From Stenotrophomonas sp. SY1 (GTDB lineage Bacteria; Pseudomonadota; Gammaproteobacteria; Xanthomonadales; Xanthomonadaceae): a stretch of DNA of 64,000 nt. The notes below the pieces were generated by a model. That model did no database searches, had not been told where the DNA came from, and saw only the letters and a program-made list of their open reading frames with translations. Both the position numbers and the translations under genes were made by a program. The stretch is taken from assembly GCF_021202945.1 (NCBI RefSeq), contig NZ_JAJOYR010000002.1, positions 546,112 to 610,111 of the forward strand, given 5' to 3'. Shown one piece after another: positions 1 to 64,000 of this stretch. Within the stretch, counting starts at the first letter, position 1. The number at the start of each line of letters is the position of its first letter.

Positions 1-596
1 AGCTTCGGCGCGGCGGCAGCAATGAACGGAGCGTGCGCGGCCGAAGCAACCTGCGCGATGCCGGCCAGCAGTTCCACGTCGGGCGGGCTGTTGTCGAAGT
101 AGTAATCACCAACCAGACAGCCATAAGGCTCACCGCCCAGCTGGCCGTATTCCTGCTCGTACACCTTCTTGAAGATCGGGCTCTGGTCCCACGCCGTGCC
201 CTTGTAGCGCTTGAGCGTCTTGCCCAGCTCCTTCTTGGAGATGTTCAACACACGCACCTTGAGCTGGGTGTCGGTCTCGGTGTTGTTGACCAGGTAGTGC
301 AGGCCACGCCAGGCGCTTTCCAGCTGCTGGAACTCGGCCTGGTGCATGATCACGTTGAGCTGCTCGGTGAGCTTCTTGTCGATCTCGGCGATGTAGGCCT
401 TCAGCGTCTGCGACACATCATCGCCAACGATGTCGGCGCGGCTGAGCACCTGCTCGGCCAGGGTGCGCACGGCCGAGGTGACTTCTTCCTTCGCGCGCTC
501 GCTCTTCGGCTTGAATTCCCTGCTCAGAAGCGCGGCAAAATCGCCTTCTTCCAGCGTGGCAACGCTGCCGGTTTCAGCCAGTTGTTCGGTGCTCAT
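1..596 (-). CDS. tssC: TssC, type VI secretion sheath large subunit (N-terminal part, cut by window edge)
   Basis: The first 198 residues are visible; the gene runs off the left edge. TssC pairs with TssB to build the contractile cytoplasmic sheath that drives the type VI secretion tube. Recognisable are the family stretch LESAWRGLHYLV near residue 92 and EPYGCLVGDYYFD near residue 156. The ATG at 594-596 lies 3 bp after the tssB stop codon, the usual tssB-tssC order, so the two are surely co-transcribed. Identification is from sequence recognition plus context; the rest of the secretion cluster lies outside the window. Confidence 0.95.
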   Translation of the reverse strand, partial: MSTEQLAETGSVATLEEGDFAALLSREFKPKSERAKEEVTSAVRTLAEQVLSRADIVGDDVSQTLKAYIAEIDKKLTEQLNVIMHQAEFQQLESAWRGLHYLVNNTETDTQLKVRVLNISKKELGKTLKRYKGTAWDQSPIFKKVYEQEYGQLGGEPYGCLVGDYYFDNSPPDVELLAGIAQVASAAHAPFIAAAAPK

Positions 597-599
597 GAC

Positions 600-1106
600 T
601 TACTCCTGTTCCGGCGCGTCGGGCTTGGGTGCGGATGCCAGCGCCTGCAACAGCGCCGGATCGCGCATCACCTGTGCGATCAGTTCCTCGGCGCCGGCCT
701 TGCCGTCCATGTAGGTGTCCAGATTGGCCAGCGCGGTGCGTGCTTCCAGCAGCTTGGCCAACGGCGCCACCTTGCGGGCAACGGCCGCAGGCGAGAAGTC
801 GTCCATGCTTTCAAAGGTGATATCGACGTTGAGGCTGCCCTCACCGGTCAGCGTGTTGGGCACCGAGAACGCTGCGCGTGGGCGCATCGACTGCAGGCGG
901 CTGTCGAAGTTGTCCACGTCGATCTCGAGCGCCTTGCGCTCTTCCAGTGCCGGCAACTCGCCCGCATTGGCACCGGACAGGTCGGACATGACACCCATCA
1001 CGAACGGCAGCTGCACTTTCTTCTGTGCGCCGTACAACTCAACGTCGTATTCGATCTGCACGCGTGGTGCGCGATTGCGCGCTATGAATTTCTGGCTGTT
1101 TGCCAT
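600..1106 (-). CDS. tssB: TssB, type VI secretion sheath small subunit
   Basis: 168 residues, the usual TssB size. TssB interlocks with TssC in the contractile sheath. The N-terminal half has the family pattern of a VQIEYDVELYG strand followed by LPFVMGVMSDLSG; the middle carries a conserved ESMDDFSP segment. The start MANSQKFIARNRAPR is chosen because that is where TssB homologues begin; an open frame continues upstream to 1328 but without family similarity. It is the first gene of the locus visible here and is followed at 3 bp by tssC. Confidence 0.95.
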   Translation of the reverse strand: MANSQKFIARNRAPRVQIEYDVELYGAQKKVQLPFVMGVMSDLSGANAGELPALEERKALEIDVDNFDSRLQSMRPRAAFSVPNTLTGEGSLNVDITFESMDDFSPAAVARKVAPLAKLLEARTALANLDTYMDGKAGAEELIAQVMRDPALLQALASAPKPDAPEQE

Positions 1107-1429
1107 GGTTGGCCTCCGGTTTGAGCATCCAGGTCCGGCGCGAAGGCGCCTGCCGATGACATGCCGGCACTGCTGCAGCCACGTCTTCGTCCTGCCCCCC
1201 CGCCATGCGCGATGCGCTGCCGGTGATTGAATCGCGCATCGCCACCCGATCCATTCGGCATATCGCCGCAGCATCGGGTTTCGATGTCGCTGAAGTCTAG
1301 GAACGCGCAGGCATCGCGCACGCGACAATTCGTCTCAGCTGCTCAACATCATTTTTTGTGACCGAGTCGTGATGTTCTATTCCTGCTTTCCACGGTTTTT
1401 GTATATGACAGGCCCCGAACTGTGGGCCG
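1107..1429. promoter_or_regulatory. Divergent intergenic region between tssB and the AraC-type gene
   Basis: About 320 bp without a convincing gene, presumably holding both divergent promoters. A 7-bp inverted repeat, aacatca at 1345-1351 and tgatgtt at 1370-1376, is centred in AT-richer DNA and could be an operator. I did not find a convincing sigma-54 site. Function is inferred from position only. Confidence 0.4.
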
Positions 1430-1873
1430 ATGCTCACCTCAATGCGCAACGCCTTTGCTGCCTCCGTGGCCGGCCCGCTGGCTGCTGACCTTCGCTCCAC
1501 GCACGCATGCCGCACCGCTGCATCCTTCAAGCAGGATGCAGTGGTGACGGAAGAAGAGTGGATGAGCTGCGTGCTCGATTACATCGACGTGCACCTTGGC
1601 GAATGCGAGCTTGACGAACGCATGATTCGCGAGCGATTCAATCTTTCGCGCGCCACGTTGTACCGCCGTTTCCAGCTGCTTGGCGGCGTATCCAACTACA
1701 TCCGCGAGCGGCGTCTGCAGCTTGCATACCGGCATCTGCAACGCGATCCGACGTGCAGCCTCACCTGGTTGCTGTACGAAGTTGGCTTTGCATCCGAGCG
1801 TCAATTCCAGCGATCGTTCCAGGCACGCTTCGGCATGTCACCAGCACACTGGCGGCGCAGCTGCCGTTCGTAA
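1430..1873 (+). CDS. Small AraC-type helix-turn-helix protein, possible type VI regulator
   Basis: 147 residues: a short N-terminal part and one AraC-family DNA-binding domain (about residues 40-145). Both helix-turn-helix units are visible: RERFNLSRATLYRRF near 67-81 and LYEVGFASERQFQRSFQARFG near 114-134, ending in the typical SPAHWRR. There is no ligand-binding domain, so it is much shorter than ordinary AraC regulators. It is divergent from tssBC; AraC-type genes occur beside type VI loci in Xanthomonas relatives, so a regulatory role for the secretion genes is a reasonable inference. An in-frame ATG at 1442 is an alternative start. Confidence 0.8.
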   Translation: MLTSMRNAFAASVAGPLAADLRSTHACRTAASFKQDAVVTEEEWMSCVLDYIDVHLGECELDERMIRERFNLSRATLYRRFQLLGGVSNYIRERRLQLAYRHLQRDPTCSLTWLLYEVGFASERQFQRSFQARFGMSPAHWRRSCRS

Positions 1874-1986
1874 GAGCGCGCGAAGGAATCAGCCGCTGCC
1901 GTGGTCGCGGTGTTACGAGGTCGGCGATGATCTTTCTCTGCTCGTGACAGGGCGATGACCGCCCTGCCCGTCAAGGCATCACACGA

Positions 1987-2442
1987 TCACACGCACACCG
2001 GCTGTTGCAGATGCGCGTATCCGGCGGCGGCAATGAACGTCGGCAGTTTCCACAGCTGACCGTTTACCGCCCACGCGCCATCCTCTACATCGCTGACGAT
2101 GATCGAGGTCGCCAGCATCCGCGTATGCGGCAAGCCAACCGCGTCGGTCATCGCCTGATGGATGGCGGCGGCGTAGTTGGCACGACGCTGATCGTCGAGC
2201 ACGCCGGCCGGCACCAGCACCTGCACGAAACACGGCACAAGCCGGCTGAAGTCATCGCTGCCGCCACAGCGCCACTGCGATGCCGGCACCTCCTCTGCAA
2301 TCACCCCGCACAAGGCCCGTTGCCGAGGATCCGAACCGAGTCCGCTGCATTGCGTGGCCGCCTGATTCACGGCGACCAGCAACCGCTCGCGTTGCTCCGC
2401 GCTCAAGGCGCCGGAAGGAGTCTTGATGAAAATGGTGGGCAT
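1987..2442 (-). CDS. Tautomerase-family-like protein
   Basis: 151 residues starting MPTIFIKTPSG. Tautomerases of the 4-oxalocrotonate/MIF type use Pro2 as catalytic base after removal of Met1, and this start gives exactly that; an upstream extension to 2538 would bury the proline. The family-like strand, the LSAEQRERLLVAVNQAA helix, and a second helix-strand unit near residues 84-112 (DDQRRANYAAAIHQAM, then TSIIVSDV) fit two beta-alpha-beta units. Substrate unknown. It is divergent, 95 bp away, from a DJ-1/AraC regulator that may control it. Confidence 0.65.
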   Translation of the reverse strand: MPTIFIKTPSGALSAEQRERLLVAVNQAATQCSGLGSDPRQRALCGVIAEEVPASQWRCGGSDDFSRLVPCFVQVLVPAGVLDDQRRANYAAAIHQAMTDAVGLPHTRMLATSIIVSDVEDGAWAVNGQLWKLPTFIAAAGYAHLQQPVCV

Positions 2443-2537
2443 GACCCTTGTTCCTGGATTGAAGGCCCCTTGATTGAAGCCCGGAGCGTTGCGGCCGGAA
2501 AGTGGCCGAGATGACATCATTCGTGCAAAATCGGCCA

Positions 2538-3500
2538 ATGCATGATTTCACCCTCGTAGTGCCGGATGGCGCCTTCAGTTCCAGCGTGACCCTTACGATG
2601 GACGTGCTCTCCACCGCCGCCAAACTCGCGCCGCGGCTGGGGCTCGCCGCACCGCGCTGGCGGGTCTGCGGCCTGTCGGCGCGGCCCGTGCAACTGGCCA
2701 ACGGCATGCAATTGCCAGCCCAGCGACTGAGCGCTGCATCGGCGGGCCTGGGTTGCTGGATCGTGCCGGGGCTGGCCGTGGACGACGCCGCGCAGCTTGA
2801 ATCACGCCTGGCACACGCGGACATGGCGCCGTTGGCCGCCGCATTGCGTCGCCATGCGAACAAGGGAGGCGTCGTCGCGGCGTCGTGTTCTGCGGTGTTC
2901 GTGCTCAACAACGCCGGCCTGATCGACGGACGCCGTGTCACCACAACCTGGTGGCTCGCTTCCACGCTGCGCCGCATGGCCCCACTGGCACAGGTCGAAC
3001 CGGAGCGGATGGTCCACGAAGACGGCCCGATCATCACCGCCGGCGCTGCACTGGCGCATATGGACCTGCTGCTGCACCTGATCCGCCAACGCTTCGGCGA
3101 ACGCCTGACCACGGCCATCGGCCAGGCACTGCTGGTGGAGCGCCGGCGCCTGCAATCGCCTTACATGTCGCCGGCGTTGATGGCGCCGGAGAGCAAGCTG
3201 ATCGCCAAGCTCACCACACACATCACAAGCGCGCTGCCCGCTCCGGTGTCGGTGGCCACGCTGGCCGCGCAGGCGAACATGTCCACGCGTACCTTGTCGC
3301 GTCTGGTCAGCAAGGAACTGGGCTACGGCCCGCAGCACCTGATCCAGTCAGTACGCGTGAACAAGGCACGCGCGTTGCTTGAAAACAGCAAGCTGTCGGT
3401 GGAAGAAGTCGCATCGCAGGTGGGGCTTGGTGATCCGGCGACGCTTCGACGCCTGCTGCGCCGACGATTGAACGTAACCCCAAGCCAGATCCGGCGTTGA
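2538..3500 (+). CDS. GlxA-type transcriptional regulator (DJ-1/PfpI domain plus AraC HTH)
   Basis: 320 residues. Residues about 1-190 form a class I glutamine amidotransferase-like (DJ-1/PfpI) domain with the elbow-like stretch VAASCSAVFVLNNAGL; residues about 225-320 form an AraC DNA-binding domain (LAAQANMSTRTLSRLV, then VASQVGLGDPATLRRLLRRR). Regulators of this layout respond to small amides or amines in several bacteria, but the ligand here is unknown. The start MHDFTLVVPDG is where the DJ-1 fold begins; an ATG at 2502 is possible. The divergent tautomerase-like gene is the obvious candidate target. Confidence 0.85.
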   Translation: MHDFTLVVPDGAFSSSVTLTMDVLSTAAKLAPRLGLAAPRWRVCGLSARPVQLANGMQLPAQRLSAASAGLGCWIVPGLAVDDAAQLESRLAHADMAPLAAALRRHANKGGVVAASCSAVFVLNNAGLIDGRRVTTTWWLASTLRRMAPLAQVEPERMVHEDGPIITAGAALAHMDLLLHLIRQRFGERLTTAIGQALLVERRRLQSPYMSPALMAPESKLIAKLTTHITSALPAPVSVATLAAQANMSTRTLSRLVSKELGYGPQHLIQSVRVNKARALLENSKLSVEEVASQVGLGDPATLRRLLRRRLNVTPSQIRR

Positions 3501-3506
3501 GCAGCG

Positions 3507-3529
3507 GTAGTGCCGAGCCATGCCCGGCA
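3507..3529 (+). repeat. GTAG-headed short palindrome (SMAG/REP-like)
   Basis: Begins gtag and continues tgccgagc-catg-cccggca, an imperfect hairpin, 6 bp after the regulator stop codon. The form matches the GTAG-headed repetitive extragenic palindromes described in Stenotrophomonas maltophilia. Related copies are at 4263 and 45313. Confidence 0.6.
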
Positions 3530-3666
3530 GTGGCCGCCCTTCAATGCAGCACGCGATGAACCGTGCCAATCACCGCAGGTTTCACGGATCGCGCAACGGC
3601 AGGCCCGCTGGTGCATGAAACGCTACCCCGACGCAGAATCGCCTCCGCCCCGCGCAGGAACGAGCC

Positions 3667-4131
3667 CTAGAATGCCACTCCCGTTGAATGCTCCAGGCTT
3701 TCGCCCTCGCGAGCGAGTGCTTCGTGCTCAAATTCAACCGGATCAAGTTCGACGAGGTTGCAGCCCTGGCCATGCGCCTGGAGATTCACAACGCTTCCTC
3801 TCAGCTCAAGGAATGTTGGACGCCGCGCGATTCGCGCGCCCTTCGTAAAGAACTGCGCTTCATGCCCGCGCAGGACAATCGCCTCCCCGCCTCTCGCGCT
3901 TGCCGCCTTCAGTAGTTGCTCGAACGCTTGCTGATAGCTGACCGGAAGTGGCGCCATGCCAGTCCGCATGTTGGGCTCCCTGGTCCCCAGCGCGATCGAA
4001 ACCTGCCCAAGCCGCTCCGATACGCACGGCGGCAAAGACCGCAACAACTGCACGGGGGGATGTTCATCCGATGCGGCTGCGTGAGCGGCAAGCAGGAGCA
4101 GCGCCGTCAGTGCGATTGCCCTCATATCCAT
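3667..4131 (-). CDS. Exported protein of unknown function
   Basis: 154 residues with a clear signal peptide (MDMRAIALTALLLLAAHAAA, then SDEH). I do not recognise the family. The mature part has one Cys pair candidate (CVSERL near residue 37 and GCNL near 123), a helix QAFEQLLKAASARGGEAIVL and a strand FLELRGSVV. A helix ending in GGEAIVL after a short strand recalls the RcsF/YbjQ-like pattern where a helix precedes a G(A)DAV strand, but this is weak. It stands alone, convergent with the DJ-1/AraC gene. The ATG at 4125 is a possible alternative start. Confidence 0.6.
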   Translation of the reverse strand: MDMRAIALTALLLLAAHAAASDEHPPVQLLRSLPPCVSERLGQVSIALGTREPNMRTGMAPLPVSYQQAFEQLLKAASARGGEAIVLRGHEAQFFTKGARIARRPTFLELRGSVVNLQAHGQGCNLVELDPVEFEHEALAREGESLEHSTGVAF

Positions 4132-4262
4132 CCCCCGGCGATTGAGCCAGCCGAATGTAGCAGGTGCCGGCGCGAGTTCAGGGTGGCGGCATTGGATACA
4201 ACCAGGACAGCCCAGGACCAGGCTCTCCCGTTTCGCCTAACCCACGTGTCTCAGCGCCGCCA

Positions 4263-4285
4263 GTAGCGCCGAGCCATGCTCGGCA
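4263..4285 (+). repeat. GTAG-headed short palindrome (SMAG/REP-like)
   Basis: gtag followed by the hairpin cgccgagc-catg-ctcggca. Nearly the same core (gccgagccatgc) as the copy at 3507, about 750 bp away in the same orientation. Confidence 0.65.
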
Positions 4286-4465
4286 CGAACAACAGCCACG
4301 AAGTCCTGCCGGCCGCAGCTTCTCTGGCCACGGTCAGTTCCACAAGAACAGTGCCCTGTGCCTGGTTCGTAATGACTCAACGCTGCCCCCGCTCCTGCCC
4401 ACAGCCGGCCCGGCCGCCCCCCCGGCTCGGCCACACCACCAGCGGGATCAATAAGCGCCATTGCT

Positions 4466-4484
4466 GATAATCGTTTGTATTCGC
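4466..4484 (+). promoter_or_regulatory. Probable Fur box upstream of the siderophore receptor
   Basis: The 19-mer starting gataatcgtt agrees with the Fur consensus GATAATGATAATCATTATC at about 11 of 19 positions by eye, lies in an AT-rich stretch 50 bp before the receptor start, and precedes iron-uptake genes, which are classic Fur targets. Iron repression is inferred. Confidence 0.55.
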
Positions 4485-4535
4485 ATTAACGCATCAGGAT
4501 AATCCGCCATCATTGTCATTGCCGGACCACCCCCG

Positions 4536-6635
4536 ATGCCCGCTTCACTGCCGCCCCGCCGCCCCATGCTGCTCGCCCTTGCCATCGCAACCGCGCTGGC
4601 CGCCCCGCTCGCCCAGGCGCAGGACTCGCCCGAAGCCCGCACCCTCGACGCCGTCAGCGTGATCGCCGAGCGTGCCAGCACCGCCACCAAGACCGACACC
4701 CCGCTGACCCAGACGCCGCAGGCGATCAGCGTGGTCACCAACAGCCTGTTCACCGACCGTGACGCCCACAACCTGCAGGAAACCCTGCGCTACAGCGCTG
4801 GCGTCACCGCCGATGCCTGGGGCCTGGACACGCGCAGCGACGGCAGCACCGTGCGCGGCCTGGACCCGGTGCAGTACCTGGACGGCATGCGTCGCAGCTA
4901 CGGCTTCAGCCCGATGGCACGCACCGAGGTCTACGGCCTTGAGCGCGTGGAAGTGCTGCGCGGCCCGTCCTCGGTGCTGTACGGCGCCGGCGCCACCGGC
5001 GGCATCATCAATGCGATGACCAAGCGCCCCACTTTTGGTGACATCGGTGGTGAGGTCGGCGTGCAGCTTGGCAACTTCGACCGCAAGCAGTTCCAGGGCG
5101 ATGTCGGTGGCGTGCTCAATGATGCCGGCACCGTTGCCGGGCGCGTGGTCGGCGTGGTCCGCGACGCTGGCATGCAGACCGATTTCGTCGACGATGACCG
5201 CATCTACATCGCGCCGTCGATCAGCTGGCGCGGCGAGCGCAGCAACCTCACCGTGCTGGCCAGCTACCAGCGCGACCAGACCGCCTCCAGCCAGCAGTTC
5301 CTGCCGGTTGCCGCCACCTTGAATGCACCGGCCGGGCGTCCGAGCCTGGACCCGTCAACCTTCCTCGGCGACCCGGATTTCGACAAGCTTGATTCGCGCG
5401 TGTACAGCCTCTCGGCACTGTTCGACCACGCCTTCAACGACAGCATCAGCCTGCGTGCGTCGGTACGTTACCTGGACGGCAAGACCACCTTCCAGGAATT
5501 GTTCCCGGACAGCTACAGCAACCCGACCAACCCCTTCATCGATGCCGATGGCCGCGTCCTCGCCCGCAACGCCTACGGCATCAAGCCCGACGTACGTGTG
5601 CTGACCAGCGACACCGCACTGCAGTTCGACTTCGCCACCGGCGCGTTCCAGCACCTGCTGCTGGCCGGCGTGGACTACAACGATTACCGCGAGGAATCAT
5701 CCAGCGTCGATGCCACCGCCACGCCGATCGACATCTACGCGCCGGTCTCCGGCGGCGTCACCGTCAATGGCTGGAACCGCCTGCCCACGCAGCGTAACAC
5801 CCAGTTGGGCGTATACGTGCAGGATCAGATCCGCTGGGCCGATCGCGTGTCGCTGGTACTCGGTGCACGCCGCGACCACGCACGCAGCAAGACCGAAGGC
5901 CTGCCCAGCCAGACCGACAACGCCACCACCTATCGTGCCGGCTTGATCGGTGAGATCGGTGCAGGCTTCTCGCCGTACATCAGCTACAGCGAATCGTTCC
6001 TGCCGGTCACCGGCCAGGATCTGTACGGCCGCGCGTTCAAGCCGATGCAGGGCCGTCAGAGCGAGGCCGGTGTGAAGTGGCAGCCGGCGCGCAACATGCT
6101 GGTCACCGCCTCGGTCTACCGCATCACCGAAACCAACCGTCAGACCAACGATCCGGACAACGTGCTCAACGTGGTGCAGACCGGTGAGATCCAGTCCAAG
6201 GGCGTGGAACTGGAAGGCCAGTTCTCCTTCGCCAACGACCTGACCGTCACCGCCGCGTATGCACACAACAAGGCCGAAGTGACCAAGAGCAACTTCGCCA
6301 TGGAAGTGGACCAGCGCCTCAACGACACGCCGCAGGAACTGTCCTCGCTGTGGGTGGCCAAGGGCTTCCAGCTCGACGACGATGCGCGCCTGCGCGTGGG
6401 CGTGGGTGGCCGCTACGTCGGCAACACCCAGTCGCTGGGCTACGGCGGTTTCATCCGCACGCCGAGCTACACGCTGGTCGATGCGCTGATGGAAGTGCAG
6501 GTCACCGATTGGACCATGGCGTTGAACATCACCAACCTGTCCAACAAGCAGTACTTCGCACCCTGCCGCAACTTCGGCGACTGCTTCAGCGGCAATCCGC
6601 GTACCGTGACCGGCACGATCAGCTACCGGTTCTGA
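4536..6635 (+). CDS. TonB-dependent siderophore receptor
   Basis: 699 residues. An outer membrane gated channel that takes up ferric siderophores using TonB energy. Signal peptide about 1-28 (ending AQAQD), TonB box LDAVSVIAE near 36-44, plug domain about 55-155 with VEVLRGPSSVLYGAGATGG, then a long beta barrel ending in a terminal phenylalanine (TISYRF), as outer membrane barrels do. The plug wording places it with FpvA/FhuE/ferrichrome-type receptors; the actual ligand cannot be read. It is followed by a PepSY membrane protein and preceded by a Fur-like box. Confidence 0.93.
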   Translation: MPASLPPRRPMLLALAIATALAAPLAQAQDSPEARTLDAVSVIAERASTATKTDTPLTQTPQAISVVTNSLFTDRDAHNLQETLRYSAGVTADAWGLDTRSDGSTVRGLDPVQYLDGMRRSYGFSPMARTEVYGLERVEVLRGPSSVLYGAGATGGIINAMTKRPTFGDIGGEVGVQLGNFDRKQFQGDVGGVLNDAGTVAGRVVGVVRDAGMQTDFVDDDRIYIAPSISWRGERSNLTVLASYQRDQTASSQQFLPVAATLNAPAGRPSLDPSTFLGDPDFDKLDSRVYSLSALFDHAFNDSISLRASVRYLDGKTTFQELFPDSYSNPTNPFIDADGRVLARNAYGIKPDVRVLTSDTALQFDFATGAFQHLLLAGVDYNDYREESSSVDATATPIDIYAPVSGGVTVNGWNRLPTQRNTQLGVYVQDQIRWADRVSLVLGARRDHARSKTEGLPSQTDNATTYRAGLIGEIGAGFSPYISYSESFLPVTGQDLYGRAFKPMQGRQSEAGVKWQPARNMLVTASVYRITETNRQTNDPDNVLNVVQTGEIQSKGVELEGQFSFANDLTVTAAYAHNKAEVTKSNFAMEVDQRLNDTPQELSSLWVAKGFQLDDDARLRVGVGGRYVGNTQSLGYGGFIRTPSYTLVDALMEVQVTDWTMALNITNLSNKQYFAPCRNFGDCFSGNPRTVTGTISYRF

Positions 6636-6712
6636 CGTTTCACCCGGCCCGGTCGGCATCACGCTGACCGGGCCGGTCATCGCATCGTCTCCAGCCATCG
6701 CCAGGGAACCCC

Positions 6713-7849
6713 ATGCAACGTTCGACCCTCAAAGCCTGGTTCCTGGTGCACAAGTGGACCAGCCTGGTCTGCACCCTGTTCCTGTTGCTGCTGTGCCTGA
6801 CCGGGCTGCCGTTGGTATTCGGCGAAGAAATCGCCCACCTCAGTGAACCCGAAGTCGCCGCCGTCGCACCCGACGCCACACCGCGCGACCTGGATGCACA
6901 AGTGCGCAGCGCACTGGCCGAATATCCCGGCGACGTACCGCTCTTCGTCGGCTGGGACCCGGATGCACCCACGGTGTACGTCAACACCGGCGCGCGCCCG
7001 GATACGCCACCGCCGCAGATGCACACCGCACTGCTGCATGCAGTCAGCGGCGACGTGCTACCGGCCGCGCAGTTCAACGAAGGCGTGATGTTCTTCCTCT
7101 ACCGCCTGCATACCGACCTGTTCCTTGGCCTGCCCGGCATGCTGTTCATGGGCACGATGGCGCTGCTGTTCGCCGTGGCGATCATCTCCGGGCTGGTGTT
7201 GTATGGGCCTTTCATGCGCCGCCAGCCATTCGGCACCCTGCGCACCGGCCGCAGCCGGCGTTTGGCGTGGCTGGACCTGCACAACGTGCTCGGCATCGTC
7301 ACCTTCGGCTGGGCGCTGGTGGTCGGCATCACCGGCGCCATCAACACCATCGCCAAGCCACTCGAACAGGCCTGGCAGACCGAGCAGCTCGGCGAGTTCG
7401 CCGCACGCTACGCCGGCCAGCCACGCCCCACCCAGCTGGCTTCACTGCAGGCCGCCGTGGACACCGCACGCGCCGCCGCACCCGGTATGCGTCCGGCTTT
7501 CGTCAGCTTCCCCGGCACCGGCTACAGCGGCGACCACCACTACGGCGTCTTCATGCAGGGCAACACCCCGCTGACCGAGCGCCTGTACCGCCCGGTGTTG
7601 ATCGACGCACAGACCGGCGCACTCACCGCGCAACCACAGCTGCCGGTCTACATGAGCGTGCTGCTGCTCAGCCAGCCACTGCACTTCGGCGACTACGGCC
7701 ACCTGCCGCTGAAAATCCTGTGGGCGTTGCTTGATCTACTCACCATCGCGGTGCTGATCAGCGGCCTGTATCTATGGGTGAAACGCGGCAGCACCGAAGC
7801 ACGCATCACCGAACTCGAGCGCGCCGCGCAGACCGGAGCCAGCGCATGA
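6713..7849 (+). CDS. PepSY-associated inner membrane protein (iron uptake, PiuB-like)
   Basis: 378 residues with four predicted membrane segments near 16-36, 140-165, 195-215 and 335-355, and a periplasmic PepSY-type segment. The opening LKAWFLVHKWTSLVCTLFLL, with HKW, is typical of the PepSY_TM family, members of which act as ferric-siderophore reductases or uptake accessories beside TonB-dependent receptors. Here it follows the receptor by 77 bp and overlaps the next small gene, supporting one iron-regulated transcript. The precise chemistry is inferred from the family. Confidence 0.85.
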   Translation: MQRSTLKAWFLVHKWTSLVCTLFLLLLCLTGLPLVFGEEIAHLSEPEVAAVAPDATPRDLDAQVRSALAEYPGDVPLFVGWDPDAPTVYVNTGARPDTPPPQMHTALLHAVSGDVLPAAQFNEGVMFFLYRLHTDLFLGLPGMLFMGTMALLFAVAIISGLVLYGPFMRRQPFGTLRTGRSRRLAWLDLHNVLGIVTFGWALVVGITGAINTIAKPLEQAWQTEQLGEFAARYAGQPRPTQLASLQAAVDTARAAAPGMRPAFVSFPGTGYSGDHHYGVFMQGNTPLTERLYRPVLIDAQTGALTAQPQLPVYMSVLLLSQPLHFGDYGHLPLKILWALLDLLTIAVLISGLYLWVKRGSTEARITELERAAQTGASA

Positions 7850-8028
7850 GCAAACCCGCGCCCGCACCACGCAATCCCTTCGCCGCCCCGGCATGGATCG
7901 CCGCCGCCAGCCTGCTCGGCCTGGTCAGCGCGCTGATCGGCGACGGCGTATTCGACGTGATCTCGTGGCTGGTGTTCAGCGCGTTGGTGGCGCTGCTGAT
8001 TCGTGCGTGGGTCAAGCGGACGCGGTGA
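7846..8028 (+). CDS. 60-residue membrane protein of the iron-uptake operon
   Basis: Starts at the ATG overlapping the PepSY stop codon (ATGA). After MSKPAPAPRNPFAAP it has two short hydrophobic stretches (about 15-32 and 36-54) and a basic tail KRTR, a probable two-segment inner membrane protein. No family recognised. The translational coupling and position suggest a partner of the PepSY protein. Longer forms starting at 7774 would overlap the PepSY gene without reason. Confidence 0.7.
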   Translation: MSKPAPAPRNPFAAPAWIAAASLLGLVSALIGDGVFDVISWLVFSALVALLIRAWVKRTR

Positions 8029-8090
8029 GTGCGTAGCTGGCCGCCATATCGCACCGAAGCCAAGCAGAAACAACCTACAGCCCGCATACG

Positions 8091-8162
8091 AAAAAACCGG
8101 CATTCGCCGGTTCTTCTACAACACTCCGATTTGAATGGTGGGAGTTACAGGTATTGAACCTG
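8091..8162. repeat. Left direct repeat: diverged copy of tRNA-Val 3' end plus terminator
   Basis: This 72-bp stretch matches 9740-9811 at about 60 of 72 positions without gaps, by hand alignment. The right copy is the terminator and the 3' part of the tRNA-Val(CAC) gene, so the left copy looks like the far attachment site left by an integration into that tRNA. The left copy's T-loop is decayed, so it is not part of a working tRNA. Confidence 0.7.
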
Positions 8163-8174
8163 AAAGACAGTGAG

Positions 8175-8246
8175 CAGAGTCAGGTCCTTGTTAAAACTCG
8201 ACTCTGACCCCTGTTCTTCGTTCCTGTTCTTCGACCCCTGTTCTTC
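8175..8246. repeat. Inverted repeat and short tandem repeat at island edge
   Basis: cagagtc (8175-8181) and gactctg (8200-8206) form an inverted repeat, followed at once by gacccctgttcttc at 8206-8219, a shortened copy ttcctgttcttc at 8221-8232 and an exact second copy at 8233-8246. It lies between the left direct repeat and the island gene. Origin unknown; it may be the end of a decayed mobile element. Confidence 0.55.
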
Positions 8247-8280
8247 AAAAAAGCTGTCGTCACCCTACGAAGTGGGAAGT

Positions 8281-9678
8281 CTAGAATACGAGGTTTGCCA
8301 AATCCGAAGCAGCATTCATTCCACCACGCCAATCACCACCAGTGCCAGGCAAGACGAACGCATATCGCTCATCGCCCTGAAACACTATCCGCGGATGATT
8401 ACCCTTCTCAACAACGAAGCCTAACTCTTCTAGAATCGCGATCGTCTTCTTATCTAAACTCCGGTAGTCGCGCAGCGCTTCCTTGATTTTCTCGCGACTA
8501 CGGGGAGCCATTCCAACAACCTTATTGGATTCCAAGATGGCCTCCACAATGTGTCGCCGCCGGGTCCCCTGAATCGCCCGCCCGACCTCTGCCTGAACAG
8601 CTCCAAGCACAACATCCAGTATCTCCCCAGCGTACAAGTCTGCTTCTTGTCCGACTGAGAATGAAACCCCACCTTGCATTGCTCGAATTCGCTCATGCTC
8701 CCTGATCTCGGCCTTAAGACGAGCGATTTCACGCTCTGCGCTTTCGAGACTCTCATCCTTAGCTAGCAACTCAACGTCGAAATGCGCAGCATATTCATCA
8801 AATCCCTTATTGCCTTCCTTTTTGTAGTGCTCGATTTCACTACGCGAGATGGCTGAATCGACGGAGGAGAATGTGCAACGATCTAGTGGCCGCCGGTTGA
8901 TGAGGGCTGCCCGAACTTCCTCCTCAATCGCTGACTCCATCTCATTTATCGACGAGAAGTCCCCTCGACGGAACTGAGACCTACGACCACCACTATCAGG
9001 CCAATAAATGCCTACTGCCCCACCGTAGACATTCTCTGAGTTGACCTGGTCACGTAGTCGCCAAGAGAAAGACCGGCTTGGCTCGACCACTAAGTGCGCC
9101 ATTCCAGCAAGCTTATGACTAAGGTTGCCAATACGAACAAAGTGCTTATTCGAAGAGGGTGCGCTTACGTAAACGATAGGCAGACGATTTCCCGCCTTTC
9201 CTGCTATCAGGTCAATAGCAAGGGCCATGTCCGCGTTAGTCAAACTTATGGGCTTCCCCAAAACAAGCCCATTGTCATCGCCCCCCCCAAGATGCTCGAG
9301 TAGTTGCTTGACCAGCAAAGGCTTTTTGCCGGACGGCAGCACCGCGGCTGGGTGCCGTGACTCGCAGAGAGTTCGAACAGAAACCCAGCTGTCGGCGGTG
9401 CGCTTTGAGAAAGTAGCTAATGTCATCCACTGGAGCACTCCATCTTGGACGACGTAACGGATCGCTCCACTGTCCACTGCAGAGTCAACAAACCGCAGGG
9501 AGTCGAGCTTTGCCCGCCCTCGTTCTGATGAAGCCCGCCCGTGGGCATTGAGGACAGCCAAGTCTTCGCTCGTTAGGACGTTGTGCGGAGAGCCGGAGAT
9601 CTACTGCCGCACTGCATCCATGAAATCCGAACTGGTGGCACCGAAAGAAACCGGAAAATCAGTAGCGAAGGACAGCAT
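8281..9678 (-). pseudogene. Island cargo gene of unknown function, interrupted by one in-frame amber codon
   Basis: Reading from the ATG at 9676-9678 gives 25 codons (MLSFATDFPVSFGATS... ending AVRQ), then TAG at 9601-9603, then 440 more codons in the same frame without a stop; a TTG at 9559-9561 could restart translation to give a 426-residue product. A restored protein would be about 466 residues. The middle has PIVYVSA, LSHKLAGMAHLVVEP and GGAVGIYWPD; then a charged coiled coil (about residues 265-300 of the TTG form); the C-terminal 60 residues (KTIAILEELGFVVEKG, HPRIVF, then a DWRGGMNAASD stretch) look like a HicA-type dsRNA-binding fold. Base composition is visibly lower in GC than the neighbours. 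I do not recognise the family; defence-related cargo is only a guess from the setting. Confidence 0.65.
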
Positions 9679-9739
9679 CTAGCCCCCTGTAGGCCAACAT
9701 CCTAATGACCAATACCAATGGCACTTATCACGCACCTAC

Positions 9740-9811
9740 AAAAAACCGGCTTTCGCCGGTTCTTCTGCAACACTTTGATTTTTATGGTGGGCGGTGCAGG
9801 GTTCGAACCTG
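9740..9811. repeat. Right direct repeat: tRNA-Val(CAC) 3' end plus terminator
   Basis: Intact partner of the repeat at 8091-8162 (about 83% identical). It covers the terminator hairpin accggctttcgccggt and the T-arm and acceptor end of the tRNA. Confidence 0.7.
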
Positions 9812-9859
9812 CGACCCTTGCCGTGTGAAGGCAATGCTCTACCGCTGAGCTAACCGCCC
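9785..9859 (-). tRNA. tRNA-Val (CAC)
   Basis: 75 nt on the minus strand, from gggcggt to a genome-encoded CCA. Acceptor gggcggt pairs with accgccc; the anticodon loop ttcacac between ttgcc and ggcaa gives anticodon CAC (codon GUG). T-loop ggttcgaac intact. A terminator hairpin follows at about 9740-9765. Confidence 0.97.
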
Positions 9860-9921
9860 GTGTTGCGAGCCGCTCATTATAGGGAGCTGAGCGGACACGT
9901 CAACGGTTTTCACAAACTTCT

Positions 9922-10275
9922 TCACATCGTCTGGGTGGGCTTGTCCGAGCCGGACGTGCCCGCCAGCAGGGTCTCGATCTTGTTGCGGATTGCCTCGCCA
10001 TCAGCACCATCGGCCAGCTGCACGCCGATGCCGGCCTGGCGGTTGCCCTGGGCGCCCAGCGGCGTCACCCAGACCACCTTGCCGGCGATGGGCAGGCGCT
10101 CGTTGGAGTCGGGCAAGGTCATCAGCAGGAACACCTCGTCGCCGAGGAAATAGCGCTTGGGCGTGGGTACGAAGACACCGCCATTCTTCACAAACGGCAT
10201 GTAGGCGCTGTACAGCGCTGCCTTGTCCTTCACCGCCAGGGACAGGATGCCCTGGCGCGCGTTCATCGCACTCAT
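9922..10275 (-). CDS. pilZ: PilZ, type IV pilus assembly protein
   Basis: 117 residues. In Xanthomonas the PilZ encoded beside holB binds FimX and the pilus ATPase PilB and is needed for twitching motility. The single domain shows GGVFVPTPKRYFLGDEVFLL and KVVWVTPLG. The N-terminal RxxxR arginine motif that binds cyclic di-GMP in other PilZ domains is not visible (the region reads ARQGILSLAVKDK), in line with the non-binding founding PilZ. The start ATG overlaps the holB stop (10272-10275), so the genes are coupled. Confidence 0.93.
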   Translation of the reverse strand: MSAMNARQGILSLAVKDKAALYSAYMPFVKNGGVFVPTPKRYFLGDEVFLLMTLPDSNERLPIAGKVVWVTPLGAQGNRQAGIGVQLADGADGEAIRNKIETLLAGTSGSDKPTQTM

Positions 10276-11231
10276 CGATTAGTCCCCTTGGATTGCACCT
10301 GGTTGGCGGCGCCCCAGGCCAGCAGCAGTTCCACCACGGCCAGGTCGGCGCGAACGGTGGTGCGCAGCAGGTCGCGGGTGCGATTGGCGGCGTCGAACCA
10401 GGCGGCCAGCTTGTTCAATCGCGAGGAATCGGTCAAGCCGTCGGCTGCCTTCTTCAGGGCCAGATCGGCGGCATGACGCAGGCGCAGGTCGGCGTGCTCG
10501 TCGCCGGTCCAGCGCTGGGCCAGCTCCACGCTGCCCAGCTTGCCCGACACCAGCTGCTCCAGCTCGCTGGCCACCTGCCGGCGCAGCGCCATGCCCTCGC
10601 CCTGCAGCCAGGCATCGGCCAGCGCCGGATGGCCACGGGTGGCATCCAGCGCTTCACGGGCCACGCCTTCGGTGTAGCCGCGGGCCTGCAGCCAGGCCAT
10701 TGCTTCCTCGCGCGGCGGCAGGCGGAATTCCAGGCGCTGGCAGCGGCTGCGGATGGTCTGCGGCAAACGCACGGGGTCGGAGCTGATCAGCCACAGATAG
10801 CGGCCCGGCGAGGGTTCTTCCAGGGTCTTGAGCAGCGCGTTGCAGGCGGAGCGGTTGATTGCGTCCGCCGGGTCGACGATGACCACCTGGGCCACGCCGT
10901 ACTGCGGGGTGAGCGCCAGCTTCTGCGAAATATCGCGCACCTGTTCGATCACGATCTCGGTGCGCAGCTTGTCGCCGGTCTTGTTGGGGATGAACGAGGT
11001 CAACAGCAGGTCCGGATGGGTGCCTGCGGCAATCAGCTGCGCGTTGCGCTGGCGGCCGGCTGCATCCACGCCGTGGTTCAGCACGTGCGCGGCCAGCTTC
11101 AGCGCGACCGCGCGCTTGCCCATGCCGGCCGGCCCGCAGATCAACAGGCCATGGCCCAGGCGCCCGGCGTCCAGCGCAGCGACGGCCTGCTCATAGGCCC
11201 GTTGCTGCCAGGGTGCGAATGCATCACTCAT
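10272..11231 (-). CDS. holB: DNA polymerase III delta' subunit
   Basis: 319 residues. Delta' is a non-hydrolysing member of the clamp loader that places the sliding clamp on DNA. The N-terminal AAA+ module has a P-loop-like LLICGPAGMGKRAVALKLA near 29-47, the Walker B-like VVIVDPADAINRSACNALLK, and the SRC motif (RSRCQRLEF) that supplies the arginine finger. It sits 16 bp after mltG and overlaps pilZ. Gammaproteobacteria often have tmk between mltG and holB; it is absent here. Confidence 0.95.
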   Translation of the reverse strand: MSDAFAPWQQRAYEQAVAALDAGRLGHGLLICGPAGMGKRAVALKLAAHVLNHGVDAAGRQRNAQLIAAGTHPDLLLTSFIPNKTGDKLRTEIVIEQVRDISQKLALTPQYGVAQVVIVDPADAINRSACNALLKTLEEPSPGRYLWLISSDPVRLPQTIRSRCQRLEFRLPPREEAMAWLQARGYTEGVAREALDATRGHPALADAWLQGEGMALRRQVASELEQLVSGKLGSVELAQRWTGDEHADLRLRHAADLALKKAADGLTDSSRLNKLAAWFDAANRTRDLLRTTVRADLAVVELLLAWGAANQVQSKGTNR

Positions 11232-11247
11232 GCGCGGTACTCCCGGT

Positions 11248-12306
11248 TCACTGCTGCACCGCCTGGCTGCGGGACTGGCGCAAGCGCTGCAGATAACGCG
11301 CGACGGCCGCGTTGTGATCGCTCAGCGTGGCCGAAAATTCATGCGCGCCGCTGCCATCGCCCACTGCGACGAAGTACAGCGCATTGCCCGGTGCCGGCTG
11401 CGCGGCGGCATGCAGCGCATCGCGGCCGGGCATGGCGATCGGCGTCGGCGTCAGACCGGCGCGGGTATACGTGTTGTACGGCGTGTCGGTGGTCAGATGG
11501 CTGCGACGGATATTGCCGTCATAAGCACTGCCGATGCCGTAGATCACGGTCGGATCGGTCTGCAGGCGCATGCCCATTTTCAGGCGGCGCATGAACACGC
11601 CGGCAATCTGCGGGCGCTCGCTGGCAAGGCCGGTTTCCTTCTCGATGATCGAGGCCAGGATCAGCAGTTCATACGGCGAGGTCAGCGGCAGGTCGTCGGC
11701 ACGCGATGCCCACGCAGCAGCCAGTTCCTTTTCCATCGCCGCATGCGCGCGCTTGAGCACATCCAGGTCACTGTCGCCACGCTGGTAGATGTAGGTTTCC
11801 GGCAGGAAGCGCCCTTCCGGATGCTGCTCCGGGAAACCAAGCGCAGCCATCAACTCGGTATCGCTCAATTCGGCGGTCTTGTGCAGCAGCGGCTGCGCCC
11901 GGTTCAGCGCGGCACGCAGCTGGCGGATATTCCAGCCTTCAACGATCGTTACCCGGTATTGCAGCACCTTGCCCTGGCGCATGTTGCGCAGCAGTTCGCG
12001 CGGCGTGGGAGCCGGCTCCAGCGCGTACTCGCCCACTTTGAGCTTGCCCGCCGCATCGAGCTGGCGTGCCAGCAGCTGCCATTGCACATCGCGGCCTTCG
12101 TCGATGCCGGCCGCACGCAGCTTGCCAAGCACGGTGCTGAACGAATCGCCCGGGGCGATGGTGATGCTGGCCTGGTCCGGCGTCACAGGCGTGGAAGCGA
12201 AGCTGCCAAGGCGCTGCCACAGCGCAAATGCGCCCACCCCGGCCAATGCCACCAGCAGAACCACTACCGCAAGCACTGCCAGACATCCGCGTTTCGCACC
12301 CGCCAT
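11248..12306 (-). CDS. mltG: Endolytic murein transglycosylase MltG
   Basis: 352 residues. MltG cuts nascent glycan strands in the inner membrane and sets their length. One N-terminal membrane segment (LAVLAVVVLLVALAGVGAFA, about 9-28), then the YceG domain with the catalytic glutamate in LASIIEKETG and the conserved TDPTVIYG and TPTPIAMPG motifs. The start MAGAKRGC is set by the membrane anchor; the frame stays open to 12474 inside pabB. It lies 70 bp after pabB in the same direction. Confidence 0.95.
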   Translation of the reverse strand: MAGAKRGCLAVLAVVVLLVALAGVGAFALWQRLGSFASTPVTPDQASITIAPGDSFSTVLGKLRAAGIDEGRDVQWQLLARQLDAAGKLKVGEYALEPAPTPRELLRNMRQGKVLQYRVTIVEGWNIRQLRAALNRAQPLLHKTAELSDTELMAALGFPEQHPEGRFLPETYIYQRGDSDLDVLKRAHAAMEKELAAAWASRADDLPLTSPYELLILASIIEKETGLASERPQIAGVFMRRLKMGMRLQTDPTVIYGIGSAYDGNIRRSHLTTDTPYNTYTRAGLTPTPIAMPGRDALHAAAQPAPGNALYFVAVGDGSGAHEFSATLSDHNAAVARYLQRLRQSRSQAVQQ

Positions 12307-12376
12307 GCTCACTCCGCTTGAATAGAACCGGTGCGCAGGATACCGCGCCACCGCGAACACCGGCCAAGCGGCGCGT

Positions 12377-13732
12377 TCATTGTTGCGGTTCCAGCGCCCG
12401 CAACAGACCGCGCGCCTTGGCGCGGGTTTCGTCCAGTTCCTTGACCGGATCCGAATCCACCACGATGCCGGCACCGGTACGGAACGTCGCCACCGCGCCC
12501 TGTACTTCGGCGGTGCGGATCAGGATGTTCAGGTCCATGTCGCCGTCACGGTTCAGCCAGCCGAATGCGCCGGTGTAGGCGCCGCGTGCGGTCTGTTCCA
12601 GTTCGGCGATGATTTCCATGCAGCGCACCTTGGGGCAGCCGGTGATGGTGCCGCCCGGGAACGTGGCGGCGATCACCTCGCCCGGCGTCACGTCTGGCCG
12701 CAGCCGTGCACGCACGTTGCTGACGATGTGATGCACGTGGGCGTAGCTTTCCACCGTCATCAGCTCATCAACCTCAACCGTGCCCGGTGCGGCGATGCGG
12801 CCCAGGTCGTTGCGCTCCAGGTCGATCAGCATCACGTGCTCGGCACGCTCCTTCGGATGGCCGACCAGTTCCTGGATGCGCGCAGCATCGTCGTCACCGT
12901 CAAAGCGCGGGCGGGTGCCGGCAATCGGCCGGGTCTGCACCAGGTCGCCACTGACCGATACCAGCCGCTCCGGCGAGGAACTCACTACCGCACGCCCGGC
13001 CGCATTGAACAGTCCGGCGAACGGTGCCGGGTTGGCTTTGCGCAACCGTGCGTACAGCGCTTCGGGCGCCAATGGCGCGTCGAAGTGCGCCTGCCAGCGG
13101 CGTGACAGATTCACCTGGAACACATCGCCGGCGCACAGGTAATCGATCACCCGCTGCACGCCATCGGTGAAACGCTGACCATCATCTTCGTCAATTGCAT
13201 GCGGCGGCTGCCAGTGCGGCAATGCCGGGAGTTGCGCGGCGTCGCTGATGTCGTGCTGAAGCTGCGCGAGCAGATCTGCGTGGTCATCTTCAGCCACCGC
13301 GACGCAGCGGCCGCTGTCGCGCTCGCGCAACACCGCCGCCGGGCAGCGCAGCGCGATGGCCGACGGCAGGCCGTCGGTCCGCTGTGGCAGGTTCAATATC
13401 GGTTCGATCTGCCCGGCCAGTTCGTAATCGAGCAGCAACGCCCAACCGCCACGGAACGGGATGTCGGCTTCAAGCGGATTGCGCGCCAGGCGCAGCGATT
13501 GCCATTCGCGATCCAGCACGTCCAGGAAGTCACCTTCCACCGGCGTGCCGTCCTCGCGATGTACGTGCCCATGGGCGTCAAGCCGCAGCTGGCCGCCATC
13601 GGCAATCAGCAGCATGTCCCACTGGCCCTGCTTGCCGGCAGCGGTGGATTCCAGCAGTACGGGGTAGCGATGCGGCGCAAGCCGGTGCAGCGCCAGCAGG
13701 TCGGTGTCGGCGTGCAGGGGAAGGAAGTGCAT
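12377..13732 (-). CDS. pabB: Aminodeoxychorismate synthase component I (chorismate-binding enzyme)
   Basis: 451 residues, full length for the chorismate-binding family. Component I turns chorismate plus ammonia into aminodeoxychorismate for folate. The core motifs are clear: VFQVNLSRRW, SSSPERLVS, ERNDLGRIA and GGTITGCPKVR. One oddity: residues 269-273 read PIAGT; in E. coli PabB this is PIKGT with the lysine acting as nucleophile, while TrpE has PIAGT. Position between fabF and mltG, where pabC or pabB usually sits, favours PabB. The start at 13732 follows family length. Confidence 0.88.
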   Translation of the reverse strand: MHFLPLHADTDLLALHRLAPHRYPVLLESTAAGKQGQWDMLLIADGGQLRLDAHGHVHREDGTPVEGDFLDVLDREWQSLRLARNPLEADIPFRGGWALLLDYELAGQIEPILNLPQRTDGLPSAIALRCPAAVLRERDSGRCVAVAEDDHADLLAQLQHDISDAAQLPALPHWQPPHAIDEDDGQRFTDGVQRVIDYLCAGDVFQVNLSRRWQAHFDAPLAPEALYARLRKANPAPFAGLFNAAGRAVVSSSPERLVSVSGDLVQTRPIAGTRPRFDGDDDAARIQELVGHPKERAEHVMLIDLERNDLGRIAAPGTVEVDELMTVESYAHVHHIVSNVRARLRPDVTPGEVIAATFPGGTITGCPKVRCMEIIAELEQTARGAYTGAFGWLNRDGDMDLNILIRTAEVQGAVATFRTGAGIVVDSDPVKELDETRAKARGLLRALEPQQ

Positions 13733-13770
13733 CGTAGGCCCGGGGAAGAGTCGTGAGAAACTCGTGGCTC

Positions 13771-13931
13771 CCTTCTCACGCTTGCGGGAGAAGGTGCCCA
13801 AAGGGCGGATGAGGGGAAGCTTTCAAAGCGGAAAGAACAAACGTTGGGTGCTTTCAACAACTCGACAGCTCACCAACTCCGCTTCGCTCTGCCCTCACCC
13901 CAACCCCTCTCCCGCCTGCGGGAGAGGGGCT
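13771..13931. repeat. Inverted pair of hairpin repeats between pabB and fabF
   Basis: A hairpin (ccttctcacgcttgcgggagaagg, 13771-13794, with a short stem) followed by a gatgaggg tail, and an opposed copy with stem cccctctcccgc/gcgggagagggg at 13904-13930 preceded by ccctcacccc. The copies face each other in inverted orientation. A related hairpin occurs at about 56615-56660. Repeats of this wording are common between genes in Xanthomonadaceae and may also act as terminators for fabF. Confidence 0.6.
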
Positions 13932-13951
13932 CAAGCAAGAGCGACGAACCC

Positions 13952-15214
<1,263 letters not shown>

Positions 15215-15338
15215 TGCGGATTCTCCTGGCCCCATTCACGGGGGTTGAAGCGGTGAAAAGCACAGGGCCGCATGCGCGGCCCCATGGATTTGCAACGCGG
15301 TCGGAAGTACATGCCGGCCGCGTCCTGTCAGGCGTGGA

Positions 15339-15578
15339 TCAAGCCTTGACGTGTGCCTTGACGTAGTCGATGGCGGCCTGAACGGTGCCGATCTTCTCAG
15401 CCTCTTCGTCCGGGATCTCGCACTCGAACTCTTCTTCAAGCGCCATCACCAGCTCGACGGTGTCCAGCGAGTCGGCACCCAGGTCATCGACGAACGATGC
15501 GCTGGTGGTGACTTCCTCTTCCTTGACGCCAAGCTGCTCGACAACAATCTTCTTGACGCGTTCTTCGATGGTGCTCAT
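15339..15578 (-). CDS. acpP: Acyl carrier protein
   Basis: 79 residues, highly acidic. Carries acyl chains on a phosphopantetheine arm attached to Ser37 in the hallmark [18 protein letters not shown]. Starts [10 protein letters not shown], with a gagcgatatcc leader; an upstream extension to 15725 is not part of the family. Lies between fabG and fabF. Confidence 0.98.
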
Positions 15579-15727
15579 TGGATATCGCTCCAGATGGAGT
15601 AGTGGTTCAAAAGACGCCATCACGTGGTGATGGCCGTGGGATAGTGTAGTGGAAAGCACCGGGGCCATGCATTCTGGCAAAAAACCCCGGCTATCAACCA
15701 CTTGGGCGCAGTCCCTGCACCACACGC

Positions 15728-16471
15728 TTACGGCATGTACAAGCCACCGTTCACGTGAAGGGTTTCGCCGGTGATGTAGCTGGCCGACGGGCCGGCCAGG
15801 AAGCCCACCGCGCGGGCGATATCGGCCGGCTCGCCGAGGCGGCCCAGCGCGACCTGGCCGAGCATCGCCGCCTTGGCGTCCTCGGGCAGGTCCTTGGTCA
15901 TGTCGGTATCGATGAAGCCCGGGGCGACCACGTTCACGGTCACGCCGCGGCTGCCGATTTCCTTGGCCAGCGACTTGGAGAAGGCAATGATGCCGGCCTT
16001 GGCGGCGGCGTAGTTGGCCTGGCCAGCGTTGCCGGTCACGCCGATCACCGAGGCGATGTTGATGATGCGGCCCTTGCGCGCCTTCATCATGCCGCGCATC
16101 ACCGCCTTGGAGGTGCGGTAGACGCTGGTCAGGTTGGTGTCGAGGATGGCCTGCCAGTCCTCGTCCTTCATGCGCATCAGCAGGTTGTCGCGGGTGATGC
16201 CGGCGTTGTTCACCAGGATGGTGATGGCGCCGAACTCCTTGCTGACCGCCTCGATCAGCGCTTCCACCGCGCCCGGCTCGGTCACGTTCAGCGCGCGGCC
16301 GTGGCCGCCCTGCGCGGCTAGGCGTTCGCCGATGGCGGCAGCGCCGGACTCGGTGGTGGCGGTGCCGATGACGGTGGCGCCCTGGGCGGCCAGTTCGTCG
16401 GCAATGGCCGCACCGATGCCACGGCTGGCGCCGGTGACGAGCGCGATTTCACCCTGCAATGGCTTGCTCAT
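15728..16471 (-). CDS. fabG: 3-oxoacyl-ACP reductase (FabG)
   Basis: 247 residues, NADPH-dependent short-chain reductase for 3-oxoacyl-ACP. Rossmann motif TGASRGIG at 13-20, NNAG near 88-91, and the catalytic Tyr-Lys pair in YAAAKAG near 153. Part of fabD-fabG-acpP, with 79 bp after fabD and 149 bp before acpP. Confidence 0.97.
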
Positions 16472-16550
16472 GCTGTTTCCTCTTGCTGCGAGGCCGCCGC
16501 TGGCGGCTCCCGGTCATGGCCGGGCGCGGACCGCGCCCCGAGCCGGTTGA

Positions 16551-17495
16551 TTACTGGGCCCACTCTTCCAGCGCACCGGCGAAATCAGCCGGGGTGGCGA
16601 GCGAACGCCCGTCAATGCTCTTGTCGATGCGCTTGATCAGGCCGGTCAGCACCTTGCCCGGACCACATTCGGCCACGCGGCTCACGCCCTGTGCGGCCAG
16701 CGCCTGCACGCAACCGGTCCACTGCACCGGCAGGTACAGCTGCTGCACCAGCGCCTGGCGGATCGCATCCACGCCCTCATGCACCTTGGCATCGACGTTC
16801 TGCACCACCGGCAGCTGCGGCGCACGCCAGTCCAGCCCGGCCATCACTTCGGCCAGACGGTTGGCGGCTTCCAGCATCAGCGGCGTATGCGAGGGCACGC
16901 TGACGGCCAGCTTGACCGCCTTGCGCACGCCCTTCTCGGCCAGCAGCGCCAGCGCACGGTCCACCGCAGCGGCATCACCACCGATCACGATCTGACCGGG
17001 AGAATTGAAATTGGCCGGCACCACCACCTGGCTGCCCGCCGCTTCGGCGCAGACTTCCTGCACCAGCGCGTCTTCGGCACCCAATACGGCGGCCATCGCA
17101 CCCACGCCGGTCGGCGCCGCGTCCTGCATCAGCTGCCCGCGCAGGCGCACCAGATGGGCGCCGTCACGCAGCGTCAGCGCACCGGCCGCAACCAGCGCGG
17201 TGTATTCACCCAGGCTGTGACCGGCCAGCACCGCCGGCTTGGCACCGCCCTGCGCATTCCACAGGCGCCACACCGCGATGCTCGCCGCCAGCAGCGCCGG
17301 CTGGGTGAACTCGGTGCGGTTGAGCTGTTTTTCCGGGCCGCCCTGCGACAGCGCCCACAGGTCCACGCCCGCGCCTTCGGAAGCCTCAACGAAGGTTTCA
17401 CGGATCTGCGGGTGCAGTTCAGCCAGTTCAGCCAGCATCCCCAAGGACTGGGAGCCCTGGCCGGGGAACACGAAAGCGAGTCGGGAATCAGTCAC
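16551..17495 (-). CDS. fabD: Malonyl-CoA:ACP transacylase (FabD)
   Basis: 314 residues. Transfers malonyl from CoA to ACP. Shows the oxyanion motif FPGQGSQ near residue 10, the catalytic Ser94 in AGHSLGEYTALVAAG and the histidine in VPSHTPLM. Same strand as fabH, separated by a 359-bp spacer with a repeat dimer. Confidence 0.97.
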   Translation of the reverse strand: MTDSRLAFVFPGQGSQSLGMLAELAELHPQIRETFVEASEGAGVDLWALSQGGPEKQLNRTEFTQPALLAASIAVWRLWNAQGGAKPAVLAGHSLGEYTALVAAGALTLRDGAHLVRLRGQLMQDAAPTGVGAMAAVLGAEDALVQEVCAEAAGSQVVVPANFNSPGQIVIGGDAAAVDRALALLAEKGVRKAVKLAVSVPSHTPLMLEAANRLAEVMAGLDWRAPQLPVVQNVDAKVHEGVDAIRQALVQQLYLPVQWTGCVQALAAQGVSRVAECGPGKVLTGLIKRIDKSIDGRSLATPADFAGALEEWAQ

Positions 17496-17854
17496 GCGGT
17501 CATCTGCTGCACAAATCGAAGCCGCGAATCATAAGCGCGAAAGCGCCCGCTCGTCTGTACTGGCGCGTATGCAGCCGGCCTCGGCAAACCTGCAAAGCCC
17601 GCTATTTCGGCCCGCATGAGGGATCCCGCCGCCCCCCGTAGGAGCGGCTTAAGCCGCGAAGCCGATACCGCCTCAAATATCTAAGGAGAAGCTGCAATTG
17701 CAGGCATGCCAACCACCGGAACCACCATCTGCCTCGCGGCTGACGCCGCTCCTACATGTTGCGTAGCAGGCCCTGAAACGACATCGGGCAGCCAATGGCT
17801 GCCCGAACGTGTATTCCTTTGATATCGACAAACCAGCCGATACAGCGGCTTGAA
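17496..17854. other. Spacer between fabH and fabD holding a repeat dimer
   Basis: About 360 bp without a gene. Its main content is the inverted REP dimer at 17638-17756. It may contain a separate fabD promoter; none is obvious to me. Confidence 0.5.
17638..17756. repeat. Inverted dimer of GTAGGAGCG palindromes (BIME-like)
   Basis: gtaggagcggcttaagccgc at 17638-17657 and its opposed partner gcggctgacgccgctcctac at 17736-17755 face each other across about 78 bp. Each is itself palindromic and starts with GTAG. A second dimer of the same type is at 41152-41286, which shows a family rather than chance. Confidence 0.75.
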
Positions 17855-18820
17855 TCAGTAGCGCAGCAGTGCCGAGCCCCAGGTGAAACCGCCGCCGAAG
17901 GCTTCCAGCAACAGCAACTGGCCGCGCTCGACGCGACCCGAACGGATCGCAGCGTCCAGTGCCAGCGGCACCGAACCGGCCGAAGTGTTGCCGTGCTTGT
18001 CCACGGTCACCACAACCTGCTCCATCGACATGTCCAGGCGCTTGGCCGTGGCTTCGATGATGCGCAGGTTGGCCTGGTGCGGGATCAGCCAATCCAGGTC
18101 GGACTTATCCAGGCCGTTGGCCTGCAGGGTTTCGTCGACCACGCCATCAAGCGCCTTGACGGCGTACTTGAACACGTCGTTGCCCTTCATGTTGATCTTG
18201 CCCGGCTTGTCCAGGCCGACCGATACGCCGGTCGGGTTCCACAGCAGCTCCTTCTTGCTGCCATCGGCATGCAGGTGGGTGCTGAGGATGCCGGTTTCCT
18301 CGTCGGCCTTGAGCACGACGGCGCCCGCGCCATCGCCGAACAACACGCAGGTGGTGCGGTCGGTCCAGTCGACGATACGGGTCAGGGTTTCCGCACCGAT
18401 CACCAGCACATGCCTGGCGTCGCCGCTGCGGATGAATTTGTCGGCCACGCTCAGGGCAAAGATGAAGCCCGAACATGCCGCATTGACGTCAAACGCCGCC
18501 GCACCGGCCACGCCAAGGCGTGCCTGGATCAGACAGGCGGTAGACGGGAAAATCAGATCCGGCGTGGTGGTCCCCACGATGATCATGTCCAGCTGCGAAG
18601 CCTCGATGCCTGCGGCTTCCAGCGCGCGCATTGCGGCGTGGTAGCCAAGGTCGCTGGTGGTTTCGCCTTCAGCTGCGATATGCCGCTCACGGATACCCGT
18701 GCGCGACTCAATCCACTCGTCGGTCGTGTCCACGATCTTGGTCAGATCGTCGTTGGTCAACACTTTCTCGGGCAAGTAACTACCGGTGCCCGCGATCCTC
18801 GAGTAGATCCGCTTGCTCAT
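17855..18820 (-). CDS. fabH: 3-oxoacyl-ACP synthase III (FabH)
   Basis: 321 residues. Starts fatty acid synthesis by condensing an acyl-CoA with malonyl-ACP. Catalytic Cys116 in [11 protein letters not shown], histidine in [12 protein letters not shown] and asparagine in [12 protein letters not shown]. Start [11 protein letters not shown] is the family start. It follows rpmF directly; the plsX gene found here in E. coli is missing. Confidence 0.97.
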
Positions 18821-18908
18821 GCTGTTTCCTGTTGCGCGAAGCCGCCCGAAGGCGGCCCCGGAAGAATCAGTGAAACTGCCACCACGCAACCGTGGTGGCA
18901 GTCACGAA

Positions 18909-19106
18909 TCAATCTTCTTCGACGACCGAGGACGACTTGGTCGCGATCACCTTCTTGCCGCGGTAGAAACCGTCAGCGGTGATGTGGTGACGCAGATGCA
19001 CTTCACCGGTGGTCGGATCGGTGGACAGCTGCTTGGCGCTCAGGGCGTCGTGCGCACGGCGCTGGCCGCGGCGGGACGGGGTAACACGGGATTTCTGCAC
19101 AGCCAT
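18909..19106 (-). CDS. rpmF: 50S ribosomal protein L32
   Basis: 65 residues, opening [20 protein letters not shown], the L32 signature. The Cys zinc ligands seen in some L32 proteins are absent (the C-terminal half reads [14 protein letters not shown]). Sits between the DUF177 gene and fabH, a widely conserved order. Confidence 0.97.
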
Positions 19107-19212
19107 GGGATTGCTCCAAACTCGGTTCGTTTGCTTCGTCGTTTAATTGCACGGGACGCCAGCGTCCAGCACTACTCTCGCTTTCGCCGCGACCGCCGAC
19201 GATAACCGGCCG

Positions 19213-19722
19213 CTATTGTTTCTTCAGCGCCGCCAATGCCGCGAACGGATTGGCCTTGCTCTGTTCCTCTTCGGTCGCGGGCCAGTCACTTTCGACCGCC
19301 TCGCTTCCCGGTGCCAGCGCCACCACGGGCACCGCCAACACCAATTCGTCTTCGACCATTTCCAGCGGGTGCAGGTTGCCGTCTTCGGGCACCAGCAGCG
19401 CTTCGTAATCCGGCGGGAGCGCGGATTCCTCTTCCTCATCGCGGATCAAGCCCAGCCGCTGCTTGATCGACACCGGCAGCAGGAAACGCTGCATGCTGCG
19501 CTGACAGATCAGGGGCAGCGCGGTATCGATGGTCAGCTCGACATAGGCTACCTGCAACACCTCATCGCGACCAAATTCCAGCGCATAGCTGCACTGTCCT
19601 TCGGCATCGGCAACAAGGCCTTGCAGGCGGGTCAGTTCGGACAAGGGCACCTGGCCGTCGAAGCACCTGCGTGCTGCGACCATCCGCCAAGCATCCAGCA
19701 ATTCGGGCACGTTCGCGGACAT
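19213..19722 (-). CDS. DUF177/YceD family protein (23S rRNA accumulation)
   Basis: 169 residues. YceD proteins precede rpmF in most bacteria and have been linked to 23S rRNA level. The pattern of GLVADAEGQCSYALEF followed by strand-rich DEVLQVAYVELTIDTALPLICQRS, where the region lacks the usual CxxC pair, and an acidic middle (RDEEEE, VEDELVLAVPVVAL) agree with the family. The start at 19722 is chosen by family length. Confidence 0.88.
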   Translation of the reverse strand: MSANVPELLDAWRMVAARRCFDGQVPLSELTRLQGLVADAEGQCSYALEFGRDEVLQVAYVELTIDTALPLICQRSMQRFLLPVSIKQRLGLIRDEEEESALPPDYEALLVPEDGNLHPLEMVEDELVLAVPVVALAPGSEAVESDWPATEEEQSKANPFAALAALKKQ

Positions 19723-19838
19723 AAGCCGCAGAATGGTAGGCAGTCGCCCCGCCGCTGTCAAACCCGGAAGCGCCGAAACCGTTGCCGCCGCAGCCTGGCG
19801 ACAGCAGACTGCCAGCCCCAAGACGCCTATTTTCCCAC

Positions 19839-20411
19839 ATGACCGACCTGATCCTCGCCTCCACGTCACGTTACCGAGCCGAACTGCTGTCGCGCCTGCG
19901 GCTGCCGTTCAGCTCCATGGCCCCGCAGGTCGACGAAGTCCCGCTTCCCGGCGAAGCCCCGGATGCGTTGGCCCGGCGCCTGGCTGCCGCCAAGGCGCGG
20001 GCGGTGGCGCTGCTGCGACCCGGCAGCTGGGTGATCGGTTCGGACCAGGTGGCCGATCTGAATGGGGCCGCACTGGGCAAGCCCGGCAGCCATGAGGCCG
20101 CCTGCGCGCAGTTGGCGGCGATGTCCGGCCAGCAGGTGCGGTTCCATACCGCCATCTGCGTGAGCAACGGCAGCCAGCACCTGCACGCCTGCGATCTGAC
20201 CCGTGTTCAGTTCCGGGCGCTGACGAGCGGGGAAATCGCCCGTTACGTGGACGCCGAACAGCCGCTCGACTGTGCCGGCAGCTTCAAATGTGAAGGTCTG
20301 GGAATCAGCCTGTTCGAGGCCATCCACAACAGCGACCCTTCCGCACTGATCGGCCTGCCCCTGATCGCACTGAGCGGCCTGCTGCGCCAGGCCGGATACA
20401 CGCTGCCCTGA
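19839..20411 (+). CDS. Maf-family nucleotide pyrophosphatase (YceF-like)
   Basis: 190 residues. Maf proteins hydrolyse non-canonical nucleotides; the YceF branch prefers m7GTP. Starts MTDLILASTSRYRAELLSRL, the Maf signature with the phosphate-binding S-R-x-R, and has SDQVADLNG with the catalytic Asp, and CAGSFKCEGLG. Divergent from yceD-rpmF, as yceF is in E. coli, which supports the YceF assignment. Confidence 0.92.
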   Translation: MTDLILASTSRYRAELLSRLRLPFSSMAPQVDEVPLPGEAPDALARRLAAAKARAVALLRPGSWVIGSDQVADLNGAALGKPGSHEAACAQLAAMSGQQVRFHTAICVSNGSQHLHACDLTRVQFRALTSGEIARYVDAEQPLDCAGSFKCEGLGISLFEAIHNSDPSALIGLPLIALSGLLRQAGYTLP

Positions 20412-20435
20412 AAGCTGGCAGCCTGGCCGCGCACC

Positions 20436-22286
20436 TCAGCGCTCAACCTTGAATGGCTGCTCCAGCCACTGCTCGACGCTGCCGTCGGTGCCGTACAGGC
20501 GCAAGCCCAGCCAATGCCTGCCGGGCGCCAGCCCACTGACATCAAGCTCCGCGTCGAAGCCGACGTGCGGGTGTCGGGGATCATTGGTGCCCGGCCACGC
20601 GGGACGGATGTCGAACTCCCGGCCGTATCTGGCATCGCCCACGCTGCGCCCATCGACCAGCAACTCCACGCGCGACAGGCCCACGCCATCCTTGAATGCC
20701 CACCCCTGCACCTGCAGCGTGTCGGCAACCGTTGCACCAGCGGTGGGCGCATCCACCCAGGCCATCGCCGGGGTGACACAGGGGCCATCCTGCTTCTGCG
20801 CCGGCAGGCGGAACAACAGGAAGCGCCGAAAGCCGTGGTCCAGTGAAATCACCCGCGGCGGCGGCAGCGGCCCTACCTGTTCGCAGACCTGGTGGTAGTA
20901 CGTCAGCAGGTCGCGGTAACGCTGGTCATCCGGCGCCAGTGCCAGCAACTGCGGGCCGGTGCGGCTGCCATCGCTGATCAATCCCCACAGCGCCAGCTGC
21001 GCCGTACGGCCGTGGTGATCGTTGAGCTGATGCGGCAGCACTTTGATCGAAGGATCATCCAGGCGGAAGCCCAATTCCGAACCCACCTTGAAACTACCGG
21101 CCAGCACGGTGGTGTCGGCGGGCATGTCGGCCAGCTCTTCGCGCACGCCCTCGGCCAGCAGCTGCCAGCCGGCGAAATTGCGCGGGTAGTACTTGCTGCC
21201 GGCCAGCTGCTCGCGCAGCGACGGCATCGATATCGCCGTGTAGTAACCCAGCGCTGCGATCAGCCCGATCGCAGCGACCGCCCAGACACTGCGCCGCCAC
21301 AGCCGCGAGCCGCGATTGAGCAGCAACGGCACACCCAGCAGCAACGCCAGATAACCCGGCAGCGGCCAATGGAAGCTGAGCCGCTCCACGTCGGTAAGGA
21401 AGCCCAGCAGGAAAATCAGCACGGTCGAGGTGGTGCCGACCAGCGCGAAGTAACGCCACTGCACGTGGTGAAGCCCGCCCTGCGTCCTGACCAATCCACC
21501 ACGCGCCACCACTGCCATGGCAATGAACAGCAACGGGGTGACCATCAGCGGCTGGATGACCAGGAACAACCAGCCCTCCCAATGGAACGCCCATGGATGG
21601 CGATCAACAACCTGGAACTTCAACCCGGCATCCTGGTTGTCCAGGTTCCACACCAGCAGCGGCAACCAGGCCACGATGCCAACGGCCAATGCAATCCACA
21701 CGCGGGGATCGCGCAGCACGCGGCGGCCTTCGGCCAGCAGCATCAAGGCAATGAAACCCACCACGATCACGCCGATGAAGCGGTAGTGGCTCAATGCACC
21801 GACCAGCAGTCCCAGCGCCAGCATCAGCGCGCCACCGGCATCGACATTGCGCAGCAGCCGCGCACCGGCCCCCAGACACAGCACCGCGGCAAAGGCCATG
21901 GGCACATCCGGCACCGCCAGGATTCCCAGCGTGGCCGACAGCGGCATCAACAACGCCAATGAACCAGCCTGCCAACCTACGCGCCCGCCGAACCAGCGCC
22001 TGGCGATGCTGGCCACCATCCACGGCAACATTGCGCCGAGCAGCAGGAACGGCAGGCGCACGCCAAGCCGATGATCACCGGCGACTTCCACGCCCAGCCG
22101 CGTCAGCCAGGCAGTCAGCCCGGGCAGGTCGGAGTACGCCGCGGCCAGGTGCTGGCCTTCCTGCCAATAGAACGTCTCATCCACGAACAGCGGAAGCTGC
22201 GCGGCAATCAGAACCTTGACGGTGGTAACCAGCGCCCACAGCACAAGGAACGTAAGGTATGCGCGTTGCTCACCCCTGATTGCCAC
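20436..22286 (-). CDS. Glycosyltransferase family 39-like membrane protein
   Basis: 616 residues with about ten or more membrane segments in the first 400 residues, then a soluble C-terminal part of about 200 residues. The first periplasmic loop has LFVDETFYWQEGQHL and SDLPGLTAWLTRLG, the acidic-residue pattern of the dolichyl-phosphate mannosyltransferase/ArnT superfamily, which move sugars from a lipid carrier in the periplasm. Donor and acceptor unknown. Divergent, 36 bp, from the moxR operon; convergent with maf. Confidence 0.8.
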   Translation of the reverse strand: MAIRGEQRAYLTFLVLWALVTTVKVLIAAQLPLFVDETFYWQEGQHLAAAYSDLPGLTAWLTRLGVEVAGDHRLGVRLPFLLLGAMLPWMVASIARRWFGGRVGWQAGSLALLMPLSATLGILAVPDVPMAFAAVLCLGAGARLLRNVDAGGALMLALGLLVGALSHYRFIGVIVVGFIALMLLAEGRRVLRDPRVWIALAVGIVAWLPLLVWNLDNQDAGLKFQVVDRHPWAFHWEGWLFLVIQPLMVTPLLFIAMAVVARGGLVRTQGGLHHVQWRYFALVGTTSTVLIFLLGFLTDVERLSFHWPLPGYLALLLGVPLLLNRGSRLWRRSVWAVAAIGLIAALGYYTAISMPSLREQLAGSKYYPRNFAGWQLLAEGVREELADMPADTTVLAGSFKVGSELGFRLDDPSIKVLPHQLNDHHGRTAQLALWGLISDGSRTGPQLLALAPDDQRYRDLLTYYHQVCEQVGPLPPPRVISLDHGFRRFLLFRLPAQKQDGPCVTPAMAWVDAPTAGATVADTLQVQGWAFKDGVGLSRVELLVDGRSVGDARYGREFDIRPAWPGTNDPRHPHVGFDAELDVSGLAPGRHWLGLRLYGTDGSVEQWLEQPFKVER

Positions 22287-22322
22287 TTACACTCCCCCAA
22301 CCTTTGGAATTACGAGACGACC

Positions 22323-23270
22323 ATGACTGTGGCGCTGCCCGGAATGCTAACCGATGTCACGTTGCAATCCCTGCACACGGCACAGAACCAGGTCAATTCA
22401 CTGCTGCTTGGCAAAGCCCATGAGGTGCGCCTGGCGTTTGTCGCCCTGCTGTCCGGTGGGCATCTGCTGATCGAGGATCTGCCTGGGCTCGGCAAGACCA
22501 CGCTGGCCCATGCAATGGCCTCCAGCCTGGGCCTGCAGTTCCAGCGCGTGCAGTTCACCTCGGACCTGCTGCCGGCCGACGTGCTTGGCATTTCGGTCTA
22601 CGAAGCCCACAGCCGCAGTTTCCAGTTCCATCCCGGCCCGGTGTTCTGCAACGTGCTGCTGGCCGACGAGATCAACCGCGCGCCGCCGCGCACGCAGAGC
22701 GCGCTGCTCGAAGCGATGGCCGAGCAGCAGGTGACGCTCGACGGCGTAACCCATGCGCTGCCGGATCCGTTCTTCGTGATCGCCACGCAGAATCCGGTCG
22801 ACATGTCCGGTACGTTTCCGCTGCCTGATTCGCAACTGGATCGCTTTCTGCTGCGGCTCACCCTGGGTTATCCCAACGCCGACGCCGAGCGCGAACTGCT
22901 GGCCGGGCGCAGCCGTCGTGAACTGATCGCCCGCACCACGCCCAGCCTGTCCGATCAGGAAATCCTGGCGCTGCGCGAGGCTGTCGAGCAGATCCACGCC
23001 AGCGATGCACTGATCGACTACGTGCAGGCATTGGTCACCCGCAGCCGCCAGCACCCCGGAATCAAGGTCGGCTTGTCTCCACGTGCCGGCATCGCCCTGC
23101 TGCGCGCGGCCAAGGCACATGCACTGCTGCTGGGCCGCGGCCATGTCGTGCCCGAGGACGTGCAGGCATTGTTCATTGCAGTGGCCGGTCATCGCCTGGT
23201 TGCCGAGGCCGAATCCTCGTCCGGGCCGACGCTGGCGCGCGCGATCCTGCACAGCGTCCGGGTGGACTGA
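22323..23270 (+). CDS. MoxR-family AAA+ ATPase
   Basis: 315 residues. MoxR ATPases act as chaperones for metal or complex assembly, usually with a DUF58 partner. Walker A LPGLGKTTLAHA near 48-59, Walker B LLADEINRAPPRTQSALLEAM, sensor 1 FVIATQNPVDMSGTFPLPDSQ and the arginine region QLDRFLLRL. Start MTVALPG is preferred although the frame is open to 22071. First gene of a tightly packed four-gene operon. Confidence 0.92.
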   Translation: MTVALPGMLTDVTLQSLHTAQNQVNSLLLGKAHEVRLAFVALLSGGHLLIEDLPGLGKTTLAHAMASSLGLQFQRVQFTSDLLPADVLGISVYEAHSRSFQFHPGPVFCNVLLADEINRAPPRTQSALLEAMAEQQVTLDGVTHALPDPFFVIATQNPVDMSGTFPLPDSQLDRFLLRLTLGYPNADAERELLAGRSRRELIARTTPSLSDQEILALREAVEQIHASDALIDYVQALVTRSRQHPGIKVGLSPRAGIALLRAAKAHALLLGRGHVVPEDVQALFIAVAGHRLVAEAESSSGPTLARAILHSVRVD

Positions 23271-23271
23271 G

Positions 23272-24228
23272 TTGCTCGGACAATTGCGGCAACGCGCGTC
23301 TGCACTGCAATGGCTGGCCCGGCCACGCCAGCCCGAAGCGCTGCCTGCCGTGCTGGATCGCCAGCGCATCTACGTGCTGCCCACCGGCTTCGGGCTGTTC
23401 CTTGGCGCATTGCTGGCGACGATGCTGCTGGGCGCGCTGAACTACAACAACAATCCGGCACTGCTGCTTGCGCTCGCACTGGCGGCCACTGCGTTGACCA
23501 GTGCACTGCATGCGCATCTGCAGCTGTCCGGCCTGCGCCTGGAAGCCCTTTCGGCCGAACCGGTGGCCGCCGGCTCGCCCATCCAGCTGCGACTGGCGCT
23601 GGCACGCACCGACACCCGCAACCGCCGTGCGCTTCAACTCAACCACGATGCTGCGCAGGCAAGTACCGACCTGCAACACGGCAATCAGGTCGAAGTGGAT
23701 CTGTGGCTGCCCACCAGCACGCGCGGCTGGATGGACCTTTCGCGCATCCGCATCTCCACCAGCCAACCCTTGGGGCTGGTACGTGCATGGAGCTGGTTCT
23801 GGCCGGACACACCGATACTGGTCTACCCCGCCCCGGAAACCAACGCTCCGCCACTGCCGGACAGCGACACCCATTCCAACCACACCCGCATCCACCCGCA
23901 GGGCGATGAACTGCAACAACTGCGTCCCTATCGAGCCGGCGACGCACTGCGCACCGTGGCCTGGAAGCATTCGGCGCGGCGCGACGGCCTGCTGGTGCGC
24001 GAGTACGAACGGCCAAGCGGCGCCGAACTGGTGCTGGACTGGCAGGAACTGCGCGCGCTTCCCCACGAACGCCGCATCGCCCGCTTGGCGCACTGGGTGA
24101 ACGAGGCCGAGCGCGAAGGACGTCGCTATCAGCTGCGCCTGCCCGGCGCTCCACCGCTGGGCCCGGCCAATGGCGACTCGCATCGCCACCTGTGCCTGCG
24201 CGCGCTTGCCTTGTTGCCACCCGCATGA
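23272..24228 (+). CDS. DUF58 membrane protein, MoxR partner
   Basis: 318 residues from a TTG start one base after the moxR stop codon. Two hydrophobic segments near 38-58 and 62-80, then a strand-rich region and the DUF58 core with LRPYRAGDALRTVAWKHSA and GLLVREYERP. DUF58 proteins accompany MoxR ATPases; role unknown. No ATG lies near the N terminus in frame that keeps both membrane segments, so the TTG is the best start. Overlaps the next gene by ATGA. Confidence 0.85.
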   Translation: MLGQLRQRASALQWLARPRQPEALPAVLDRQRIYVLPTGFGLFLGALLATMLLGALNYNNNPALLLALALAATALTSALHAHLQLSGLRLEALSAEPVAAGSPIQLRLALARTDTRNRRALQLNHDAAQASTDLQHGNQVEVDLWLPTSTRGWMDLSRIRISTSQPLGLVRAWSWFWPDTPILVYPAPETNAPPLPDSDTHSNHTRIHPQGDELQQLRPYRAGDALRTVAWKHSARRDGLLVREYERPSGAELVLDWQELRALPHERRIARLAHWVNEAEREGRRYQLRLPGAPPLGPANGDSHRHLCLRALALLPPA

Positions 24229-26180
24229 GCCGCCTGCCACAACCACAGCCCAGCGCTGGCACGCGTGCGTGGGTACTGCTGACCACGGCACTGTCGTTGC
24301 TGCCGCTGCTGCTGCAGCTGCCCGGCGTGCTGGCGGGCGTATTCGCCGCCGTCGCACTGGCAGTAGCCGGGCTGTCCTGGCGGGGCACGCTGGCCTTGCC
24401 GCTGCGGCTGCTGTTGATCGTCGGCATGCTGCTGGCCATCTACTGGCAAATGGGGGCGCATCCGGGCCGCGATACCGGCTGTGCATTGCTGGCCGCAATG
24501 CTGGCGATCAAATCCAGCGAGCTGCGCAGCCTGCGCGATGCGCGCAGCCTGCTCGGTTTTGCCCTGTTCGCGCCGTTCGCCGCGTTTCTGCTCGATCAGG
24601 GGCCACTCACTCTGGTGCTGGCCGCCATCGCGGTGATCTGCGCGCTGCTGGCGTTGCAGCGCTTGGCCGACGAGGAAGCCGGCAGCGCGCCCCTGCCCGC
24701 AGCGGCGCAACTGCGCACGGTCGGCCGGCTGATGCTGCTGGCCTTGCCACTGGCACTGTCCGCGTTCTGGCTGGTGCCGCGCCTGGGCAGCCCGCTATGG
24801 GGCCTGCCCGAGCGCACGGTCGCCCGCCCCGGGCTGTCGGACAGCATGCAACCGGGCGAATGGATCGACCTGATGGCCGATGACAGCCCGGCATTGCGGG
24901 TGCAGTTCTTCGGCCCGACACCTGCTCCCGAGCAGCGCTACTGGCGCGGCCCGGTACTGACCCGCTTCGACGGGCGCAGCTGGACCCGCCTGGACAGCCA
25001 GCGCCGCACCGCGCCGGCCGCGCTGAGCAACCGCACCCAGGGCTGGGATTACCAGATCGAGTACGAGCCCACCGACGACCGCCAACTGGTCGCACTGGAT
25101 CTGCCGCTGGCCGCGCCGGCACAGGCGCATCTGGACGCGGATTACAGCCTGTCCAGCGCGCAACCGTTGACCGCATTGAGCCGATGGCGGATGCAGTCCG
25201 CCCCGCAGCCGGCCTTCCAGGCACAACTGCCGGATCATTTGCGGCAGCTGGCCCTGCAACTGCCCACCGGCTTCAACCCGCGCACGCGCGCACTGGCCCA
25301 GCAATGGCGTGCACAGGCCGGTCATGACGACGACGCCATCGTGCGCCGCAGTCTGGACTGGATACACAAGGAGTTCGCCTACACCCTGTCCACGCCGCTG
25401 GCTGGCCGCCACAGCGCGGACGAGTTCCTGTTCGAGCAGAAGGCCGGCTTCTGCGAACACTTCAGCTCGGCGTTCGTGGTGCTGATGCGCGGCGCCGGCA
25501 TCCCGGCGCGCGTGGTCACCGGATACGCTGGCGGTACCCGCAACCGGTTCGGCGATTACTGGGTCGTGCGCAAGATGGACGCCCATGCCTGGGCCGAAGT
25601 CTGGCTGTCCGGCCGTGGATGGGTACGGGTGGACCCCACCGCTGCGGTCGCGCCTGAACGCATCTACGACACGCTGGAGGACCGCCTCGGCCAGGGCAAC
25701 GCCGCCGGCCTGGATCTGGCTGGCCGCTGGGACAGCCTCAGGCAGTTCGGCGACTGGATGCGGCGCGGCTGGAACACCGCCTTCCTGTCCTTCGACGCCA
25801 ACCGCCAGCAGCGTTTGCTGCGCCCGTTCGGCATCGACCGACTCGAGCCTTGGCAGTTGGTCGCACTGTTCGGTGGTTTCGCCGCGCTCGCCGTGGGCGC
25901 GATGGCGCTGCTGCTCGCACGAGGCGAGCGCCAGCGCGATCCATTGCTGCGCGCCTGGCAACGGCTGGGCCATCGCTACGCACGCCTTGGCCTGGGCCGA
26001 GAGCCGCACGAACCGGCAATCGAATGGGCCCGGCGCGTGGAACTTATCCATCCCGGCAATGGTCTGCTGGCACTCAGCCAGCGTTTCGCCGATGCGAGAT
26101 ACGCTGGCGCCAAGTCCGACACCGTTTCATTATTGGCCGACCTGCACAGGCATCGCCCGAATTCCGGAGCACGAACATGA
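24225..26180 (+). CDS. TgpA-like transglutaminase membrane protein (DUF3488)
   Basis: 651 residues. N-terminal membrane domain with about six segments, a periplasmic transglutaminase-like domain, and one further membrane segment near 550-568. The catalytic triad is visible: Cys about 410 in KAGFCEHFSSAF, His about 453 in KMDAHAWAEVW, Asp about 470 in WVRVDPTAA. In Pseudomonas aeruginosa the homologue TgpA is essential and sits in a MoxR-DUF58 operon like this one. Start overlaps the DUF58 stop codon. Confidence 0.92.
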   Translation: MSRLPQPQPSAGTRAWVLLTTALSLLPLLLQLPGVLAGVFAAVALAVAGLSWRGTLALPLRLLLIVGMLLAIYWQMGAHPGRDTGCALLAAMLAIKSSELRSLRDARSLLGFALFAPFAAFLLDQGPLTLVLAAIAVICALLALQRLADEEAGSAPLPAAAQLRTVGRLMLLALPLALSAFWLVPRLGSPLWGLPERTVARPGLSDSMQPGEWIDLMADDSPALRVQFFGPTPAPEQRYWRGPVLTRFDGRSWTRLDSQRRTAPAALSNRTQGWDYQIEYEPTDDRQLVALDLPLAAPAQAHLDADYSLSSAQPLTALSRWRMQSAPQPAFQAQLPDHLRQLALQLPTGFNPRTRALAQQWRAQAGHDDDAIVRRSLDWIHKEFAYTLSTPLAGRHSADEFLFEQKAGFCEHFSSAFVVLMRGAGIPARVVTGYAGGTRNRFGDYWVVRKMDAHAWAEVWLSGRGWVRVDPTAAVAPERIYDTLEDRLGQGNAAGLDLAGRWDSLRQFGDWMRRGWNTAFLSFDANRQQRLLRPFGIDRLEPWQLVALFGGFAALAVGAMALLLARGERQRDPLLRAWQRLGHRYARLGLGREPHEPAIEWARRVELIHPGNGLLALSQRFADARYAGAKSDTVSLLADLHRHRPNSGART

Positions 26181-26710
26181 AGACCCGCATCCTCATCACC
26201 CTTGCTGCCAGCCTGACGCTGGCCGCCTGTGCCACCGCACCCAAACCGCTGCAGGGGCAGTTCAGCACCATTTCCCCGCGCGACTCGGTTGCCCAGAAGC
26301 AGACCGGCACGCCGGTGCGCTGGGGTGGCCGCATCATCGAAACCCTGCCTGGCCAGGGTGAAACCTGCTTCCAGATGATCGCCCGCCCACTCAACGGCAG
26401 CGGTCGCCCGAGCAGCACCTCCTCCGATGCCAGCGACGGCCGCTTCATCGCCTGCCGCTCCGGCTTCTACGACCCGGCGGTGTTCGAGCCGGGCCGCGAC
26501 GTGACCTTCATCGGCCGCATCGATGGCTACCAGACCACCAAGATCGGCGAGTACGACTATCCGCTGCCGAAGATCGCCGCCGACGTGGTTTACCTGTGGC
26601 CGGTGGTGCGTGAAGTGGACGTGGTGCCGGCCTATCCCTACGGCCCGTGGGGGCCGGCCTGGGGCCCCGGCCCGGGTTGGGGTTGGGGCTGGCGCAGCGG
26701 CTGGTGGTAA
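26177..26710 (+). CDS. Slp-family outer membrane lipoprotein
   Basis: 177 residues. Signal peptide with lipobox LTLAAC, lipidated Cys18. The Slp fold is indicated by RWGGRIIETLPGQGETCFQM and PGRDVTFIGRIDGY, with a C-terminal tail rich in Trp, Gly and Pro (GPWGPAWGPGPGWGWGW). Slp proteins are outer membrane lipoproteins induced by starvation or stress in E. coli. Its ATG overlaps the TgpA stop codon (26177-26180), so it belongs to the moxR operon. Confidence 0.88.
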   Translation: MKTRILITLAASLTLAACATAPKPLQGQFSTISPRDSVAQKQTGTPVRWGGRIIETLPGQGETCFQMIARPLNGSGRPSSTSSDASDGRFIACRSGFYDPAVFEPGRDVTFIGRIDGYQTTKIGEYDYPLPKIAADVVYLWPVVREVDVVPAYPYGPWGPAWGPGPGWGWGWRSGWW

Positions 26711-26727
26711 GCACCACGCTGCAATGA

Positions 26728-26760
26728 ACGAAACGCCGCCTCCGGGCGGCGTTTTCGTTT
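26728..26760 (+). terminator. Terminator of the moxR-slp operon
   Basis: Hairpin acgccgcc-tccg-ggcggcgt followed by tttcgttt, 20 bp after the slp stop codon; A-rich on the other side, so it may serve the facing gene too. Confidence 0.85.
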
Positions 26761-26805
26761 GTCGGAAATGGCGCTTCCGCGTCGGTGACCACCGGCAACC
26801 GGCGC

Positions 26806-28107
26806 TCAGTCCGGTCGCGTGATTGTCCAGTCACCCGCGCGCTCGCCGGGCGACAGTGTCCAACCCGGCTTCAGGCGCAGGCTCCAACCGCTCCCCTTCA
26901 CCTCTTCGCCGGCCACCGCTGTACCCGCATAAGCAACAGACAACCGTGACCAGTCGGTGGAAAGCACCCCTTCGCTCGCCACCTCCAGCACACCCCACTG
27001 CGCTGCGGCACGGATGGTGCCGTAGACCGCGCCCGCCGGCGGCAGCGGCGTCACCCGACTGGGGTCGAAAGTGAAACTGGCGCCGTTGACGGGCGCGATG
27101 AGCACCGGACCGTCGATCAGCCGTGCACGCAATCCGGCAACCACTTCGGCCTGCTTGATGGTGCGTGCCGATTCCTGCGCCTGGATCTCGACAAGTCCGT
27201 AGTGCGGCGCGCGTTCGTTGAACACCGCATCGTCGGCAGGGATATCCAGCTTCAGTGCAGCCGCCAGTTGTTCCGGCAATCCATCGCGCCGGTTCCAGCT
27301 CCCGCGCCAACCCGGAGCCGCGCGGTCCAGCAGCACGCCATAGGCCGGTCCGGTGTAATACGCGAAGGAACGGGCGTAGGCCTTCACCGTATCGCCCTTG
27401 AGCAGGTGCTCTGCAAGATGCGCAGACATCGCCGCATCCTGCGACAGGATGCGGCCGGTGTACTCGGCAATTCCCTCGTGCCGCTCCATCGCATCTTCTG
27501 CTTCCCGTGCTTCCGGGAAACGTGCCTGCCGCCACGCACGGAAGGTCAACGCATCCAGCGTGGCCTGGCGCTGCGCTAGCGGCGTTGTCGCGGTGATGGC
27601 AGCACGCAGGGCACGCAGTTCCAGCCGCAGTGACAATCGCCCCTGCTCGGTCTCGAGCTGCGTCTGGTCGGCGTTGGTCGCGGCAAGGCCGACCTGCCCC
27701 TGGATGCGATGCCAGGCTTCATGCATGAGCAGGATGGAAAGCGCCGGCTCCTTGTCGGGCAACGGCAGCATCAGCATCGTCCAGCTGCGGCCGTTCCATT
27801 TCACCGACGTGTTCGCAACCGGAACGGCGTCAGGCAGACGCCCCCGGAAAACCGCGCCATCGCGCTCAAGCGCGGTTTCCCCACCGTCGATGTTGGCGAC
27901 GAACTGCCGCGTCGCCGGGTCTGCCAGGAGCATGGGGCCGCACAGGCTCACACCCCAGGTCGTTCCACCATCGGCCTCGCACAATGCCTGCATGCGCTGG
28001 AACACGGTCATGGCGGCCGAAGAATCCAATGCGGCCTGCGCCGATGCGCCGGCCGAAGTGGACATCAACAGCGTCAGGCAGATACGCCTGAAGATGCTTC
28101 GCGACAT
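26806..28107 (-). CDS. Exported HExxH protein, putative zinc metalloprotease
   Basis: 433 residues with a signal peptide (cleavage near ASAQAA, 21-26). I do not know the family. Residues 129-133 read HEAWH inside SILLMHEAWHRIQGQVGL, a gluzincin-like HExxH helix, and about 75 residues on the segment AMERHEGIAEYTG could give the third metal ligand. The C-terminal third is strand-rich. If active it would be a periplasmic or secreted peptidase. It stands alone, convergent with the moxR operon. Confidence 0.65.
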   Translation of the reverse strand: MSRSIFRRICLTLLMSTSAGASAQAALDSSAAMTVFQRMQALCEADGGTTWGVSLCGPMLLADPATRQFVANIDGGETALERDGAVFRGRLPDAVPVANTSVKWNGRSWTMLMLPLPDKEPALSILLMHEAWHRIQGQVGLAATNADQTQLETEQGRLSLRLELRALRAAITATTPLAQRQATLDALTFRAWRQARFPEAREAEDAMERHEGIAEYTGRILSQDAAMSAHLAEHLLKGDTVKAYARSFAYYTGPAYGVLLDRAAPGWRGSWNRRDGLPEQLAAALKLDIPADDAVFNERAPHYGLVEIQAQESARTIKQAEVVAGLRARLIDGPVLIAPVNGASFTFDPSRVTPLPPAGAVYGTIRAAAQWGVLEVASEGVLSTDWSRLSVAYAGTAVAGEEVKGSGWSLRLKPGWTLSPGERAGDWTITRPD

Positions 28108-28191
28108 CGAAAATCCCCCTTCAAGGCGGAACCCCGGTTCCGCACTTGATTCCCACGGTCAACGAACGCCCCTATCCACGGCACTGGACCT

Positions 28192-28542
28192 TCAGGCCGC
28201 GCCGAAACGCCCCAGCGGCGCGCCGGCCAACAGGTGCATGTGGATGTGGAACACCGTCTGCCCGGCATCCTCGCGGCAGTTCATGACAATGCGGTAGCCG
28301 TTCTGCGCGAAGCCTTCGCGGCGCGCGTACTCGGCCGCAGCCAAGGCCAGCTTGCCGATCAGGTGCGCCTGCGCCGGTTGCAGGTCGTCCAGGGTCGGGA
28401 TGACGTCGTTCTTCGGAATGAAAAGGACATGTACCGGCGCCTGCGGTGCGATGTCCTGGAAACCCAGCACATCCTCGTCTTCGTAGACGATGTTGGCGGG
28501 AATCTCGCGGCGGATGATCTTGCCGAAAATCGTGTCGGTCAT
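28192..28542 (-). CDS. HIT-family nucleotide hydrolase (HinT-like)
   Basis: 116 residues. HIT proteins of the HinT type hydrolyse purine nucleoside phosphoramidates. Starts MTDTIFGKIIRREIPANIVY, a HinT signature, and ends with the histidine triad in TVFHIHMHLLAG. The start at 28542 is preferred to one four codons upstream by family alignment. Follows recR by 50 bp on the same strand. Confidence 0.93.
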   Translation of the reverse strand: MTDTIFGKIIRREIPANIVYEDEDVLGFQDIAPQAPVHVLFIPKNDVIPTLDDLQPAQAHLIGKLALAAAEYARREGFAQNGYRIVMNCREDAGQTVFHIHMHLLAGAPLGRFGAA

Positions 28543-28592
28543 GCGACGGCTCACTGGCGGAAACGGCCTACAGCTTACCGCCCCTGCATCGG

Positions 28593-29192
28593 CTATTCGC
28601 TGATTTCGCTGCGGCTGCCAAAAGCATGCGACAAGGTGCCGCGATCCACATACTCCAGCTCACCACCCAATGGCAGCCCCTGCGCCAAGCGGCTGGGACG
28701 CACCTTGTTGCGGCGTGCCAGTTGCGCCAGGTAATGCGCGGTGGCCTCGCCTTCGACGGTGGAGTTGGTGGCGATGATCAGCTCGGTGACTTCACCCTCT
28801 GCCAATCGCTGTTCCAGTTTATCCAGGCCCAGCTCGCGCGGGCCGATGCCGTCCAGTGGCGACAACCGCCCCTGCAACACGTAGTACACGCCGCGATAAC
28901 TGGTCGCATGTTCGATGGCCAGGCGATCGGCCGGCGACTCGATCACGCACAACATCTGCCGCTCGCGGCTGCTGCTGGCACAGACCGGACACACTTCGGT
29001 TTCGCTGAAATCCCGGCACTGCGCGCAATGCCCGATCTTCTCGATGGCCTCGGCCAGCACCTCGGACAACCGCTGGCCGCCCTCGCGGGCGCGCTCAAGC
29101 ACGTGGTAGGCCATGCGCTGCGCGGTCTTCTGGCCGACGCCCGGCAACACGCGGAACGCTTCGATCAGTTGTTCCAGCAACGGCAGGCTCAT
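28593..29192 (-). CDS. recR: Recombination protein RecR
   Basis: 199 residues, typical length. RecR with RecFO loads RecA at gaps. N-terminal helix-hairpin LPGVGQKTAQRMAYHVL, a C4 zinc finger (CAQCRDFSETEVCPVC near 57-72) and a Toprim domain with IATNSTVEGEATAHYLA. Completes the dnaX-ybaB-recR set. Confidence 0.97.
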   Translation of the reverse strand: MSLPLLEQLIEAFRVLPGVGQKTAQRMAYHVLERAREGGQRLSEVLAEAIEKIGHCAQCRDFSETEVCPVCASSSRERQMLCVIESPADRLAIEHATSYRGVYYVLQGRLSPLDGIGPRELGLDKLEQRLAEGEVTELIIATNSTVEGEATAHYLAQLARRNKVRPSRLAQGLPLGGELEYVDRGTLSHAFGSRSEISE

Positions 29193-29286
29193 CGCGACAG
29201 GCTCTTGTTCAAAAACAAACGCGCGAAGCCCGGGAGCTTCGCGACGCGGGCAACGCAGGTGCCGGACAGCGCCGGCACACGCATCA

Positions 29287-29607
29287 TCAGAACGGCAGCT
29301 TCATGCCCGGCGGCAGCTTCATGCCGGCCGTGGCCGAGCCCATGCGGCTCTGCGATTCGCTGTCGATCTTGTTGGAGGCATCGTTGAACGCGGCGGCGAT
29401 CAGGTCTTCCACCATTTCCTGGTCGGACAGCACCGACGGATCGATACGCACCTTGCGGCACTCTTTCGTGCCACTCAGGGTCACGGTGACCATGCCACCA
29501 CCGGCGCTGCCGGTGACTTCCAACTTGGCGATTTCTTCCTGGGCCTTCTGCAGGTTTTCCTGCATTTTCTGGGCCTGCTGCATCATCTGGGCGATATTGC
29601 CGCGCAT
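29287..29607 (-). CDS. YbaB/EbfC nucleoid-associated protein
   Basis: 106 residues. Small DNA-binding protein encoded between dnaX and recR in most bacteria. Shows MMQQAQKMQENLQKAQEE, the alpha-helical N terminus, and the conserved DPSVLSDQEMVEDLIAAAFNDA. Starts 6 bp after the dnaX stop codon. Confidence 0.95.
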   Translation of the reverse strand: MRGNIAQMMQQAQKMQENLQKAQEEIAKLEVTGSAGGGMVTVTLSGTKECRKVRIDPSVLSDQEMVEDLIAAAFNDASNKIDSESQSRMGSATAGMKLPPGMKLPF

Positions 29608-29613
29608 GGTTGC

Positions 29614-31572
29614 TTACTCTTTGAATGGACGGATGGAATCGGCCACGACCCGGGCGCCCTGCTGGATCAGCTGCTGCACCTGCGGATCGGCCATGAAAAC
29701 GGCTTCGGCCGCAACTTGTTGTTCACCGCGCTGGCGGTCCGCGCGCTCGTGCAACGTCTCGGCCTGGACGTTGCCGGTTTCAATCACGATTTTAGGCGTG
29801 CTGCCCAATGCCTGCGACAAGGCCTGCGCCAACGCGGTCAGCGCACGTTCGGACTGCAGGTATTCAAACCCCGGCAGCAACCCCAGACGCAGCACGCCAT
29901 GCTGGAAACCGACGAATGCACAATTGGCCGCCAGTTCGCGCGAGGGACCGGACAGGCCGCTGTCGTCCACCAGATCCAGCCACTGCTCGGCGCTTTCCAG
30001 CGCACGACCGGCCACCGGCTTGCTCGGCTCGATGGCGATGCCGCTCGGCCGTGCGGGAGCCGCAGCAGGCGCGGGCGGAGCTTCGACAGGCGCCGCCGGG
30101 CGGACAGGCGCGGCCTTGATCGGCTCGGGTTCGACGTCTTCAGGCCCGGCCATTTCCATGGCCATGGCTTCGTCCCGCGCGCTGGCTTCGGCGGCGTCCG
30201 TCTCCCAGGGCGGTAGATCGTCAGCGGCAGCGCGCGGCGTCTGAGCAGATGCGGCGGGAGCAGGCGGCGTCGGGACAGGCGATTCCTGTACGACTTCGAC
30301 CACCGGCGCAGCCACTACCGCGGGCGGTGCCACGGGTGCGGCAACGACCGGCTGCGGCGCAGGCTCAACCGCCTTGGCAACCGGCGCGGGGCTGGCTGCG
30401 GCAGAGGCGGCAACACCCACCCCCGTGGCAACCGGCGCAACACTACCGGCACCTGCGCCCTGACCCGAGCCTTCCGGCACCGCAGGCACCGCGCCAGCCG
30501 GGCGGAACGCCAGCATGCGCAGCACAGTCATCTCAAAGCCGGCACGCGGGCTCGGTGCCAGATGCAGGTCACGGCGGCCACCCAAAGCCATCTGGTACCA
30601 GAGCTGCACCACTTCCGGGCGCAGGCGCTGGGCATAGGCAGCCGAATCGATGCCTTCACCGGGCACGCTCGCGCCCGGCACCAGCTGCTGCACCTGGATG
30701 CGGTGCAGGCTTTCGGCCAGCGCGTCGAGCACCCCGCTCCAATCGGGCGAGAACTCGGCCAGCGCCGCGCCCACCTGCAACAGGCGGGCGCCGTCGCCAT
30801 CGGCCAGCGCATCCAGCATCGCCGCCACCTGGGTGCGGTCGACCGTGCCGAGCATCGCGCGCACCACGTCATCACGCAGCGCGCCGCCGGCATAGGCGAT
30901 GGACTGGTCCAGCAGCGACAGGCCGTCGCGCAGCGAACCATCGGCCGCACGCGCCAGCTGCACGATGGCGCTGTCGTCGAATTCGATTTCCTCAGCGGTC
31001 ATGATCCGCTTCATCTGCCCCTGGATCTGCTCCTCGTCCAGACGCTTGAGGTTGAACTGCAGGCAGCGGCTGAGCACGGTGACCGGCAGCTTCTGCGGGT
31101 CGGTGGTGGCCAGCAGGAACTTCACATGCTCCGGCGGCTCTTCCAGCGTCTTGAGCAGCGCATTGAACGCCGCCTTGGACAGCATGTGCACTTCGTCGAT
31201 CAGGTAAACCTTGTACTTGCCGCGCGAGGGCATGTACTGGGCGTTCTCGATCACCTCACGCACGTCATCCACACCGGTGTTGGATGCGGCGTCGATTTCC
31301 AGCAGGTCGATATAGCGCCCGGCATCGATATCCAGGCAAGCTCGGCACTGGCCGCACGGGTCGGCGCTGGTGCCCTGCTCGCAGTTCAGAGACTTGGCGA
31401 AGATACGGGCGATGGTGGTCTTGCCGACACCGCGGGTACCGGTGAACAGGAAGGCGTGGTGGACACGGCCGCTGTCGAGCGCATTGCTCAGGGCACGGAC
31501 CACGTGTTCCTGGCCCACCAGCTCGGCAAAACGCTTCGGACGCCACTTGCGGGCAAGGACGAGATAGGACAT
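29614..31572 (-). CDS. dnaX: DNA polymerase III subunits gamma/tau
   Basis: 652 residues. Motor subunit of the clamp loader. Walker A GTRGVGKTTIARIFAKSLNC near 45-64, zinc Cys cluster (C64, DPCGQCRACLD), Walker B LIDEVHMLSKAAFNALLKTLEE, and SRC in LSRCLQFNLKR. The middle is Pro/Ala rich (about 370-510), a linker before the tau C-terminal region that binds DnaB and polymerase. I did not find a clear A-AAA-AAG slippery site, so a programmed gamma form is not called. Confidence 0.95.
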   Translation of the reverse strand: MSYLVLARKWRPKRFAELVGQEHVVRALSNALDSGRVHHAFLFTGTRGVGKTTIARIFAKSLNCEQGTSADPCGQCRACLDIDAGRYIDLLEIDAASNTGVDDVREVIENAQYMPSRGKYKVYLIDEVHMLSKAAFNALLKTLEEPPEHVKFLLATTDPQKLPVTVLSRCLQFNLKRLDEEQIQGQMKRIMTAEEIEFDDSAIVQLARAADGSLRDGLSLLDQSIAYAGGALRDDVVRAMLGTVDRTQVAAMLDALADGDGARLLQVGAALAEFSPDWSGVLDALAESLHRIQVQQLVPGASVPGEGIDSAAYAQRLRPEVVQLWYQMALGGRRDLHLAPSPRAGFEMTVLRMLAFRPAGAVPAVPEGSGQGAGAGSVAPVATGVGVAASAAASPAPVAKAVEPAPQPVVAAPVAPPAVVAAPVVEVVQESPVPTPPAPAASAQTPRAAADDLPPWETDAAEASARDEAMAMEMAGPEDVEPEPIKAAPVRPAAPVEAPPAPAAAPARPSGIAIEPSKPVAGRALESAEQWLDLVDDSGLSGPSRELAANCAFVGFQHGVLRLGLLPGFEYLQSERALTALAQALSQALGSTPKIVIETGNVQAETLHERADRQRGEQQVAAEAVFMADPQVQQLIQQGARVVADSIRPFKE

Positions 31573-31710
31573 CAGGGTACCGTCTTCATCTGAGCGGCCA
31601 TTGTGCCACGGCCCACCCTTCTGCCAGCACCCGGGTTAAGGGTGCTTGTGGCGGCGCACCAAGCCCTATAGAATCTGCGCCCCTGCTGAGGTGTTACAGC
31701 GGCAGGATCC

Positions 31711-31803
31711 GGAGAGGTGTCCGAGTGGTTGAAGGAGCACGCCTGGAAAGTGTGTAAGCGTCTAAACCGCGCTTCGGGGGTTCGAATCCCCCTCTCTCCG
31801 CCA
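31711..31803 (+). tRNA. tRNA-Ser (GGA)
   Basis: 93 nt with a long variable arm and encoded CCA. Acceptor ggagagg pairs with cctctcc; anticodon loop ctggaaa between cacgc and gtgtg gives GGA (codons UCC/UCU). A promoter-like tatagaat lies about 35 bp upstream. Confidence 0.97.
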
Positions 31804-31849
31804 GATAAAAAGAAAAGGCCGCCCATCGGGTGGCCTTTTCTTTTTATCT
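31804..31849 (+). terminator. Terminator of tRNA-Ser(GGA)
   Basis: A long near-perfect palindrome starting agataaaaagaaaaggcc, with loop region near gcccatcgggt, and ending in a T-rich arm ggccttttctttttatct. Confidence 0.85.
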
Positions 31850-32276
31850 GGGGGAAAGCATGGGAGATGAGAGCGTCGACGGATTCGACCGCCGGCGCAG
31901 CCGGTGGGACGACACAGCCGACCGAAGGGCCAGATGCGGAGCATCGAATCAATCCCCTTTCCAGAATTCAAAGCAGCCGCCCATGGGCGGCTTTTCATTT
32001 GTGCCATTTCTGCGCAGGCCAGTGCAGCCGAACAGGAGCAATCCCGGAACACCTGAACCCCGAATTCAAGCGTCATCCCAGCCTGGACCCACAGAAAATC
32101 GCCCGGCGCCGCCCCGAGCCCCTACGCAGCGGCTCGGGAACGCCCCTCCGACCAGTTCTCTCGATCATTCGGCAAACAAGCCGGCCCCCAGCGTGCACTC
32201 CCACGATGGCCCATGACCGGCCCGCCGACCCTATGCTAGCTTTCCCGAATTAGACCGATCCAAATAAAGGTGCGGG
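31850..32276. other. Region between tRNA-Ser(GGA) terminator and the GH92 gene
   Basis: About 430 bp. It contains the 80-bp element shared with the other tRNA-Ser locus (31881-31960) and a second hairpin with T-rich tail near 31972-32000 (gccgcccatgggcggctttt). Beyond 32000 I see nothing but the presumed GH92 promoter; short open frames are not supported. Confidence 0.5.
31881..31960 (+). repeat. tRNA-Ser-associated 80-bp repeat, copy A
   Basis: Gap-free hand alignment to the reverse complement of 39940-40019 gives about 67 of 80 identical positions. Both copies lie downstream of a tRNA-Ser gene and its terminator, read in the same direction as the tRNA, and run into a sequence like a tRNA-Ser 3' end (aatcccc...) and a further hairpin. 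Confidence 0.8.
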
Positions 32277-34622
32277 ATGAAGCAACTTGGTGCGGCACTG
32301 TTGTTCCTGGCAACGGTCGCGGGTGTCTCGACCGCGACATCCTCAGCGGCAGCACCACGTGGCAGTGGCGAAGCCGCCTACGCTGCGGTCGACCCCTTCA
32401 TCGGCACCGGTGGCGAAGGCCACACCTATCCCGGCGCCACCGTTCCTTACGGCATGGTCCAGCTCTCGCCCGATACCCGCATCCAGTCGCGCAAGGATGG
32501 TTACGGCTGGGCGGCGGGTTACCGCCATGACGACAGCACCATCGTCGGGTTCTCGCATACGCACTTCTCCGGCACCGGCCATTCGGACCTGGGCGACCTG
32601 CTGCTGATGCCCACCAGCGGCGAACTGAAACTGGAGCGCGGCAATCCCGACCAGCCCTTGAGTGGCTACACCTCGCGCTTCCGTCATGCCACCGAGCAGG
32701 CGCAGCCCGGCTACTACGCGGTGACGCTGGATGACTCCAACGTCCACGCCGAACTCACCGCGAGTGCGCGGGTCGGCATGCACCGCTATACCTTCCCTGC
32801 CGGCAAGCCGGCGCATGTGGTGCTGGACCTGCGTACCAGCATGTATGACTACCCGGGCAAGATTCTGTGGTCGCGCATCCGCGTGCGTCCGGACGGCACG
32901 ATCACCGGTTTCCGCGAAACGCGCGGCTGGGCGCCGGGACGCCAGCTGTATTTCGCCCTGCGTTTTTCGCAGCCACTCAGCGGCCATCAGTTGCACGACA
33001 CCGAGCAGGACATCCCCTACAAGGGCTTCCCGCCGCCGGGCGAGAAGAACCCGGAGCAGCGCGCGCAGATCGAAGGCCGTCAGCTCGTCGCCGCATTCGA
33101 TGTGGCGCCGGCCGCAGGCACGCCGCTGCTGGTGAAGGTCGCCATTTCGCCAGTGAGCGAGGAAGGCGCTATCGCCAATCTGGATGCTGAAGCACCGGGC
33201 TGGGATTTTGATGGCATGCGCGCCGCTGCCAAGCAGCAATGGAGTGAGGCATTGGGTGCGGTGGATGCACACGGCAGCGAAGCGCAACGCACGCGTTTCT
33301 ACACCGCGCTTTATCACACGCTGCTGGGGCCGACCTTGTTCATGGACAGCGACGGGCGCTATCGCGGCCCGGACAACGCCGTGCATCAAACCAAGGGCTG
33401 GACCAACTATTCCACCTTCTCGCTGTGGGACACCTACCGCGCACTGCATCCCCTGGCGACGCTGGTGCAGCCGCCGCAACGCACCAATGATTTCGTCAAT
33501 TCACTGCTCGCCTCACGCCGCGAAAGCGCGCACGGCGTGCTGCCGGTGTGGTCGTTCCACGGCCTGGAAACGTGGTGCATGATCGGCTACCACGCGGTAC
33601 CGGTGATCGCCGATGCCTATATGAAAGGCATTCGCGGCTATGACACCGATGAAGCCCTGCAGGCGATGGTGGCCAGCGCCAACTACGGCCCCTACGACGG
33701 CATCGCCCAGTACCGCGAACTGGGCTATGTGCCCATCGATGAGGAAGGCGAAGCCGCCAGCAAGACGCTCGAATACGCCTACGACGACTGGACCATCGCG
33801 CAGATGGCGCGGTCGATGGGCAAGAGCGACGTCGCTGCCGAGTTCAGCAAGCGCGCCGGCAACTGGAAGCATGCGTTCGACCCGGTCACCGGCTTCATGC
33901 GCGCACGCAAGCGCGATGGCAGTTTCCGCGAGCCGTTCGATCCCAGCGCCAGCGGCTACGGCAGCGATTACACCGAAGGCAATGCGTGGCAGTACTCGTG
34001 GTACGTGCCGCAGGATGTTGCCGGCCTCGCCGCTGCGCACGGTGGCAACGAAAAGCTGATGGCGCGACTGGACGCAGTGTTCGAGGCCAAGGTGGATCCA
34101 TCGATCTTCGCGCACATGGAAGACATCACCGGCCTGATCGGCTGGTACGCGCATGGCAACGAGCCCAGCCATCACGTCGCCTATCTGTATGCGCACGCCG
34201 GGCAGCCGTGGCGCACCCAGGCGCGGCTGAAGCAGATCATGGACACGCAGTACGCCGCGCGCCCCGACGGCCTCGCCGGCAATGATGACCTCGGGCAGAT
34301 GTCGGCCTGGTACGTATTCACCGCATTGGGCTTCTACCCGGTCACACCAGGCAGCAACCAATACATCATCGGCCGCCCATTCCTGCCGCGCGCGACGTTG
34401 AACCTGCCCAACGGCAAGCACTTCAGCATCGTCGCAAACGGGCTGGATGACGCGCACGCCTATGTGGGCAGCGTCACCCTCAACGGCAGGCCATTGGATC
34501 GCGCCTATCTGACGCACGAAGAAATTCTTGCCGGCGGCGAACTGCACTTCAGCATGCAGGCCGAACCCAACCGCGAGTGGGCGACAGATGCGACGAAGCT
34601 GCCGTATTCCATGTCGCGATGA
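32277..34622 (+). CDS. GH92 family alpha-mannosidase, exported
   Basis: 781 residues with a signal peptide (about 1-25). GH92 enzymes are calcium-dependent exo-alpha-mannosidases, mostly alpha-1,2, acting on mannans or N-glycans. Family marks: VDPFIGTGGEGHTYPGATVP near 38-57, FSHTHFSGTGHSDLGD near 90-105, and GNDDLGQMSAWYVFTALGF near 680-698. It stands alone, without the other glycan-degrading genes often found with GH92, 40 bp before a GNAT gene. Confidence 0.93.
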   Translation: MKQLGAALLFLATVAGVSTATSSAAAPRGSGEAAYAAVDPFIGTGGEGHTYPGATVPYGMVQLSPDTRIQSRKDGYGWAAGYRHDDSTIVGFSHTHFSGTGHSDLGDLLLMPTSGELKLERGNPDQPLSGYTSRFRHATEQAQPGYYAVTLDDSNVHAELTASARVGMHRYTFPAGKPAHVVLDLRTSMYDYPGKILWSRIRVRPDGTITGFRETRGWAPGRQLYFALRFSQPLSGHQLHDTEQDIPYKGFPPPGEKNPEQRAQIEGRQLVAAFDVAPAAGTPLLVKVAISPVSEEGAIANLDAEAPGWDFDGMRAAAKQQWSEALGAVDAHGSEAQRTRFYTALYHTLLGPTLFMDSDGRYRGPDNAVHQTKGWTNYSTFSLWDTYRALHPLATLVQPPQRTNDFVNSLLASRRESAHGVLPVWSFHGLETWCMIGYHAVPVIADAYMKGIRGYDTDEALQAMVASANYGPYDGIAQYRELGYVPIDEEGEAASKTLEYAYDDWTIAQMARSMGKSDVAAEFSKRAGNWKHAFDPVTGFMRARKRDGSFREPFDPSASGYGSDYTEGNAWQYSWYVPQDVAGLAAAHGGNEKLMARLDAVFEAKVDPSIFAHMEDITGLIGWYAHGNEPSHHVAYLYAHAGQPWRTQARLKQIMDTQYAARPDGLAGNDDLGQMSAWYVFTALGFYPVTPGSNQYIIGRPFLPRATLNLPNGKHFSIVANGLDDAHAYVGSVTLNGRPLDRAYLTHEEILAGGELHFSMQAEPNREWATDATKLPYSMSR

Positions 34623-34661
34623 TCCGGGGCGGGCCCAGCGTCATGCGCTACATTCACGCGT

Positions 34662-35159
34662 ATGACGCTACGCGCTTATCAAGCCGCTGATGCCGCTGGC
34701 TGCCTGTCGGTATTCGACAGCAATGTGCCGGAGTATTTTGCGCGCGGCGAGCGCACGGATTTCCAGCGGTTTCTCGATGACCAGGCCATGCAATGCGCTT
34801 ACCAGGTCATCGAAGAACAGGGGCGCATCCTTGCCTGCGGCGGCCTTTCCGTCGATGCCACGGGCATCGCCGGTTTCTGCTGGGGAATGGTGCTGCGCAG
34901 CCACCATCGGCAGGGATTGGGTCGGCAACTGGCCAACGCCCGCCTGCAACAAGCCTTGCAGCACCCGGATATCAAATACATCGAACTGAGCACCAGCCAG
35001 CACATCCAGGCCTTCTATGAGCGTCTGGGATTTGCGGTGACCCGGGTCGTGCCCGATGGACACGGCCAGGGCCTCGATGCAGTGGAAATGCGGTTGTCGA
35101 TGGACGACAACCGCACCGCACTCAGCTGCTCGACAACTTCATCAGCACCAGACCGCTGA
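34662..35159 (+). CDS. GNAT-family N-acetyltransferase
   Basis: 165 residues. The acetyl-CoA-binding motif is RSHHRQGLGRQLANARL (about 84-100), followed by IELSTSQHIQAFYERLGF, typical of GNAT enzymes. Substrate not recognisable. Its last 38 bp overlap the end of the oppositely oriented sugE gene. Confidence 0.88.
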   Translation: MTLRAYQAADAAGCLSVFDSNVPEYFARGERTDFQRFLDDQAMQCAYQVIEEQGRILACGGLSVDATGIAGFCWGMVLRSHHRQGLGRQLANARLQQALQHPDIKYIELSTSQHIQAFYERLGFAVTRVVPDGHGQGLDAVEMRLSMDDNRTALSCSTTSSAPDR

Positions 35160-35439
35160 CGATCAGCACCGCAGCGCCGATACGCATCGCGCTGACGTGC
35201 TCACCGAGGAAGAAGATGCCGATCAGGAACGCACCCACCGCGCCGATGCCGGTCCAGATGGTGTACGCGGTGCCCAGCGGCAGGGTGCGCATGGCCACGG
35301 CCAGCAGCCAGAAGCTGGCGATCATGCCAACGATGGTGACGATGCTGGGGACCAGCTTGGTGAAACCATGGGACTGTTTCATCGCCAATGCCCAGACGAT
35401 TTCCAGCAAACCCGCAATCAACAGATAGATCCAAGCCAT
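35122..35439 (-). CDS. gdx: SugE/Gdx small multidrug resistance family guanidinium exporter
   Basis: 105 residues with four membrane helices. The family glutamate is in LLEIVWALAMKQSHGF, and the wording WALAMKQSHGFT is of the SugE/Gdx branch, which exports guanidinium in exchange for protons, rather than the EmrE multidrug branch. Start at 35439 has an aaggagg ribosome site upstream. A guanidine-II riboswitch lies directly before it, which independently supports the function. It overlaps the GNAT gene tail to tail. Confidence 0.95.
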   Translation of the reverse strand: MAWIYLLIAGLLEIVWALAMKQSHGFTKLVPSIVTIVGMIASFWLLAVAMRTLPLGTAYTIWTGIGAVGAFLIGIFFLGEHVSAMRIGAAVLIVSGLVLMKLSSS

Positions 35440-35743
35440 GAAAGCCTCCTTGAGGGGGCCAGGCCGTCCTGGATACGTTCCCGTGCTGGGGGAGGTCGTC
35501 CTCCGATGGGCCGGCATTCTAGCCAACGGGGCCGACAATGGCCTACCGCAGCCGCTGCCGGGTTACATGAGGTTCAAACCGCGGATCTGGCCGTATGCCG
35601 CACGCATACGCTACAATCGCCACACACGACAGGATCTGCTCCGGTTTGTGTCCGGTCTGTGATCCACGGCGGCTGATGAACCCATCGCCCCTGTTTCCCC
35701 AGATTGAGAATGGCCGCGCACTGCGCGGCCAAACCGTCTCTAT
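35440..35743. other. Spacer between sugE and the 4.5S RNA gene
   Basis: About 300 bp. It holds the guanidine-II riboswitch and presumably the sugE promoter on the left, and on the right a perfect-armed hairpin ggccgcgcactgcgcggcc at 35712-35730 just before the 4.5S RNA. A tacaat at about 35610 might be a -10 box on the plus strand. Confidence 0.45.
35459..35504 (-). promoter_or_regulatory. Guanidine-II (mini-ykkC) riboswitch of sugE
   Basis: Read on the minus strand: hairpin ggagg-acga-cctcc (35504-35491), an 18-nt linker, then hairpin ccagg-acgg-cctgg (35472-35459), followed 7 nt later by the aaggagg ribosome site. Two stem-loops with ACGR loops are the defining structure of mini-ykkC RNA, which binds guanidinium and frees the ribosome site. 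The downstream gene is sugE/gdx, the standard target. Confidence 0.95.
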
Positions 35744-35851
35744 GGTGGCCCCGTCGGCCCCTCGCGACGCTAGGTCGAAAATCCCGCCAGGGCCGGAAGG
35801 CAGCAACGGTATCGATCGACGCGGGCGCCGAGGTCAGCCGGCGGGGCCACC
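35744..35851 (+). ncRNA. ffs: 4.5S RNA of the signal recognition particle
   Basis: About 108 nt. The ends ggtggcccc and ggggccacc pair; the apical domain shows the conserved gccaggg-ccggaaggcagca with the GGAA tetraloop region bound by Ffh. Ends are set by the terminal helix and may be a few bases off. Confidence 0.93.
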
Positions 35852-35873
35852 GCCTTTTCGGCGATGCCCCTTG

Positions 35874-36221
35874 CTACCGTGCAGGCGTTGCCTGATGGAA
35901 CAGCAGCCGCCAAACGTTTGTGTGCTGCCGCCACAACGAACTGCGTTCAGCCCACTCCCCTGCCCGTCCCGCATCGAGATAGCGGCTGCGATAGCGCACC
36001 TGCGCGAGATCCGGCGCCAGCAGCGCCACGACAAAACCATCGGCTTCGATCGCCACTCCCGCCGCTTCGGCAGGCAGGTGCTGCAGCATCTGCGCGCGCG
36101 TGTAACAGCGCCCGGAACGACCGATCTCGCTGAACGCTTCGTCGAGCAGGGCATCCAGACGTTTCAGATCAGCGCGCACCGCCGGGTCGTGCAAGGCGCG
36201 CTCCAATGCGACCAGCTCCAC
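35874..36221 (-). CDS. DUF4440/SnoaL-like small protein
   Basis: 115 residues from a GTG at 36219-36221, placed 8 nt after a ggagg sequence; a GTG at 36227 is an alternative. The pattern RLDALLDEAFSEIGRSGRCY, VRYRSRY and SSLWRQHTNVWRLLFHQAT is that of NTF2-like DUF4440 proteins, whose activities vary. The gene overlaps no domain of the preceding metallo-hydrolase and is apparently last in the kdkA operon. Function unknown. Confidence 0.75.
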   Translation of the reverse strand: MELVALERALHDPAVRADLKRLDALLDEAFSEIGRSGRCYTRAQMLQHLPAEAAGVAIEADGFVVALLAPDLAQVRYRSRYLDAGRAGEWAERSSLWRQHTNVWRLLFHQATPAR

Positions 36222-36256
36222 GGCCACTGCCTCCGGGACGGACGGGCCGCCCCTCT

Positions 36257-37024
36257 TCAGGGCAAGTCTTCCAGCGCGACCTGCGGGGCCGTCGGATCGG
36301 CCAGGACGACGCACTCGCCAGGCATCGCCACGCGATGGCCGCGTGCACGCAGCGCCTGCCCATCGGCGGCGCTGGCGTAGTGGTAGAGCATCATCCGCGC
36401 CTGCATGGCGGCGTCGTATTCACGCTCCAGGTCGTCCACGCCCGTGTGCGAGGGATTGCCGTGCAGGCCGCAGTCGTGCGCGATCAGCTCGTTGTCGCTG
36501 GCGTATCGCGCGAACATTTCCGGAATCGGCCGGGTATCGCCGCTCCACACCACCGAGCCTTGCAGACGCAGGCCGTAGGCGGTCTCCGGCCAATGGTGGC
36601 GTACCGGAAACACTTCCAGGCGCACGCCTTCATGCCAGAACGCATCGCCGACGACGATCAGCTGGAACGCATCCCAGAAATTGGCGCCGCCTTCGGCCAG
36701 CACGTTCGGATAGTCGCCAACCCGTTTGTGCAGCAGCGGCACCACCGTGGCCGGCACGTACAGCCGCACCTTGCCACGCCGCTGCCGGTTGAAGAACGCA
36801 TCGACGAACAGCCGCTCGAAACCAGCCACATGGTCCAGATGCACATGGGTGACGAACAGCGCATCGGGCATAGCCCCGTACTGGGCACGATAGGCGGTCA
36901 GCCCTTCGCCGCCACAATCGATGGTCAGCCACGGCCGGCCATCGCGCTCGATCACCGACATCGGCGAGCCCAGCTCGACGGCCGAGGCATTGCCGACGCC
37001 CAGAAAACGCAACGCCCAGTTCAT
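36257..37024 (-). CDS. Metallo-beta-lactamase-fold hydrolase
   Basis: 255 residues. Metal motif THVHLDHVAGF near 60-70, a histidine in VFPVRHHWPETAYGL, the bridging aspartate in VVWSGDTRPIPEMF, IAHDCGL, and a final histidine in MLYHYASAAD. The layout is nearest to the RNase Z/ElaC-like branch but it lacks the family's full length and its substrate is unknown. Its ATG overlaps the kdkA stop codon by one base, so it is coupled to the Kdo kinase gene. Confidence 0.85.
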   Translation of the reverse strand: MNWALRFLGVGNASAVELGSPMSVIERDGRPWLTIDCGGEGLTAYRAQYGAMPDALFVTHVHLDHVAGFERLFVDAFFNRQRRGKVRLYVPATVVPLLHKRVGDYPNVLAEGGANFWDAFQLIVVGDAFWHEGVRLEVFPVRHHWPETAYGLRLQGSVVWSGDTRPIPEMFARYASDNELIAHDCGLHGNPSHTGVDDLEREYDAAMQARMMLYHYASAADGQALRARGHRVAMPGECVVLADPTAPQVALEDLP

Positions 37025-37773
37025 TACGTGCCCCGGTTCCAAGCCAGATCGTAGGCACGGCGCAGCCGCGCATAGTCTTTCTCGACATCTTCGCGGCTGC
37101 GCTCACCACGCAGCTTCAGCAACGAGCGCAGCAAGCGTTTGAGGTTGCGCTCGCGCCAGCGCGTGGCCGGGATGCGCATCACGCCGCGATCAAAATCAAT
37201 CAGCCAGCCCCGCCCATTGGCATCAAACAGGATGTTGTGGGCGTTCAGATCGGCATGGTCCAGGCCAGCGCGATGGAAGCGCGCGATCAGCCGCCCCGCT
37301 TCTTCCCAGGGCGCGCCGCGCCCGGCCACCAGCGCGCGGTCGGCCAATGAGCGCACGTCTTCCAGCCGCTCCATCAGGATCGCCGCGCGGTAGCTCAGCC
37401 CGTCACGCATGTAGAACGCCGCCAACGGACGCGGCACCGGCAGCTTCAGCGCAATGAGCTCGCGCATCAGCCGGAACTCGGCAAAGCTGCGGGTCCGTTC
37501 GGAGCTGCGCCACACGTAGCGGTCGCGGCTGAGCTTGGCTGCCACACCGCCGCGCAGGTAATGCCGCAGCACGCAATGGCCGAACGGCGCATCGACGAAC
37601 CATGCCCCGCCGCGTCCACCCTCGCCCACGGGCCGCGCCTTGTCTTCCCATTGCGCGGGCGAGAACAAGCCAGGGTCGGCTTGCCGCAGGCGCTGGCGGT
37701 CGAACAGAATGGCGCCGTAGCCGCGACCATCGCGGCAAGGCGTCAATGCTTCATTGGCGTCGAAAGCGACCAT
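37024..37773 (-). CDS. kdkA: 3-deoxy-D-manno-octulosonic acid kinase (KdkA)
   Basis: 249 residues. Phosphorylates Kdo of lipid A core at position 4 in bacteria such as Haemophilus, Vibrio and xanthomonads. Kinase features: [24 protein letters not shown] at the start, the catalytic [12 protein letters not shown] and the metal-binding LIDFDRG. Starts at 37773, only 22 bp from the start of the divergent heptosyltransferase-like gene, another LPS gene. Confidence 0.92.
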
Positions 37774-37795
37774 TCTTTGCGAGTCTAACAACACC

Positions 37796-38839
37796 ATGCC
37801 TGCAACGTCCTCCCCGCTGTGCCTCTTGCGCCTCTCGGCACTGGGAGATGTGACCCATGTGGTGCCGCTGGTACGCACTCTTCAGCGGGCACTTCCGGGC
37901 ACACCGCTGCATTGGGTGATCGACAAGGCCGGGCACAAACTGCTCGACGGCCTGCCCGGCGTGGACTTCCACGTCTACGACAAGAACACCGGTTTGGCCG
38001 GAATGCGCGCGCTGCGCAGCGAACTGCCGGCGGGCCGGTTCGAGGCGCTGCTGCAGATGCAGGTGGCATTCCGCGCCAACGTGTTGTCGGCCTTCATTCC
38101 GGCCCGGCGACGCATCGGCTACGACAAGTCCCGTTCCAAGGACCTGCACGGCCTTTTCATCAACGAACGCATCCCCGACCGCCCCGGCATCCATGTACTC
38201 GATGCCATCGGCAGCTTCTGCGAGCCGCTGGGCCTGAAGCAGACCGAGATCAGCTGGGACCTGGCCACACCCGCGCAGGCCCATGAATGGGCGGCCGCGC
38301 AGTGGCCTGAGGATGGCCGCCCGGTGCTGATGATCTCGCCCTGCTCCAGCCACCAGCGCCGCAACTGGTATGCCGACCGCTACGCCGCGCTGGCCGACCA
38401 CGCCGCCGCGCAGGGCTGGCGGGTGGTGCTGTGTGGCGGGCGCAGCGAGCTGGAGCGCACCACCAGCGATGCCATCCTCGCGGCGATGAAGCACCCGGCG
38501 CTGGATCTGGTCGGCAAGGACACGCTCAAGCAGTTGCCGGCCCTGCTGGCACGCGCTTCGCTGCTGGTCACGCCCGATTCCGGGCCGATGCACATCGCCA
38601 ACGCGGTCGGCACCAAGGTGCTGGGCCTGCACGCGGCCAGCAACCCCGAGCGCAGCGGCCCCTACTCGGACCGCCGCTACTGCGTGGACCGCTACGACGC
38701 TGCCGCTCGCCGCTACCTGCACAAGCCCGCCAGCGAACTGAAATGGGGAACCAAGATCGAGTTCGACGAGGTGATGTCGCTGATCACCGTGGACGATGCC
38801 ATCGCCGCCTTCGAGCGCTACCGCAGCGACCACGCCTGA
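37796..38839 (+). CDS. Glycosyltransferase family 9 (heptosyltransferase-like)
   Basis: 347 residues, GT-B fold. GT9 enzymes add heptose to the LPS core. N-terminal [20 protein letters not shown] near 11-30 and the C-terminal nucleotide-sugar site [19 protein letters not shown]. Could be WaaC-, WaaF- or WaaQ-like; not resolved. Divergent from kdkA; the two start codons are so close that their promoters must lie in each other's coding sequence or overlap. Confidence 0.88.
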
Positions 38840-38862
38840 GGCCGGCAGCGCGCGTACAGAAC

Positions 38863-38893
38863 GCAAAGGGCCGCCTGATGGGCGGCCCTTCTT
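38863..38893 (+). terminator. Terminator after the GT9 gene
   Basis: Hairpin gggccgcc-tgat-gggcggccc followed by ttctttat. It lies between convergent genes and has an A-containing left arm, so may act both ways. Confidence 0.85.
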
Positions 38894-38914
38894 TATCACC
38901 GTCAGCCCTCTTCC

Positions 38915-39313
38915 TCAGCCGGCGCGGTAATCCTGGTACGACTTCTCTTCCACGTAGGTGGAGCCCAGCGCCAGGTTGATCGCCTTCTTGATGCGTGCGC
39001 GCTCATCGTTCTGGATGTACACGCTGCGGGCCAGCTGCACGAAGCCGTCATCGAAGGACTGCGCCTTTTCCTTCAGGCGGATGTCGTCCTCGATGTCCCA
39101 CAACCGCTCGTTGACCGCCTTCAGCTCATCCCGCAGCACAGTGATGTCCTGCGCGGCGGCCGGATGCGCCGACCAGGTACGGTCCAGCGCCGCCAACTCG
39201 TTGCGCACATTGGCCAGCTTGGCCGCATCGCTCATGCGCTCGGACTTGATCTGCAGGATCGAGATCTTGTCGAGCAGTTCGCCAAAGGAAACGGGGACGA
39301 GAATTTCAGACAT
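38915..39313 (-). CDS. DUF6165 family protein
   Basis: 132 residues, helix-rich with charged heptads. Starts MSEILVPVSFGELLDKISIL and has the family stretch LWDIEDDIRLKEKAQSFDDG, which I associate with DUF6165, often encoded near LPS or capsule genes. No enzymatic motif. Convergent with the GT9 gene. Confidence 0.75.
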   Translation of the reverse strand: MSEILVPVSFGELLDKISILQIKSERMSDAAKLANVRNELAALDRTWSAHPAAAQDITVLRDELKAVNERLWDIEDDIRLKEKAQSFDDGFVQLARSVYIQNDERARIKKAINLALGSTYVEEKSYQDYRAG

Positions 39314-39457
39314 GAGGGACACCTGGATAACGTGCCGCACAGTTTAGCCCGTCGCTGCAATCAAGCCGCGACACTGCCATCGCAGCCGCGATGGCCGTGG
39401 CGGAAGTCTCGCCACAGCCGGGCAGCGGAGCGATTGCGCATCAGCTCCTTGTTAAAC

Positions 39458-39476
39458 GATAATGATTCTTATTTGT
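39458..39476 (+). promoter_or_regulatory. Probable Fur box upstream of the small orphan gene
   Basis: gataatgattcttatttgt agrees with the 19-bp Fur consensus at about 13 of 19 positions, including the first nine in a row. It ends 16 bp before the start codon of the gene at 39493, so it would overlap the promoter. Confidence 0.7.
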
Positions 39477-39492
39477 AGAAAAGGATACAACA

Positions 39493-39870
39493 ATGCGCGT
39501 TGACTCCACCCACTTTCCGCTGGTCCGCCTGGACCATGCCCCGGAGAATGCCGACAGCACTGAAACCGTGCTTGCTGACATGACCGCGCTTCTGGCCCGC
39601 GAGCAACCCTTCGTCTATATCGCCAGCGGCGGCTTCGATCAGGGAGAGCCTGATCTGGACGAGCGGCGCATGGTCGCCAACTGGATGAAGGCGAACAAGC
39701 CGGCCATCGTCAAATTCATCAAGGCCCACCTGCATATCACCGCCAACGAGGAAGAGCAGCGCAACGCCGAAGCGTTCAGCAGATTCTTCGAGAATTTCTG
39801 GGGCTACCCGATGCTGATCGTCGGCAGCACCGCCGAGGCTGAAGCCAAGGCCAGCGAGCTCCTGCGTTGA
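39493..39870 (+). CDS. Iron-regulated small cytoplasmic protein of unknown function
   Basis: 125 residues, no signal peptide. ATG at 39493 preceded by aagga. The first half has FPLVRLDHAPENADSTETVLADMTALL and FVYIASGG; the second half is charged with helices (RRMVANWMKANKPAIVKFIK) and ends with a strand MLIVGSTAEAEAKASELL. No domain recognised. The Fur box just upstream implies expression in iron starvation. A terminator hairpin follows at 39896. Confidence 0.8.
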   Translation: MRVDSTHFPLVRLDHAPENADSTETVLADMTALLAREQPFVYIASGGFDQGEPDLDERRMVANWMKANKPAIVKFIKAHLHITANEEEQRNAEAFSRFFENFWGYPMLIVGSTAEAEAKASELLR

Positions 39871-39895
39871 ATCCATCGCGCCAGGACAAGTGAAA

Positions 39896-39926
39896 TGAAA
39901 AGCCGCCCTAAGGCGGCTTTTTTCAT
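39896..39926 (+). terminator. Terminator after the Fur-box gene (part of tRNA-Ser derived repeat)
   Basis: Hairpin aagccgccctaaggcggctt followed by ttttcat. Its right arm and following bases are identical with the terminator of tRNA-Ser(CGA). Confidence 0.8.
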
Positions 39927-39946
39927 GTATCTGGCGGAGAGGGGGG
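39911..39946. repeat. 36-bp exact repeat of tRNA-Ser(CGA) 3' end, outer copy
   Basis: Identical over 36 bp to 40114-40149, which covers the terminator arm and the CCA end of the tRNA-Ser gene. This looks like an att-type direct repeat with about 200 bp period. Beyond it the T-arm sequence is lost. Confidence 0.85.
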
Positions 39947-40019
39947 ATTGATTCGACGCTACGCGCCTCACCCTTCGGGCGGCTACGCCGTCCCACCGGC
40001 TGCGCCGGCGGTCGAACCC
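39940..40019 (-). repeat. tRNA-Ser-associated 80-bp repeat, copy B
   Basis: Reverse complement matches copy A at 31881-31960 at about 67 of 80 positions. It lies between the two 36-bp repeats of the tRNA-Ser(CGA) locus. It contains an internal hairpin around ccggctgcgccgg. Confidence 0.8.
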
Positions 40020-40113
40020 CACCGGTGCTCCTCATCCCCCCGCCGTCTCACTTCGCTGGCCATCCTGCGAACGGAAACGCTGCGAACGTTGGCCCATGAA
40101 AAAAGCCGCCCGG

Positions 40114-40149
40114 AGGCGGCTTTTTTCATGTATCTGGCGGAGAGGGGGG
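40114..40149. repeat. 36-bp exact repeat, copy at the intact tRNA-Ser(CGA)
   Basis: Terminator arm plus acceptor end of the tRNA; partner of 39911-39946. The rho-independent terminator of the tRNA spans about 40099-40127. Confidence 0.85.
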
Positions 40150-40225
40150 GATTCGAACCCCCGAGGCGCTATAAACGCCTGCCTGATTTCGAGTCAGGTA
40201 CATTCAACCGCTCTGCCACCTCTCC
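40135..40225 (-). tRNA. tRNA-Ser (CGA)
   Basis: 91 nt with long variable arm and encoded CCA. Acceptor ggagagg pairs with cctctcc; anticodon loop ctcgaaa between cctga and tcagg gives CGA (codon UCG). Confidence 0.97.
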
Positions 40226-40426
40226 AGATGGTCCCGGCGAACCGGGGTGCGAATGATAAGGGGCATTGCCAGCGTCGACAAGCGCTTTGTTGTCAGCCGT
40301 GCATTTCCGCCACATCCCGCCACCTTTCCGGGAGCTGGCCGCAGCAACGCCCGACGCTTGCCGTCCATCTCCATGAACGCGATGATGCGTTGCCATCCCG
40401 CTCACACTCAGCCCGTTCGGGCATCC

Positions 40427-41131
40427 ATGATCGAATTCGGACATCTCAGCCATGTTGGCCTGCGTCGCCAGCTCAACGAGGACACCTATTACGGTGACGG
40501 CGAGCTTGGCCTCTGGCTGGTCGCCGATGGCATGGGCGGCCACGCCTGCGGCGAGGTGGCCAGCGCGCTGGCACGGGAAACCATCGTGCGCGAAGTCCGC
40601 AATGGCACCCCGCTCGAACAGGCCATCCGCATCGCCGATGAGGAAATCATCCGCACTTCGCGCCGTCGCAACGACAGCCTGCCGATGGGCACCACCGTGG
40701 TGGCCGCACGCGTGCAGGGCAACCGTTTCGAAGTGGCCTGGGTTGGTGACAGCCGCGCCTATTTGTGGCGCGACGGCAAGCTGGCCCAGCTGAGCCAGGA
40801 CCACAGCTATGTGCAGGAACTGATCGCCCAGGGCACGCTCACCGCCGAACAGGCCCGCGCCCATCCGCACCGCAACGTGGTCACCCAGGCACTGGGCGTC
40901 ACCGACCCGGCCCACCTCAACGTGGCCACGATGACCGGCGAACTGCGCCCGGGCATGCAGCTGCTGCTGTGCAGTGATGGCCTGACCGAAGAAGTGGACG
41001 ACCTCAACCTCACCCAGACCCTGGGCCATGCCGACTGCAGCGCGCAGGAATGCGTGGACACACTGATTGCAGCCGCACTCGATGGCGGCGGCTCGGACAA
41101 CGTCACCGTGGTGCTGGTGCGCTGCCACTGA
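40427..41131 (+). CDS. PP2C-type serine/threonine phosphatase
   Basis: 234 residues. Metal-binding motifs are complete: GLRRQLNEDTYYGD near 12-25, LVADGMGGHACGEVAS near 30-45, LCSDGLTEEV and GGGSDNVTVVLV at the end. Such phosphatases often belong to type VI or stress signalling pathways, but no kinase gene is next to it here. The frame is open upstream to 40247; 40427 is chosen since PP2C similarity begins there, though no strong ribosome site is seen. Confidence 0.9.
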   Translation: MIEFGHLSHVGLRRQLNEDTYYGDGELGLWLVADGMGGHACGEVASALARETIVREVRNGTPLEQAIRIADEEIIRTSRRRNDSLPMGTTVVAARVQGNRFEVAWVGDSRAYLWRDGKLAQLSQDHSYVQELIAQGTLTAEQARAHPHRNVVTQALGVTDPAHLNVATMTGELRPGMQLLLCSDGLTEEVDDLNLTQTLGHADCSAQECVDTLIAAALDGGGSDNVTVVLVRCH

Positions 41132-41151
41132 CCGCAGGACTGATTGCAGCC

Positions 41152-41286
41152 GTAGGAGCGCCTTCAGGCGCGAAGCCACCGATGTTCACGCTCGATGCGC
41201 CGCCCGTCATCGCAGCCGGCTCACTGCATCTGCTGTTCGACTGACGCATCCACCGCCACGAGCTTCGCGGCCAAGGCCGCTCCTAC
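41152..41286. repeat. Inverted dimer of GTAGGAGCG palindromes (BIME-like)
   Basis: gtaggagcgccttcaggcgcg at 41152 and the opposed copy cgcggccaaggccgctcctac ending 41286, in the same head-out arrangement as the dimer at 17638. Fills the spacer between convergent genes. Confidence 0.75.
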
Positions 41287-41305
41287 GTGCGGCCGGGAAG
41301 AAGAC

Positions 41306-42034
41306 TCAAGCGGTTTCGGACGGCTCTGGCGCGCGCTCACCGTCCCACCAGGCGTGACCGCCCTTCTTGCGCAGCCGGGCAAGCCGCGCTTCGTGCGCTT
41401 CCAGCTCCGATGCCGTCGCCACCACCCGTGGGCGCGGCAGCAGCACCGACGCATCAAACGCCTCCACCACATTGGCAGCATTGGTCATCTCCGCTTCCGG
41501 CTGACCAAAGCCGATCTCTTCCTGTCCGGACGTCAGCGCGATATAGACGTCGGCCAGAATCTGCGCATCGAGCAGGCCGCCGTGCAGTTGTCGATGCGAG
41601 TTGTCCACGCCCAGCCGGCGGCACAATGCATCCAACGAGTTGCGCTGGCCGGGGAAACGCTCGCGCGCCATCGCCAACGTATCGGTGACGGTCACCCGCT
41701 CTGCCAGGCGGCCCCTGCCGAGCAGTGTCATCTCGTTTTCGAGAAAGCCCATGTCGAACGAGGCGTTGTGGATGATCAGCTCGGCGCCGTCCACATAGGC
41801 CAGGAACTCATCGACGACTTCCTCGAAGCGCGGCTTGTCGGCCAGGAAGTCCAGGCTCAGGCCGGTCACTTCGGCCGCGCCGGCCTCGAAATCGCAGTCC
41901 GGCTTCAGGTAACGATGGAAGTTGTTGCCGCTGGGGCGGCGCTCAAGCAGCTCCACGCAGCCGATTTCGACCACCCGGTTGCCCTTCTTCCATTCCAGGC
42001 CGGTGGTTTCGGTATCAAGAACGATCTGGCGCAT
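41306..42034 (-). CDS. dnaQ: DNA polymerase III epsilon subunit (proofreading exonuclease)
   Basis: 242 residues. DEDDh exonuclease: Exo I LDTETTGLE at 6-14, Exo II IIHNASFDMGFLENE near 94-108, Exo III HGGLLDAQILADVY near 150. The C-terminal tail (about 180-242) would bind the polymerase subunit. Overlaps nothing and sits 8 bp after rnhA, as the facing pair does in E. coli though with a different orientation. Confidence 0.96.
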   Translation of the reverse strand: MRQIVLDTETTGLEWKKGNRVVEIGCVELLERRPSGNNFHRYLKPDCDFEAGAAEVTGLSLDFLADKPRFEEVVDEFLAYVDGAELIIHNASFDMGFLENEMTLLGRGRLAERVTVTDTLAMARERFPGQRNSLDALCRRLGVDNSHRQLHGGLLDAQILADVYIALTSGQEEIGFGQPEAEMTNAANVVEAFDASVLLPRPRVVATASELEAHEARLARLRKKGGHAWWDGERAPEPSETA

Positions 42035-42042
42035 GGTCTACC

Positions 42043-42495
42043 TCAGTTGCTTGCCGCGCCATCGCGCGCACGGATGGCTGCATCACGGGCCAATTGGTCC
42101 ACGCGCTCGTTGTCCGGGTCGCCATTGTGGCCCTTCACCCAGCGCCACTCGATCTGGTGCCGTTGGGTGGCGGTGTGCAGGCGTTCCCACAGGTCGCGGT
42201 TCTTGACCGGGTCACCGCCAGCGGTCTTCCAGTTGCGTCGCACCCAGCCCGACATCCACTCGGTGATGCCTTGCCGCACGTACTGCGAATCGGTCTGCAG
42301 CATGATGTTGCACGGCTCGCTGAGCGCCTCCAGCCCGGCGATGGCCGCCATCAGCTCCATGCGGTTGTTGGTGGTGTGGGCTTCGCCGCCGGTGAGTTCG
42401 CGCTCATGCGCGTTGTAGCGCAGCAACGCAGCCCAACCGCCCGGCCCGGGATTGCCGAGGCAGGCGCCATCGGTATGTATTTCAATTGACTTCAT
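42043..42495 (-). CDS. rnhA: Ribonuclease HI
   Basis: 150 residues. Cuts RNA in RNA-DNA hybrids. Catalytic acids in [17 protein letters not shown] (Asp), [10 protein letters not shown] (Glu), [11 protein letters not shown] (Asp) and [10 protein letters not shown] (Asp), with the basic handle region and [10 protein letters not shown]. Start [10 protein letters not shown] is the family start. Confidence 0.97.
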
Positions 42496-42512
42496 GTGCT
42501 TCCGTTGGTGAT

Positions 42513-43166
42513 TCAGGTCGCCATCGGCCGGCGCCAGCCTACCTGGCTGGCTTTGATCGGCCCGATCAACGCCTCGGTTCGTTTTTCCGCTTCCAGCACG
42601 CACAACGCGCGCAGTGCCGACAATGTCGTTCCCGCCGTTCCACCGGATGGACTCCACAGCGGCCCGTGGTGCCCGATTGAATGACAGCGCAGCCCCTGAC
42701 GCTTCAGCAGCACGCGCGTGCGCGCCACCGATACGGGTCGCGCGCCCTGAAGTTGCCAGTGCGCGCGATACGGGCTGTAACGGTTGAGCACGGTCATCCA
42801 CAACCGGCCACCGGGCATCAGCACCCGCGCGCATTCGGCCAGCAACGGCGCCAGGTCGGCCGGCTCGGCGTGCTGGATGACGATGGCGTTGACCGCTTCG
42901 GCAGGCAAAGGCAGGGGCAGCCCACAGCGCAGGTCGCCGCGCCATTCGCGCCCATCCGGCATCCGATGCAGGCGCATGCCGCGCCCAGGCGGTGCCTGTT
43001 CGGGCAGCCAGACCGGGCTGGGCGCCAGCCACAACCAAGGCTGGGCCGGCACGCTGCGCAGCCGTTCCAGCAGGTGCTTGTGTTCCCAATCCCGGATCGT
43101 CAGCGCGCCAACCATCTCAAACCATGGCGAGACTGCGGCTTGACGGGGGGACGGGGCGGCAGGCAT
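42513..43166 (-). CDS. SAM-dependent methyltransferase-like protein (YafS position)
   Basis: 217 residues. The SAM domain is partial-looking: [16 protein letters not shown], then the post-motif helix [21 protein letters not shown] (about 105-125), which is typical; the usual glycine-rich motif I is degenerate. In E. coli a methyltransferase-like gene, yafS, holds this same place between gloB and rnhA. The start at 43166 is 11 bp from the gloB start; an ATG at 43115 would be an alternative. Confidence 0.75.
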
Positions 43167-43177
43167 TTTGCAATTCT

Positions 43178-43942
43178 ATGCGACTGACCGCCCTGCCTGC
43201 ATTCCAGGACAACTACATCTGGGTGCTGCAAGCACCCGATGGCCCTGCCGTCCTCGTCGATCCGGGCCAGGCCGCGCCGGTGCTTGAAGCGGCCGACCAA
43301 GGCCTGCAACCGGCTGCCATCCTGCTCACCCACCACCACGACGACCACATCGGCGGCGTGGCCGAGTTACGCCGGCGCTGGCCGCAGCTGCCGGTGTTCG
43401 CGCCGGAGGATGAACGCATCGCTCTGGATTGTGAACGGGTGACCGAAGGTGACCGGGTACAATTGCCCGGCTTCGCGTTCAACGTACTGGCCGTTCCCGG
43501 CCATACCCGGAGCCACATCGCCTACCTTGGCCACGACCATCTGTTCTGTGGCGACACGCTGTTCAGCCTGGGCTGTGGACGCATGTTTGAAGGTACGCCC
43601 GCCCAGATGTTGGCCTCGCTGCGGCGACTGGCCTCCCTGCCCCCACAGACACAGGTCTGCTGCGGGCACGAATACACGCTGGCCAATGCCGTGTTCGCGC
43701 GGCATGTCGATCCCACCAACGCGGCATTGCAACGCCGCCAGAAGGAAGCTCAGGACATGCGCAGCCGTTCCCGTCCTACTGTTCCGGCCGTATTGGCCAG
43801 TGAACTTCAATGCAACCCATTCCTGCGTACCGGCGATGCCCACATCGTCGAGGCAGTTGCCGCGCGCCTTGGGCGCGCGCCCACCGACGAGGTGGAAGTG
43901 TTCGCCGAATTGCGGCGGTGGAAAGACGGTTTCCGCACGTGA
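43178..43942 (+). CDS. gloB: Hydroxyacylglutathione hydrolase (glyoxalase II)
   Basis: 254 residues. Hydrolyses S-lactoylglutathione in methylglyoxal removal. Starts [17 protein letters not shown], the glyoxalase II signature; metal site [30 protein letters not shown] and [14 protein letters not shown]; the C-terminal glutathione-binding [10 protein letters not shown] and NPFLR. Its stop overlaps the start of the transglycosylase gene. Confidence 0.97.
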
Positions 43943-45138
43943 GGCGGCATGGTCTTTCGCTGGCGCTGGGGTTGTTGCTCGGCGCCGGCAGCACCGTTGC
44001 CAGCGGGCAGTCACTGCCCACCAGCAGCGGCCTGACCCAGAACGTGGCCGCCCTGGGCGCCTTGCCGGTAGATCCGGCATCGCTGCCGCCGGCCACCACC
44101 CGCAACGGCCGCGAGATCTTCGCCAGCTTCCGCGAAGGCCTGGCGGCGCCGCAGTGTGATGCCGAGGCCACAAGCCCCCGCTGGCGCAAGCAGTTCGCCC
44201 ACGCGCCTGCACGCCTGGGCAATGTCGAAGACGACGCGTTGCCGCTGTTCGGCTATGTGGTCGATGAGCTGCGTGCGGCCGGTCTGCCGACCGAGTTCGC
44301 GCTTATTCCGTTCGTGGAAAGCGGCTATCGCCCCGGAGCCCGCAACGCCAGCGGCCCGGCCGGGCTGTGGCAGTTCATCGCCACCACAGCGCGCAACCAC
44401 CGCGTGCCGATGGAAAAGGGTTATGACGGGCGCCTCTCGCCGGTGGATTCCACCCGCGCGGCCGTGCGTTACCTGAAAACACTGCACGGCATGTTCGCCG
44501 GTGACTGGCAACTGGCGGTGATGGCCTACAACGCCGGCGAGTACCGCATCCTGCAGGCCCTCCGTCGCGGTGGCATGAACGCCCAGAACGCCCGCGCCGC
44601 CGAGCTGCCCGGCCTGTCCCCCATCACCTACGCCTACGTGGAGAAGCTGCACGCGCTTGCCTGCGTGCTGGAACAGGCCGAGACCGAGCCGGACATGATG
44701 GCCTCGCTCAACCGGCCGGTTCCGATTCTGAAAGGACACACGCTGCCGGCCAACACCTCGCTGACCGCCTGGTCATCGCAGAACGCACTGGAACCGGCCC
44801 GCATCGCCCGCCTCAATCCGGCGGTGAGCGGCAGCCGCGCCGGTACGCGTGTGCTGGCACCGGCCCTGGTCGGCGGCGGCACCGAACCGCCGGTCGAAGC
44901 CCTGGTCGCCATCAGCGACAGTCCGCCCCAGCCGACCCAGACCAGGACCCCTGCACCGGTCCGCACGGTGGCCGCAGCCAGCGGCGCGCGTCGGCATACG
45001 GTCCGCAACGGCGAGTCGGCCTGGACCATTGCTCGTCGCTACGGCATTTCGGTCAAGACCTTGCTGTCATCCAACAATCTCGATGCCCGCGCGATCCTCA
45101 AGCCGGGCATGGTGCTGCGCTTCGAAGAAGCGCGCTGA
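43939..45138 (+). CDS. mltD: LysM-containing lytic murein transglycosylase (MltD-like)
   Basis: 399 residues from a GTG overlapping the gloB stop (GTGA). Signal peptide [26 protein letters not shown] domain about residues 100-260: catalytic glutamate in [25 protein letters not shown] and [14 protein letters not shown]. One C-terminal LysM ([23 protein letters not shown]). MltD in E. coli is also next to gloB. No lipobox is seen, unlike E. coli MltD. Confidence 0.88.
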
Positions 45139-45162
45139 GATCACTCTCTGGAAGCAACCTGG

Positions 45163-45190
45163 AAAGCCCGGCACCCGCCGGGCTTTCTGT
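45163..45190 (+). terminator. Terminator of the gloB-mltD operon
   Basis: Hairpin agcccggc-accc-gccgggct followed by ttctgttt. Confidence 0.85.
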
Positions 45191-45312
45191 TTATCGGTTG
45201 TCATTCCGACAGCGGCGCTGTGGCTGGGATGCAGCCCAGCGTATTCCCGGGCTTGCCGGCCAACATCCGACACGGGATGCCGGGGCTTTGTCCCCGCCTG
45301 CGTCTCCGCTCC

Positions 45313-45335
45313 GTAGTGTCGAGCCACGCTCGGCA
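45313..45335 (+). repeat. GTAG-headed short palindrome (SMAG/REP-like)
   Basis: gtagtgtcgagc-cac-gctcggca, the third copy of the type seen at 3507 and 4263; the compensated stem (gtcgagc) has drifted. Confidence 0.55.
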
Positions 45336-45423
45336 GCGACGTTCCCGATAGCGCCCAACGTCGACACGGCTCCTGCCCCGCGCCGACGCGGCTTCCAGAT
45401 CACGTCGAGCCCGTGCTGTCAGA

Positions 45424-45462
45424 CAAAAAAAAAGCCCGGTCAGACGACCGGGCTTTTTCTGT
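45424..45462 (-). terminator. Terminator of ppiD
   Basis: Hairpin agcccggtc-agac-gaccgggct with A-tract on the left and T-tract on the right, thus usable by the leftward ppiD transcript. Confidence 0.85.
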
Positions 45463-45478
45463 AACCAAACGCGTTCGA

Positions 45479-47449
45479 TCAGAGCTGGCTTTCCTGCACC
45501 TGCACCTTGAAGTGCTTGCGCATGCCATCGACGTACGCCTTGGCCGCAGCGGCGCCATCGATCTGACTCAACTGCTGCTTGAGCATCTGCTGCTGCTGTT
45601 CCGGCACTTCGGCGATATTGCCCGGCGTGACCTTGGTCAGCGCGAACACCGCATAACGACCGCCTTCCACTTCCACCTTGCCGTAGCTGGGCTTGTCGCC
45701 CGCCGGCGGTGCCGCGCTGAACACCGCACGGTTGGCTTCGGCGCTCGGCATCGGCGCACCACGCGGCAGGCCCGGCATCGGCAGCAACTGCAGCTTGTCT
45801 TCCTGTGCCAGTGCCGACAGCGTCTGGCCAGCGGCCAACTTGGCCAGCAATGCATCGGCAGCCTTCTTGGAGGCTTCCTCGGCACGGTTCGCGCGCACTG
45901 CCGCGATCACCTGCTCACGCGCCTTTTCCAGCGGAATCGCCTGCTCCGGCGTATGTGCGGTGACGCGGATCATCACGTTGTGGTTGGGCGCGATCTCGAT
46001 CGGGTCGCTGACCGTGCCGTCTTCCACCAGCGCATCGGAGAACGCCGCACGCAGCACGGCCGGAGTGGCGGCAATGCCACTGGCAGTGGCGCGGGTGAAC
46101 GGCCCCATGGTCTGCACCGGCACGCCCACTTCCTTGGCCGCCGGTTCCAGCGCGGTCGGGTTCTTGTAGACCAGGTCGACCAGACGGCCGCTGAGTTCGT
46201 TGAAGGCGCGCTCGCTGTCGGCCTGCAACTGCTCGGCGGCCAGCTGGTCACGCACTTCCTCGAACGGACGGCCTTCGCCGCCCTTGATCTCGCGCAGCAT
46301 CAGCACGTGATAGCCGAACTCGGTCTTGACCGGACCGGTGATCTCGCCAGCCTTCATCGCGAACAGTGCGTCCTCGAACGGCTTGACCATCACGCCCTTT
46401 TCCACCCAGCCCAGGTCGCCACCGGCTTCCTTGGAACCCGGGTCGTCCGAATTGGCCTTGGCCAGCGCGGCGAAGTCGGCACCCGGCAGCTTGGCGTCGG
46501 CCGCCAGCTTGTTGGCCTTGGCTTCGGCGGCCTTCTGCGAGGCTTCATCGCTGCTGGCACTGATCAGGATGTGCGATGCCAGGCGCTGGTCCGGTGCGAC
46601 AAAACGCACCTTCTCGTCTTCATAGCGCTTGCGCAGCGTTGCTTCATCGGCCGGCGTCGCAGCCGGCAGGCTGGCCGCGTTGAGTTCCACGTATTCGATG
46701 GACACGCTCTCCGGCTGCAGGAAATCCTTCGCGTGGCCGTCGTACCACTGCTTGATTTCAGCATCGCTGACCGGCGCGGTATCGACTTCGGCCGGCGGCA
46801 GCAACGCGAACTCGACGTCACGGGTTTCACCCAACAGCTTCAGCATGCGCTCGGCTTCACCCTTGGTGGCAAAGCCCGACTCGGCCAACGCGGTGGGAAT
46901 GATCGACTGCTGCAGGCTGGTGCGGACCACCTGCTCGAACATCGCCGGCGTACGCGGCGGCATGCTCTGCGCCAGCACCATGCGGTACTGGTCCGGATCG
47001 AACTTGCCGTCGCGCTGGAACGCCTCGATGCCGTTGATGTAGTCGCGCACGGCCTTGTCGCCGATGACAACGTGTGCCTGCTCGGCGGCCAGGCGAACCA
47101 CCTGCTCGTCCACCAGCTGGTCCAGGACGGCGAGCTTGTTCTCGGTCGTCTCGAACTCACGCGGATCGAAGTTGTCGCCCTGCTGCTCGCGTGCAGCCAT
47201 GCGCGCCTGCTCGAAACGCGTGCGGAAATCCTCGACGCTGATTTCGTGGTGGCTCCACAGGAACGACACCGGCCACCAGGACGGCGCCGAACGCCACCAT
47301 GTCGGCGGCGCCGATACCTTGGCCACATTCTGCGAACCGACGCCACCAAGGTAGCTGTTGTCGATCACGAACAGGAACGGGATCATCAACAGGCCCACGA
47401 TCACGGTAACGATCCAGCCTGAGGTCTTGTCGCGAAGTTTCTGCAGCAT
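45479..47449 (-). CDS. ppiD: Periplasmic folding chaperone/isomerase PpiD
   Basis: 656 residues. Inner-membrane anchored, assists proteins leaving the Sec translocon. One membrane segment (WIVTVIVGLLMIPFLFVIDN, about 12-31), a SurA-like chaperone domain (about 65-200) and a parvulin domain with LASHILIS near 293 and GGDLGWVEKGVMVKPFEDALFAMKAGEITGPVKT (quoted in part) to about 390. Length and layout fit PpiD. It lies close to lon, clpX, clpP and tig, a typical protein quality-control neighbourhood. Confidence 0.94.
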   Translation of the reverse strand: MLQKLRDKTSGWIVTVIVGLLMIPFLFVIDNSYLGGVGSQNVAKVSAPPTWWRSAPSWWPVSFLWSHHEISVEDFRTRFEQARMAAREQQGDNFDPREFETTENKLAVLDQLVDEQVVRLAAEQAHVVIGDKAVRDYINGIEAFQRDGKFDPDQYRMVLAQSMPPRTPAMFEQVVRTSLQQSIIPTALAESGFATKGEAERMLKLLGETRDVEFALLPPAEVDTAPVSDAEIKQWYDGHAKDFLQPESVSIEYVELNAASLPAATPADEATLRKRYEDEKVRFVAPDQRLASHILISASSDEASQKAAEAKANKLAADAKLPGADFAALAKANSDDPGSKEAGGDLGWVEKGVMVKPFEDALFAMKAGEITGPVKTEFGYHVLMLREIKGGEGRPFEEVRDQLAAEQLQADSERAFNELSGRLVDLVYKNPTALEPAAKEVGVPVQTMGPFTRATASGIAATPAVLRAAFSDALVEDGTVSDPIEIAPNHNVMIRVTAHTPEQAIPLEKAREQVIAAVRANRAEEASKKAADALLAKLAAGQTLSALAQEDKLQLLPMPGLPRGAPMPSAEANRAVFSAAPPAGDKPSYGKVEVEGGRYAVFALTKVTPGNIAEVPEQQQQMLKQQLSQIDGAAAAKAYVDGMRKHFKVQVQESQL

Positions 47450-47538
47450 GGGAAAAATCAGGGCCTATTGGCGAGCCGGGCAGTGTAACCCGCTTCCCGC
47501 CCGAGTCCCAACCGGGCCAGTCCGGGCTTGGGCTACAA

Positions 47539-47572
47539 AGAAAAAGCCCCCGGCTTGCGCCGAGGGCTTTGA
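47539..47572 (-). terminator. Terminator of the tRNA-Asp cluster
   Basis: Hairpin aaagccc(ccggcttgcgccg)agggcttt just downstream of the last tRNA-Asp on the minus strand, A-rich on the plus strand left arm. Confidence 0.75.
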
Positions 47573-47578
47573 GACAAC

Positions 47579-47655
47579 TGGCGGAGCGGACGGGACTCGA
47601 ACCCGCGACCTCCGGCGTGACAGGCCAGCATTCTAACCAGCTGAACTACCGCTCC
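47579..47655 (-). tRNA. tRNA-Asp (GTC), copy 1
   Basis: 77 nt with encoded CCA; acceptor ggagcgg; anticodon loop ctgtcac between ctggc and gccgg gives GTC. Identical with the two copies at 47719 and 47877. Confidence 0.97.
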
Positions 47656-47718
47656 ACGTTTTGACTCGACCACCACCGGAAACCCGATGATGCGCACTCC
47701 GAAGAGTGACTGGAAAAA

Positions 47719-47795
47719 TGGCGGAGCGGACGGGACTCGAACCCGCGACCTCCGGCGTGACAGGCCAGCATTCTAACCAGCTGAACTACCGCTCC
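47719..47795 (-). tRNA. tRNA-Asp (GTC), copy 2
   Basis: 77 nt, same sequence as the flanking copies; spacers of 63 and 81 bp between the copies differ, so only the gene itself is kept identical. Confidence 0.97.
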
Positions 47796-47876
47796 GCATT
47801 TAACCTTTTTTGTTTTCTCTCAACCCTGGGGCCTTGAGAAAACAACGCCCCCGATTGCTCAGGGGCGCGTATGAAG

Positions 47877-47953
47877 TGGCGGAGCGGACGGGACTCGAAC
47901 CCGCGACCTCCGGCGTGACAGGCCAGCATTCTAACCAGCTGAACTACCGCTCC
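47877..47953 (-). tRNA. tRNA-Asp (GTC), copy 3
   Basis: 77 nt, same sequence as the other two copies; encoded CCA. First tRNA-Asp of the transcript after tRNA-Val. Confidence 0.97.
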
Positions 47954-47980
47954 ACTTTCAATACTGCTCGTTGGTGCTTT

Positions 47981-48055
47981 TGGTGGGTGCTGAGGGTTTC
48001 GAACCCCCGACCCTCTCCGTGTAAGGGAGACGCTCTACCACTGAGCTAAGCACCC
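47981..48055 (-). tRNA. tRNA-Val (TAC)
   Basis: 75 nt with encoded CCA; acceptor gggtgct; anticodon loop cttacac between tctcc and ggaga gives TAC (codon GUA). Starts 12 bp after the HU stop codon, so probably read with hupB and the tRNA-Asp genes as one transcript. Confidence 0.97.
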
Positions 48056-48067
48056 CCGGTGAGCCGC

Positions 48068-48340
48068 TTAGTTTACAGCGTCCTTCAGGGCTTTACCAGC
48101 CTTGAAGGCAGGATTTTTTGCAGCGGCGATCTTGATCTCTTCGCCGGTCTTCGGGTTGCGGCCAGTGCGCTCTGCGCGCTCGCGAACCTGGAACGTACCG
48201 AAGCCCACCAGAGTCACGGCATCACCCTTCTTCAGGGCCTTGGTGATCTCGGCGATGACAGCGTCAACTGCACGGCCAGCTTCGGCCTTGGACAGGTCAG
48301 CAGCAGCGGCAACGCCATCAATCAATTCGGTCTTGTTCAT
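48068..48340 (-). CDS. hupB: DNA-binding protein HU
   Basis: 90 residues. Histone-like dimer that bends DNA. Starts [20 protein letters not shown] and has the DNA-binding arm [18 protein letters not shown], with the prolines and arginines of the HU beta ribbon. Lies downstream of lon as in E. coli (clpX-lon-hupB). Confidence 0.97.
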
Positions 48341-48547
48341 TCTGTAAAACTCCCTTTGCGGCGAATCCGCGAAATAGTTGGGGTGGTCTTCGCATGCTGG
48401 AAGACTGCGATGACCGGAAGATCCTTGAAACACGTCAGCTGCAGATCAGCAGGTACGTGAGTCGCACTTTTATACCAGCGCCCCCCTACCCACGCAAGCT
48501 GAAAAGCCAGCAATGACGCGGGTTTTGGGGGATTTTGCGTTCACACT

Positions 48548-51004
48548 TCAATGCTTGACGCGCGCGGCCGGAGTTGACTTGGACTTGCCGCGCACAGTGA
48601 CGCGCTGCGCACTCTTGCGTGCCTTCGGCGCCGCCAGCGGCGACTCAAGCGCGATATCCAGCACTTCGTCGATCCACTTCACCGGCAGGATCTTCAAACC
48701 ATCGGTGACATTGGCCGGAATGTCGGCCAGATCCTTGCGGTTCTCCTCCGGGATGATCACCGTGCGCACGCCGCCACGCAGCGCGGCCAGCAGTTTTTCC
48801 TTCAGGCCACCGATGGCGGTGACGCGCCCGCGCAGGGTGATTTCGCCGGTCATCGCCACCTCCGCCTTGACCGGCACCTTGGTCAAGGTGGAAACCAGAG
48901 AGGTCACCATCGCGATACCGGCACTCGGGCCATCCTTGGGCGTAGCGCCATCGGGCACATGCAGGTGGACGTCGTGCTTCTGCAGGAAATCCACGTCGAT
49001 GCCCAATGCCTCGGCGCGTGCACGCACCACCGACAGCGCCGCCGTCGCCGATTCCTTCATCACGTTGCCGAGCTGGCCGGTCAGCGTCACCGCGCCCTTG
49101 CCCGGAATCAACGTCGATTCGATCTGCAGCAGGTCGCCGCCCACTTCGGTCCAGGCCAGGCCGGTAACCAGGCCGATCTCGTTCTCTTCCTCGGCGCGGC
49201 CGAAGTCGAAACGACGCACGCCCAGGTACTTGTCCAGGTTCTTGCCGTCGACCACCACCAGCGCCTTGGGCTTTTTCGCGCTCTTCTTGGCGGCCTTCTT
49301 CACCGGCTGCGGGCCGGCCAGCGCGATTTCCTTGACCACCTTGCGGCAGATCTTGGCCACTTCGCGCTCAAGGTTACGCACACCGGATTCGCGCGTGTAA
49401 TAACGCACGATGTCGCGGATCGCATCTTCCTCGATCGCCAACTCCTCCGGCTTCAGGCCGTTGGCCTTGAGCTGCTTGGGCACCAGGTAACGCGTGGCGA
49501 TGTTGAGCTTCTCGTCCTCGGTGTAACCGGGGATGCGGATCACTTCCATGCGGTCCAGCAGCGGGCCGGGGATGTTGAGCGAGTTGGACGTCGCCACGAA
49601 CATCACTTCGCTCAGGTCCAGGTCCACTTCCAGGTAGTGATCGTTGAAGGCGTTGTTCTGCTCGGGATCGAGCACTTCCAGCAGCGCCGAGGACGGATCG
49701 CCACGGAAGTCCATCGACATCTTGTCGATTTCATCCAGCACGAACAGCGGGTTCTTGCTGCCGACCTTGTTGAGGTTCTGCACGATGCGGCCCGGCATCG
49801 AACCGACATACGTACGGCGATGACCACGGATCTCGGCTTCGTCGCGCACGCCGCCCAGCGACATGCGCACGAACTTGCGGTTGGTGGCCTTGGCGATGGA
49901 CTGACCCAGCGAGGTCTTGCCCACGCCCGGCGGCCCGACCAGGCACAGGATCGGCCCCTTCATCTGCTTCACGCGCGACTGCACGGCGAGATATTCGAGG
50001 ATGCGGTCCTTGACCTTGTCCAGACCGTAATGATCGGCATCGAGCGTGTCCTGCGCGGCCTTCAGGTCCTTGCGCACCTTGGTGCGCTTCTTCCACGGCA
50101 CACCCAGCAGCCAGTCCAGATAGTTGCGCACCACGGCCGCTTCGGCGGACATCGGCGACATCTGCTTGAGCTTGTTGAGTTCGGCCTTGGCCTTGGTTTC
50201 CACCGGCTTGGGCATGCCGGCTTCGGCGATCTTGCGGGCCAGCTCGTCCAGCTCGCCCGGCGCGTCGTCCAGGTCACCCAGTTCTTTCTGGATGGCCTTC
50301 ATCTGTTCGTTGAGGTAGTACTCGCGCTGGCTCTTTTCCATCTGCGATTTCACGCGGCCGCGGATGCGCTTTTCCAGCTGCTGCACGTCGATTTCGCCGT
50401 CGACCAGGCCGACCAGCATTTCCAGCCGGTCACCGACCTGCAGCGTTTCCAGCAGCTTCTGCTTGTCGGCCAGGCGCACACCGATATGGGCGGCGATGGT
50501 GTCGGCCAGACGTGCCGGCTCCTCGATGCCGGCCAGGGTCTGCAACAGCTCCGGCGGCAGCTTGCGGTTGGTCTTCACGTACTGCTCGAACAGCGACATC
50601 AGCGAACGGGCAATCGCCTCGATCTCTCGCGTCTCGCGTGAATCGTCCGATTCGATTTCCTCGCCATGGCCCTGCAGCGCGCCGTCGCGCTCGTAGACCT
50701 TGTCCACGGCCACGCGCGACAGCCCTTCGACCAGCACCTTGATGGTGCCGTCAGGCAGTTTCAGCAGCTGCAGCACCTGGGCCAACGTGCCAACCGAGTA
50801 CAGGTCCGCTGCCGTCGGGTCGTCGGTTTCGGCCGACTTCTGCGCGACCAGCAGGATGCGCTTGTCCGCTTCCATGGCGCGTTCCAGCGCCTGCATGGAC
50901 TTGTCGCGGCCCACGAACAGCGGGATGACCATGTGCGGGAACACCACCACGTCACGCAGTGGCAGGACCGGCAGGTCGAGAACTTCGAGTTGGGACTGGG
51001 CCAT
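48548..51004 (-). CDS. lon: ATP-dependent protease Lon
   Basis: 818 residues. Degrades misfolded and regulatory proteins. N-terminal LON domain starting [23 protein letters not shown] module with Walker [16 protein letters not shown] and Walker [11 protein letters not shown], and the protease domain with Ser about 694 in [15 protein letters not shown] and the lysine in GLKEKLLAA. The C-terminal tail is basic. Between clpX and hupB. Confidence 0.97.
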
Positions 51005-51040
51005 GGGGGGCGGGCTCCGCTGATGTCAGGAAAGGCCGAA

Positions 51041-51078
51041 TAAAAAAGCCGATGGCCCCGTTATGGGGCCATCGGCGG
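51041..51078 (-). terminator. Terminator between clpX and lon
   Basis: On the minus strand gccgatggcccc-ataa-cggggccatcggc is followed by ttttttatt; it would end the clpX transcript, so lon has its own promoter. Confidence 0.88.
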
Positions 51079-51148
51079 AGTGTTGCAAGAGGCGCTGAAA
51101 ACTGAACCTGACTACGCGGCGGAAAGCTCAAACCGCCATGAGACTGGT

Positions 51149-52441
<1,293 letters not shown>

Positions 52442-52568
52442 GCTTCGCTTACCCAGTTGCTTCCCCCTATGAACAGGGGGTTCGATTTCGAGAATAGCAC
52501 AGGGCCGGATGGACGCCAGTCCAGTTCCGACCCTGCAAAAAATGCCGTGTTTTCGGCCACTTGCACCA

Positions 52569-53195
52569 TCAAGACGCTTGGATCGTCTCTTCCGGACGAC
52601 GTTCCAGCACCTGGTCCACCAGGCCATAGGCCTTGGCGTCGAACGCGCTCTTGAAATTGTCGCGCTCGGTGTCGCGTGCAATGGTCTCCAGCGGCTGGCC
52701 GGTGTGCTTGGCCATCACTTCGTTCAGGCGCGAACGCAGGGTCAGGATTTCACGGGCATGGATGTCGATGTCCGTGGCCTGGCCCTGGAATCCGCCCAGC
52801 GGCTGGTGGATCATCACCCGCGAGTTCGGCAGCGCGTAACGCTTGCCCGGTGCGCCAGCTGCCAGCAGCAGCGCGCCCATCGAAGCAGCCTGACCGATGC
52901 AGGTGGTGCTCACGTCCGGCCGGATGTACTGCATGGTGTCGTAGATCGCCATGCCGGCGGTCACCACGCCACCGGGCGAGTTGATGTAGATGTTGATTTC
53001 CTTTTCCGGGTTTTCCGATTCAAGGAACAACAACTGGGCCACGATCAGGTTCGCCATGTGATCGTCGATCGGCCCGACCAGGAAAATCAGGCGCTCCTTG
53101 AGCAGGCGCGAATAGATGTCGTAGGCGCGCTCGCCACGGGCGGTCTGCTCGACCACCATCGGAACCATGTTCAGGGCTTTGGTTCGGTTGTCCAT
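52569..53195 (-). CDS. clpP: ATP-dependent Clp protease proteolytic subunit
   Basis: 208 residues. Catalytic triad Ser105 ([10 protein letters not shown]), His130 ([10 protein letters not shown]) and Asp179 (RDTERDNF). Start MDNRTKALN is preferred to an ATG four codons upstream; both are possible. Between tig and clpX, the standard order. Confidence 0.97.
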
Positions 53196-53262
53196 TTCGT
53201 GAGGCACCTGTCTTGGAGGGGTACGCCCCGCGCCGAGGCGCGGGGATCAAACGACCACCAGC

Positions 53263-54558
53263 TTACTGGCGGATGGCTTCCTGGAACGTCAACGCCTGCT
53301 CGGTGTGCTGGGCACGCTCGGCGATCCAGTCGATGACCTGCTCTTCCATCACGCGGTTCTGCAGGCCAGCCATGAGCTGGGGATCATTGCGGTACATCTC
53401 AATGACCTGCTCCGGCTCTTCGTAGGTCGAAGCGATCAGGCGCATGGTTTCGTTCAGGCGCTTGGGGTCCAGGCGCAGCTCGTTCTTGCGGGCCACTTCG
53501 CCGACCAGCAGGCCGACCAGCACGCGCTTGCCAGCGGCGTCCTTGAAGCCTTCGTGGGCATCGGCCGGGATTTCGCCCGGGTTGCCGCCCTGGCGACGGA
53601 TGGCGTCAACCTGCTGGGCCAGCATGGAGCGGGCTTCGTTCTCGACCAGACGCGGCGGCAGTTCCACCGAGGAATAGGCGGCGATCAGCTGCTCACCGAC
53701 TTCGCGGCGCAGGCGGTTCATCAGCGCGCCCTTGAGCTCGCGCTCCAGGTTGGAACGGATGTCGGCGCGGAACTGCTCCACGTCGCCGTTCTTCACGCCG
53801 AAGCTCTTGATGAAGGTGGCGTCCACTTCCGGCACTTCCTGCTCGGAAACCTCGGTGACCTTGACCGTCACCTGGACCGTCTTGCCCGCCAGTGCCGGCA
53901 CGCGCCAGTCAGCCGGGAACTCGACGTCCAGGGTCTTTTCCTCGCCCTTGGCCAGGCCGATCAGACCCTTTTCGATCTGCTCGAACATCATGCCCTGGCC
54001 GATGATGATGGTGCCCTTCTCGGACCCTTCAGCGGGCAGGCGCTCGTCACCGGCCTGCGACCAGGTTTCCAGGCCGACCAGGTCGCCTTCCTGGGCGCCA
54101 CGGGTAACCGGCTTCCAGGTGCGGCGCTGCTGGCGCAGGTTCTCGATCATCTGATCGATGTCGGCATCGCTGATCTCAGCGGTGTGGCGGACCACAGTCA
54201 GCTTGGTCACGTCGACATCGCCGAAGTCCGGGATCAGCTCGACGGTGGCAACGAAGTCGAATTCGCCTTCACCGGCCTTGTCGATACGCGGGTTGCCGGC
54301 GATGCGCAGCTCGTGCTGGCGCAGCGCGGCGTCGAAGGTTTCACGCAGCAGGCCATCCAGTGCTTCAGCGCGCACCTGCGGCCCGAAACGCTGTTCGATC
54401 ACCTTGGCCGGCACCTTGCCCGGGCGGAAGCCCTTGATACGCGCGGTACGCGCGATTTCGCCCAGACGGCCGCTGATGTGGCCCTGTAGGCGGTCTTCCG
54501 GCAGCGAGAAGCTCAGGCGGCGTTCCAGGTTGCCGGTGGATTCGATCGAAGCTTGCAT
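53263..54558 (-). CDS. tig: Trigger factor
   Basis: 431 residues. Ribosome-bound chaperone and prolyl isomerase. Ribosome signature [19 protein letters not shown] near 43-61, FKBP-type domain about 150-245 with [21 protein letters not shown], and a long helical C-terminal domain. Start [15 protein letters not shown] is the family start. First of the tig-clpP-clpX series. Confidence 0.97.
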
Positions 54559-54736
54559 GTTGACTCCTGCCACCGGTGGCGACAGCCCCGGCACGATGTG
54601 ATGGTTGAAACGATTGTTAAGAGCGCCGATAACCGCCGCAGCCCTTTAGTTTGGCCGATATCGCCCGGCACCGCCAGCAGCGGCGGTCGTTCAGGGTCGA
54701 GGGCAGCACCCGGGGCGGGTGCGAGATGCCGGGCAA

Positions 54737-54821
<85 letters not shown>

Positions 54822-54889
54822 TTTGCCGGTTCAGGGCGGCATTGTTGCAGGCAGGCGCGCAAAGCGGAAGCCGACAACGATGCGGATAA

Positions 54890-54922
54890 AGAAAAGCCAC
54901 CGGATCGCTCCGGTGGCTTCAA
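54890..54922 (-). terminator. Terminator between tRNA-Lys and tRNA-Leu
   Basis: Hairpin gccaccgga-tcgc-tccggtggc with A-rich left and T-rich right flank (aaagaaaa ... ttcaaatt). It would limit read-through within the tRNA cluster. Confidence 0.75.
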
Positions 54923-54924
54923 AT

Positions 54925-55000
54925 TGGTGGGCTGTCAAGGATTCGAACCTTGGACCTATTGATTAAGAGTCAACTGCTCTACCAACTGAGCTAACAGCCC
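54925..55000 (-). tRNA. tRNA-Lys (CTT), copy 1
   Basis: 76 nt with encoded CCA; acceptor gggctgt; anticodon loop ctcttaa between gttga and tcaat gives CTT (codon AAG). Identical with the copy at 55115. Confidence 0.97.
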
Positions 55001-55076
55001 TGAAACTCTGGGTGCGAATTCTACACCCGAAGGTGTTTATCGCACCAGCCCGAAAACACGGGACTTACATAAATAA

Positions 55077-55111
55077 GGAAAAAGCCGCTTGATTGCTCAA
55101 GCGGCTTCTTG
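55077..55111 (-). terminator. Terminator between the two tRNA-Lys genes
   Basis: Hairpin aagccgcttga-ttgc-tcaagcggctt with A-rich and T-rich flanks. Confidence 0.75.
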
Positions 55112-55114
55112 ATT

Positions 55115-55190
55115 TGGTGGGCTGTCAAGGATTCGAACCTTGGACCTATTGATTAAGAGTCAACTGCTCTACCAACTGAGCTAACAGCCC
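55115..55190 (-). tRNA. tRNA-Lys (CTT), copy 2
   Basis: 76 nt, same sequence as copy 1, 114 bp away. Both flanked by terminator-like hairpins. Confidence 0.97.
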
Positions 55191-55269
55191 TGAAAATCAG
55201 GGGGCGAATGTTACCGCACCCTTCTTTTTTTTGAAACCCCGAATTTCACTTCGAAGCCTCTTTGTTCAG

Positions 55270-55346
55270 TGGGGTGGCTGAGGGGATTCGAACCCCCGAC
55301 CACCGGAATCACAATCCGGTACTCTAACCAACTGAGCTACAGCCAC
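55270..55346 (-). tRNA. tRNA-His (GTG)
   Basis: 77 nt with encoded CCA, discriminator C73; acceptor gtggctg; anticodon loop ttgtgat between ccgga and tccgg gives GTG. The extra G-1 would be the g at 55347 (minus strand). Confidence 0.95.
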
Positions 55347-55384
55347 CACTGAAAACCAACAACTTACCTACCGCTTGCGCCGAT

Positions 55385-55461
55385 TGGCGCGCCCGACAGG
55401 AATCGAACCTGTAACCGCCGGCTTAGAAGGCCGGTGCTCTATCCAGTTGAGCTACGGGCGC
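55385..55461 (-). tRNA. tRNA-Arg (TCT)
   Basis: 77 nt with encoded CCA; acceptor gcgcccg; anticodon loop cttctaa between ccggc and gccgg gives TCT (codon AGA). Confidence 0.97.
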
Positions 55462-55506
55462 TCTGAACCGGATCGTCGCACTCCGGTGCGCATCGAGTGC
55501 ATCGGA

Positions 55507-55583
55507 TGGTCGGGGTAGAGGGATTCGAACCCCCGACATCCTGCTCCCAAAGCAGGCGCGCTACCAGACTGCGCTATACCCCG
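55507..55583 (-). tRNA. tRNA-Pro (TGG)
   Basis: 77 nt with encoded CCA; acceptor cggggta; anticodon loop tttggga between ctgct reading and agcag gives TGG (codon CCA). First of the six-tRNA run. Confidence 0.96.
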
Positions 55584-55723
55584 GCGGTGAATCTCTCGGG
55601 TTACCCCGGAAAGGTCGGCTATTGTCGGAACTGCGGCAGTATCTGTCAACGACAATTTTCATCTTCGTGGATACGGGTATCCTTTCGCTCAGTACCCCTC
55701 TTCCTTCAGCCATGGAGCACGGC

Positions 55724-56485
55724 ATGCGCAGCGGCAACCCAGCCCTTTCCGATTCGACCTTCCTTGATCTTGGCAGCGGCAGCGTCATCTCGCGCGGCGC
55801 CGATGCGATGACGATCAACGGCACCGTCAACAAGACCGGCATCCTGTTGCTGCTGGCGGTGCTGACGGCAGCATTTGCCTGGAACAACACGCTCACCGAT
55901 ACCGGCGAGCTGGCCGCCTCCGGCAAGTTGTATCTGTGGGGCGGCATGATCGTCGGCTTCATCCTGTCGCTGGTGACGATCTTCAAGAAGACCTGGGCAC
56001 CGGTCAGCGCACCACTGTATGCACTGGCCGAAGGCTTCTTCCTGGGCTCGATCTCGGCCATCTACGAAGCCCGCTTCAACGGCATCGTGTTCCAGGCGGT
56101 GATCCTGACCTTCGGCACGCTGTTCGCGTTGCTTTTCGCCTATCGCAGCGGCCTGATCCGGGCCACCGAGAACTTCAAGCTGGGCGTTGTGGCTGCAACC
56201 GGCGGCATCGCGCTGGTTTACCTGGCCACCATCGTGCTGGGCATGTTCAACATCCAGATTCCCTTCATCCACGAGTCGGGCCTGATCGGCATTGGCTTCA
56301 GCCTGTTCGTGGTGGTGATCGCGGCGCTGAACCTGGTGCTGGACTTCGACTTCATCGAAAGCGGCGTGGAAGCCGGCGCTCCGAAGTACATGGAGTGGTA
56401 CGGCGCGTTCGGCCTGATGGTCACGCTGGTGTGGCTGTACATCGAGTTCCTGCGCCTGCTGTCGAAGTTGCAGTCGCGCAACTGA
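55724..56485 (+). CDS. Bax inhibitor-1/YccA family membrane protein
   Basis: 253 residues with seven membrane helices from about residue 36 onwards. YccA binds and restrains the FtsH protease in E. coli. Family marks: GILLLLAVLTAAFAW, PLYALAEGFFLGSISAIYE and the C-terminal FDFIESGVEAGAPKYMEWYGAFGL. The start at 55724 has ggag six bases upstream; an ATG at 55712 is the alternative. Divergent from the tRNA run. Confidence 0.9.
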   Translation: MRSGNPALSDSTFLDLGSGSVISRGADAMTINGTVNKTGILLLLAVLTAAFAWNNTLTDTGELAASGKLYLWGGMIVGFILSLVTIFKKTWAPVSAPLYALAEGFFLGSISAIYEARFNGIVFQAVILTFGTLFALLFAYRSGLIRATENFKLGVVAATGGIALVYLATIVLGMFNIQIPFIHESGLIGIGFSLFVVVIAALNLVLDFDFIESGVEAGAPKYMEWYGAFGLMVTLVWLYIEFLRLLSKLQSRN

Positions 56486-56506
56486 GCACTTCGTTCGGAA
56501 CTGCAT

Positions 56507-56537
56507 GAAAGGGCGCCGCGAGGCGCCCTTTTTTTTG
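56507..56537 (+). terminator. Terminator after the YccA-type gene
   Basis: Hairpin aagggcgcc-gcg-aggcgccctt followed by a run of eight T. Confidence 0.9.
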
Positions 56538-56611
56538 TGCGCGGGGCTCTGTGGACCGCGCTGGGTGGAGTGCAGTCCAGGCTTGCGGTTGTTTCACGGC
56601 GAGAGCGGCTT

Positions 56612-56660
56612 ACCCCTCCCCAACCCTCCCCTTCGCCTTCGGCGAAAGGGAGGGAGCTGA
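56612..56660. repeat. Hairpin repeat related to those at 13.8 kb
   Basis: cccctccccaaccctcccc followed by the hairpin ttcgcc-ttcg-ggcgaa and agggaggg. Wording resembles the second unit at 13900-13931. Confidence 0.5.
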
Positions 56661-56690
56661 AACACTGGCCTCGGCGACATCGCAGGCAAC

Positions 56691-56723
56691 AAAAAACGGA
56701 GCGCTTCCGCGCTCCGTTTCTTC
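56691..56723 (-). terminator. Terminator of the isocitrate dehydrogenase gene
   Basis: Hairpin acggagcgc-ttcc-gcgctccgt with six A on the left, reading as T-tract on the minus strand. Confidence 0.88.
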
Positions 56724-56748
56724 AACCACTGGCAATTGCCTGCTGCGA

Positions 56749-57753
56749 TCAGATGCGGCTGGCGATGGCCTGGGCAAAGCCCATGGTGGTGCCGGTGCCG
56801 CCCAGGTCGCCGGTCAGCGAATCCTTGGCTTCCATCGTGGCGACGATGGCCTTGCGCAGGCGCTCGGCATTTTCCGGCTGACCCACGTGGTCCAGCATCT
56901 GCGCCGCTGCCAGCAGCAGTGCGACCGGATTGGCCTTGCCCTGGCCGGCGATGTCCGGTGCGGTGCCGTGCACGGCTTCAAAGATCGCCGCGTCCTTGCC
57001 GATGTTGGCACCCGGGGCCAGGCCCAGGCCGCCGACCAGACCGGCGCACAGATCGGAGATGATGTCGCCGAACAGGTTGGTGGTGACCAGGATGTCGAAC
57101 TGCTCCGGACGCATCACCAGCTGCATGCAGGCGTTGTCGACGATCATTTCCTGGAACTCGATTTCCGGGTACTTGGCGGCCACTTCACGGGCCACGTCCA
57201 GGAACAGGCCCGAGGTCGACTTGATGATGTTGGCCTTGTGCACGGCGGTGACCTTCTTGCGGCCGGTGCTCTTGGCCAGCTCGAAGGCGTAACGCACGAT
57301 GCGCTCGGAACCCTTGCGGGTGATGCGGGTGCCGGAGAACGCGGTCTCGCCGTCGGCCGACACTTCCTGGCCTTCGGCCAGGTAGGCGCCTTCGGTGTTC
57401 TCGCGCACCGTGATCATGTTGATGTTCTCGTAGCGCGACTTGGTGTTCGGGAACGAGATGGCCGGACGCACGTTGGCGTACAGGTCGAACTGGCGGCGCA
57501 GGGCCACGTTGATCGAGCTGAAACCGCCGCCCACCGGGGTGGTCAGCGGGCTCTTCAGGGCGACCTTGTTCTTGGTGATCGATTCCAGCGTGGAAGCCGG
57601 GATCAGTTCACCGTGCTTTTCCAGCGCGACCAGACCGGCATCGGCGAATTCGTACTGCAACCCGGCGCCGAGCTTGTCCAGCACGAACAGGGTGGCGTCC
57701 ATGATTTCCGGGCCGATGCCATCGCCACGGATGACGGTGATTGTCTGCGTCAT
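56749..57753 (-). CDS. NAD-dependent isocitrate dehydrogenase
   Basis: 334 residues, the short form. Oxidises isocitrate to 2-oxoglutarate in the TCA cycle. Starts TITVIRGDGIGPEIMDA; substrate residues in FSSINVALRRQFDLYANVRP (short first part of the arm) and RENTEGAYLAEG; metal Asp in VTTNLFGDIISDLCAG; cofactor region EAVHGTAPDIAGQGKANP. NAD-linked enzymes of this length are known from Xanthomonas. 3-Isopropylmalate or homoisocitrate dehydrogenase are alternatives, less likely by wording. Confidence 0.88.
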   Translation of the reverse strand: MTQTITVIRGDGIGPEIMDATLFVLDKLGAGLQYEFADAGLVALEKHGELIPASTLESITKNKVALKSPLTTPVGGGFSSINVALRRQFDLYANVRPAISFPNTKSRYENINMITVRENTEGAYLAEGQEVSADGETAFSGTRITRKGSERIVRYAFELAKSTGRKKVTAVHKANIIKSTSGLFLDVAREVAAKYPEIEFQEMIVDNACMQLVMRPEQFDILVTTNLFGDIISDLCAGLVGGLGLAPGANIGKDAAIFEAVHGTAPDIAGQGKANPVALLLAAAQMLDHVGQPENAERLRKAIVATMEAKDSLTGDLGGTGTTMGFAQAIASRI

Positions 57754-57886
57754 TTGTTGGTATTCCGAACAGGGAGGAGAGGTAGCGCCCGTCCGGCTGC
57801 CCGGATACCGGCGCGTTTTTAAAAGGTTTCAACTGTCAATTATGCCCGATCCAGCCCGCTCCTCCCAACTGGACCATGGTCTGGGT

Positions 57887-58279
57887 TCAGCCGTGATCGT
57901 GCCCGGCCGGTGCCTCGACAGCCCCGTTTTCCAGCTGGTCGAGGAAGTCCACGGCCCGGCGCAGGTGCGGGATGACGATCGAACCGCCGACCACCAGGCC
58001 GACCGAGAAGGTCTCGAAGAACTCCTCGCGGTTGACCCCGGCCTCCTTGCACTGGGCCACGTGGTAGCTGATGCAGTCATCGCAACGCAGCACCAGCGAC
58101 GCCACCAGGCCCAGCAGTTCCTTGGTCTTCACGTCCAGCGCGCCGGCTTGGTAGGTCTGGGTGTCCAACGCGAAGAAGCGCCGGACCATCTGGTTGGGCT
58201 CGGCCAGGATGCGCTGGTTCATGCGCTGGCGGAATTCGGTGAATTCGGCCAGGCGGTCCTTGTCGGTCGGCTGGCTCAT
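57887..58279 (-). CDS. Carboxymuconolactone decarboxylase (AhpD-like) family protein
   Basis: 130 residues. Helical CMD fold with the redox motif CDDCISYHVAQCKEAGV, i.e. CxxC followed by His, as in AhpD-type peroxidase partners. It overlaps the glutaredoxin gene by ATGA, which suggests a thiol redox role together. The C-terminal tail HDHG is metal-binding-like but short. Confidence 0.85.
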   Translation of the reverse strand: MSQPTDKDRLAEFTEFRQRMNQRILAEPNQMVRRFFALDTQTYQAGALDVKTKELLGLVASLVLRCDDCISYHVAQCKEAGVNREEFFETFSVGLVVGGSIVIPHLRRAVDFLDQLENGAVEAPAGHDHG

Positions 58280-58572
58280 GCGCTCTGCCCGGCCAGCAGC
58301 GGCTCCAGCTTGCCTTCACGATGCAGGGCCATCATGTCGTCATAGCCGCCAACGTGGACGTCGCCGACGAAGATCTGCGGCACGCTGGTGCGGCGGGTGG
58401 TCGCCATCATCTTTTCGCGTGCGGCCGGGTCCAGGTCGATGCGCACCTCGGTCCAGGACTGGCCCTTGCTCTTCAGGAAATTCTTGGCCGCCACGCAGTA
58501 CGGGCACACGGCGGTGGAATAAATGGTGATCTCCGGTACGCCCGGGGTGCCGCCATTGGATTCATTGCTCAC
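58276..58572 (-). CDS. Glutaredoxin (GrxC type)
   Basis: 98 residues from a GTG at 58570-58572 with agga seven bases upstream. Dithiol active site CPYC in STAVCPYCVAAKNFL near 20-34, cis-proline TSVPQIFVG and GG in VHVGGYDDM. The first dozen residues (MSNESNGGTPGV) are a disordered extension. Translationally coupled to the CMD-family gene. Confidence 0.93.
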   Translation of the reverse strand: MSNESNGGTPGVPEITIYSTAVCPYCVAAKNFLKSKGQSWTEVRIDLDPAAREKMMATTRRTSVPQIFVGDVHVGGYDDMMALHREGKLEPLLAGQSA

Positions 58573-58805
58573 AAGGAAACTCCTGACTGGAAACATTGTC
58601 TGTATATGGTAGCGGCGGATCGGTTTTCGAGACGCACCAGCGGAACACTGCGACACGGACATCAGCCGCTGCCAGCCGGCTTGGCGCTGAAAACGCAGCA
58701 CACGACACCCCGTCCCATTAACCTGTGCTTCACATCGTTCCACCGCTTCACCGTCATTCTCCGCTCCACTGTCATCCTCCGCCCCGCCCCAACCGGAGTA
58801 ACTGC

Positions 58806-60458
58806 TTGCGCACGCTGCTGTTAGCCACCGCCGTCACCCTGGCCCTGGCCATCCCGCCGTCCTTCGCCGACGACACCAAGCTGCCGGACATCGGTTCGTC
58901 GGCCGGCGAGCTGCTGACTCCGGCACGGCAGGCCGAGTACGGCGGAATGATGCTGCGTGAGCTGCGCAACTACGGCTATCTGCTCGACGACCCGCTGGTG
59001 GATGACTGGCTCAACACCATGGGCACGCGACTGGGCTCCAACAGTGCCCAGCCACAACAGCGCTACACGTTCTTCATGATGAAGGACCGCCAGATCAACG
59101 CCTTCGCCACGCTGGGCGGCTACATCGGCATGAATGCCGGCCTGGTGCTGACCGCTGAGCGCGAGGACGAGGTGGCCGCGGTGCTGTCGCACGAAATCGC
59201 CCACGTCACCCAGCAGCATGTGCTGCGTGGCGTTGAGCGCGCCCAGCGCGACCAGATCCCGATCCTGCTGGGCATGCTGGCGGCGGTGGTTGCCGCGCAG
59301 CAGGCCGGTGGCAATTCTTCCGGTGACGCCACCATGGCGGCGATCACCTCCGGCATGGGCCTGATGCAGCAGCGCCAGATCAACTACACCCGCTCCAACG
59401 AATCCGAAGCCGACCGCCTGGGCATCCGCACCCTGGCGCGCAGCGGTTACGACGTGGATGCGATGGCCGGCTTCTTCGAGCGCATGTCCGCGGCGATGCG
59501 CGGCAACGAGGGTGGCTATTCCACCCCGGATTTCCTGCGCACCCACCCGGTCAACATCACCCGCATCAGCGAGGCAAAGTCGCGCGCCGAGCAGATGAAG
59601 AAGGACACGGTGCTGCTGACCACGCAGACGCCCACCGGCGTGCGCCAGGAACGGGTCAACCCGTCCGAGCCGGACGCCAGCCGCGATCCGCTGGGCAAGG
59701 GCAACCCGCTGCTACCGGGTGGATTGCAACTGTCGCTGCCCGACAGCAGCCTGCCGCGCGGCGCCACCGGCCAGTTCGACTGGGCCCGCGAACGCCTGCG
59801 CGTGCTCAGCGCGACCACTCCTTCGGAGCTGGTCCGCGAGTACGAAGGCCTCAAGCGCAGCCAGAAGGACGGCCTGACCGATGCGCAGCGCTACGGCGTC
59901 GCCATCGCCCGTCTGCGTGATGGCGGCACCGCCAGCAAGCAGGCGCTGGTGGAGCTGCAGCAGCTGGAAACCGAATACCCCGACAACCTGTGGGTGGAGC
60001 TGGCGCTGGGCGAAGCCGAATCCCGCAACGGGCTGCATGCCGAAGCCAACCGGCGCTTCGACGCGCTGCTCAAGCGTCTGCCGCAAAGCCGGCCGGTCGC
60101 GCTGACCTATGCGCGGGTACTCAACGAGCAAGGTGGCGTCGAAGCCGGCAGGCGTGCCCAGGCCATGCTGCGACCGCTGCTGGCCCGGGCCGGTGACGAC
60201 GCGGTGTTCCAGGCCACCTTTGCCCGCGCCAGCGAACTGGCCGGCGACTCCAGCCGCGCCAGCGAGGCGTACGCCGAGGCCGCCTACCTGAACGGGCGCC
60301 CGGAGCAGGCGCTGATCCAGTTCCAGGCGTTGCTCAAGCAACCCGGGCTGGATTACGTGAGCCGGGCACGGGTTGATGCCCGGATCGAAACGATCATGCC
60401 CACCGTGCTGGAAATGCGCCGGCTCGGCCAGCGTGACCCGGACATGTCACGCAACTGA
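58806..60458 (+). CDS. bepA: Periplasmic M48 metalloprotease with TPR repeats (BepA)
   Basis: 550 residues from a TTG with ggag seven bases upstream; this start gives a clean signal peptide MRTLLLATAVTLALAIPPSFAD, which no ATG does. BepA cuts or assists misassembled LptD and BAM substrates. M48 site LSHEIAHVTQQH near 127-138 and ESEADRLG near 198; the C-terminal 200 residues form TPR repeats. Size is slightly longer than E. coli BepA. Confidence 0.92.
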   Translation: MRTLLLATAVTLALAIPPSFADDTKLPDIGSSAGELLTPARQAEYGGMMLRELRNYGYLLDDPLVDDWLNTMGTRLGSNSAQPQQRYTFFMMKDRQINAFATLGGYIGMNAGLVLTAEREDEVAAVLSHEIAHVTQQHVLRGVERAQRDQIPILLGMLAAVVAAQQAGGNSSGDATMAAITSGMGLMQQRQINYTRSNESEADRLGIRTLARSGYDVDAMAGFFERMSAAMRGNEGGYSTPDFLRTHPVNITRISEAKSRAEQMKKDTVLLTTQTPTGVRQERVNPSEPDASRDPLGKGNPLLPGGLQLSLPDSSLPRGATGQFDWARERLRVLSATTPSELVREYEGLKRSQKDGLTDAQRYGVAIARLRDGGTASKQALVELQQLETEYPDNLWVELALGEAESRNGLHAEANRRFDALLKRLPQSRPVALTYARVLNEQGGVEAGRRAQAMLRPLLARAGDDAVFQATFARASELAGDSSRASEAYAEAAYLNGRPEQALIQFQALLKQPGLDYVSRARVDARIETIMPTVLEMRRLGQRDPDMSRN

Positions 60459-60608
60459 CAGCAAACCCCGGCCGTGGCGGCAGTGACTTCCGACGCGGAG
60501 CCCCTGCGACACCCGCCGCGGACCCGCCTGCAATTACGGATGACGCCACAGTCGGAGCGCGGCGCCTGTTTGGCGGCTGAAGCCGGCCTACATACGGTAG
60601 GCCAGCTA

Positions 60609-60630
60609 TGTCACAAACCGGTCATCAAAC
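60609..60630 (+). promoter_or_regulatory. Candidate Pho box upstream of phoB
   Basis: tgtcacaaaccggtcatcaaac resembles two PhoB half sites (consensus close to TGTCA) 11 bp apart. It lies 53 bp before the GTG start of phoB and would allow autoregulation. Match is by eye. Confidence 0.45.
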
Positions 60631-60682
60631 CGTAGTCTACTGGGCGCATCCCCCGCTCGATGGGCTTTACGGTAGGCACGAC

Positions 60683-61372
60683 GTGCAGAAACGCATCCTG
60701 ATTGTCGATGACGAACCCGCGATCCGAGACATGGTCGCCTTCGCCCTGCGCAAGGGGGAGTACGAACCGGTGCATGCCGGCGACGCCCTCGAAGCCCAGA
60801 CCGCCATTGCCGACCGCGTGCCGGACATGATCCTGCTGGACTGGATGCTGCCTGGCACCAGCGGCCTGGAACTGGCCCGGCGCTGGCGCAAGGAGGCCCT
60901 GACCCGCGATGTCCCGATCATCATGCTCACCGCCCGTGGCGAGGAGAACGACCGGGTCGGTGGACTGGAGGCCGGCGTTGACGACTACGTGGTCAAGCCG
61001 TTCTCGGCCCGCGAACTGCTCGCCCGCATCCGCGCGGTGATGCGCCGTACCCGCGACGACGACGAGGACGGCAGCGTCGCGGTCGGCCCGATCCGCATCG
61101 ATGGCGCCGCGCACCGCGTGTTCGCCGGCGATGTGCCGGTGCCGATCGGCCCGACCGAATACCGCCTGCTGCATTTCTTCATGACCCATCCCGAGCGCGT
61201 CTATACCCGCTCGCAGCTGCTGGACCATGTCTGGGGCGGCAGCGTGTACGTGGAAGAACGCACCATCGACGTGCACATCCGCAGGCTGCGCAAGACCCTG
61301 GAGCCGTTTGGCGCGGAAAACATGGTGCAGACGGTGCGCGGGTCGGGTTACCGCTTTTCCGCGTCGATCTGA
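60683..61372 (+). CDS. phoB: Phosphate regulon response regulator PhoB
   Basis: 229 residues from a GTG, giving MQKRILIVDDEPAIRDMV, the PhoB start; an ATG at 60608 would add 25 unlike residues and cover the Pho box. Receiver domain with phosphate-accepting Asp53 (ILLDWMLPGTSG) and Lys in VVKPFSARELLARI; C-terminal winged helix with PTEYRLLHFFMTHPERVYTR. Upstream of phoR. Confidence 0.95.
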   Translation: MQKRILIVDDEPAIRDMVAFALRKGEYEPVHAGDALEAQTAIADRVPDMILLDWMLPGTSGLELARRWRKEALTRDVPIIMLTARGEENDRVGGLEAGVDDYVVKPFSARELLARIRAVMRRTRDDDEDGSVAVGPIRIDGAAHRVFAGDVPVPIGPTEYRLLHFFMTHPERVYTRSQLLDHVWGGSVYVEERTIDVHIRRLRKTLEPFGAENMVQTVRGSGYRFSASI

Positions 61373-61462
61373 ACCACACCGCGGCGACCGCTGGCCGTAA
61401 GCCAGGATTGATGTCATAACCGGGTTCACCCTTGTGAACCCTTCGCACCATCCGAGAGCGCA

Positions 61463-62803
61463 ATGCCCCGTCAATTCCGATCCGCCTGGTTGAAGACGTT
61501 GACCACCGTGGCCACGTTGCTGTTGCTGGCCGGGCTGCTGGGCATGGCGATCGGACACCCGGCGCTTTGCGTGGCGATAGCGGCACTGGCGGTCCTGGCC
61601 TGGCACTACTGGCGGCTGCGTCAGGTGCTGATGCGACTGACCGCGCGCCAGCGCTGGGAAACCACCGAAGGCACCGGCGTGTGGAACGAACTGGACCGGG
61701 TGCTGTACCGCAACCAGCAGGAAATGCGCGCACGCAAGCGGCGCCTGATCCAGATGCTGCGCAGCTACCGCGCCGCCGCTGCGGCCCTGCCCGATGCGGT
61801 GGTGGTGGTGGACCGCAATACCCAGCGCGTGCAGTGGTTCAACGAAGCAGCCACGGCGCTGCTCGGGCTTCAGCATCCGGCCGACATGGAAGCGGCGCTG
61901 GTCGAACGCCTGCTGCCGCTGCCGCTGGCGCACTGGCTGGCCGGCGGCCGCAATGCCGAGCCGATCCTCGATGCGAACTCGCCGGTCGATCCGAGCATCC
62001 GCCTGCACCTGCGCCTGATTCCGTATTCAGACCATCACTGGCTGCTGGTGGCGCGCGATGTCACCAAGCTGCTGCACCTGGAGCAGGTGCGTCGCGACTT
62101 CGTGGCCAACGTCTCGCACGAACTGCGCACGCCACTGACCGTCGTGCACGGCTACCTGGACATGATGGACCCGGAGGATTTCCCCGATACCGGGCCGATG
62201 CTGTCGGAGATGCGCAAGCAGTCGCAGCGCATGGCGCAGCTGGTGGAAGACCTGCTGACGCTGTCGCGGCTGGAGTCGCAGCAACACACCGAACTGGAAA
62301 CGGTGGCGATGACCTCGATGCTGGCCTCGCTGCGGCGTGAAGCCGAAGCGCACAGCCAGGGACGTCACACCATCGTCGTCGAAGACAAGGCCGGCGTGGA
62401 CCTGGCCGGTTCCAACAAGGAACTGCACAGCGCCTTCTCCAACCTGCTGACCAACGCGGTGCGCTACACCCCGGCCGGCGGCCGCATCACGCTTACCTTC
62501 GCCCGCGAGGGCAATGGCGCGGTGCTGGCCGTCACCGATACCGGTTACGGCATCCCGGCCAACCACCTGCCGCGCCTGACCGAACGTTTCTATCGCGTCT
62601 CCAGCAGCCGTTCGCGCGAAAGTGGCGGCACCGGGCTGGGGCTGTCGATCGTCAAGCACATCCTCGGGCTGCACCAGGCGCGCCTGGATATCCGCAGCGA
62701 AGTCGGCAAGGGCAGCACGTTCTCGTGCCACTTCGATGCCGAGCACGTGCGCCCGCGCAACTCCACCTCCACGACCGCTTCCACGGAAGACTCACCGGCA
62801 TGA
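61463..62803 (+). CDS. phoR: Phosphate regulon sensor kinase PhoR
   Basis: 446 residues. Two N-terminal membrane segments (about 12-30 and 33-50), a PAS-like region (about 105-200), the phospho-accepting His219 in VANVSHELRTPLTVVHG, N box SNLLTNAVRYTPAGG, and G boxes VTDTGYGIP and GTGLGLSIVKHIL. Partner of PhoB; stop codon overlaps the ppk start. Confidence 0.95.
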   Translation: MPRQFRSAWLKTLTTVATLLLLAGLLGMAIGHPALCVAIAALAVLAWHYWRLRQVLMRLTARQRWETTEGTGVWNELDRVLYRNQQEMRARKRRLIQMLRSYRAAAAALPDAVVVVDRNTQRVQWFNEAATALLGLQHPADMEAALVERLLPLPLAHWLAGGRNAEPILDANSPVDPSIRLHLRLIPYSDHHWLLVARDVTKLLHLEQVRRDFVANVSHELRTPLTVVHGYLDMMDPEDFPDTGPMLSEMRKQSQRMAQLVEDLLTLSRLESQQHTELETVAMTSMLASLRREAEAHSQGRHTIVVEDKAGVDLAGSNKELHSAFSNLLTNAVRYTPAGGRITLTFAREGNGAVLAVTDTGYGIPANHLPRLTERFYRVSSSRSRESGGTGLGLSIVKHILGLHQARLDIRSEVGKGSTFSCHFDAEHVRPRNSTSTTASTEDSPA

Positions 62804-64000
62804 ACCCGCCCGTCCCCACGCTGCCCGCCTCCGCCAACGATCCGTTGCGTGATCCGGCGCTGTACATCAACCGGGAGTTGTCGCAGCTGGACTTCAACTT
62901 CCGCGTGCTGGCGCAGGCGATGGACGAACAGGTGCCGCTGCTCGAGCGCCTGCGCTTCCTGTGCATCTCCTGCACCAACCTGGACGAGTTCTTCGAGATC
63001 CGTGCAGCCGCGGTGCGCCACGCGCAGGAGTTCGGCCTGCCGCCGGCACCGGACGGCATGAGCCCGCAGGCGATCCTGACCGCCATCCACGACCGCGCCG
63101 CCGAACTGGTGGACCAGCAGTACCGCTGCTGGAACGACGTGCTGCGCCCGGCGCTGGCCGAGGCCGGTGTCGGCATCCTCGCGCAGCGCTCGTGGACACC
63201 GCGCCAGCGGCGCTGGCTGCGCGCCTACTTCCGCAACGAGATCATGCCGGTGCTGTCGCCGCTGGGGCTGGACCCCTCGCATCCGTTCCCGAAGATCCTC
63301 AACAAGTCACTGAACATCGTCGTCGTGCTCAAGGGCACCGACGCATTCGGCCGCGCCGGTCACCTGGCGCTGGTGCGGGCACCACGTTCGCTACCACGCA
63401 TCATCCAACTGCCCGAGTCACTGGGCGGCCCGCAGAATTTCGTGCTGTTGTCGGCAGTGCTGTCGACCTTCGTCGACGAGATGTTCCCGGGCATGGAAGT
63501 CCAGGGCGCCTACCAGTTCCGCGTCACCCGCAACTCCGAACTCGTGGTGGACGAGGAAGAAGTGGAAAACCTGGCGCTGGCGCTGCGCGACGAGCTGGTC
63601 GATCGCGGCTATCGCCCGGCCGTGCGGCTGGAGATCGCGCACGACTGCCCGAAGCCGATCATGCAGACGCTGCTGCAGAACTTCGGCCTGCCCGAAAACG
63701 CGGCCTACCGCATCGAAGGCCCGGTCAACCTCAACCGGGTGATCCAGGTCTACGACCTGCTGCAACGGCCGGACCTGAAGTACCCACCGATGACGCCGCG
63801 TGTGCTCAAGGCCAGCGAAGGCATCTTCGAGAAGGCCGCGCAAAGTGACATCCTGCTGCACCATCCGTTCGACTCGTTCAGCACCGTGCTGGAGCTGATC
63901 CGCGAAGCGGCGGTGGACCCGAATGTGCTGGCGATCAAGCAGACGCTGTACCGCACCGGCAAGGACTCGGGGATCGTCGAGGCACTGATCCTGGCCGCGC
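62800..64000 (+). CDS. ppk: Polyphosphate kinase 1 (N-terminal part, cut by window edge)
   Basis: About 400 residues are visible. Makes polyphosphate from ATP. N-terminal domain signature LYINRELSQLDFNFRVLAQA near 22-41 and CTNLDEFFEIRAAAVRH near 57-73; then LGLDPSHPFPKILNKSLN near 152, and DILLHHPFDSFSTVLELI near 348, the conserved part before the catalytic histidines, which lie beyond the edge. The ATG overlaps the phoR stop, linking polyphosphate synthesis to the phosphate regulon. Confidence 0.96.
   Translation, partial: MNPPVPTLPASANDPLRDPALYINRELSQLDFNFRVLAQAMDEQVPLLERLRFLCISCTNLDEFFEIRAAAVRHAQEFGLPPAPDGMSPQAILTAIHDRAAELVDQQYRCWNDVLRPALAEAGVGILAQRSWTPRQRRWLRAYFRNEIMPVLSPLGLDPSHPFPKILNKSLNIVVVLKGTDAFGRAGHLALVRAPRSLPRIIQLPESLGGPQNFVLLSAVLSTFVDEMFPGMEVQGAYQFRVTRNSELVVDEEEVENLALALRDELVDRGYRPAVRLEIAHDCPKPIMQTLLQNFGLPENAAYRIEGPVNLNRVIQVYDLLQRPDLKYPPMTPRVLKASEGIFEKAAQSDILLHHPFDSFSTVLELIREAAVDPNVLAIKQTLYRTGKDSGIVEALILAA

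Follow-up and report, generated by a model that had tools for sequence, protein, structure and literature searches.

The interval beside tRNA-Val(CAC) in the window, by which we mean the whole 64-kb stretch of DNA analysed, is best explained in full as the remnant of a larger integrative island that inserted at this tRNA gene and later shrank, leaving a gene that is probably inactive; we hold this account with good confidence. We file the interval as an island remnant and not as a working island, because the integrase gene is absent from the element. The earlier interpretation, a reading of the sequence alone, was thus largely right.

Structure and composition of the locus

An intact tRNA-Val(CAC) gene was identified with ARAGORN on the minus strand at 9785-9859. 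A repeat search of the window recovered the imperfect direct repeat of about 83% identity that the sequence-only reading had described: 8091-8162 and 9740-9811 form a gap-free pair of 72 nt with 60 identical positions (83%), and the next-best ungapped match of the right copy on either strand of the window reaches 38/72 (mean 18.0, sd 3.7). The repeat consists of 27 nt of the tRNA-Val 3′ end, the trailer and the terminator. The enclosed interval (8163-9739; 1,577 bp) is indeed a block of lower GC, with a GC content of 0.529 compared with 0.646 for the window, and the GC3 of its cargo gene is 0.547 against 0.777-0.890 in five neighbouring genes. By its composition, the cargo gene is of foreign origin. 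The interval contains one gene and no integrase, again as proposed: no second gene was recognised among the open reading frames (ORFs) of at least 60 aa, and a search for integrase remnants in 8000-9900 gave no credible match (best E 0.15). The whole genome has 11 Phage_integrase matches, the nearest of which on the same contig are located approximately 176 kb and 426 kb away. Two features can be added to the earlier description, an in-frame TAG in the cargo gene and an end repeat beside the tRNA terminator. The features of the locus are as follows.

7774..8090, no strand: left host flank with the end of a PepSY gene, an 84-aa ORF and a spacer, which abuts the repeat directly in the related genome G024 (ORFs, alignment to G024).
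8091..8162, minus strand: left (distal) repeat copy with an orphan terminator and 27 nt of drifted tRNA-Val 3′ end, a putative far-side attachment-site remnant (60/72 versus the right copy; 13/72 differences versus G024).
8174..8246, no strand: short dispersed motifs by the left breakpoint, GACCCCTGTTCTTC twice and 7-bp inverted arms, the latter by eye (repeat and genome motif search).
8281..9678, minus strand: cargo gene of the HEC-07-profile family, ATG at 9678 and stop at 8281, probably a pseudogene (profile search, frame inspection).
8281..9561, minus strand: longest unbroken ORF in the cargo-gene frame, 426 aa, TTG start (ORF list).
8284..8496, minus strand: C-terminal domain, HicA-like in relatives, alpha-beta-beta-beta-alpha with an invariant His (model of a relative and alignment).
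8890..9258, minus strand: predicted thioredoxin-like middle domain, approximate limits (mapped through the alignment from the model of a relative).
9601..9603, minus strand: in-frame TAG, codon 26 of the cargo gene (frame inspection).
9721..9739, plus strand: GCACTTATCACGCACCTAC, a degenerate tandem end repeat and presumed integrase arm-type binding site (pattern search, comparison with islands at the same tRNA).
9740..9811, minus strand: right repeat copy with terminator, trailer and 27 nt of tRNA 3′ end (repeat search).
9785..9859, minus strand: tRNA-Val(CAC), the presumed integration target, intact (ARAGORN).

Both copies of GACCCCTGTTCTTC are found at 8206-8246; the genome holds six copies in total at no more than one mismatch, and the other four have one mismatch each.

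A single-copy site in a related genome

By the sequence-only reading, an empty site in related strains should have one copy of the repeat, and such a site is present in G024, a genome of the same genus, where the left flank and the tRNA meet through one repeat copy. When 7901-8090 and 9740-10000 of the window were joined in a script, the product matched G024 in a single uninterrupted alignment, in which 396 of the 457 columns are identical. The single copy of G024 differs from the right copy at 2/72 positions and from the left copy at 13/72 (Fisher P 0.005), and 73 of 379 third codon positions of the flanking PepSY gene differ between the window and G024. From these values we conclude that the left copy changes at roughly the rate of weakly constrained sites and that function preserves the right copy. 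The comparison leads us to read the left copy as a drifted tRNA end with its terminator, and not as the conserved non-tRNA element that had been considered as an alternative. G024 need not have been empty originally; an island may have been present there and then lost.

G066 likewise has this flank next to a left copy that has drifted, at a contig end. The left copies of the window and G066 have two derived bases in common, yet differ at 21/72 positions, which is more than the third positions of the PepSY gene (44/379 between these two genomes) and less than the adjoining spacer (24/62 different, 38/62 identical). An insertion common to the window and G066 is therefore possible, judging from these alignments, but unproven, because the left copies differ more than the PepSY third positions do.

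tRNA-Val(CAC) as an integration hotspot

Comparison of the flanking sequences indicates that, in this genus, tRNA-Val(CAC) serves as an integration hotspot. In 16 of 86 same-genus genomes the tRNA terminator is directly adjoined, no more than 110 bp from the 3′ end of the tRNA, by a tandem repeat (GCACTTACCnnGCACTTAC-like, for example GCACTTACCATGCACTTAC), which is of the TTAC type in 14 cases and of the GCAGGA type in two. The survey covered 86 of the 90 other genomes of the genus, leaving out G073, G093, G101 and G104 and including G078, G015, G030 and G064 despite their short flanks (79 to 2437 bases). A background count for the TTAC type, over 1.19 Mb of flanks, gave four further copies on the same strand and none on the opposite strand. 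An integrase match was obtained in five of the 86 genomes. In four of these (G066, G072, G085 and G007) a repeat of the same kind is located at the integrase start, and in the fifth (G025) the integrase match starts at residue 132, with the repeat 381 bp ahead of it. In the remaining 11 of the 16 genomes with the repeat, the fetched flank, which mostly spans approximately 14 kb and sometimes less, gave no integrase match.

The islands of these genomes end in a distal copy of the tRNA 3′ end. This copy measures 47 bp in G066 (at 11.4 kb), G085 (9.9 kb), G007 (12.1 kb) and G072 (2.7 kb), and 48 bp with 87.5% identity in G025 (7.2 kb). In G066, G085 and G007 the integrase gene begins beside the distal copy, and the encoded proteins match PF13356 (Arm-DNA-bind_3) above the cut-off and Phage_integrase, the latter below the cut-off in two of the three. 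We take tyrosine integrases with this arm domain to be of the P4 type. The 2.7-kb island of G072 (L075:1419-4231) carries an end repeat at either side, and its 47-bp tRNA copy is perfect; of the integrase it retains a stub only, of which 33 aa were matched. Its genes gave a sub-threshold HATPase match and a DUF4325 match, and none in PADLOC. The island of G066 carries PDC-S49 and AbiTii candidates according to PADLOC, so that defence-type cargo does occur at the tRNA-Val(CAC) site; nine proteins from three or four hotspot islands gave two strong PADLOC matches, one weak match and six without a match.

The window has GCACTTATCACGCACCTAC at 9721-9739, in the same position beside the terminator as the end repeats of its relatives and identical to the integrase-side repeat of G066 at 17 of 19 positions. 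This is the sole match of the relaxed end-repeat pattern on either strand of the 64 kb, so that a second, distal end repeat is absent; we loosened the pattern by one base after inspecting the window, and its strict form misses the window copy. We propose that the end repeat is an integrase arm-type binding site. Integration into the tRNA 3′ end, the architecture suggested by the sequence-only reading, is supported by the single-copy site of G024, the integrase islands at the same tRNA, the shared end repeat and the composition. A literature search limited to listings yielded no recognised description of a tRNA-Val hotspot in this genus, and no direct precedent for the present findings.

A possible second integration scar was observed outside the window, at G000:C8:7027-7726 and G000:C26:6722-6768 (L006, L008), where an integrase match adjoins tRNA-Val(GAC) near a contig end and a partial copy of a tRNA-Val 3′ end is located on another contig.

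State of the cargo gene

Read from the ATG at 9678, the frame of the cargo gene is interrupted by a TAG at codon 26 and has no further stop before the one at 8281. Because of this in-frame TAG, the 426-aa ORF represents the gene without its N-terminus. To judge conservation, we used a set of sequences (A3) containing the window ORF, 32 of the 64 genome loci and three of the 20 viral loci described below, hand-chosen for length and spread. The window protein departs from five of 37 near-invariant columns, more than 34 of the 35 other sequences, which depart from none to three; the remaining one is very divergent and departs from 10 of 38. In addition, a one-residue gap precedes the conserved His in the C-terminal domain of the window protein. 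We conclude from the amber codon, the changes at conserved sites and the gap that the gene is decaying and probably a pseudogene. It could instead be a working defence gene in which the TAG is suppressed, bypassed by a downstream start or the product of a sequencing error, as the rest of the frame is open and the assembly is a draft of 42 contigs. We find this unlikely: against it stand the N-terminus that precedes the TAG, which is common to the relatives, the altered near-invariant positions and the gap in the C-terminal domain. The amber codon is present in the assembly, and we take it to be probably genuine, although it may be a draft error. Two more family members, L175 and L145, have a frame that ends early, and decay of the gene may not be rare.

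Distribution and carriers of the gene family

Presence of the gene at this place in all close relatives, which the sequence-only reading had named as contrary to its proposal, was not observed. No orthologue was detected in 36 same-genus genomes, and the 31% partial match in G023, of the same genus, lies on a contig other than that of its tRNA-Val. Among 397 genomes of the order 14 match, including the genome studied here, and six of the others match over the whole length at 32-38% identity and without a stop. A query with an alignment found relatives at a minimum of 64 loci among 84,980 species genomes (best-segment identity 24-50%) and on a minimum of 20 virus-classified contigs (25-46%), both of which are lower bounds, since the search requires a conserved motif; single-sequence scans of the genome and viral contigs found no relative, whereas the alignment query did. 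Members of the family have a size of approximately 467 aa, and most listed frames with a pattern-recognised start measure 461-490 aa.

Relatives are carried by several kinds of mobile element. One relative, in L153 (Arenimonas donghaensis, the same place as L121), is part of a 14-kb island bounded by tRNA-Phe and an integrase, next to which the 3′ end of the tRNA is repeated exactly over 49 bp. Another, in L143 (Fulvimonas soli, the same place as L120), forms one cassette between two attC sites of an integron array with at least 13 attC, and a simple pattern recognised attC-type ends at five of the 64 loci. Protein relatives were found in 10 plasmid records at 25-43% identity, among them 5.9-kb Klebsiella plasmids, of which the one inspected is of the ColRNAI type. 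A tRNA lies within the fetched flank of 13 of the 64 relatives, an uncontrolled count that by itself says nothing. A relative at 4848-6041 of a Citrobacter plasmid (L095) is annotated as a shortened CDS and is followed by ISKpn6 and a KPC gene. At 1186-4308 of L122 (G235), the gene of a relative adjoins what we take to be genes resembling a DarTG pair.

Other origins of the islet itself were considered and rejected. Relatives adjoin attC sites in L143 and elsewhere, but no attC-like sequence was found in 8000-9900 of the window with a strict pattern of low sensitivity, which recovers two of the at least 13 attC of L120. There was no DNA match in 72,556 plasmid records (blastn, E 1e-5), and no protein match in 50,697 phage records, though 20 virus-classified contigs hold relatives.

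Predicted domains and candidate function

The PADLOC profile of HEC-07 (PDLC04161) matches residues 55-330 of the window protein at E 1.2e-9, over positions 75-353 of the 553 in the profile, and it matches all eight members of a set (A2) that consists of the window protein and seven relatives. HEC denotes Hma-embedded candidate (Payne et al. 2024 preprint, via PMC12988326); PMC12988326 describes these systems as defence candidates and reports that several were active, HEC-06 among them. The literature search found no published account of HEC-07 itself. The window protein and its seven relatives match the HEC-07 profile over about half of its length, but the family is approximately 90 aa shorter than the profile, its HicA-like C-terminus falls outside the matched part, and no other defence gene surrounds the window gene. 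NCBIfam gave no match for the window protein, and Pfam gave only a sub-threshold match to DUF7436.

An AlphaFold model of the intact relative L133 (mean pLDDT 87.6, pTM 0.62) has a predicted thioredoxin-like domain at residues 141-264, for which the best VIA-align row has Z 10.3, an rmsd of 2.8, 106 aligned residues and 8% identity. Such a shared fold in a model does not show a function. The long helix that follows is presumably a coiled coil. The C-terminus of the model is arranged as alpha-beta-beta-beta-alpha and contains a His that is invariant in 36/36 sequences of A3. The HicA-like profile of PADLOC matches 20 of 21 C-termini and six of eight full proteins scanned, the window's own full-length protein not being among the matches listed. 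A further hand-chosen set (A4), again selected for length and spread, comprises the window protein, 18 genome loci and two viral loci. The Pfam HicA_toxin family matches seven of 21 C-termini weakly (best E 0.0085), and 6hpb, a HicA, appeared at E 0.29 among other chance-level rows. In PHROGs, the C-terminus had weak matches to two functionally uncharacterised families (best E 0.0011) and a further one at chance level. When the full model was searched with Foldseek, no match reached E 0.001 or better, and we make no claim from weak helix-grip matches. The C-terminal domain of the relatives is like the HicA mRNA interferase in its alpha-beta3-alpha arrangement with an invariant His, and unlike it in being fused to a large protein and in the weakness of the sequence matches. 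No HicB antitoxin gene was found beside the cargo gene in the interval (ORFs of at least 60 aa). We tentatively suggest, as an idea somewhat short of probable, that the family combines a sensor body with a HicA-like RNase released on infection; its defence function and RNase action are likewise putative.

History of the islet

In the history that we propose, an integrative island with an arm-domain tyrosine integrase would have entered the 3′ end of tRNA-Val(CAC), leaving a rebuilt tRNA and terminator at 9740-9811 and the displaced tRNA end and terminator at 8091-8162. A later deletion would have removed the integrase together with its end repeat and the neighbouring 20 bp of distal tRNA copy, sparing one cargo gene and, on the tRNA side, the end repeat at 9721-9739; the displaced copy, free of selection, would have drifted to 83%. 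The product of the cargo gene would originally have been a stand-alone protein in which a beta-rich N-terminus preceded a thioredoxin-like domain, a coiled coil and, at the C-terminus, a HicA-like domain of RNase type. Its most likely role would have been infection-triggered growth arrest (abortive defence), and the gene would probably have become inactive in this genome through the amber codon. The islet resembles tRNA-targeted islands with arm-domain tyrosine integrases in the duplication of the tRNA 3′ end at the far side, the intact tRNA, the foreign GC content, the single-copy site in a relative and an end repeat common to the integrase-bearing islands at the same tRNA. It differs from them in the absence of an integrase and of one end repeat, in its drifted distal copy of 27 nt and in its single cargo gene.

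The sequence-only reading had offered two histories, a shrunken larger island or a mini-element moved in trans, of which our results favour the former and weaken the latter. Two points speak against our account. Homology of the distal tRNA copy stops after 27 nt in the window, whereas islands elsewhere show 47. The cargo gene, in which we see a single stop and no frameshift, also looks less old than the left copy with its drift, and may therefore have arrived after the first island. Shrinkage of a larger island is the simplest account because the integrase end is missing: there is no integrase and no second end repeat, and 27 of the 47 nt of the distal tRNA copy are left. We infer that the missing parts were once present in the window and were then deleted. 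The alternative mini-element would have had two working ends and one defence gene as its cargo, and the integrase of a related island would have mobilised it in trans. It would find a parallel in the G072 island, which like the islet is small, has lost its integrase and has few genes, and the window does retain one end repeat. G072, unlike the window, keeps both end repeats and the perfect 47-bp copy, and carries other genes (HATPase, sub-threshold, and DUF4325); the lack of a distal end repeat, the 27 drifted nt of the distal copy and the absence of an orthologue from the 36 same-genus genomes make transfer in trans an improbable history for the islet. A broader conjecture, which we consider doubtful, is that integrase-stripped mini-islands with one to three cargo genes, such as those of the window and G072, recur at tRNA-Val(CAC) in this genus and are moved by the integrases of full islands at this site, the islet being a decayed member, and that the gene family, itself uncharacterised, provides abortive defence through a single gene whose effector tail is HicA-like, spreading through tRNA islands, integron cassettes, small plasmids and phage-like elements.

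Tandem accretion, which is compatible with shrinkage, has a modest chance of being part of the history. The left copy would then be what remains, at the tRNA-proximal end, of an older island that has vanished, and the islet would have integrated in front of it as a second event. Relatives have terminators of the left-copy type next to end repeats, the distal copies of G066, G072 and G007 are followed by another terminator type, G085 has a terminator of the left-copy type and a single GCAGGAG unit beyond its distal copy, and the spacer just before the left copy weakly resembles the end repeat. All of these points were judged by eye, however, the resemblance before the left copy is weak, and no body of an old island was recognised at the left copy. 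Another reading is that the tRNA gene was duplicated in tandem and the duplicate decayed, some other process having placed a gene between the copies. It would account for a repeat that holds both tRNA end and terminator, and other tRNA genes in the window do stand in tandem; it would explain neither the 9721-9739 end repeat nor the presence of integrase islands at this tRNA, and the tRNA similarity of the left copy ends after 27 nt, so that we regard it as highly improbable.

Significance

The islet, a decayed tRNA island that carries a candidate defence gene, is a well-supported addition to a known kind. This one locus shows what a decaying island may leave behind, as the integrase and the distal end are gone while the tRNA-side end repeat and one cargo gene are kept. 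The end repeat provides a sequence tag with which more integrase-less remnants at tRNA genes may be found. The gene family, with its HicA-like tail on a thioredoxin-like body, is a testable candidate for defence in several kinds of mobile carrier.
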